DNA from: Candidatus Omnitrophota bacterium
Lineage (GTDB): Bacteria; Ratteibacteria; UBA8468; B48-G9; DTJG01
Assembly (NCBI GenBank): GCA_023818375.1
Contig: JAMWCC010000089.1
Span: 1-34,720, forward strand
Direction of reading: 5' to 3'
DNA length: 34,720 nucleotides
Shown here: positions 1 through 34,720 of the stretch, piece after piece
Layout of the letters: each line of letters opens with the position of its first letter
Position numbering within the stretch: the stretch's first letter is position 1
Notes under the pieces: model-generated
Told to the model about the DNA's origin: nothing
The model's database searches: none
What the model saw: only the letters and a program-made list of their open reading frames with translations
Translations under genes and position numbers: made by a program

Positions 1-84
1 CAAGGAATTTCCACTCCATTTTTTTATTATACAGTCCCGGCTATTCTATTACAATGGCTTGAATTGAAAGCGAAATTATTGTAG
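1..84 (+). CDS. C-terminal tail of an upstream CDS (partial; ...FFYYTVPAILLQWLELKAKLL*)
   Basis: Frame 1 is open from base 1 to a TAG at 82-84 with a hydrophobic peptide; the next gene starts at 110. Too short to assign. Confidence 0.35.
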   Translation, partial: QGISTPFFYYTVPAILLQWLELKAKLL

Positions 85-109
85 GATACCTTGATAAAAA
101 GGAGTTATT

Positions 110-1642
110 ATGAAGGCACATATTATTGTTGATTCTTCAAAAGTCATCGGAAGGAAAAGTCCATATTTTTTTGGTTCTTTTATTGAGCATGTTCATCAGT
201 GTGTGTATCCTGGCATTTTTGACCCGAAATCCGTTTTTGCTGATGAAAATGGCTTTAGAAAGGATGTTATTGAAGAGATCAGGACTCTTGCTCCTGGTAC
301 GATACGCTGGCCTGGCGGAAATTTTTCCTCCTGGTATCACTGGAAGCAAGGAATTGGATCAAAAGAAAAAAGAAAGACAATGATTTCCTATGCCGATGAT
401 ATCATAAGGGAAGAAAGCCATCTTTTTGGCACAGATGAATATGTAAAATTCTGCAATCAGGTAGGAACAACACCATATATTACAGTAAATGCTGGTGATG
501 GAACACCACGAGAAGCAGCAGAATGGGTTGAATACTGTAATTATTCAGGAAATACATACTATGCTGACCTGCGCAGAAAAAATGGTAATAATCAGCCGTT
601 TGGAGTGAAATACTGGGAAATAGGTAATGAGATTTATGGCGACTGGCAGGTAGGAACCAAGGATGCAGTTGAATATAGTAAAGCACTTATAGAATTTTCA
701 AAGGCAATGAAAAGGATTGATCCATCAATAAAAGTCGTTGCTGTTGGTATGGGAAAACACGATCCTGACTGGGACAGGATAGTTCTGGATACTGCCTGGG
801 ATTATATTGATGGAATTTCAGTCCATATTTACATTGGAAGGCATGAGTATTTTGATTCATTCGGACAGATTTTTACAATTGCTGACCATCTAAGAAAAAT
901 GGAAGATGACATCATAAGAATTGCTGAGCAAAAGAAATCAAAGAAAAACATATTTCTTGCACTTTCAGAGTGGGGCATCTGGTACAAAAAAGGGCATAAA
1001 GATAATCTTGATGAAGTTTATAACCTCAAGGATGGACTTGTCTTTGCAGGTGTAATGAACCTGCTACTGAAATTCTGTAGAACTCTCCAATTTACACACC
1101 AATCAATGCTTGTCAATTGTCTCGGGCTTATAAGGACAAAACCTGATAGGATTGTGAGACAAACAATTTATTATCCTTTCTCGCTTTTTGCTAATCACAC
1201 AGGAGATACAGTCCTTGCGCCCCAAGTATGGAGTGAAGGTTTTTCCTGCAAGGACTACAGATATTTCCCCTGGCCCACATTTGATGTTGGTAAGGATAAT
1301 TTTCAGTTAGATGAAAGCAAGGTTCCACAAATACATAATATACCATACCTTGATGTATCAGCGACATTGAATTCGAAGACTGACGAACTGTGCCTGATTG
1401 TTGTAAACAGGCATCCTGAGAAAGCAATAAATACAACCATTGAATTTCGCGGATATGAATGCGAAAATAATATTTATGTTATGGTTGTCAATGGAGATGA
1501 TGTTTATGCGACAAATGATTTTGGAAAAGAAAATGTGAAGATGGAAAAGTTTGAAGAAAAAATAGAGCCAAAAAGTATAAAATTTAGCTTTCAACCGCAT
1601 TCAATCACTGCATTGAAAATCAAAACAAGGAAGGCAGAATGA
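110..1642 (+). CDS. Alpha-L-arabinofuranosidase, GH51-like
   Basis: 510 aa; GH51-type N-terminus (FFGSFIEHVHQCVYPGIFDP), IRWPGGNF, acid/base motif YWEIGNEIYG, nucleophile-like LSEWGIWY, C-terminal RQTIYYPFSLFANH. SD-like aaaggag upstream. Confidence 0.93.
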   Translation: MKAHIIVDSSKVIGRKSPYFFGSFIEHVHQCVYPGIFDPKSVFADENGFRKDVIEEIRTLAPGTIRWPGGNFSSWYHWKQGIGSKEKRKTMISYADDIIREESHLFGTDEYVKFCNQVGTTPYITVNAGDGTPREAAEWVEYCNYSGNTYYADLRRKNGNNQPFGVKYWEIGNEIYGDWQVGTKDAVEYSKALIEFSKAMKRIDPSIKVVAVGMGKHDPDWDRIVLDTAWDYIDGISVHIYIGRHEYFDSFGQIFTIADHLRKMEDDIIRIAEQKKSKKNIFLALSEWGIWYKKGHKDNLDEVYNLKDGLVFAGVMNLLLKFCRTLQFTHQSMLVNCLGLIRTKPDRIVRQTIYYPFSLFANHTGDTVLAPQVWSEGFSCKDYRYFPWPTFDVGKDNFQLDESKVPQIHNIPYLDVSATLNSKTDELCLIVVNRHPEKAINTTIEFRGYECENNIYVMVVNGDDVYATNDFGKENVKMEKFEEKIEPKSIKFSFQPHSITALKIKTRKAE

Positions 1643-2826
1643 ACAGACTGAATACGCTCGTTATTGGTGGTGGAATGATTACAAAACAGGTTATTTTGCC
1701 GGTACTGGCTCAGGAAAAAAGAAAAGGAAAAATCTCATCAATAACTGTTGCTTCAAGACGAAAGGAAACAATCCAGCAATTGAAGGATATATTCCCGCAA
1801 GAAAATCTGAAAGGATATCCTGAAAAAAATGATGAACAGCCTGATGCATGGAAGATTGCACTAAAAAACTTAGAAAAACCTGGTCTTGTCATTATTGCAA
1901 CACCTGATGACCTGCATGCAGAAATGTGCCTGGAAGCGATTGAATATGGTTTTGATGTGATAGTTCAGAAACCACTGTGTTTGAAAACAGAGGATGCAAA
2001 ACAGATTTTGAACTCTTCAAGAGAAAAGGGATGCTATGTATTTACTGACCTTCACAAAAGACATGACCTGGCGCTGAGAGCATTACAGTATAAATACACA
2101 AGAGGAGAAATGGGAGAGGTTTTGTGCTGCCATGCCTGGCATGAACAAAGAAGAGATATACCCCTTAAATATTTCAAGAACTGGTGTGAAAGAAGCAGTC
2201 CCCTTGAATATTTAGGAACTCATTATATAGACATGTTCTATTTTGTTACAGGACTTAAACCTGAAAAAGTCATTGCGAAGGGACAGAAAAAACTGCTTAA
2301 ATCACTCGGTTATGACGCATTTGATGCCTGCCAGGCATTCATCAACTGGGAAAATGGAGCAGTAGAATATCTTCAAACATCCTGGATATTGCCTGAAGAA
2401 AATCCATGCCTTTCTAATCAGGGTTTTCAGATGACATGTACACAGGGAGAATTCAGGGCTGACAATGCGAACAGAAATTCAAATTTTTCAACAACAAAAA
2501 ATGGTTATGAGCTTTTCAATCCATACTTTTTCAAGCCATATATTGACTGGGATAATCCAGAGATTGATATGTACCTTGGCTATGGTGCAGACAGCATCAT
2601 TCAGGCAATTGATGATTGCATCAGAATCCTTAATGAAACGAGTGGGCTTAAAGAAAAACAGGCACTTGAAAAAAGAAAACAGCTATTATCAGAATTTGAA
2701 AAAACAAGACCTTTGCCCAATCAGGCAATCATCAGTGTTTCTGTGATTGAAGCAGGAAAAATGAGTATGATTAAAGATGGTAAGCCTGTAATAATTGATG
2801 ATGATTTCTTTCTGCATTATGAGTAA
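1639..2826 (+). CDS. Gfo/Idh/MocA-family NAD(P)-dependent oxidoreductase
   Basis: N-terminal Rossmann motif (LVIGGGMITKQ), IIATPDDLHAEMCLEAIEYGFDVIVQKPLC (EKP-like motif). Overlaps the GH51 stop by 4 nt. Confidence 0.88.
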   Translation: MNRLNTLVIGGGMITKQVILPVLAQEKRKGKISSITVASRRKETIQQLKDIFPQENLKGYPEKNDEQPDAWKIALKNLEKPGLVIIATPDDLHAEMCLEAIEYGFDVIVQKPLCLKTEDAKQILNSSREKGCYVFTDLHKRHDLALRALQYKYTRGEMGEVLCCHAWHEQRRDIPLKYFKNWCERSSPLEYLGTHYIDMFYFVTGLKPEKVIAKGQKKLLKSLGYDAFDACQAFINWENGAVEYLQTSWILPEENPCLSNQGFQMTCTQGEFRADNANRNSNFSTTKNGYELFNPYFFKPYIDWDNPEIDMYLGYGADSIIQAIDDCIRILNETSGLKEKQALEKRKQLLSEFEKTRPLPNQAIISVSVIEAGKMSMIKDGKPVIIDDDFFLHYE

Positions 2827-2864
2827 AATCCTTTAAATGGCTTGCCGGGACATTTACCTGAGTT

Positions 2865-4061
2865 TCACGGCATTTTCACTTCAAAGAACTGTCTTTTTTC
2901 TGCTGATTCCCTTGCCCACAGGCAGGTTAATGCGCTTATTATTCCTGCTTCTATTGGAGACCGAGAAGTTCTTTTTTCTTTCATAGCCATCAAAAAATCA
3001 TAGGCAAGCTCCCTGTCTCCCCCAGCATGTGGCAAATTCCCGGTGAATTCAATCTTTTCAACAACTGGAGTGAAATGGTCATATATTATTACTGTGTTGC
3101 GATACCAGTCAAAATCAATTGTTCCTTTATAGCCGTATAACCTTGCTCCTCTTCTACCAACTGCCTGGTTTCTTACAAAGAAATTCTGGCTGTAGCTTAC
3201 CTGCACGCCATTATCAAGCTCAATAAGTGCATTTCCACTGTCTTCATTCTTTATTTCTTTTGAAAACATACACTTTTGCCAGTCGTTCCAGTCAACCTTT
3301 TCACCCATAAATCTTTTGTAAAATAGATTGAATGGACTTTCAATACATTCCATTTTCTCATCACAATCTTTACACAAAAGTTCGAAAGGTTTATCCCTTT
3401 TTCCATAAATCCTTTGAGAATTCATTGCTGCAACAATTTTTGGTTTTCTTCCTGTGAGATAAAAAATATAGTCAAAGTCATGGGTTGCCTTCTGCAAAAA
3501 CAGTCCACCAACTTCGTGGTAATTCCTATACCAGTTGTTGAAATAAACAGAACCATAGGGAACATCGTTCCAGGCAACAACATGCTCAACATCTCCGATC
3601 CTTCCTGAATCTATAATCTGTTTTACCTTTTGTACCATTGGACTGAGCCTCAATGGAAAGGAAACTACTGTTGGAGCAGGATAATTTTGAAAAGCTTTAT
3701 CAAGCATTTTAATCTGCTCAAAAGTAATTGCGACTGGCTTTTCAAGAAACAATGGAAGTTTTCTTTTTGCAACCTTACATGCCATTTCAGTATGGAGATG
3801 GCATCTTGTGCCTATCATAACCCCATCCAGTTCAACACTATCAAGCATCTCATCGGCACAAGAAAAATATTTTGTCTCCTGCATGAGTTCAGGGTCTATG
3901 GTTTTTCTAAAGATCTGCTTTTTTTCTTTCACAGCTTTTTCTATCTCTTCCCATGCAGGGTCTGCAATGGCTGCAATTTTGTATGGAATACCAAAAACTT
4001 TCATTGATACTGCCATACCAGAGATCCTTCCACCAAATCCTATTATTCCAACTCTTAACAT
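2865..4061 (-). CDS. Gfo/Idh/MocA-family oxidoreductase
   Basis: MLRVGIIGFGGRISGMA, GTRCHLHTEMACKVAKRKLPLFLEKPVA; SD-like ggggg upstream on the minus strand. Confidence 0.9.
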   Translation of the reverse strand: MLRVGIIGFGGRISGMAVSMKVFGIPYKIAAIADPAWEEIEKAVKEKKQIFRKTIDPELMQETKYFSCADEMLDSVELDGVMIGTRCHLHTEMACKVAKRKLPLFLEKPVAITFEQIKMLDKAFQNYPAPTVVSFPLRLSPMVQKVKQIIDSGRIGDVEHVVAWNDVPYGSVYFNNWYRNYHEVGGLFLQKATHDFDYIFYLTGRKPKIVAAMNSQRIYGKRDKPFELLCKDCDEKMECIESPFNLFYKRFMGEKVDWNDWQKCMFSKEIKNEDSGNALIELDNGVQVSYSQNFFVRNQAVGRRGARLYGYKGTIDFDWYRNTVIIYDHFTPVVEKIEFTGNLPHAGGDRELAYDFLMAMKEKRTSRSPIEAGIISALTCLWARESAEKRQFFEVKMP

Positions 4062-4114
4062 ACCGCCCCCCTTTTTTACTTCTTTTGTTGTCTATGCAAT
4101 TTCTGATCGCAATT

Positions 4115-5644
4115 TTAATTAACTTCTGGAAGAATCAAAATTTCCACCCATCCTATTTTTACTTCAATCTTTGAGGTGACCTCAATTAAATTATATCCCC
4201 TGTTTACTGCATTTGGCAAAACTTCATAACCATACAATGGAAATTCTGGGCAAGGTTTTTCAATATTAAAAGTACCTTTAAAATTACATATCTCACCATT
4301 CAATCTAACTTCCAAAGAATTGCTCTCCAGTTGTACATTATTTTCTATTCCTAACAAAACGATAACCTTTTCAAAATCTGGTTTTGGCCCAATATGAACA
4401 CGAAACTCATTTGGAACATTAGGTTTGCACTCACACGGTAAAAGATAACCTTTAGGCATGCCGGGTGCGAATGTATCCTGATATGTGATTACGTGTCTTC
4501 TTTTTTTGCCTACGATAGTACGCAGATCACCTATTTCCCGCAATAAAGTGGGATAGTTTGAAACATCTTCCATTGCTGTCATTGAATCCATGTAATTAAA
4601 AAGATATATTCTATCAACGCCTCTATCAAGATACGAGGCAGCACTTCCTCTAACTGTCTCAAGGGAGTTTGTTTGATGTAAATTGTACATAGGGTAAGGA
4701 CGGATCAAAACCTCAAACCCTGCTGCTAATATTGTATTGGTACCTTCAAGCAATCCTTTCCAGGTTTCTACTGGCATATCATTATCAATAGTAGCCCAGA
4801 AAGGTGTGATTACTATCATATCAACCAGTCTGTTTTTAGCCCAAAACACTGGGTCCATCCCAAGTCCAAGAGAAGTTTCATAGCTCCTGGGAACACGTGC
4901 AGAAAGTTTTATCCTGTGGCTCCTTTTTTCTTCCCAGTAATCTGCAAGTTTACGAACATCTTTCATAAATTCATTAAGGATCTGTACTCCTTGTGTTTCA
5001 AACCCAGGTCTGAAATGATAGCCAAATCTCATCCAGTCGAGCTCGAATCCATCAAAATCATAACGTTCAAACAACTCTTCTATTAATTTCATATGGTGTT
5101 GTCTCACTTCTTTTCTACTATAATCAAAAGCTCGGTCTGTCCCTCTAGAAAATCTATAAGGAACACGATAGAACTGAGGATTTTCACGCCAAAAGGTACT
5201 GTGTAAAAATGCATTTACATCATTAACACTGTGAACATCATTCATTCTCATCGAAATCCATGGTGAAATTCCAAGTTCTCTACATCTTTTAATCCATACC
5301 TTATAAACATCTATACCGTCTTTAGCAAGCCGCCATGCAGTATGAACCCATTTTATTGCAGCTTTTCTTTCTTCCGGATCAAGACTTGCAAATAATGCTT
5401 GATCTTCAGATAGTTCTGGATTATAACCTTTCCAGATCGGTTCCCAAACACTACTATCGTAGCTTGTTCGCATGCAATTGGGACAAATCATAATCTCTTT
5501 TACTTGAGTTTTTGCATATTGGTCTACCCATGAGGCAACCTTGTCTGGATCAAGTTTTTGGTAAGCACGGGTAAAAAAATAATGAGAATTGTCTTCATTT
5601 AATGCTATTCCAGGGAACTCATTATTCATATTTTCACGTTCCAT
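4115..5644 (-). CDS. Glycoside-hydrolase-like TIM-barrel protein (GHL10-type/family 10-like)
   Basis: SPWISMRMND, FDGFELDWMRFGYHF, DMIVITPFWAT, DRGVDRIYLFNYMDS consistent with a TIM-barrel hydrolase-like fold; exact family not determinable by eye. Confidence 0.6.
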   Translation of the reverse strand: MERENMNNEFPGIALNEDNSHYFFTRAYQKLDPDKVASWVDQYAKTQVKEIMICPNCMRTSYDSSVWEPIWKGYNPELSEDQALFASLDPEERKAAIKWVHTAWRLAKDGIDVYKVWIKRCRELGISPWISMRMNDVHSVNDVNAFLHSTFWRENPQFYRVPYRFSRGTDRAFDYSRKEVRQHHMKLIEELFERYDFDGFELDWMRFGYHFRPGFETQGVQILNEFMKDVRKLADYWEEKRSHRIKLSARVPRSYETSLGLGMDPVFWAKNRLVDMIVITPFWATIDNDMPVETWKGLLEGTNTILAAGFEVLIRPYPMYNLHQTNSLETVRGSAASYLDRGVDRIYLFNYMDSMTAMEDVSNYPTLLREIGDLRTIVGKKRRHVITYQDTFAPGMPKGYLLPCECKPNVPNEFRVHIGPKPDFEKVIVLLGIENNVQLESNSLEVRLNGEICNFKGTFNIEKPCPEFPLYGYEVLPNAVNRGYNLIEVTSKIEVKIGWVEILILPEVN

Positions 5645-5703
5645 GATAGCTCCCTTGTAAATCTCCTAATTTTAATTATAATCAATTGGGCATCAGATCA
5701 TAT

Positions 5704-5732
5704 TTTACTTTTTGACATTTTACCATTATACT
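5704..5732 (+). promoter_or_regulatory. Candidate sigma70-type promoter for parA (TTTACT-N17-TATACT)
   Basis: TTTACT at 5704-5709, 17-nt spacer, TATACT at 5727-5732; predicted TSS about 5738-5740, at the likely ATG (5739). Confidence 0.5.
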
Positions 5733-5738
5733 GTTTAT

Positions 5739-6518
5739 ATGGCAACAATTTATTCAATTACAAATCAAAAGGGTGGTGTCGGAAAAACAACAACATGCCT
5801 GTGTCTTGGCTCTGCACTTGCTGAAGAAGGATATAAAGTTTTGCTCGTTGATTTTGATCCGCAGGCAGGTTTAACTGTCTCTTTAGGTTATGACCCTGAT
5901 TCTTTTTCAAAAACAATCTATGACTCACTCATTAATTGCGAGCAATATCCATTGAAGGAAGTCCTTATTGCTACAAAAATCAACAACCTTTTTGTTGTTC
6001 CGTCGAATCTTGACCTAGCAGGTGCAGAAGGAGAATTAATTGGTGAAATCGGCTGGGATAGAAATCTTAAAGAGGCACTTGCTGAAATAAAAAATGACTA
6101 TGATTTCATTTTTATTGATTGCCCACCAAGTTTAGGAGTACTTACAACAAATGCCCTGATATGTGCGGATGCAGTAATTATCCCGGTACAAACAGAATAT
6201 CTTGCGCTGCGTGGACTAAAACAGCTTGAAAACATTATTGCAAAAGTGAGAAAAAAGGGGAATCCAAAACTGAGAAAAAGAATTTTAAGGACAATGCACA
6301 ATACAAGAACCCTTCATTCAAAAGAAGTGGTTGAAGAGCTTGAAAAAATATTTCCGCAGGAGGTTTTCAGTACAATTATAAAAAGGACTGTGAAATTTGC
6401 AGATGCAACACTTGCAGGTTTGCCAATAATTCAATATGCAAAAACTTCTGAAGCAGCAGATGCCTATAGAAACCTTGCCAAGGAGGTGATTGAAGATGCC
6501 AAAACGGCCATCTCTTAA
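5739..6518 (+). CDS. parA: ParA/Soj-family chromosome-partitioning ATPase
   Basis: MATIYSITNQKGGVGKTTTCLCLGSALA (deviant Walker A), LLVDFDPQAG, FIFIDCPPSLGVLTTNAL. The ORF track starts at TTG 5712; ATG 5739 fits ParA homology better. Confidence 0.92.
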   Translation: MATIYSITNQKGGVGKTTTCLCLGSALAEEGYKVLLVDFDPQAGLTVSLGYDPDSFSKTIYDSLINCEQYPLKEVLIATKINNLFVVPSNLDLAGAEGELIGEIGWDRNLKEALAEIKNDYDFIFIDCPPSLGVLTTNALICADAVIIPVQTEYLALRGLKQLENIIAKVRKKGNPKLRKRILRTMHNTRTLHSKEVVEELEKIFPQEVFSTIIKRTVKFADATLAGLPIIQYAKTSEAADAYRNLAKEVIEDAKTAIS

Positions 6519-6774
6519 AGGTAAAGGCGTTGATATTTTTCTTGGTGAAACAAAAACAAAACAAGAAAAAGAGCTAGAAAAAGGTAAAGCCACCTTCTAC
6601 TTTCCAGAAAGACTGCTTACAGAACTTGATGAAGCATGGTTTTTTTTAAGAAGGATTAACAGAAAAATAAAAAAGTCTGACATTGTTCAGGCTGCACTTG
6701 AAATTACCCTTGAGGGACTAAAAGAAGGAAAGCAAAACAATCCTCTTGTTGAATATTTCAAAAATAAAAGATGA
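6490..6774 (+). CDS. Small ribbon-helix-helix-like ParA partner protein
   Basis: ~93 aa; KATFYFPERLLTELDEAWFFLRRINRKIKKSDIVQAALEITLE resembles a beta-strand plus two-helix RHH domain. Overlaps the parA 3' end; ATG at 6496 is an alternative start. Confidence 0.65.
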   Translation: MKMPKRPSLKGKGVDIFLGETKTKQEKELEKGKATFYFPERLLTELDEAWFFLRRINRKIKKSDIVQAALEITLEGLKEGKQNNPLVEYFKNKR

Positions 6775-6819
6775 TATACCCTCCCAAACAGGGAACATTG
6801 TTGTGTCAAGGATTGTCTA

Positions 6820-7401
6820 ATGAATAAAGAGGATATCTGCCATCTTGATGATACTCACCTTGTTAAGATTGTTCAGGATGGAAATGACATTGCCGCATTT
6901 GAAATATTGGTAAGGAGATACCAGGATATGGTATACAATATTTGTTTTAGATTTATGGGACAAAAAGAAGAAGCGCTTGATTGTAGTCAGGAAACATTCA
7001 TCAAAGTTTATGAAAATATAAAAAGATTTAAACATCTTTCATCATTTAGAACCTGGATATACAGAATTGCAGTAAATACCTGCAAGAACCATTTATCATC
7101 GCGTCGGTTTAGAAACCAACAGAAAACAGATTACATCAGTGAAAAAATGGAAATTGGAAGTAGTTTTGAATCTCCAGAAGTTTATTTTGAAAAACAGCGG
7201 CTACAAAAAATTGTACAGGATGCCATAGATAAACTACCACTGGATCAGAAGCAATTGATAATACTCAGGGACATACAGCAACTTTCATATCAGGAGATAA
7301 GAGAAATTACAAAACTGCCTGAGGGAACAATAAAATCAAAAATTTCAAGAGCAAGAGAAAAACTCAAAGAGCTTTTGAAGGATATAAAAAATGGAATGTA
7401 A
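6820..7401 (+). CDS. ECF-type RNA polymerase sigma factor
   Basis: sigma70 region 2 (AFEILVRRYQDMVYNICFRFMGQKEEALDCSQETFIKVYENIKRF) and region 4 (LPLDQKQLIILRDIQQLSYQEIREITKLPEGTIKSKISRAREKLKELL). Confidence 0.94.
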   Translation: MNKEDICHLDDTHLVKIVQDGNDIAAFEILVRRYQDMVYNICFRFMGQKEEALDCSQETFIKVYENIKRFKHLSSFRTWIYRIAVNTCKNHLSSRRFRNQQKTDYISEKMEIGSSFESPEVYFEKQRLQKIVQDAIDKLPLDQKQLIILRDIQQLSYQEIREITKLPEGTIKSKISRAREKLKELLKDIKNGM

Positions 7402-8293
7402 AGATATTTGTGAAAAATTGTCTGATTTTATTGATGGACTTCTGGCTGAAGACGAAAGAAAACTGATTCAGCAACACATCGACAGATGTGAGAAATGTTT
7501 GGGCAAATATAAAAAAATGAAAGAAACAATTGAGCTGCTACAGACTTTGCCTGAAATTAAGGCACCTGAAAATTTTTCTGAAGGTGTGATACAGAAAATT
7601 AGTGAAAGACAGTTTCAGAAACAACGAAGATTAACATTATGGCTGGGAAGATTTGCATTTGCTGAAATAATTGTGCTTGTCTTGATTATTCTTCTGAACC
7701 AGCCACAAAAGGAACAAATTATCCCAGAAAAAAAAGAAGTGTCTCAAAACATTGCTCAGTCAGAAGTGGTAGAAAGACAGGAAGCGATTTCTAAACAAGA
7801 ATTGGTAAAAAAACAACCAAAAGTAGAAGCACCTGTTTTGTCTGAAAAAAGGATTGTACCAGAAATTTCAATACAGCTGGCGTACAAAACAGCTGTGGCT
7901 GAAAGACCGGTTGAAAAAAGATTGGAAGCAGACAGAATAAAAGAAATCCCTACCGAAAGAAAGGGAGAGCCAATTGCAGCAAGTCCAATGCTGAAAGGAA
8001 AATTACAATTAGGTTCTGGCAATGACATAGCCTGTACTCTTACAGAAAAAACCAGTGTTGAAAGTGAGTTGATTACAATTATTTCAACAGCAAAGGGAAA
8101 AATAATTTCAGAGCAAACCTTTAAAGATACAGAAGTCAGCCAAGTTGTGTGCGTGGAAATTCCTGGACAGGATTATCAGGATTTTATAAAGCGGTTGAAT
8201 GAAAGTTTTCAGATAAGAAACTTGCCTGAAATAAGAGATAAAAATTTTCCAGAAACAAACGTCAGATTAAAAATTGAAATTTTCAGACAATAA
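7391..8293 (+). CDS. Membrane-anchored anti-sigma factor with zinc-finger (zf-HC2-like) N-terminus
   Basis: C-x(n)-H-x3-C-x2-C pattern (MECKDICEKLSDFIDGLL...QQHIDRCEKC), one TM segment (LGRFAFAEIIVLVLIILLN), overlaps the sigma-factor gene. Confidence 0.82.
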   Translation: MECKDICEKLSDFIDGLLAEDERKLIQQHIDRCEKCLGKYKKMKETIELLQTLPEIKAPENFSEGVIQKISERQFQKQRRLTLWLGRFAFAEIIVLVLIILLNQPQKEQIIPEKKEVSQNIAQSEVVERQEAISKQELVKKQPKVEAPVLSEKRIVPEISIQLAYKTAVAERPVEKRLEADRIKEIPTERKGEPIAASPMLKGKLQLGSGNDIACTLTEKTSVESELITIISTAKGKIISEQTFKDTEVSQVVCVEIPGQDYQDFIKRLNESFQIRNLPEIRDKNFPETNVRLKIEIFRQ

Positions 8294-8918
8294 CCCTAGC
8301 TATAAGAAAGATTCCAAAACCTGTAAGAAAAAGCCCACAGAGTTTTGAGATAATGAGCATAGCAAAAATCTGCATGGGTTTTACACCTTTTGCAAGAACA
8401 AATGAGACAAAGCTGTACCATAAAAGATCCGCTGAGATGTGACCAAAGAAAAAAGCAATAACCCCAGGTATTCCCATTGGTATAGCAATTGAAAGATAAG
8501 TCAATCCTATTGTTATCCACCATAAAAACCAGTACGGGTTTGAAAGACTGACAATAATGCCAGAAAAGATTGACATCAAAAATGATGGTTGGCACTGTCT
8601 GTTCTTCGCGGTTTCTTCAACGAACATAATATATTCTTTAGAAAAAACCATCCATAAACCAAATAAAATCAAAACACATCCACCAACCAACCCTATGATA
8701 TCAACCACCATTGGCTTTTTCAGATAGTAACCAAAACCAAATATAAGCATAACTACCATTACCAGTTCAAGAATTGAATGACCTAAACCTATAAGTGGTC
8801 CTTCTTTCGCACCATAATGAACTGACCTGCTCATTGTAACTGCAAGAAGCGGTCCTGGACTCAATGCACCAGAAAGCGCGACACCAAATGAACTTAAGGC
8901 AATGGCAAATAAACTCAT
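8283..8918 (-). CDS. LysE-family amino-acid exporter/translocator
   Basis: SPGPLLAVTMSRSVHYGAKEGPLIGLGHSILELVMV near the N-terminus, multiple TM segments. Confidence 0.87.
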   Translation of the reverse strand: MSLFAIALSSFGVALSGALSPGPLLAVTMSRSVHYGAKEGPLIGLGHSILELVMVVMLIFGFGYYLKKPMVVDIIGLVGGCVLILFGLWMVFSKEYIMFVEETAKNRQCQPSFLMSIFSGIIVSLSNPYWFLWWITIGLTYLSIAIPMGIPGVIAFFFGHISADLLWYSFVSFVLAKGVKPMQIFAMLIISKLCGLFLTGFGIFLIARVIV

Positions 8919-9715
8919 CTTTGAAGATAACTCTTTAGAACCCTTATATCGTGGGGCAACACAATGTCAGGTTCCCAGGCCTGAATATACTCACCTGATA
9001 GATACCCCTGATATCCTATTTCTTCAAGCAACATAATTGCTTCTTTATACGGTATTTCACCATTACCCATTAGGGCAAGCTTAACATTTCTCTCAGCATC
9101 ATAGACCCCATCATGAACATGACAGTGTTCGACAAAATTTTTGACATGGTCGAACGCTTCTTTTATTGTCATACCTTTTGTGAATGGATGCATGATATCC
9201 CAGTTGATTTTCACATAAGGATTATCAACGATTTTCACAACCTGTGCCACAGTATCTGCCCTTGAGAAAAAATCATGGGTTTCAAGGCACAAAAATATCC
9301 TGTTTTTTTCTGCGTATTCTCCAACAATCCCAAGGCAATCCCCAACTATCTTTACTGCCTCATCTATGCTTATTTTTCTGTCAGGAACACCCCCAAAAAC
9401 CCTTATTCTTTTTGTCCCGATATCAGATGCAAGGTCAATAAAAGCCTTTGTTGTCTCAAGTGCCTCTTTTCTTTTGTCAGGGTCAACAAAACAATATCTT
9501 ATTGAAGTGGCGATACAGGCACACTCAATCCCGCTATCCTGAAAAATCTTCTTGATCTCTTTCCTCTTACTAGTGCCTGTTTCCAGTTCTATCCCATGTT
9601 TGTGTTGCGCCTGAGAGCGTGGCTCAACCCCATCATAACCATATTTTTTAGCGTATTCAAGCATTTCAATAAGCGTACTTTTCGGACAGGAGAAACTCAT
9701 AAAAGAAAATTTCAT
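8915..9715 (-). CDS. Sugar phosphate isomerase/epimerase-like TIM barrel (xylose-isomerase-like, AP endonuclease 2 superfamily)
   Basis: MKFSFMSFSCPKSTLIEMLEYAKKYGYDGVEPR, KINWDIMHPFTKG, HCHVHDG; 4-nt overlap with lysE. Confidence 0.85.
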   Translation of the reverse strand: MKFSFMSFSCPKSTLIEMLEYAKKYGYDGVEPRSQAQHKHGIELETGTSKRKEIKKIFQDSGIECACIATSIRYCFVDPDKRKEALETTKAFIDLASDIGTKRIRVFGGVPDRKISIDEAVKIVGDCLGIVGEYAEKNRIFLCLETHDFFSRADTVAQVVKIVDNPYVKINWDIMHPFTKGMTIKEAFDHVKNFVEHCHVHDGVYDAERNVKLALMGNGEIPYKEAIMLLEEIGYQGYLSGEYIQAWEPDIVLPHDIRVLKSYLQR

Positions 9716-9777
9716 AATACCCCCTTTTGATATATTTTTAACATTTCATATCTATTTTGTCTACATTGCCAACTGTA

Positions 9778-9806
9778 TTTACACACTTGTTTTTTTTTGG
9801 TATTAT
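9778..9806 (+). promoter_or_regulatory. Sigma70-type promoter for the 6S RNA-like gene (TTTACA-N17-TATTAT)
   Basis: TTTACA 9778-9783, 17-nt spacer, TATTAT 9801-9806, predicted TSS about 9813, the first base of the closing stem. Confidence 0.7.
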
Positions 9807-9812
9807 ATTATT

Positions 9813-9978
9813 GCCTGTCCCGTGCGCAGGCGGAGTGTGAAACTTTGAGCCAACACCAATAAAGAGGGAGCCAAGTCTGACATACAAGACATGCCGGAAA
9901 CGGAAGTCGCGGTGTTCAGCGAGGCACCCACTTGTTAATACGGGTCTCAAAAGTTGCACTGCCTACGGCGGGACGGGT
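9813..9978 (+). ncRNA. ssrS: 6S RNA (SsrS-like)
   Basis: 10-bp terminal stem gcctgtcccg (9813-9822) / cgggacgggt (9969-9978, two G-U). 3' segment ACGGGTCTCAAAAGTTGCACTGCCTACGGCGGGACGGG resembles the 3' strand of E. coli 6S RNA (GGGUUCAAGGGUUACAGCCUGCGGCGGC); 5' segment has TTGAGCCAACACC. ~166 nt with a good upstream promoter. Confidence 0.83.
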
Positions 9979-9990
9979 AAAAGTTTAGAT

Positions 9991-10072
9991 GGGTAGGTGG
10001 CCGAGTGGAAATGGCAGCAGACTGTAAATCTGCCGGCGTAAGCCTACGGAGGTTCGAATCCTCCCCTGCCCA
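9991..10072 (+). tRNA. tRNA-Tyr (anticodon GTA)
   Basis: Acceptor GGGTAGG/CCTGCCC, anticodon loop CTGTAAA, long class II variable arm, T-arm GGAGGTTCGAATCCTCC, discriminator A; CCA not encoded. Confidence 0.95.
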
Positions 10073-10081
10073 CTTTGAAAA
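10055..10081 (+). repeat. Direct repeat copy 1 (tRNA-Tyr 3' end plus flank): cgaatcctcccctgcccactttgaaaa
   Basis: Identical 27-nt string at 10188-10214. Confidence 0.95.
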
Positions 10082-10214
10082 TCTGGGGTATAGGAGGATT
10101 CGAATTGGAGCGAAGACGTATAGGTGCGAGCAAGTGCGAGCACCTGTGCGGATGGCCGACCCGAGCCGTAGTGGGAGGCAAGGGCGCCGAATCCTCCCCT
10201 GCCCACTTTGAAAA
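10082..10214. mobile_element. Small GC-rich palindromic element associated with the tRNA-Tyr 3' end (candidate non-autonomous element)
   Basis: Visibly GC-rich insert in an AT-rich background, flanked by the 27-nt direct repeat; terminal 10-bp inverted repeat ggaggattcg (10093-10102) / cgaatcctcc (10188-10197); internal repeated gtgcgagca. No protein-coding signal. Confidence 0.55.
10188..10214 (+). repeat. Direct repeat copy 2 of the tRNA-Tyr 3' end
   Basis: Exact 27-nt match to 10055-10081, offset 133 bp. Confidence 0.95.
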
Positions 10215-10228
10215 AGGAATTCAATAAT

Positions 10229-10299
10229 GCGGGGTTAGTTTAGTGGCAAAACATCAGCCTTCCAAGCTGATTATACGGGTTCGATTCCCGTACCCCGCT
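10229..10299 (+). tRNA. tRNA-Gly (anticodon TCC)
   Basis: Acceptor GCGGGGT/ACCCCGC, anticodon loop CTTCCAA, T-loop TTCGATT, discriminator T; CCA not encoded. Confidence 0.95.
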
Positions 10300-10344
10300 C
10301 TTAAAGTTTTTAATTGAAAAACATTTCTACCAGGGAGCATCTAA

Positions 10345-11343
10345 ATGAAAGTTGAAATTCAACAACTTCCAAAGCATGGAAGAAAAATTTTATTCGAGAT
10401 AGAAAGTGAGAAGGTAGAACAGGAAAAGCAGAACATAATCAGGGAAATCCAGAAGACTGCTGAAGTACCCGGTTTCAGAAAGGGGAAAGTACCTGAGAAC
10501 GTAATTGCAACAAGATACAATGATGTCATAAAGAAGAAGGTTGTTGAAAATCTTATTACCCGTTCATATTTTGAGGCAATAAAGGAGAACAACATATTAC
10601 CAGTAATAGATCCCGAAATTGGTGATGTGAAATTTGAAAATACATTGAGCTTCAGTGTCTATGTAGAAGTAAAGCCAGAAGTAACGGTCAAAAAATATAA
10701 AGCGCTTACAGTAAAACAGGTTGAACCAGAACCTGTGACAGAGCAGATGGTTGACGAAGTCCTTGCAGACTGGGAAAAAAGGAAAGAGTTTGCAAGTTCA
10801 ATCATTGATCCTGAAAAAAGAGCTGCATGGAGAAAGAAAATAAGACAACAACTTGAACAACTCAGTTTAACAAAAGCTAAAAGACAGGAAGAAGAGCAGA
10901 TTTGGAAACAGCTATTTGAACACAGTAGCATAGAAATACCTGAAAAACTTATGTTACAGAGAGCGAGAAGCCTTGCTGAACAGCAGTTAAACTACATAGA
11001 CAAAAAAAACAAAACAGAAGAAGAAGTTAGAAAAATCGCAATTGAAATCTACGAAAAAATGAAACCAGTCGCTGAAGAACAACTTAAAAAATATTTCATT
11101 CTTGATAAGATTGCAGAAATTGAAAAGATTGAGGTACAGGATGAAGAAGTTGAAAACGCGATTAGGCAGATAAGTTTAACAAGTGGAGAAGATTATGCCC
11201 AGGTTAAAAAAAGACTTGAAGAAACAGGAAGGATTCATGACATCAGAGACGATATCAGGATTGAAAAAACATTTGAAATGATTAAAAACAGTGCACAGAA
11301 TATCAAAAAGATTATATTGCCAGGGGAAACAAAAAATGCCTGA
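10345..11343 (+). CDS. tig: Trigger factor, short form lacking the PPIase (FKBP) domain
   Basis: Ribosome-binding signature [17 protein letters not shown]-terminal TF domain, then direct passage to the C-terminal helical chaperone domain; 332 aa. Followed by clpP and lon. Confidence 0.9.
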
Positions 11344-11968
11344 AAAAAAAGGAAATAAGGCTTCCAATCAACTGATTCCGTATGTTATTGAAGTTACAGA
11401 ACGTGGCGAAAGGGCATATGACATCTATTCAAGATTACTTGAAGATAGGATTATATTCATTGGATTTCCTGTCACTGATGCTGTCGCTAATGCGGTCATC
11501 GCACAATTACTTTTCTTACAGAATAAGGACCCGAACAAAGATATCAGCTTATTCTTGAATACACCTGGTGGTTCGATAACTGCTGGACTAGCCATATACG
11601 ATACGATCCAGTTTGTAAAGTGTGATGTAGCGACCTATTGCATAGGGCAGGCAGCAAGTATGGGTGCTGTTTTACTTGCGGGTGGTACAAAAGGGAAAAG
11701 ATTTTTGCTTCCTCATTCAAGGGTACTGATTCATCAGCCTTTTGGAGAAATAGGCGGTACCACAATAGATGTAAGTATTCACACCAGGGAAATGATACGG
11801 CTGAGAAACATAATCAATGAAATTTTATCTAAACATACGGGACAGAGTTTGAAAAAAATAGAAAAAGACACTGAAAGAGATTATTTTATGGATGCAAAAG
11901 AAGCTGTTGAATATGGACTTGCTGACAAAATAATCTATCCAAACAAAAATGAAAATTGTGGAAAATAG
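11336..11968 (+). CDS. clpP: ATP-dependent Clp protease proteolytic subunit
   Basis: [20 protein letters not shown], active-site Ser [11 protein letters not shown], active-site His [19 protein letters not shown] track begins at GTG 11291; ATG 11336 preferred. Confidence 0.95.
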
Positions 11969-14288
11969 AACACACAACAAGAAAAAAACTGTAAAGCCTT
12001 TCGTACCGCTCAGGGATATCGTTGTTTTCCCAAATATGGTTGTACCCCTGCTTGTTGGAAGACAGCGTTCAATAAATGCCGTCGAAGAAGCGATGAGCAC
12101 CGATAACATAATCATTCTTGCCTTCCAAAAAGATCCAAAAATTGAAGAACCTGGCATAAATGACCTTTATTCAATCGGGGTGCTTGCAAAACTTGCTCAG
12201 AGCGTAAGAGAACCAAGCGGAACTATGAAAATACTCATTGAGAGTATTGAAAGAGTTAAAATCTCTAAGGTGGTCACTGAGAGAAAATATTTTGCCTGCA
12301 TAGCTGAAAACATTCAATCTATTTCACAAAAAGATAAAGAAACAGAAGCCCTTTCAAGGCTTGTATTGGAAATGGCAGAAAAATACATAAACCTGAACAC
12401 TTCTGTCCCAAAAGAATTTTATGGAACACTGTTGACAATTGACAATCCATCAAAACTTGCAGATTCTATTGCTGGTTATCTCCCATTGAAATTCAAGGAT
12501 AAGATTACAATACTAGAAATTCTTGATGAAAAGGAAAGATTAAAAAAACTTATAGACATCATAAACAGTGAGTTGAGTGTTCTTGAGATACAAAGAGACA
12601 TTCACAGTAAGGTCCTTAAACAGATTGACCAAACACAGAAAGCATATCTGCTTCATGAGCAACTGAAAACAATCCAGCAGGAACTTGGAAAAGAAGCTGA
12701 AAATCCTGAACTGGTGCAACTGAAAGAAAAAATACTTGCTGCAAAGATGTCAAAAGAAGCAGAAACAAAAGCACTCGAAGAACTTGGTAGATTAAGCAAA
12801 ACGATGCCTTTATCTCCCGAAGCCACAGTAATAAGAACTTATATTGACTGGCTTATTGCACTACCCTGGAACAATCAAACAACTGACAATCTTGACATTG
12901 CTCACGCAAAAAAGGTCCTTGATGAGGACCATTTTGGACTTGAAAAGGTTAAGGAAAGAATAATTGAGTATCTTGCAGTCAGGAAAAAAACCGATTCCCT
13001 TAAAGGTCCAATCTTGTGTTTTGTTGGACCACCTGGATGTGGGAAAACATCTCTTGGAAAATCAATTGCAAGATGCATGGGAAGAAGATTTGTAAGAATC
13101 TCACTTGGCGGAGTTAGAGACGAAGCTGAAATAAGGGGTCATAGAAGAACATATATTGGAGCTCTTCCTGGTAGAATAATCCAATCAATGAGAAAGGCAG
13201 GGGTTAATAATCCTGTATTTTTGCTTGATGAGATAGATAAATTGGGTACTGACTTCAGGGGAGACCCTGCAAGTGCGCTTTTAGAAGTACTCGACCCTGA
13301 ACAAAATCATATGTTTTCAGACCATTACCTTGAGGTTGAATTTGATCTTTCAAAGGTGCTTTTTATCACTACTGCAAATACAGAGTTTACTATACCGCCA
13401 CCGCTTCTTGATAGGATGGAAGTTATTAATTTACCTGGATATACGAGCTGGGAAAAATTACAGATTGCTAAGTATTTTCTTATACCCAAGCTTCTTCCAC
13501 AACACGGATTGAAAAATGAAGAGATAAACATATCTGACAATGCAATTACAAAAATTATCAAAGAGTATACAAGGGAAGCGGGTGTTAGAAATCTTGAAAG
13601 GCAGCTTGCAACTATTTGTAGAAAAGTAACAAGGCAGATTGTTGAAGCCCAGCAACCAAAACTGCCTTACAGAATAGGATTGAAAAATCTCAGCTGGTAT
13701 TTGGGTCCAGAGAAATATACATCTTTGACAAAAGCAAAAGAACCTGGAGTAGGCGTTGCAACAGGAATGGCATGGACAGAATATGGCGGTGATATACTTT
13801 TTACTGAAGTACTTCTGATGAAAGGAAAAGGAAAACTTATTCTTACAGGACAACTTGGTTCTGTAATGAAGGAGTCAGCCCAGGCAGCGTTAAGCTTTGT
13901 AAGGGCTAATGCGGAAAAACTTGGAATACAGGAAGATTTTGCTGAAAAACACGATATCCATATACATGTGCCAGAAGGGGCTATTCCAAAAGATGGGCCA
14001 TCAGCAGGAGTAACTATTGTGACTGCCCTTGTTTCGGCATTGACTGGCAGAAAAACCCGCTCTGATGTTGCAATGACAGGCGAGATTACACTTCAGGGAA
14101 AGATTCTTAAGATTGGTGGGCTCAAAAGCAAAATTCTTGCTGCTCATAGGGCAGAAATAACAACAGTAATTATTCCACATGAAAATGAAAAAGATCTTGA
14201 AGAAATTCCAGAAAAAATCAGAAAGGAGCTGAAAATAATTCTGGTCAACAACGTCATGGAAGTCCTTGATGCCGCACTGATAAAATAA
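11949..14288 (+). CDS. lon: ATP-dependent protease La (Lon)
   Basis: LON N-terminal domain ([20 protein letters not shown]), Walker [16 protein letters not shown], Walker [10 protein letters not shown], Ser-Lys dyad motif [10 protein letters not shown]. Confidence 0.97.
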
Positions 14289-14313
14289 AAACCCATAAAA
14301 AGGAGAAAAAGAT

Positions 14314-15453
14314 ATGATGAAAAAAAGACTTTTTACTCCGGGTCCAATCTCTGTACCTGAAGAAGTACTTCTTGAAATGGCAAAACCCATCATTCATCAC
14401 AGAACGCCAGAATTTCTTGAAATAGCCCAGAAGGTGGTTGAAAATCTTAAGTATTTTTTTCAAACTAAAAATGATGTCTTCATCATCGCTGGTTCTGGCA
14501 CTGCTGCGATGGAAGCAGCTGTGGTAAATGTCCTATCGCCTGGAGAAAAGGCAATTGTAATTTCTGGTGGAAAATTTGGGGAAAGATTTGTTGAGATTGT
14601 GAAAGCATATGGTTGTATTCCATTCGTAATAGAACCTGGTTGGGGAAATGATGTGGATATTGCTATTGTTGAACAAACATTGAAACAAAATCCCGATATT
14701 AAGGCTGTTTATGGCACACTTGTTGAAACATCAACAGCAACCGCTTACAACATAAAAGGACTTGGAAAACTTATTTCCGATTTCCCTGAAACGATTTTTG
14801 TCGTTGATGGTATCAGCGGACTTGGAGCTGTGGAATGCAGAACAGATGATTGGAATATTGATATCCTTGTTTCTGGCTCTCAAAAAGCCCTAAGTTTGCC
14901 ACCTGGTTTATCATTTATTTCAGTAAGCGAAAAAGCGTGGAGAAAAATCGCCAGCTCAAAACTTCCAAAATACTATCTTGATCTTAAAAAATACAAAAAG
15001 GCAATGGAAAAGTTTGATTTTCCATTCACAATGGCAGTAAGTTTGGTTATTGGTCTAAATAAATCCCTTGAAATCATAAAACAAAAAGGACTTGAAAACT
15101 TATGGAAAATTCACAGAAAAAGGGCACTTGCGACAAGAAAAGCTGCAGAAGCAATGGGACTTAAAATTTTCTCAAAATCCCCAGCTGATGCCGTTACAGC
15201 GATAATTTTGCCTGAAGGAATTGATGGTGAAAAATTCTGTTCAGATTTGAGAAAAGAATTCGGAATGTCTGTAGCAGGCGGTCAGGACAGATTAAAAGGT
15301 AAGGTCATAAGAATATCACATTTTGGTTGGCAGGATGAATTTGATACAATCTCTGTTGTTGCTGCCATCGAAATTATGCTGAATAAATATAATTTCAGGG
15401 TAGAGTTGGGCAATGGTGTAAAAGAAGCGATGAAGGTATTGTTTGGAAATTGA
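14314..15453 (+). CDS. Class V pyridoxal-phosphate aminotransferase (alanine-glyoxylate/serine-pyruvate aminotransferase-like)
   Basis: LFTPGPISVPEEVLLEMAKPIIHHRTPEF, GSGTAAMEAAVVNVLSPGEKAIV, FVVDGISGLGAVE, SGSQKALSLPPGLSFISVS (PLP Lys). Confidence 0.9.
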   Translation: MMKKRLFTPGPISVPEEVLLEMAKPIIHHRTPEFLEIAQKVVENLKYFFQTKNDVFIIAGSGTAAMEAAVVNVLSPGEKAIVISGGKFGERFVEIVKAYGCIPFVIEPGWGNDVDIAIVEQTLKQNPDIKAVYGTLVETSTATAYNIKGLGKLISDFPETIFVVDGISGLGAVECRTDDWNIDILVSGSQKALSLPPGLSFISVSEKAWRKIASSKLPKYYLDLKKYKKAMEKFDFPFTMAVSLVIGLNKSLEIIKQKGLENLWKIHRKRALATRKAAEAMGLKIFSKSPADAVTAIILPEGIDGEKFCSDLRKEFGMSVAGGQDRLKGKVIRISHFGWQDEFDTISVVAAIEIMLNKYNFRVELGNGVKEAMKVLFGN

Positions 15454-15454
15454 G

Positions 15455-16582
15455 ATGATACATCCTAGCAAAAAGTTGGCAATTGACACAATAGAAAGAA
15501 AAAAAACCAAAGGTATACCTACATTTTTAGTCCACATAATGGACATCCCTCTTATTGAGGAACTTGCACAGGTGCCGCCTGGCACTTACGAAAAAGAACC
15601 AGAAAAAACCTATCTTAAATATGTATGGAATATAGGGATCAATTGCCTCGACCAGTTTATCCCAGATAACCCCCTTTCAATGACACATAAAGGTTTTGAT
15701 GAAAAAACAAAAAAGGGTCCAACAACAGGACTCAAAAACTTTATTCTTGATGGCGTTGTTATTGATAGTCCTGAATCAGTGGTTTTGCATATGGAAAAAT
15801 TCTTTATACCTTCCCTGCAAAAATCAATTGAACAGTTTGATGAAGAGCAGACCGTAAAATCTATCATAGATCAAGAAAACACCATTCAGGAAAAACTGGG
15901 TGAAACTGTATTAAAATCAGGCTATGGTTATATAAGGTTTCCCACTTTGAGCTATGGATATTACGGTTATGAAAACTATTTTATGGCATATCTTCTTTAT
16001 CCTGATATTATTGAAAAAGTTTTCTCACTGCAGGCAGATTATGCTGAACTTCACAATAAGGCAGCTGCAAGAGCAATAGTTGAAGGAAATCTTCCACTTT
16101 TGTATAGACTCGACCACGACATGGCTGATTCAAGGGGACTTCTCGTCAGTATGAAATCCCTTGAAAAGATTTGGCTTCCACATTTTTACAGGGCTATTCA
16201 ACCTGTATTGAAAACAAACATCAACCTTATATGGCATTGCGATGGAAACCTGATGGAGATGATACCGTATCTAATTGACTGTGGAATAAAGGGATTCCAG
16301 GGGTTTCAGTATGAGGCAGGAATGGATTATGTAAAAATTTGTAAAATGAAAGCAAAGGATGGTGATTCTCTCATAATCGTGGCAGGTGTTTCTGTTACTA
16401 CTGTATTACCGCATGGGACACCAGAGGAGGTAAGACAGCACATGAATTTTCTTGTTGAAAATGGACCAGAAACCGGTTTATTTCTCGCAGGCTCAAGTTC
16501 TATAACACCAGGAACAAACAGAGAAAATGTGCTTACATTTATTGAAGGATTGAAGTACTATCGTGAACAAGGAAGAAAATGA
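15455..16582 (+). CDS. Uroporphyrinogen decarboxylase (UroD)-like family protein
   Basis: LIWHCDGNLMEMIPYLIDCGIKGFQGFQYEAGMDYVKI and C-terminal PGTNRENVLTFIEGLKYYREQG typical of UroD-like/corrinoid methyltransferase-like proteins; true UroD function unlikely given context. ORF track starts at TTG 15443; ATG 15455 preferred. Confidence 0.72.
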   Translation: MIHPSKKLAIDTIERKKTKGIPTFLVHIMDIPLIEELAQVPPGTYEKEPEKTYLKYVWNIGINCLDQFIPDNPLSMTHKGFDEKTKKGPTTGLKNFILDGVVIDSPESVVLHMEKFFIPSLQKSIEQFDEEQTVKSIIDQENTIQEKLGETVLKSGYGYIRFPTLSYGYYGYENYFMAYLLYPDIIEKVFSLQADYAELHNKAAARAIVEGNLPLLYRLDHDMADSRGLLVSMKSLEKIWLPHFYRAIQPVLKTNINLIWHCDGNLMEMIPYLIDCGIKGFQGFQYEAGMDYVKICKMKAKDGDSLIIVAGVSVTTVLPHGTPEEVRQHMNFLVENGPETGLFLAGSSSITPGTNRENVLTFIEGLKYYREQGRK

Positions 16583-18204
16583 AAAAATGGGACTGGCTGT
16601 TCAATGATTTTTCAGCTGTTCTGGACCCAAACAAAATAAGTTACAATGATTCAAAAAAAGGCGTATGGCAGGTTGTTTATTACACAACAGAAGATTTTTC
16701 AGGAAAACTTATTCTTGCGCAACCTGGTAGCAATGCGCCTGATGTGAGGATAAAAATTCCACTAAAAGGTACCTATGACATATACCTTGGACTTTTTCAG
16801 AACTTTTGCGACAGAATTAAGGTAAAACTGCGTTCTGATACTGTTTTTGAAAGGATAAAGCATTCTTCAAAGGTGATAGGTAAACAGGCATTTGAAGATG
16901 TTTACTGGAAAACCACAAAACTTGAAGGAAATGAAGAAATAATAATACGCCAGGAGCCTGGCATCAGGGCAGCCATAGGATATATCATTGCAAGAAAATC
17001 CGAAAAGAAAAACCGTGAGAAAAAATACCTAATTCATCTCACAGATGATGGGTTTCCTTCAAATTATGGAGTACCCGAAGATATTGACGATGCATGCTGG
17101 AATATTATTGCTGCCAGCAGATTGAAATTTGATTATGTCTCCCGTGGGATTAACCCGACAAGCATGGCTGATTACCCAACAAAACACCCTTCACTGAGAA
17201 GAAACCCAAAAAAGCTTCTTAAAACTGAGTTCCCTGCAGAAATTTATAGGGAGTGTTATGAAACACTTAAAAAATTTTTCGCCAGAAACCAAAATGTTCA
17301 TCAAAGGTACTTTGAAATAGCAAGAAGTTCGGGTATAAAACCCCTCGCATACTGTAGGATGGCTATGTACCACGCTAACCCGCCCTGGGACTGTTTTCGT
17401 TCTGATTTTTACGATAAACACCCTGAATTTAGGTGTATTGATATTGATGGAATACCAGTAAACAGGATGAGTTTTGCCTATCCTGAGGTAAGGCAGGAGT
17501 TTATAAAGTTGTTCACTGAAGCAATAGAATTTGGTGCTGAAGGTGCAACCAATTGCTTTGTCAGGGGTTTCCCTTTTGTCTGTTATGAAGACCCAGTAAA
17601 AAAAAGATTCAAGCAATTATATGACCAAGACATTACAAAAATACAGGAAACAGACATCCGTGCTGAAAAAGTAAGAGCAGAATTTGTGACTCAATATATG
17701 AGAGAGCTAAGGGATGCACTTAATGGCACAGGAAAATCAGTGCTGAATGTTGCAATCGTTCATGCAAATGAAAAGGTGTGCTGGTACTATGGACTTGATG
17801 TAAGAACCTGGATTAAAGAAGGGCTTATCGATATCCTGTGTCCTTATACATGGGGAATTGAAGGAGTTCCCGCTGAGATTGACATGAATTTTTTTGCTGA
17901 TGCTGTAAAGGGAAGTAATGTAAAACTACTTCCTTTTCTTGGTTCAATGTATAATGATAAGAATCCTGAAAACTTTCTTAAAAGAGCACTTGATATGACA
18001 GATTATTCAATTGATGGTTTTTCATTCTGGGACGGTGTTGATACCAGGATCGACCCTATGTTTCATATGATTATTGAAAGCCTTACCAGTAGAGAAACAA
18101 TCTTAGAAGCACTAGAAAAGGTCAAAAACTGGCCTGACTGTAGAATCGTTATCACGCTTCAGGGTACCAAGGTTAACAAGCATAACTATGGAATGGCTAT
18201 GTGA
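16579..18204 (+). CDS. Glycoside-hydrolase-like TIM-barrel protein with a possible N-terminal beta domain
   Basis: SGIKPLAYCRMAMYHANPPWD, FGAEGATNCFVRGFPFVCYEDP, GLIDILCPYTWGIEG; organisation resembles the 4115-5644 product. ATGA overlap with the upstream gene. Confidence 0.5.
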   Translation: MKKWDWLFNDFSAVLDPNKISYNDSKKGVWQVVYYTTEDFSGKLILAQPGSNAPDVRIKIPLKGTYDIYLGLFQNFCDRIKVKLRSDTVFERIKHSSKVIGKQAFEDVYWKTTKLEGNEEIIIRQEPGIRAAIGYIIARKSEKKNREKKYLIHLTDDGFPSNYGVPEDIDDACWNIIAASRLKFDYVSRGINPTSMADYPTKHPSLRRNPKKLLKTEFPAEIYRECYETLKKFFARNQNVHQRYFEIARSSGIKPLAYCRMAMYHANPPWDCFRSDFYDKHPEFRCIDIDGIPVNRMSFAYPEVRQEFIKLFTEAIEFGAEGATNCFVRGFPFVCYEDPVKKRFKQLYDQDITKIQETDIRAEKVRAEFVTQYMRELRDALNGTGKSVLNVAIVHANEKVCWYYGLDVRTWIKEGLIDILCPYTWGIEGVPAEIDMNFFADAVKGSNVKLLPFLGSMYNDKNPENFLKRALDMTDYSIDGFSFWDGVDTRIDPMFHMIIESLTSRETILEALEKVKNWPDCRIVITLQGTKVNKHNYGMAM

Positions 18205-19310
18205 TGAAAAAAATAAATGTAGGAATTGTCGGTTCATGTGGCAGAGGAAAATCATTTAAGATTGCCTGCGATGCCACACGTATTCTGAATATTCACGCGG
18301 TATGTGATATAAATGAAAAAAAGCTTGAAGAATCAAGGGTAACTCTTGGTGCTAAGGAAAAATACATTGATTATTATGAGATGCTTGAAAAATCAGACAT
18401 TCAGGCAGTAATAATTGCAACTCCAATGCCATTTCACGCACCACAATCAATACCAGCATTAAATAAGGGTATCCATGTATTAAGTGAAGTGCCTGCTGCT
18501 GTTTCAATTGAGCAATGTAAACAGCTTGTTCTTGCTGCCCGAAGGTCAAAGGCAGTGTATATGATGGCTGAAAATTACACCTACCTCAAATCAAATGTGA
18601 TGATAAAGGAAATTGTTAAAAGGGGACTTTTTGGTGAGCTTTATTATGCTGAAGGTGAGTATATTCACGAATTGAAGCAACTTAATGAAATAACAAAATG
18701 GAGAAGAAAATGGCAAACAGGCATAAATGGTATAACATATGGCACTCACAGTTTAGGACCAATTCTTCAATGGATGTATCCTGATAAAGTTGCTCGGGTT
18801 TGTTGTGCTGGAAGCGGGCATCACTATAAAGATCCAAGGGGAAATTATTATGAAAATGAAGACAGTTGCGTAATGCTTTGCAAGATGAAAAGCGGCTCAC
18901 TTGTAAAAATACGTGTTGATATGTTATCTGACAGACCTCATGCCATGACAAATTATCAGCTACAGGGAACAGGTGGCTGTTATGAATCAGCAAGGGCGCC
19001 TGGTGAAAAACACAGAATATGGTTGAAAAGTTTATGTAGAGAAATGAAATGGCTGGATCTGGAGCAACTAGAAAGCGAGTTTTTACCTGAAGAATGGAAG
19101 AGACAACAAGAAATAGCAATGAAAACAGGTCATGGCGGTGGCGATTATTTTCAGGTAATGGATTTTGTTGATACAATACTTGGAAAGAAACCCTGTCCCA
19201 TCGGAATTGATGAAGCAATGGATATGACATTACCAGGGCTTATGAGTCAACAATCGATAATTAAAGACAGTATATGGATTGATGTACCTGACTCAAGAAA
19301 TTGGCAGTAA
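18201..19310 (+). CDS. Gfo/Idh/MocA-family oxidoreductase
   Basis: NVGIVGSCGRGKSF, IATPMPFHAPQSIPALNKGIHVLSEVPAA, downstream KTGHGGGDYFQVMDFVD. Confidence 0.9.
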   Translation: MMKKINVGIVGSCGRGKSFKIACDATRILNIHAVCDINEKKLEESRVTLGAKEKYIDYYEMLEKSDIQAVIIATPMPFHAPQSIPALNKGIHVLSEVPAAVSIEQCKQLVLAARRSKAVYMMAENYTYLKSNVMIKEIVKRGLFGELYYAEGEYIHELKQLNEITKWRRKWQTGINGITYGTHSLGPILQWMYPDKVARVCCAGSGHHYKDPRGNYYENEDSCVMLCKMKSGSLVKIRVDMLSDRPHAMTNYQLQGTGGCYESARAPGEKHRIWLKSLCREMKWLDLEQLESEFLPEEWKRQQEIAMKTGHGGGDYFQVMDFVDTILGKKPCPIGIDEAMDMTLPGLMSQQSIIKDSIWIDVPDSRNWQ

Positions 19311-19322
19311 GAAAGGAGAAAG

Positions 19323-20558
19323 ATGAAAACAATAAAAGTTGGTGTTGTTGGTGTTAGAAGGGGTATGAGCTTTGCAACTGGTGCTCGATACGCTGGCATG
19401 AAACTTGTTGCAATATGCGATACATGGGAAGAGAAATTAAAAGAAGCTGAAAAATTGTTGAAGGTGAAGACATATACTGATTATGATAGATTTCTTGAAC
19501 ACGATATGGATGCAGTGATACTCGCAAACTATTTCCATCAACATGGACCACTTGCAATCAAAGCATTAAAAGCAGGAAAACATGTTATGAGTGAAACATC
19601 CTCTAACAGCACTATTGCTGAAGGGGTTGAATTGTGTAGAACGGTTGAAAAAACTGGGCTTGTATATATGCTTGCAGAAAACTATCCTTATACAGTTTTT
19701 AACATGGAAATGAGGAGGGTTTATAAAAGTGGTGAAATTGGTGAGGTAACTTATGCCGAAGGTGAGTATAACCATCCAATGTCTCCTGAATCACGATGTC
19801 TTCTTGCTCCAGGAATTAATCACTGGCGAAATTGGATGCCTCCCACTTACTATTGTACACATGCTCTTGCTCCTCTTGTTTATATCACTGAAACAATGCC
19901 TGTGAAGGTTAACGGTCTTTCAATCGCAAGACCTTCAATCAACCATAACACCGCAAGAAGGGCAGATCCTGGATTTGTAATACTCTGCAGGATGAACAAT
20001 GGAGCAATCTTTCGTATTTTTGGGTTGATACTTCCAGGCCATAGTAACTGGTACAGAATACATGGAGAAAAAGGTGGAATGGAATTAACGCGTGGACCAG
20101 GGTATTTTGGACCTGGATTGATAAGAATCTGGCATGAACACTGGACAAGAAAAAAAGGGCAACCCCTGGAAAGAACATATCTTCCCGAATGGCCTGAAAA
20201 AGAAAAACTTGCTGCAAAGGCAGGCCATGGCGGCGGTGATTTCTGGGTTAACTGGTATTTTGCACAGGCAATAAGAACAAAAAAACAACCTTTTTTTGAT
20301 GTATACAAAGGTGTTGCTTTAAGCAGTGTAGGAATACTTGCATGGAAAAGTGCACTTGAAGATGGCAAACCCTACGATGTACCTGATTTCAGAAAAGAAG
20401 CAGAGAGAAAAAAATACGAAAAGGATGATGCTTCTCCTTTTCCTGATGCAAAAACAAAAAATAGACTTCCACCAAGTATTCTTGGGTTAGTTGAGCCAAG
20501 GGACAGGGACATAGATTTCGCTAAAAAAATCTGGAAGAAGATGAACTATGAGCAGTAG
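19323..20558 (+). CDS. Gfo/Idh/MocA-family oxidoreductase
   Basis: KVGVVGVRRGMSFA, LANYFHQHGPLAIKALKAGKHVMSETSSN, KAGHGGGDFWVNWYFAQAI; related to the upstream paralogue. Confidence 0.9.
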   Translation: MKTIKVGVVGVRRGMSFATGARYAGMKLVAICDTWEEKLKEAEKLLKVKTYTDYDRFLEHDMDAVILANYFHQHGPLAIKALKAGKHVMSETSSNSTIAEGVELCRTVEKTGLVYMLAENYPYTVFNMEMRRVYKSGEIGEVTYAEGEYNHPMSPESRCLLAPGINHWRNWMPPTYYCTHALAPLVYITETMPVKVNGLSIARPSINHNTARRADPGFVILCRMNNGAIFRIFGLILPGHSNWYRIHGEKGGMELTRGPGYFGPGLIRIWHEHWTRKKGQPLERTYLPEWPEKEKLAAKAGHGGGDFWVNWYFAQAIRTKKQPFFDVYKGVALSSVGILAWKSALEDGKPYDVPDFRKEAERKKYEKDDASPFPDAKTKNRLPPSILGLVEPRDRDIDFAKKIWKKMNYEQ

Positions 20559-20576
20559 AACTAAAAGGGAGGAACA

Positions 20577-20846
20577 ATGATTACATGGGTAATTTTGATA
20601 TTACTTATGGGATTGGGTTTGCTTTTCTTTCCTGAGAAACTTGCTGAAAATCAGGATTGGATAAAACAGATAGGTTTAGCCATCACTCTTATATGTATAG
20701 GGATATGCATGCGGATGATTGCCCTCAGAAGGAAAGGTGAGAAAGAAAAAAATCTTGCAAAAATAAAGGAGCTTGAGAAAGAGATTGATTCTTTAAGAAG
20801 TAAACTTGCACAATTAACTGAAAAAGAAGAGCAAAATAGTCTATAG
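20577..20846 (+). CDS. Small membrane protein with C-terminal coiled coil, unknown function
   Basis: 89 aa, two hydrophobic segments then a charged heptad-like tail (KELEKEIDSLRSKLAQLTEKEE); SD-like gggagg upstream. Confidence 0.6.
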   Translation: MITWVILILLMGLGLLFFPEKLAENQDWIKQIGLAITLICIGICMRMIALRRKGEKEKNLAKIKELEKEIDSLRSKLAQLTEKEEQNSL

Positions 20847-20864
20847 TTTTCAAAAAACTTTCAG

Positions 20865-21560
20865 ATGCTTGTTTCTATTGTGATTCCTGTATTTAACGAA
20901 GAAAAAACGATTTTGGAAATTCTGGGTCGTGTTATAGGTGCTGATATAGGCAATTGTAAAAAACAGATTATTGTTGTAAATGATGGTTCAACCGATGAAA
21001 CACCTAAAATTCTCAACCAAGTCAGGAAAAAATACAACAATATCCTTCTGATTAATCATATCAAAAATAAAGGAAAAGCAGCTGCATTGAGAACTGGATT
21101 TTCTTATGTGAAAGGAGAAATAATCATTATTCAGGACGCAGACCTTGAATATGATCCTTCTGATTATTATAAATTGATAGCGCCTATAATAAACGATGAA
21201 GCGGACATTGTCTTTGGAACAAGATTCCATTTTGGCAGACCAAAAGGAATGCCTTTAATAAGATATATCTGCAACAGATTTTTAAGTTTTCTATGCAGGT
21301 TTTTGCACAATATCAGGGTTTCTGATATGGAAACAGGGTATAAGGTTTTCTCAAGAAAGGTTCTTGAAAAAATGGAGATTGTTTCAAATGGATTTGATTT
21401 TGAACCTGAATTCACAATTCTTGCAGCAAAACAAAAGTTTAGAATAAAGGAGATTAGTATAAACTACAAACCTAGAAGTGTTGCCCATGGTAAAAAAATA
21501 AGACTTAAGGATGGGCTCAGTGCACTTTTAACCATTATCAAAATGAAATTCAAAAGATAA
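20865..21560 (+). CDS. Glycosyltransferase family 2 (dolichol-phosphate mannosyltransferase-like)
   Basis: VSIVIPVFNEEKTILEIL, VVNDGSTDETPKIL, IIQDADLEYDPSDYYKL, DMETGYKVFSRKVLE. Confidence 0.93.
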   Translation: MLVSIVIPVFNEEKTILEILGRVIGADIGNCKKQIIVVNDGSTDETPKILNQVRKKYNNILLINHIKNKGKAAALRTGFSYVKGEIIIIQDADLEYDPSDYYKLIAPIINDEADIVFGTRFHFGRPKGMPLIRYICNRFLSFLCRFLHNIRVSDMETGYKVFSRKVLEKMEIVSNGFDFEPEFTILAAKQKFRIKEISINYKPRSVAHGKKIRLKDGLSALLTIIKMKFKR

Positions 21561-21561
21561 G

Positions 21562-23847
21562 ATGAAAAAATTTTTAGTGTATTTTGTGCTTTTTTCCTTG
21601 AAAGTTTTTGCCTCAGGATTTCCACTTAAGGATGTTTGTTATGATGCGTATCTGGACATTTCAGGTGAGTGGTTTTTCAAAATGGATAGTTCAAATTCTG
21701 GAATTACAGAAAGATGGTACGAAAACGACTATGACCGTTCATCATGGGAGAAGATTATGGTTCCAGGCATTTGGAATAAAAAACCAAAAGATATTTCTTA
21801 TCCAGTGCCTGAAGGTATCGGATGGTATTATCGGAAAATCAAAATACCTTCATCCTGGAATCAGGAAATACTCTTGGTTTTTCTTGGTTCAATGTATAGT
21901 ACAGATGTGTGGATTAATGGAAAGTATGCAGGAATTCACAGAGGTGGATATACCCCGTTTTTTATTGACATAACAAAACTCATACAAACTTCAAAGGATG
22001 CAAGACTTGTTGTGAGGGTGGACAACCGCAGGGGGAAAACAATACCTTCGACAGGTATGGGCTGGCATCCTTTTGGTGGAATATACAGAGAAGTTTATCT
22101 TATTCACAGAAAAAATGTCCATTTTGAGTCAATTGCAACTTCAACCACTTTAAACAAAAACCAGGCAATTTTTTCTCTGGAAGTTGAAGTCGTGAATAAT
22201 TCAAAATCATTATTCAGGGGTGATGCTTCATTCCAATTGAAAGATAAGCAAAAAACAACAGGCGCTCAAAAAACTCATGTCCAGATTTTACCAGGACAAA
22301 GAAACAAAATCAGTTTTCAAGTAAAAATCAATGATGCAAAATTATGGTCACCTGAAAATCCTTATCTTTACACTGCAGTGCTTTCACTTTCAAATGGCTG
22401 CAGGATTGAATTTCAAACAGGACTAAGACAATTTGAAGCAAAAGAAGGAAAGCTGTATCTCAACGGCAAAAGGATATGGCTTCAGGGTTTTGGAAATCAT
22501 GAAGAATTTCCTGGTTACGGACCCTGCGTAAATGAAGAATTGTTAAAAAAAGAGCTCCTCTTGATGAAGAGTGTTTACAGAGTAAACACATTGAGAACCG
22601 GTCATTACCCCTTTCATCCAGTACTGTTTGAATTGTGCGATAAATTGGGAATAATCGTTCACACTGAAATTCCTGCATGGCAGGTAGATAAAAACTTTGT
22701 TCAATCAGAAGAAGCATGGAATTTATGGCTGAAACCACAGCTTGAACAGATGGTAAAAACATTCAGAAATCATCCCTGTGTGGCATTCTGGGGTCTATCA
22801 AATGAACTTTACAATGTTTTTGATTATCATAAAAAAGCAGCTGAATTTGTCCGGTCTCTTGACCCAACCAGATTTATAACGATTGTTTGTGCGGCAACAA
22901 GTGATCTTGAATCCAATAAAATTGCTGATATTGTAGCAAGAAACTTTCACTATGGATGGTATCATTCCAAAAGTGTTTATGCACTGAAAGAAGGTTTGGC
23001 GACTGTATTGAAAGCATCTGAAGGAAAACCAATCTGGGTGGCTGAAATTGGAGCGCTTGCAAATTCTGGAAATTATTCAGGTGGTTATGGTGATTTTTCA
23101 AGGGGGACAGAAACGTATCAGGATAAAGTGGTTAGATATGGTGTCCAGTACTGCGCAACCCAAACAGACCAGATATGCGGAATAAGTGTCTGGACTCTTT
23201 CTGATTTTCATGGCAGGGCGCAATTTATTCCCCATGGTATACTTGATGAATTTAGGAAACCCAAAATATCAGGATACACTATATGCAATCTGTTCAACGG
23301 TGATGTGAGAATATATATCTGTGAAGAAGACACATTGGTTAAGCAGGGTGAGAAATTCCGGGCTTCAATAAGATGCTTTAACCCTTATGAAAAAAGATAC
23401 CAGAACCTTCAGGCAAACTGGTACATAATAAAGGGACAGAAAAAAATGGCTTCTGGAAGTTTCAGTTTTTCAATAGATGGAGAAAGACAAAAAGAAATCG
23501 GGAAAGTAGAGTTTGCTGATTTTGACCTGCCAGGGCTGTATGCTCTGTGGGTGGAGCTTTTTGATGCAAAGGGAAACTGGCTTTATACAAACAGTTGTTT
23601 TTTTGACGTAAAAGAAGTGTCAAATCCTGGAATTCTTAAAGTAATTATCAACAAGAATTTTGAAAACGTGAGAATGATATGGCAGGAAATTCAGATACCC
23701 GCATATCCAGATATTGGAATTGTTCTTCCTTTTGAACCAGGAAATTATAGATTTGAATTTAGAGCTGGAGGATACAAACCCGTTTTCAGAGATATAAACA
23801 TAGAAAAAGGAAGATCCACAGAAATAACAATCGATTTTGGCAAATGA
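21562..23847 (+). CDS. Secreted GH2-family beta-galactosidase/beta-glucuronidase-like glycoside hydrolase
   Basis: N-terminal signal-like segment, jelly-roll WYRKIKIPSSW/DVWINGKYAGIHRGGYTPFFIDIT, NHEEFPGYG, LRTGHYPFHPVLFELCDKLGIIVHTEIPAW, acid/base WGLSNELYNV, nucleophile-like IWVAEIGA. Confidence 0.9.
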   Translation: MKKFLVYFVLFSLKVFASGFPLKDVCYDAYLDISGEWFFKMDSSNSGITERWYENDYDRSSWEKIMVPGIWNKKPKDISYPVPEGIGWYYRKIKIPSSWNQEILLVFLGSMYSTDVWINGKYAGIHRGGYTPFFIDITKLIQTSKDARLVVRVDNRRGKTIPSTGMGWHPFGGIYREVYLIHRKNVHFESIATSTTLNKNQAIFSLEVEVVNNSKSLFRGDASFQLKDKQKTTGAQKTHVQILPGQRNKISFQVKINDAKLWSPENPYLYTAVLSLSNGCRIEFQTGLRQFEAKEGKLYLNGKRIWLQGFGNHEEFPGYGPCVNEELLKKELLLMKSVYRVNTLRTGHYPFHPVLFELCDKLGIIVHTEIPAWQVDKNFVQSEEAWNLWLKPQLEQMVKTFRNHPCVAFWGLSNELYNVFDYHKKAAEFVRSLDPTRFITIVCAATSDLESNKIADIVARNFHYGWYHSKSVYALKEGLATVLKASEGKPIWVAEIGALANSGNYSGGYGDFSRGTETYQDKVVRYGVQYCATQTDQICGISVWTLSDFHGRAQFIPHGILDEFRKPKISGYTICNLFNGDVRIYICEEDTLVKQGEKFRASIRCFNPYEKRYQNLQANWYIIKGQKKMASGSFSFSIDGERQKEIGKVEFADFDLPGLYALWVELFDAKGNWLYTNSCFFDVKEVSNPGILKVIINKNFENVRMIWQEIQIPAYPDIGIVLPFEPGNYRFEFRAGGYKPVFRDINIEKGRSTEITIDFGK

Positions 23848-25358
23848 GATTTAAACTCAAGCCTGAAATATTTGTCTGGATTGTTATAGCATTCCTATGG
23901 TTTTACTTTTCTTTTTTCCATTATTTTGATGATGATGAATTCCAGCATTGTCATAATGCATATCTGATCTGGAAGGGTCTTGTCCCATACAGGGATTTTT
24001 TCGAACATCACCTTCCACTATATCATATAGTCTTTTCGCCCCTTTATATCTTTGGTGAAAAACCAGAAACTATTTTCATTTTCAGGTTTTTAAGTATATT
24101 GTCTTCTGGACTGGTTTTTTTATTTTTGTATAAGTATCTGAAAGAAATCAATTCTGGCAGGATTGCCTTGTTTTGTATTTCTCTTCTTTCATTTATTCCA
24201 ATGTATCTAATAAAAATGACTGAGGCAAGACCTGAAAGTATCGCGATACTACTTTTCACGCTTGGACTGATTTCTATTTTTTCTATGGAAACAGCCATAG
24301 AAAAATTATTTTTTGCAGGATTTTTAAGCGGTCTAATGGTTTGTTTTTCTTTCAAGTATATCTTTGCATGGTTGGGGTTATGTGCTGCTGCTTTTTATCT
24401 GAAAGGCAAAAGAGATGGACTTAGGTTTCTTTCTGGTTCCATAATAGGTATTTTCCCGCTTTTTTTGTATATCTTGATTAAAGGAATCAGTTCTGAATTT
24501 TTTAAAACAACATTGATAATGAATGTAAAATGGAAATACAGATTTTCACCTTCAGGGTACCTTTATGAAGCTTTTACAACAGCGGGATTTATAATTGCAT
24601 GCGCTATTGCGGGGCTATTGAGTACAGATAAAAAAAATGCAATAGGTCATCTTTTTATTATTGCTGGATGCTTTCTGGGAATAATTTGTATCCCTGTTCC
24701 TTACAGGCAATCATATCTTCCATTTCTCGTTGCCTGTACAATCTGTGCAACTCTATTTTTAAGAAATTTCTTCAATATTTTCCAGACCAAGAAACTTACA
24801 AGTAATTGTTTGGTAATCATCAAAAACGAGATAACTCAGACAAATTTTTCGGATATAAGAAAAATGAAATTGATTGACGAAATTTCGCCGCAGACGGCAT
24901 TTTTTGATGGAAGATCATTTTTGTTTTACAGGATGCACACAGGATACTATGGATTTATGCACCATGAACTGCTTGAAATGATAGATTTAGACGATTACAG
25001 CAATCATGTTATTGAACAACTAAAGAAAAACAATTTTCCTGTTGTTATTTATGACTACAGAGTAAAACAGATGCCTGCAAAAATACAGGATTTTATTGAC
25101 AAAAATTATTGTGCTTTTGAAGACGACATTTATTTACCGGGAGTTAAAATTGACAGATCACAGTTTATAGAAGGCATGGCTACCTTTGAGATAAATGTTG
25201 GTGGCTGGTACACAATCTCGTTTACCGGTGAAGACTTATCAATAGATGATGGACAGGTTTTATCAGGTGACATTAAATTTTTAGATAAAGGACTTCATAC
25301 AGCAAAAACCATGTCATTTATTGATAATCTCACAGTTATCCTGAAAAAAAGAGTATGA
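23844..25358 (+). CDS. ArnT/GT39-like membrane glycosyltransferase
   Basis: Multi-TM protein with acidic motif in the first loop (FDDDEFQHCHNAYLIWKGLVPYRDFFEHHLPLYH). Confidence 0.75.
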   Translation: MRFKLKPEIFVWIVIAFLWFYFSFFHYFDDDEFQHCHNAYLIWKGLVPYRDFFEHHLPLYHIVFSPLYIFGEKPETIFIFRFLSILSSGLVFLFLYKYLKEINSGRIALFCISLLSFIPMYLIKMTEARPESIAILLFTLGLISIFSMETAIEKLFFAGFLSGLMVCFSFKYIFAWLGLCAAAFYLKGKRDGLRFLSGSIIGIFPLFLYILIKGISSEFFKTTLIMNVKWKYRFSPSGYLYEAFTTAGFIIACAIAGLLSTDKKNAIGHLFIIAGCFLGIICIPVPYRQSYLPFLVACTICATLFLRNFFNIFQTKKLTSNCLVIIKNEITQTNFSDIRKMKLIDEISPQTAFFDGRSFLFYRMHTGYYGFMHHELLEMIDLDDYSNHVIEQLKKNNFPVVIYDYRVKQMPAKIQDFIDKNYCAFEDDIYLPGVKIDRSQFIEGMATFEINVGGWYTISFTGEDLSIDDGQVLSGDIKFLDKGLHTAKTMSFIDNLTVILKKRV

Positions 25359-26812
25359 GAAAAATTGAAAATTTTATCGGTTTGGTAATTTTAATGGCAT
25401 TATTTTTTTTAATGTCGGTTTATGCACTTGTATACCATGTAAAATGCATAAATTTTCCCTATCCGCTTGAATACAGGGAAGGGGTTGTTGGATACTGGGT
25501 AAACCAACTATTTGAAAAAAGACCACTATATCCCGAGATAAAAGATGAACCGCCATTTATACATAATCCATACACCCCACTCTACTATGTTCTCACTGGT
25601 TTTTTACAAAAAGTTTTACCGCAAAGTCATATATTTTTTCCTGGAAGGTTATTGTCTTTTTTAAGTTTGCTCACACTTTGTTTTTTCATTGTAAAACTTG
25701 TTAAATTGCACTGCAAAAACATTGCTGCTGGAGCGATTGCGGCTTGTCTTTTTTTCTGCTCACCTTTATCAATAAATTATTGCTCGCTGGAAATTGTTGA
25801 CACTCTTGGACTGTGTATTGGAGTTGCGGGTTTATATTTTGCCACAAGAAAAACAAAAAAAGGATTACTCGCCTCTGGTATTTTATGTGCATCTGCAATC
25901 ATAACAAAACCAACCTTCATAATTCCAGCCATCGCAATCAGTTTATATCTTACTAATTCCAGGGAGAAACAGAAAATTTATTTTTACCTTGGTTTTTTTC
26001 TTCCCCTGTTGATTATATTTTGTGTTGTTCTGGTGAGATACAGTACAGGGGTATTTACTCATTTAATAAAGCTCAATATCCTGCCATTGAGTTTTTCACA
26101 TTTTCTTAATGTATTTTCCATTATCGGTATAAGACATTCATTTCTTTTGGGTTTCCTGGGCGGGTTTCTTGTCTTGATGAAGAATAAGAAGGATCCTTTA
26201 TACTGGTATTGTTTACTTTCACCTGTTACATTGCTGTTTTCTGCAAAAATTGGAGCAGAATCTAATTACCTTCTTGAGATACTGGTACTTTCATCAATAT
26301 GTACGGGTATTCTTTTTGAAAGAGTTGAAAAACCTTTGAGAAAAGTTTTTTTACTTACCTGTATTTCTCAGATGTTTTTGTTTCTTCCATTCAAGCCAGC
26401 ACCTGTTTTTACAAAAACCTACGGACAGGAAATCCCTGCAGCAATTGAATCAAGGCCGACAGATGCACTGAAACAAACAGGAGAAATAATCTCAGGTGAA
26501 CTTATGGCTGTGACTGACCCGGTATTATCAGAAGACATAGGATGGCTTGTTATGAGTGGGAAAAAAGTTATCATTGAACCATATCAATTTTCACAGCTTG
26601 CAAAATACGGAAGATGGGATGATAGCTTTGTTGTTGGAATGATAAATGAAAAAGAGTTTAATCTGATTTTGTTGAGTGCCGATAGCTACGAAAAGGGCAG
26701 TGAAAAATTCACCAGAGACATGTTGAAAGCAATAAAAGAAAACTATCAGATTAAAAGAGTTGTTGGCAACACTTATTTACTTGAACCGGTTATGTGGAAG
26801 GATGAATGGTAA
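25355..26812 (+). CDS. ArnT/GT39-like membrane glycosyltransferase
   Basis: Multi-TM; FPYPLEYREGVVGYWVNQLFEKRPLYPEIKDEPPFIHNPYTPLYYVLTG in the first extracytoplasmic loop; ATGA overlap with the preceding gene. Confidence 0.72.
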   Translation: MRKIENFIGLVILMALFFLMSVYALVYHVKCINFPYPLEYREGVVGYWVNQLFEKRPLYPEIKDEPPFIHNPYTPLYYVLTGFLQKVLPQSHIFFPGRLLSFLSLLTLCFFIVKLVKLHCKNIAAGAIAACLFFCSPLSINYCSLEIVDTLGLCIGVAGLYFATRKTKKGLLASGILCASAIITKPTFIIPAIAISLYLTNSREKQKIYFYLGFFLPLLIIFCVVLVRYSTGVFTHLIKLNILPLSFSHFLNVFSIIGIRHSFLLGFLGGFLVLMKNKKDPLYWYCLLSPVTLLFSAKIGAESNYLLEILVLSSICTGILFERVEKPLRKVFLLTCISQMFLFLPFKPAPVFTKTYGQEIPAAIESRPTDALKQTGEIISGELMAVTDPVLSEDIGWLVMSGKKVIIEPYQFSQLAKYGRWDDSFVVGMINEKEFNLILLSADSYEKGSEKFTRDMLKAIKENYQIKRVVGNTYLLEPVMWKDEW

Positions 26813-26817
26813 AATAA

Positions 26818-27756
26818 ATGATAAAACAGGTGGATATCATGACACAACAACACTGGCTTATTATTGGAATTGAGGAAAACTGGCTCAGGGCACTCAGTCA
26901 TCCAATTCCTGTCTGGGGACTTAAAGATAGATATTTTCGTGATTTTCAACTGCTTTCACCAGGTGATTTTATATGGATGTATGTAACAAAACCAGTTGGT
27001 GGAATTGTAGGAATAGGAAGTATTAAGGAAACCTATATAGACAGAAAAAATCTTATCTGGCAGGAAGAGATTGACGCTGGTCATGTCATATGGCCATTGA
27101 GATTCAGATTCCAGGTATTAAAGATACTCCCACAACAGCGCTGGCAATCAGAACGAATATTAATAAATGACCTTAATATTTTCTGGCAGCAGGGATTTCA
27201 TAGATTAACTGAAAAGATGGCAACAGAAATTTTCAAAAGGGCACAAAGGGTCTTTTCAATTTTTTCCATGGCAAATGCTTCTGAAGGTGCATCAATTGAT
27301 CCGGTTTCTGCTGTTAGAGAAAAAGACATAGAAAAAATTCCAGAGCCAGTTTTGGATTTACACTCAACACTTCAAAATCAGATTGCAGAAATTGGAAAAC
27401 TCCAGTTTTACCATACACAACTTGAGTATGTTCTAAATCTTCCTGGTGAAAGAAAAAACCTTGATGTTGTCTGGAAAAGAGAAATCAATGGAGTACCGAC
27501 TTTTGCGTTTGAAGTGGAATTATCGGGAATGGTTGAAAAGGCAGTTGACAGGCTTTTATTTGCATTCAAACAATGGAACTCTAAACCCAGGATTATCGTT
27601 CCTGAGGAAATGAAAATCAGGGTAATTAACAGAATAAATACAGCTCCAAGAGAATTTGCAACAGGTACTAGGATTTATAATCCAGGACAGATTTCAGACC
27701 TGCTGGATAAGAAAAGACAGCTGAGGGATATAGAAAAAGAACTTGGACTTTATTGA
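26818..27756 (+). CDS. EVE/PUA-like domain protein with C-terminal PD-(D/E)XK nuclease-like domain
   Basis: N-term: QHWLIIGIEENWLRALSHPIPVWGLKDRYFRDFQLLSPGDFIWMYVTKPVGGIVGIGSI (EVE-like). C-term: YHTQLEYVLNLPGERKNLDVVWKREINGVPTFAFEVELSGMVEKAVDRLLFAFKQW (D...ExE nuclease-like core). Confidence 0.55.
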   Translation: MIKQVDIMTQQHWLIIGIEENWLRALSHPIPVWGLKDRYFRDFQLLSPGDFIWMYVTKPVGGIVGIGSIKETYIDRKNLIWQEEIDAGHVIWPLRFRFQVLKILPQQRWQSERILINDLNIFWQQGFHRLTEKMATEIFKRAQRVFSIFSMANASEGASIDPVSAVREKDIEKIPEPVLDLHSTLQNQIAEIGKLQFYHTQLEYVLNLPGERKNLDVVWKREINGVPTFAFEVELSGMVEKAVDRLLFAFKQWNSKPRIIVPEEMKIRVINRINTAPREFATGTRIYNPGQISDLLDKKRQLRDIEKELGLY

Positions 27757-27833
27757 AGAGGAAAATTTTACAAAATGTTTGAAGAAAAGTAGTGGGTTCA
27801 TATTAACCCAGCCACTCAAAAGGAAAAAAAGAA

Positions 27834-30800
27834 ATGAAAAAAATTATAGTTTTGAAAGTGTTGCTTGTATGTGGTCTGGCTACAATAGGTTTTGCTGATC
27901 TGAAACAGGGAGATGCCCTTTATAAAGGTGAAAAATGGTCAGAAGCCAGGAAAGAATATGAAGCACTATTACCTGAATTAAAGGGACAGCAAAAGGCAGA
28001 AGTACTCTATAAAATCGGTTATACATACGAAAGGGAAGGCAGGAGATTTGATGAGGCAATAGAGACATACAAGAAGGCAATTGCGGTTGAGGAAGCAGAC
28101 GATATTATAAAAGCAAAAGCACATCTCAGGATTGGGTACCTCCTGAGATATTTGAGAAAATTTCAAGAAGCCATTGACGAACTATCAAAAATTGAAAAGT
28201 TGAAGCATGTGCCTGCAGAAACCCTTGGAGAGGCTCTCCTTTATAAAGCATGGTCATACAATAGCTTAAATCAAGAAGAAAAAGCAATAGAACTTTTCAG
28301 AGAAATTGGAGACAATCAGAATATCCCTGCTGTCAATAGAGCAACCGCGATACTGAATATTGCGGGGAAATTTCGCGAACAGAAAAAATACGAAGAAGCG
28401 ATAAACGAATACCAGAAAATCATAGATATTAAGGGGCCCATACGCGCCCAGAAAGAAGAAGCCAGTAATTATATTACCGAATGCAGAAATCTTCTTGAAG
28501 GATCAAAACCATTTTATATTATGCCCTATGTTACAAGAGTGGATAAAAATTCTGCAGAGATTTACTGGGTTTCTCAGTTAACAGATGAAAAAGGAAAAAT
28601 AATTGTTAAGGACAGAGAACAAAAGATTGAAAAAGTTCCTCAGGTAATCCCGATCAAATCAACTGAATGCTTTCTTTCATATGCAAAAATTGAAAATCTT
28701 AAGCCAGATACAAAATACCAATACGAAGTAATCTATGAAAAAACAAAAGCTGAAGGTTCTTTTAAAACATCTTCAGAGTCAGGTACAAAAGTCATCTTTT
28801 GCCTGATTACTGACACCCAGTTAAACATGGATACACACAAAAAAATGGCGCAGTTGATAAGCAAAGAAGACCCTGATTTTGTCCTTCATACAGGAGACCT
28901 GACAGATAAAGGTAGTTCCTGGCCAAGATGGAAAGCAGAACTATTTGACCCTGGCTATGACTATTTCAAAAAAACTGCTTTTTATCCTGTAATTGGAAAC
29001 CATGATGGTGGCTATTTCTTTCCGATATTATTCGGAATGAAAAAGGGCAAGAATTACTATAGTGTAACCTATGGAAACACCCAGCTCATTGTGATTGACT
29101 CTTACTGGTCCGGTGGACCAGGAAGCAGGGGCAGGCAGGAACAATTAGAATGGCTGGAACAGACACTTTCACAAAGCAACGCAACATGGAAAATTGTCGG
29201 AGTTCATCTCCCAATGATAAGCGTCAAGACAGGTGAAAAATGGTTCGGTGAACAGGATTTTCTCCCGATTCTTGAAAAATACGGAGTTGATATTGTGCTT
29301 GCAGGTCATGTGGCATATTATGTAAGAACAGTTCCAGTGGGAAGTAAAGGAGTAAAACCAATTATCCATGTCATCAATAGTGGCCCAGGACCAGCAGGAG
29401 TTCCGCCGCCAAGTCCATTCAATGCAGCTGGTTCAGGAAGTAAACAATTCCTTGTTTTCCGCATCGATGGACAAAAACTTGAGATGTTATGTAAAGATGC
29501 CAGCGGAAATACTCTTGATAAGATGGTAATTGTAAAGCAGGATGGCACATATCAAAAGGAAGTAATGGAAAAAGCGGTGGATATTGAACTTTTCAGAAAG
29601 ATCTCAAATATCTACTATGAGTTGCTCACACCTGAAAATTATAATCTTGTGGTAAACCCTGTTTCAATACCACAACCGGGAAAAAAGGTTGTATTTTCAA
29701 TAGACCTCAATCGGCTTCCGCGTGGCGGACTTAAAAAAGAATCATTGCCACAGGGACTAAAACTTATAATCGAACAAACTCCTGGAAATCTGTGGAAAAT
29801 CCGCAGGCAGGAATTCTCGCTTGATAAAGACAAAATAAATTTTGAAGCCACTGTTCCTGAAAATTTTACAATGGGTACAGGTATTTTCAAACCAAATCTT
29901 GAAGTTTCCATCAACCTGATGTTGGATGGAAGAATGTTTGAGCCATTTATAACAAAGGTCATATTCAATCAGGAACTATATCAAAAAATGTCTCAATCCG
30001 GCAAAACAATGCTGCCATTGATCTGGAATTTCAAACTTGACCCTGAGGAAAAAGGAGAAAAACAACAATGGTACCTTGATAAAGGTAAAAACGGCTGGCA
30101 GACCATCTCTATTCTGAAAAACTGGGAAGAGCAACTCGGTGAAGATTATGACGGGTGGGGATGGTATAAAACTTCTGTATTGATCCCTGCCCTAAAAAAA
30201 AACTGCAGATTGTGGCTTGAATTTGGGTCCATTGATGAAAGTTGCTGGGTATATGTAAATGGAAAACTGGCTGGAAAACAAATTTTCGACAGCAAGATTG
30301 ACGAAGATGCCTGGTGGAAGCCACGCAGGTTTGATATTACTGATATGGCTTATCAAAAAAGGAAAAATCTTCTTGTGGTGAAGGTTCAGGATACATTCGG
30401 GCTTGGCGGTATCAAATCAGCGGTTCTTTATCAGGAACCGGGAAATCTTCTTGCTCAAGGTGATTTTGCAAACGAGACCAGTAGATGGAAGGTGGTTTCT
30501 GGAAATGAGAAATATCCTGTTGATGAGTATTCGAAAAAAACTGATGGAAGCTTAGAAATTTCTTTTGACAAAGGTATGTATGTTGATGAACGCTCAATCA
30601 GGATTAAAAAAACAAAAGAAGAACCTGTTATCCTAACTACAGAAATAAATGGACTTAAAAACGGTAAGTACGTCTTCACCCTCAGATGGAAGCAGTGTTT
30701 TAGAGAAAATATCAAAATACGGAATAAAGCAATTTCTATATACATAGCACCTGAGAATTTAGAAAAGCTGGTTTATGAAGAGCCGAAAGTTTTTTTACTT

Positions 30801-30962
30801 GCCGTCGCATATCCTTCTTCAGGCAGCGATAGATGGCAAGAGAACTTCCTGAAGTTTTCTGTTCCTGTTTCTCTCGCCGGGAAAAAACTCTGCCTGAAGA
30901 TTTTCTTCTATGAACCGGCAACCTATTATATTGATGAGGTATCCATTAAGAGATTCAATTGA
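27834..30962 (+). CDS. Large secreted multidomain metallophosphoesterase (TPR + PAP-N/FN3-like + calcineurin-like phosphoesterase + beta-sandwich C-terminus)
   Basis: Signal peptide MKKIIVLKVLLVCGLATIGFA; TPR repeats; NSAEIYWVSQLTDEKG...LKPDTKYQYEV; MPE motifs LITDTQLN, HTGDLTDKG, GNHDGG, GVHLPM, AGHVAYY; GH2-like lectin fold CRLWLEFGSIDESCWVYVNGKLAG. Confidence 0.87.
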   Translation: MKKIIVLKVLLVCGLATIGFADLKQGDALYKGEKWSEARKEYEALLPELKGQQKAEVLYKIGYTYEREGRRFDEAIETYKKAIAVEEADDIIKAKAHLRIGYLLRYLRKFQEAIDELSKIEKLKHVPAETLGEALLYKAWSYNSLNQEEKAIELFREIGDNQNIPAVNRATAILNIAGKFREQKKYEEAINEYQKIIDIKGPIRAQKEEASNYITECRNLLEGSKPFYIMPYVTRVDKNSAEIYWVSQLTDEKGKIIVKDREQKIEKVPQVIPIKSTECFLSYAKIENLKPDTKYQYEVIYEKTKAEGSFKTSSESGTKVIFCLITDTQLNMDTHKKMAQLISKEDPDFVLHTGDLTDKGSSWPRWKAELFDPGYDYFKKTAFYPVIGNHDGGYFFPILFGMKKGKNYYSVTYGNTQLIVIDSYWSGGPGSRGRQEQLEWLEQTLSQSNATWKIVGVHLPMISVKTGEKWFGEQDFLPILEKYGVDIVLAGHVAYYVRTVPVGSKGVKPIIHVINSGPGPAGVPPPSPFNAAGSGSKQFLVFRIDGQKLEMLCKDASGNTLDKMVIVKQDGTYQKEVMEKAVDIELFRKISNIYYELLTPENYNLVVNPVSIPQPGKKVVFSIDLNRLPRGGLKKESLPQGLKLIIEQTPGNLWKIRRQEFSLDKDKINFEATVPENFTMGTGIFKPNLEVSINLMLDGRMFEPFITKVIFNQELYQKMSQSGKTMLPLIWNFKLDPEEKGEKQQWYLDKGKNGWQTISILKNWEEQLGEDYDGWGWYKTSVLIPALKKNCRLWLEFGSIDESCWVYVNGKLAGKQIFDSKIDEDAWWKPRRFDITDMAYQKRKNLLVVKVQDTFGLGGIKSAVLYQEPGNLLAQGDFANETSRWKVVSGNEKYPVDEYSKKTDGSLEISFDKGMYVDERSIRIKKTKEEPVILTTEINGLKNGKYVFTLRWKQCFRENIKIRNKAISIYIAPENLEKLVYEEPKVFLLAVAYPSSGSDRWQENFLKFSVPVSLAGKKLCLKIFFYEPATYYIDEVSIKRFN

Positions 30963-31019
30963 CTTTCTAATCCAATGATTATTTGCTGTGTTTTGAATTT
31001 TTTGGAACATGTAAATTCA

Positions 31020-31205
31020 TCTAAACAGATTTTTCTGAAGCTTAAGACAGAACCATCCCGGGGCAACCTGCATCCAACTATCAGAAGGATTTCAAGGTAA
31101 ACCGTTCAATCTATAAATACCGGAATTTTCACAGAAGTATATGTTGTTTTTAACAAAAGCGTACCACTGCAAAAGATTATTCTCGGGGTCAATAGAAACA
31201 TTACT
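31020..31205 (-). pseudogene. Possible decayed coding remnant (SNVSIDPENNLLQWYAFVKNNIYFCENSGIYRLNGLP*NPSDSWMQVAPGWFCLKLQKNLFR)
   Basis: Minus-strand frame reads protein-like but is interrupted by an in-frame TGA (31092-31094) and lacks a start; lies in the longest intergenic gap. Confidence 0.35.
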
Positions 31206-31293
31206 TCATCTTACCTTTTTTTGATTACCATCAGAAAATAATCTCTTTGCTATTCTTTATTTTTCGCTGCTTTTTGCTGAAAAAGGGTTGATT

Positions 31294-31307
31294 TTATGTT
31301 AACATAA
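31294..31307. promoter_or_regulatory. Perfect 14-bp palindrome TTATGTTAACATAA, candidate operator
   Basis: Exact inverted repeat ending 43 nt upstream of the flavin reductase start codon. Confidence 0.4.
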
Positions 31308-31350
31308 TCACGATGCAAGCTGTAGAAATTTTGCTATACAAGGAGGAAAT

Positions 31351-31869
31351 ATGCAAAAACAAACTGATATTGAAAAGGCACTTTTGAGAAAATATCCTGA
31401 ACAGGTTGTGCTTGTGACAACAAGAAACAAAGAAGGGAAGAATAATGTAATGGCGGTTGGGTGGGTGGCAATGGCTTCAAGTGAGCCAGTGATGTTTGTC
31501 CTTGGCATTGATGAGCAGGCTTGCACATACCAGAATATCATCGAAACAAAAGAGTTTGTTGTAAGTTTTCCTTCAGAAAAAATGGCAAAAGAAACACTTT
31601 TTGCTGGAAGTGTCCATGGATACAACAGAGATAAAATAAAAGAAGCTGGACTGAAGGTCCAGAATGCTGAAATTGTAAATGCACCGATACTGGTTGATGC
31701 TGTTGCGAATTTTGAGTGTAGACTGGTTGAGATTACAAAACCAGGAGATTGCCCGCTCATTGTGGGAGAAGTTGTTGCCGCCTGGGAGAATTCAAACAAA
31801 AAACTTAAAAGATTATACACTGTTGGTAAAGAACATAAACTTGCACCTGTTAGAGTAATAAAAAAATAG
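31351..31869 (+). CDS. Flavin reductase family protein (FMN-binding split barrel)
   Basis: VVLVTTRNKEGKNNVMAVGWVAMASSEPVMFVLGI, FVVSFPSEKMA; strong SD aaggagg upstream. Confidence 0.87.
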   Translation: MQKQTDIEKALLRKYPEQVVLVTTRNKEGKNNVMAVGWVAMASSEPVMFVLGIDEQACTYQNIIETKEFVVSFPSEKMAKETLFAGSVHGYNRDKIKEAGLKVQNAEIVNAPILVDAVANFECRLVEITKPGDCPLIVGEVVAAWENSNKKLKRLYTVGKEHKLAPVRVIKK

Positions 31870-31871
31870 TC

Positions 31872-34211
31872 ATGCCAAGAAAACTTCCTTTTATTGTCTT
31901 TTTTTTATCGCTTTCAGTTCTAATCTTTGAGATATCACTTGTACGGATATTTTCAGTTCTCATGAGGTATCACTATGTTTTCCTTATTGTTTCAATGAGC
32001 ATGTGTGGACTGGGAATCGGTGGCCTTGTCGCATTTTATTTAATGAAAGAATCTAAAAATCTATACCCGATAATGTTTTTTATCTTAATTCTGACAACAA
32101 TCACAATGCCGCTATCAGTAATACTTATTTTTAAAACACCCTTGCGGGATTTCCTTTCTGGCTATACCACAATCTCTCTTATTCCTTTCATTCCTTTTTT
32201 GTTTGCTGGAGCTTTTTTTTCCTATGTGTTCACAGAATTTGGCAGATGGAGTGGAAAGATATACTTTGCTGACCTTCTAGGAGCAGGAACTGGTTGCATT
32301 TTAACAATACCACTAATGAAAATTTTTGGTGGGATCAACATCATTTTTTTGTCGGCTATTATAGTGGCGATGGCTTCACTTTTGTTTGCTGATTTCCAGA
32401 AATCCATCAAAATAAGAATGATTCCAACAGTACTCGTTTTTGTAATGGTTTGTTTCACATTTTTTAATCGTGATAATAAAATATTCAGCATTCCTTATAT
32501 CAAGGATAATGGCTCAGGAATAATCAAGCCACTTTTCACAGTAGCTGGAGATCTGGAGTCAAAAGGCAGAATTGTTTACACTGAATGGAATTCCTTCGCA
32601 AGAACTGATCTGGTTGAATTTTTTGACATACCTGATATTAAATACATTTACACTGATGGTGATGTTCCAACAACAATGCACTACTTCAATGGAGATTTAA
32701 GAACTATTGATGAATCCATAAAGAATACTGTTTTCTCACTTCCTTTTGCCGATCTGGAAAACCCAAAAGTACTTTCCATTGGTCCAGGCGGCGGGCTTGA
32801 TATACTTGTTTCAATTCTGGGTGGAAGCAAAGATATTATAGGAGTTGAAGTAAATCCATCCATTTTTTCAATAATGGATAGATACGCTTTTTTCAATGGA
32901 AACCTTTACAAGTATCCTGGAGTAAAAGTCTATCTTGATGATGGAAGAAGCTTTGTAAAAAGAACAAAAGAAAAATACGACCTTATTTTTCTTGCACTGA
33001 CACAGAGCGCAACTTCACAATCAACAAGTGGAGTTTTAACAGAAGGATATATCCACACAAAAGAAGCATTCACAGACTACCTTGAAAAACTCAATCAGGA
33101 TGGAATGATTGTTTTTATTACACAAAATGAACTATTACTTTTAAGGGGTTTTTCTACATTTCTTTCAATATTGAATCAACCACATAAATCAGGCCTTTCA
33201 AATCTTATGGTTTTCATGGTAGGTGAAGAACAATTTGAAACAACACCTTACAGATACATTCTCATTGTAGGGAAAAGCGCCTTGACAAAACAACGGCAGG
33301 AAAAAATAAAAAATCTGGCTGAGAAAATTGGAGTTATTCCTGTTCTTGTACCGGATTTTGTCGCAAAGCCGCCTTTTGATACACTTGGTAATTCAACCGA
33401 TTACCATAAATTTGTTAGCGAGATAAATCGCAGACTTGAAAATCCTGTTAACATATTCCCTGTTTCTGATGATAATCCATTTTTTCTTGATTTGAGCTTT
33501 GGCGTTCCGGGTCAATTCAAAAAACTTCTTTTCCTGGTAATCCTTATAACTCTTATACTTGCTGGATGGCTCGGATTTAGAGATTTGAAGAATAAACCAG
33601 AAAAAAAAGATTTTTTAGTTCTGGTTTTTGTTATGTATTTTGCCATAATTGGTACTGCCTATATGATTATTGAAGTTGCACTTATTCAAAAATTTATTCT
33701 TTTTCTCGGACATCCCACTTTTGCTGTCAGTGTTGTTCTTTTCAGCCTGCTTGCTGCAAGTAGCGTGGGAAGCCTTATTAGCCAGAGATGGAAAGAAAAA
33801 CTTTTGACAAAATCAGCGCTTGCCGCTTTGTTTACCTTTGTTTTAATCATGGTTTATACTATTTATTTCCACAGGATTTTTGAAGTTTTTCTTTATCACA
33901 ATCGTATAACAAGGACTCTTTTAAGTGTTTTTTTAATCCTACCTGCTGGTTTTTTCATGGGAATACCATTTCCCAATGGTATCAGGATAGTAAAACAATT
34001 CAGGCAGGATGTTATTCCGTGGCTCTGGGCAATAAACGGACTTATGTCTGTGTGCGGTTCTGTGATTGCTGTAATTGTTGCTAAAATAGATGGATTCACA
34101 AGTTCACTTTTAACTGGAGGACTGCTTTACTTATTACTATTTTTTGCCGGTTTTGTCTTTATAATAAAATCAGGAGACTTAAAAGTTTCTTCACAAAAGG
34201 GGGAACTATGA
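31872..34211 (+). CDS. Multi-TM protein with embedded spermidine-synthase-like (SpeE/methyltransferase fold) domain
   Basis: N- and C-terminal TM bundles around a soluble core with VLSIGPGGGLDILVSILGGSKDIIGVEVNPSIFSIMD, VYLDDGRSFVKRTKEKYDLIFLALTQS. Confidence 0.85.
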   Translation: MPRKLPFIVFFLSLSVLIFEISLVRIFSVLMRYHYVFLIVSMSMCGLGIGGLVAFYLMKESKNLYPIMFFILILTTITMPLSVILIFKTPLRDFLSGYTTISLIPFIPFLFAGAFFSYVFTEFGRWSGKIYFADLLGAGTGCILTIPLMKIFGGINIIFLSAIIVAMASLLFADFQKSIKIRMIPTVLVFVMVCFTFFNRDNKIFSIPYIKDNGSGIIKPLFTVAGDLESKGRIVYTEWNSFARTDLVEFFDIPDIKYIYTDGDVPTTMHYFNGDLRTIDESIKNTVFSLPFADLENPKVLSIGPGGGLDILVSILGGSKDIIGVEVNPSIFSIMDRYAFFNGNLYKYPGVKVYLDDGRSFVKRTKEKYDLIFLALTQSATSQSTSGVLTEGYIHTKEAFTDYLEKLNQDGMIVFITQNELLLLRGFSTFLSILNQPHKSGLSNLMVFMVGEEQFETTPYRYILIVGKSALTKQRQEKIKNLAEKIGVIPVLVPDFVAKPPFDTLGNSTDYHKFVSEINRRLENPVNIFPVSDDNPFFLDLSFGVPGQFKKLLFLVILITLILAGWLGFRDLKNKPEKKDFLVLVFVMYFAIIGTAYMIIEVALIQKFILFLGHPTFAVSVVLFSLLAASSVGSLISQRWKEKLLTKSALAALFTFVLIMVYTIYFHRIFEVFLYHNRITRTLLSVFLILPAGFFMGIPFPNGIRIVKQFRQDVIPWLWAINGLMSVCGSVIAVIVAKIDGFTSSLLTGGLLYLLLFFAGFVFIIKSGDLKVSSQKGEL

Positions 34212-34720
34212 AAAAACCAGAAGTAATTACATCTGGAGAGATTCTTGTTGAAATAATGAGGAAAGGAACCAAGCATTCATTCCTTGAGCCCGGCATTTTT
34301 TTAGGCCCATATCCAAGTGGAGCGCCTGCAATATTCATATCAGCAGTAAGCCGTATTTCACAAAAAAAAGTAAAAGCAGGCATTGTGTCAGTGGTTGGAG
34401 TTGATGATTTTGGGAAAATGGTAGTTCAACGGCTGAAAAAAGATGGTGTTGATACATCAATGGTGCGTGCCACTACCACAACGACAGGTACTGCATTTGT
34501 CAGGTACCTAACTGATGGAAGCAGGCAGTTTATTTTTCATCCTGGTGCTGCAGGACTTTTAAATCCTGATGATGTAAAAAAAGATTATTTTTCATCTGTA
34601 AAAGTTTTTCACATTACTGGTAGTTCACTTTTTATAAGTCAGTCAAGTTTTCTTGCGTGTAAGAAGGCGCTTGAAATCTCAGTTGAAAATAAAGCGATTA
34701 TCAGTTTTGACCCCAATATC
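34208..34720 (+). CDS. PfkB-family carbohydrate kinase (partial, runs off the window)
   Basis: MKKPEVITSGEILVEIMRKG...GPYPSGAPAIFISAVSRIS...AGIVSVVGVDDFGKMVVQRLKKDGVDTSMV...TGTAFVRYLTDGSRQFIFHPGAAG. Absent from the ORF track because no stop lies in the window. Confidence 0.88.
   Translation, partial: MKKPEVITSGEILVEIMRKGTKHSFLEPGIFLGPYPSGAPAIFISAVSRISQKKVKAGIVSVVGVDDFGKMVVQRLKKDGVDTSMVRATTTTTGTAFVRYLTDGSRQFIFHPGAAGLLNPDDVKKDYFSSVKVFHITGSSLFISQSSFLACKKALEISVENKAIISFDPNI

Follow-up and report, generated by a model that had tools for sequence, protein, structure and literature searches.

The 34,720-nucleotide stretch analysed here (the window) contains a tRNA-Tyr gene whose 3' end is repeated a short distance downstream, and the question raised by this locus is what the element between the two copies is and how it is related to its tRNA. 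A sequence-only reading had offered two answers, a non-autonomous palindromic element mobilised in trans or a structured RNA, restoring in either case the tRNA 3' end on insertion. The features of the locus are listed below.

9991..10073, + strand: tRNA-Tyr (gta), the host tRNA; the element mirrors its T-arm (ARAGORN and Rfam)
10074..10095, + strand: trailer, from the tRNA 3' end to the left arm (sequence; trailer list of 57 loci)
10096..10104, + strand: left arm GGATTCGAA, reverse complement of tRNA-Tyr T54-C62; the match runs left to about 10093
10105..10187, + strand: structured core without ORF, with conserved GGAGCGAAG, AGCGG, GGCCGA and tandem GA (48-unit alignment; 24-row alignment A1)
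10122..10145, + strand: P2 hairpin AGGTGC/GCACCT, which covaries between copies
10160..10184, + strand: P3 hairpin CCC-GA-GCC-GTAGTGGGA-GGC-AA-GGG (both partners change in 5 of 6 pairs)
10188..10214, + strand: right copy, the tRNA-Tyr 3' end from C56 to the end of the tRNA, plus 8 nt of trailer (27-nt exact repeat)

The element unit in the window comprises positions 10096-10194. The direct repeat of 27 nt was exact at 10055-10081 and 10188-10214, with 133 bp between, and the 10-bp inverted repeat ggaggattcg was located at 10093-10102, where it pairs both with 10188-10197 and with the T-arm of the tRNA itself (10055-10064). The segment CGAATCC of the right copy pairs with the left arm, and in a repeat search the pairing between element and tRNA extended to 19 nt at 84%. 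What had been seen as a duplication of gtgcgagca is the P2 hairpin, AGGTGC-GA-GC..GC-GA-GCACCT. In P3 of the window copy the tandem GA reads GA/AA, GA being conserved in other copies. No ORF of 80 aa or more lies over the element, in agreement with the sequence-only reading, and the tRNA stays intact with the element present, as the proposed restoration of its 3' end implied. Trailers at the other loci (list of 57) are T-rich, often with ..TTCTTTGAAA. A 6S RNA (RF00013) was found at 9809-9983, immediately upstream of tRNA-Tyr, while tRNA-Gly (10229-10300) and a putative trigger factor gene, so named from its sequence and the gene order, lie downstream of the element.

Distribution behind tRNA genes

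The DNA search returned a dozen core copies in the genome of the window, nearly all situated about 20 nt behind a tRNA and in one orientation; the host genes were Tyr, Ala-ggc, Arg-ccg, Leu-taa, Leu-caa, Leu-cag, Leu-tag, Ser-tga, Ser-cga and Val-gac. The tRNA survey added units at Val-cac, Gln-ctg and Ser-gga. Most of the 43 tRNAs found in this genome have neither a unit nor an inverted T-arm. The covariance model built from 24 units matched 29/35 genomes of the phylum (Omnitrophota/Ratteibacteria-like) and 0/25 genomes outside it. Among 20 model hits from divergent genomes, 18 stood directly behind a detected tRNA, one behind a tRNA 3' end recognised by eye, and one was an orphan. The exact motif occurred in 22 public contigs, all of them from genomes of uncultured organisms carrying the label Omnitrophota, Ratteibacteria or simply "bacterium", and the window was assigned to that phylum on this basis. 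In 2.9 million viral contigs the motif, searched as an exact pattern, was absent, and a virus origin was rejected on this result. The tRNA kinds served by the family are Tyr, Ala, Arg, Leu, Ser, Val, Lys, Met, His, Gln, Asp, Gly, Glu, Trp and Asn. The element is thus neither single-copy nor absent from relatives, and its other copies likewise adjoin tRNA 3' ends; chance and an assembly artefact are both ruled out by the 12 core occurrences in one genome, together with the independently assembled relatives and the phylum-wide architecture.

None of the Rfam families fits the element; an sX4 hit at one locus was discarded, being essentially the tRNA part of that locus. The core itself is not uniform. 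Many genomes carry an extra optional domain of about 63 nt, GGTTGCCAATGCGATGAAGAAAGAGCATTG..GCGGGCCGG (L008, L070, L092, L210 and others), and in a variant seen at L157, L206 and L098 the core begins with GGAGCGGTGCTGGTGCGATGAAGAA instead of GGAGCGAAG. Behind tRNA-Arg-tcg, at L136 and L056, a second, unrelated core occurs on the same plan, with the antisense T-arm CGATTTG; at L136 a 38-nt direct copy stands beside it, and the Arg-tcg unit in the genome of the window is a relic. Since these genes carry a different core, the plan is not restricted to one core. The element in the window most likely belongs to a new phylum-wide family of tRNA-trailer elements resembling the RtT units of E. coli, unnamed so far as we have searched.

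Arms, helices and the host tRNA

All units follow one plan, in which a T-rich trailer is succeeded by a left arm antisense to the T-arm of the unit's own tRNA, a core of about 85 nt, and the 3' end of the tRNA once more, in sense orientation. The arms were compared at 57 loci picked by core only, using the six bases that precede the core. At 54 of the 57 the arm was the reverse complement of positions 57-62 of its own tRNA, with 13.2 matches expected; 2000 runs with permuted tRNAs gave a mean of 13.2 and a maximum of 25. A larger set gave 77 matches in 84 loci, and the seven non-exact arms consisted of four with GA for TC, i.e., a tandem G.A (three Lys-ttt and one Asp), two with G.U and one with a mismatch. 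Orthologous tRNAs with differing T-arms each had a matching arm (three types at Ala-ggc, three at Lys-ctt, two at Leu-cag and two at Arg-ccg), and the arm had changed along with the T-arm between species also at Leu-caa, Leu-taa, Met and Gly-gcc. One genome held identical cores with swapped, compensated arms, GGATTT..AAATCC and GGAGTT..AACTCC. The palindrome is no constant terminal repeat; it differs from tRNA to tRNA and is complementary to the T-arm of each. Pre-existence of the hairpin at empty sites was considered and dismissed, the empty tRNAs being without an inverted T-arm (in most, runs of 3-6 nt). The literature searched, which was largely open-access, contained no account of target-matched arms.

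The proposal that the element is structured was borne out, the core carrying two covarying hairpins (P2 and P3) and a conserved tandem G.A. In A1, an alignment of 24 units with rows chosen for matching arms, the arm and P3 helices were paired in 99.7% of cells and 7 of 12 pairs changed on both sides; the covariation score was 0.406 against 0.136 for shuffled alignments (0/500 shuffles as high), and sliding the helix partners abolished the covariation. Because the rows had been preselected for the arm match, the independent evidence consists of the P3 helix and the 57-locus comparison. Among right copies, counting the last or only unit per locus, 13 were mismatched in the acceptor part (66-72) only, and one was altered in the pairing part only, by an insertion. 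Hence the arm helix is maintained while the remaining copy drifts. Full units remain paired, and drift was seen only in truncated ones (L018, L208).

It was further considered that the repeats have no function at all and owe their palindromic form to mutation, template switching homogenising the arms and gene conversion spreading the repeats. Homogenisation of inverted-repeat arms in this way is known (PMC8604942), the covariation observed here is Watson-Crick only, and exchange between loci is visible in the family (L107, below). Against this stand the tandem GA/GA mismatches, which are conserved between helices that vary and have not been corrected away, and the core motifs conserved across a phylum; we regard a purely mutational origin as highly improbable.

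The sense strand was predicted to fold better than the antisense strand in 48/48 units, a prediction that favours the tRNA-sense strand acting in single-stranded form, as RNA or DNA. G.U pairs were found in 3/567 cells of P2 and P3 versus 15/350 in the corresponding tRNA T-stems. Given the bias of the helix finder towards strong pairs, this scarcity is a hint only, fitting pairing at the level of DNA at least as well as at that of RNA. In ViennaRNA calculations, which are crude and misfold many bare tRNAs, the left arm often favoured its own T-arm (mean probability 0.47) over the right copy (0.11), and pairing of this kind would disturb the tRNA. The element may also be read as a cis-acting RNA switch on tRNA maturation. 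In one state the left arm would pair with the T-arm and keep the tRNA from folding, in the other it would pair with the right copy and release the tRNA, the core deciding between the two. Two mutually exclusive helices on one strand, both seen as states in ViennaRNA, and the constraint on arm pairing are consistent with a switch, as is the tract GAA, invariant in the 24-sequence alignment, which is complementary to TTC of the T-loop and has no partner in the right copy. The elements are, however, freely gained and lost between species and missing from most tRNAs of any genome, tandem copies would be redundant, and no ligand or protein is known. A switch of this kind appears improbable to us.

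Comparison with known systems

The RtT RNA, or tyrT 178-bp repeats, of E. coli constitutes Rfam family RF00391. Behind tyrV of E. coli K-12 lie three units of 178 bp, each composed of trailer, GGGGAAGGAT-GA-GAAGCTTCGA, core and AATCCTTCCCCCACCACCA (= RtT), and 19 of the 22 bases of GGGGAAGGAT-GA-GAAGCTTCGA equal the reverse complement of the T-arm region of tRNA-Tyr. RtT at tyrT and tyrV shares with the present family the tandem units, the antisense T-arm (GGGGAAGGAT-GA-GAA..), a hairpin core (with CCCGAAGGGCGA) and a copy of the tRNA 3' end, there 19 nt. In both, the unit stands behind a tRNA gene and ends in that copy, and in both, going by the Rfam structure of RtT, a closing helix joins the antisense arm with the tRNA-end copy. 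The same plan was found in E. coli at proK (arm GAGGAT), at lysT/W/Y/Z/Q/V (GTGTAGGAT or a close variant) and at argQ/Z/V (GGGAGGAT or a close variant), every arm agreeing exactly or nearly with the tRNA of its locus, and also at Klebsiella proK and Providencia lys. Thus the defining trait of the family, arms matched to each tRNA, holds for RtT too. The other E. coli tRNA genes that were examined (e.g., asn, gly, gln, met, leu, val) had no such unit. Four K-12 loci at lys, pro and arg genes (L257, L258, L260, L261) carry RtT-type units with no RtT annotation in the record.

The RF00391 model gave no match to the window stretch at E up to 5, none to 18 loci at E up to 0.5, and none to the family in 60 whole genomes at 0.01, where the E. 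coli control was positive. Consequently our claim is limited to an element that works like RtT, not one that is RtT, homology being unproved. There are also differences in extent. RtT has been described mainly in enterobacteria and Pasteurellaceae, whereas the present family was detected in 29/35 genomes of a different phylum, behind a much wider range of tRNAs; the antisense stretch of RtT at tRNA-Tyr spans about 22 nt and has GA in place of TC, against 9-12 nt, mostly exact, here; and the trailers of the E. coli units are 26-60 nt long, compared with about 20 nt. A Pasteurellaceae species is reported to carry RtT members next to its tRNA genes for Asn and Lys (PMC4986893), and rtT-like sequences have been linked to BIMEs (PMC2965389). 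In E. coli the RtT RNA is released in tRNA processing, according to PMC4986893, which cites Bosl and Kersten (1991). Because RtT, closest in design to our element, is by that account an RNA released from tRNA transcripts, the structured-RNA alternative of the sequence-only reading fits better than the mobile element.

Other small repeats share single traits with the family. REP, BIME and REPIN sequences are likewise small, multi-copy, palindromic and extragenic, but the family is tied to tRNA 3' ends, its arms vary by locus, and Y1 transposase is missing from the genome of the window and from many carriers. Integrative elements that target tRNA genes by a tyrosine integrase, with attB in the tRNA 3' end, also duplicate that end and restore the tRNA; the family differs from them in its size of about 100 bp, the lack of an integrase, the use of many tRNAs rather than one attachment site, and the inverted T-arm copy. 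MITEs are short and non-coding, with terminal inverted pairing and flanking duplication as here, while the inverted terminus of the family is target-derived and varies by locus. Since that terminus is not constant, a transposase would find no common terminal repeat to act on. As regards derivation from a retroelement or group II intron, reverse transcriptase was missing from the genome of the window.

Gain, exchange and origin of the units

Units have been gained and lost between related species, and their presence is patchy. Empty sites, expected if the element had been inserted, exist in relatives, and syntenic pairs of empty and filled sites were found at Tyr, Val-tac, Arg-ccg and Gly-tcc. 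Units often stand in tandem arrays of two or three, and many contigs end within such arrays. At L107 a tRNA-Gly array holds a unit with a Val-like tail, which is direct evidence of exchange between loci. The filled Val-tac site L028 has the T-arm TTCAAGTCCTGC, as in Val-gac, and differs from the empty orthologues L067, L138 and L141; this suggests that the 3' half of the tRNA was converted together with the element. At tRNA-Arg-ccg of genome G001 (L121), the duplicated tRNA 3' end flanks a decayed core of 37 nt and a further unit follows. In the genome of the window, an island for Type III restriction-modification, comprising Mod in two ORFs, an AAA_14 ATPase and Res, was found at about 740-7480 of L197 (G000:C78:7800-17000). 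It is flanked by the tRNA-Ser-cga element and an orphan element copy 6.9 kb further along, and its edges carry 49-nt inverted repeats. Elements may act as recombination points for defence cargo.

Such patterns may also be expected of a non-autonomous mobile element. A staggered cut at the T-arm would duplicate the 3' end and trailer (about 20-40 bp), the enzyme acting in trans and the arm being either copied from the target or a guide to it. In favour are the direct repeat formed by the tRNA 3' end, the empty orthologous sites, the near-identical cores at many sites and the patchy presence among species, together with a target preference: C62 with C/T63 was present in 84/84 filled tRNAs versus 50/88 empty ones (p = 6e-14). 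The search for a mover, for which the negative results rest on draft genomes, gave little in return. The unit has no ORF for an integrase. Y1 (RAYT) transposase (PF01797) was found neither in the genome of the window (G000) nor in carriers G002, G005-G010, G019 and G024, several of these being incomplete; reverse transcriptase (PF00078) occurred in 2/22 genomes searched, neither of them G000; G000 has only two tyrosine recombinases, Xer-like as judged by number alone; and IS110 gave two matches in G000 and was present in a minority of carriers only. Y1, reverse transcriptase and IS110 were consequently rejected as partners, none being present in all carriers, and only the ubiquitous tyrosine recombinases are shared. 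Insertion resembling that of integrons or CRISPR was considered because the duplicated stretch measures 20-45 nt, with no enzyme evidence among the families searched (Y1, tyrosine recombinase, reverse transcriptase, IS110). In addition, ends that vary with the target are not a trait of ordinary elements, and full units keep their pairing. Hence the earlier mobile-element reading stands as to copy number, linkage to tRNAs and empty sites, but its trans-mobilisation through an integrase or transposase is unsupported, no candidate enzyme being common to the carriers; we hold a mobile element of this sort to be unlikely.

Our preferred reading, to which we assign a probability of roughly 0.55, is an RtT-like tRNA-trailer module, amplified and dispersed by recombination, with its arms supplied by the host tRNA. 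By analogy with RtT in E. coli, the element would be co-transcribed with the tRNA and freed by tRNA 3' processing. Tandem copies would arise from unequal recombination between tRNA-end repeats, cores may be exchanged or spread between tRNA genes via recombination or replication template switching, and the recipient tRNA would either provide the arms or be the template to which they are corrected, so that an element-borne enzyme would not be required. The observations are most economically explained by a processed trailer RNA together with recombination and template copying. For the first insertion behind a new tRNA, recombination alone gives no explanation. More tentatively, and with a good deal of doubt, the units may represent a class of tRNA-addressed elements in at least two distant phyla, in which the arm is copied anew from each host tRNA, a templated self-retargeting, possibly acting also as a switch in tRNA maturation.

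For decades RtT stood alone as a poorly understood peculiarity of tRNA operons in E. coli. With the same blueprint in a distant phylum, and with tRNA-matched arms, it becomes a class with a rule. For annotation there is a practical warning, as the arrays break assemblies and mimic duplicated attachment sites. The rule of the class, an antisense T-arm, a core and a sense tail copy, predicts members elsewhere, and it raises the question of how an element takes its sequence from its target.
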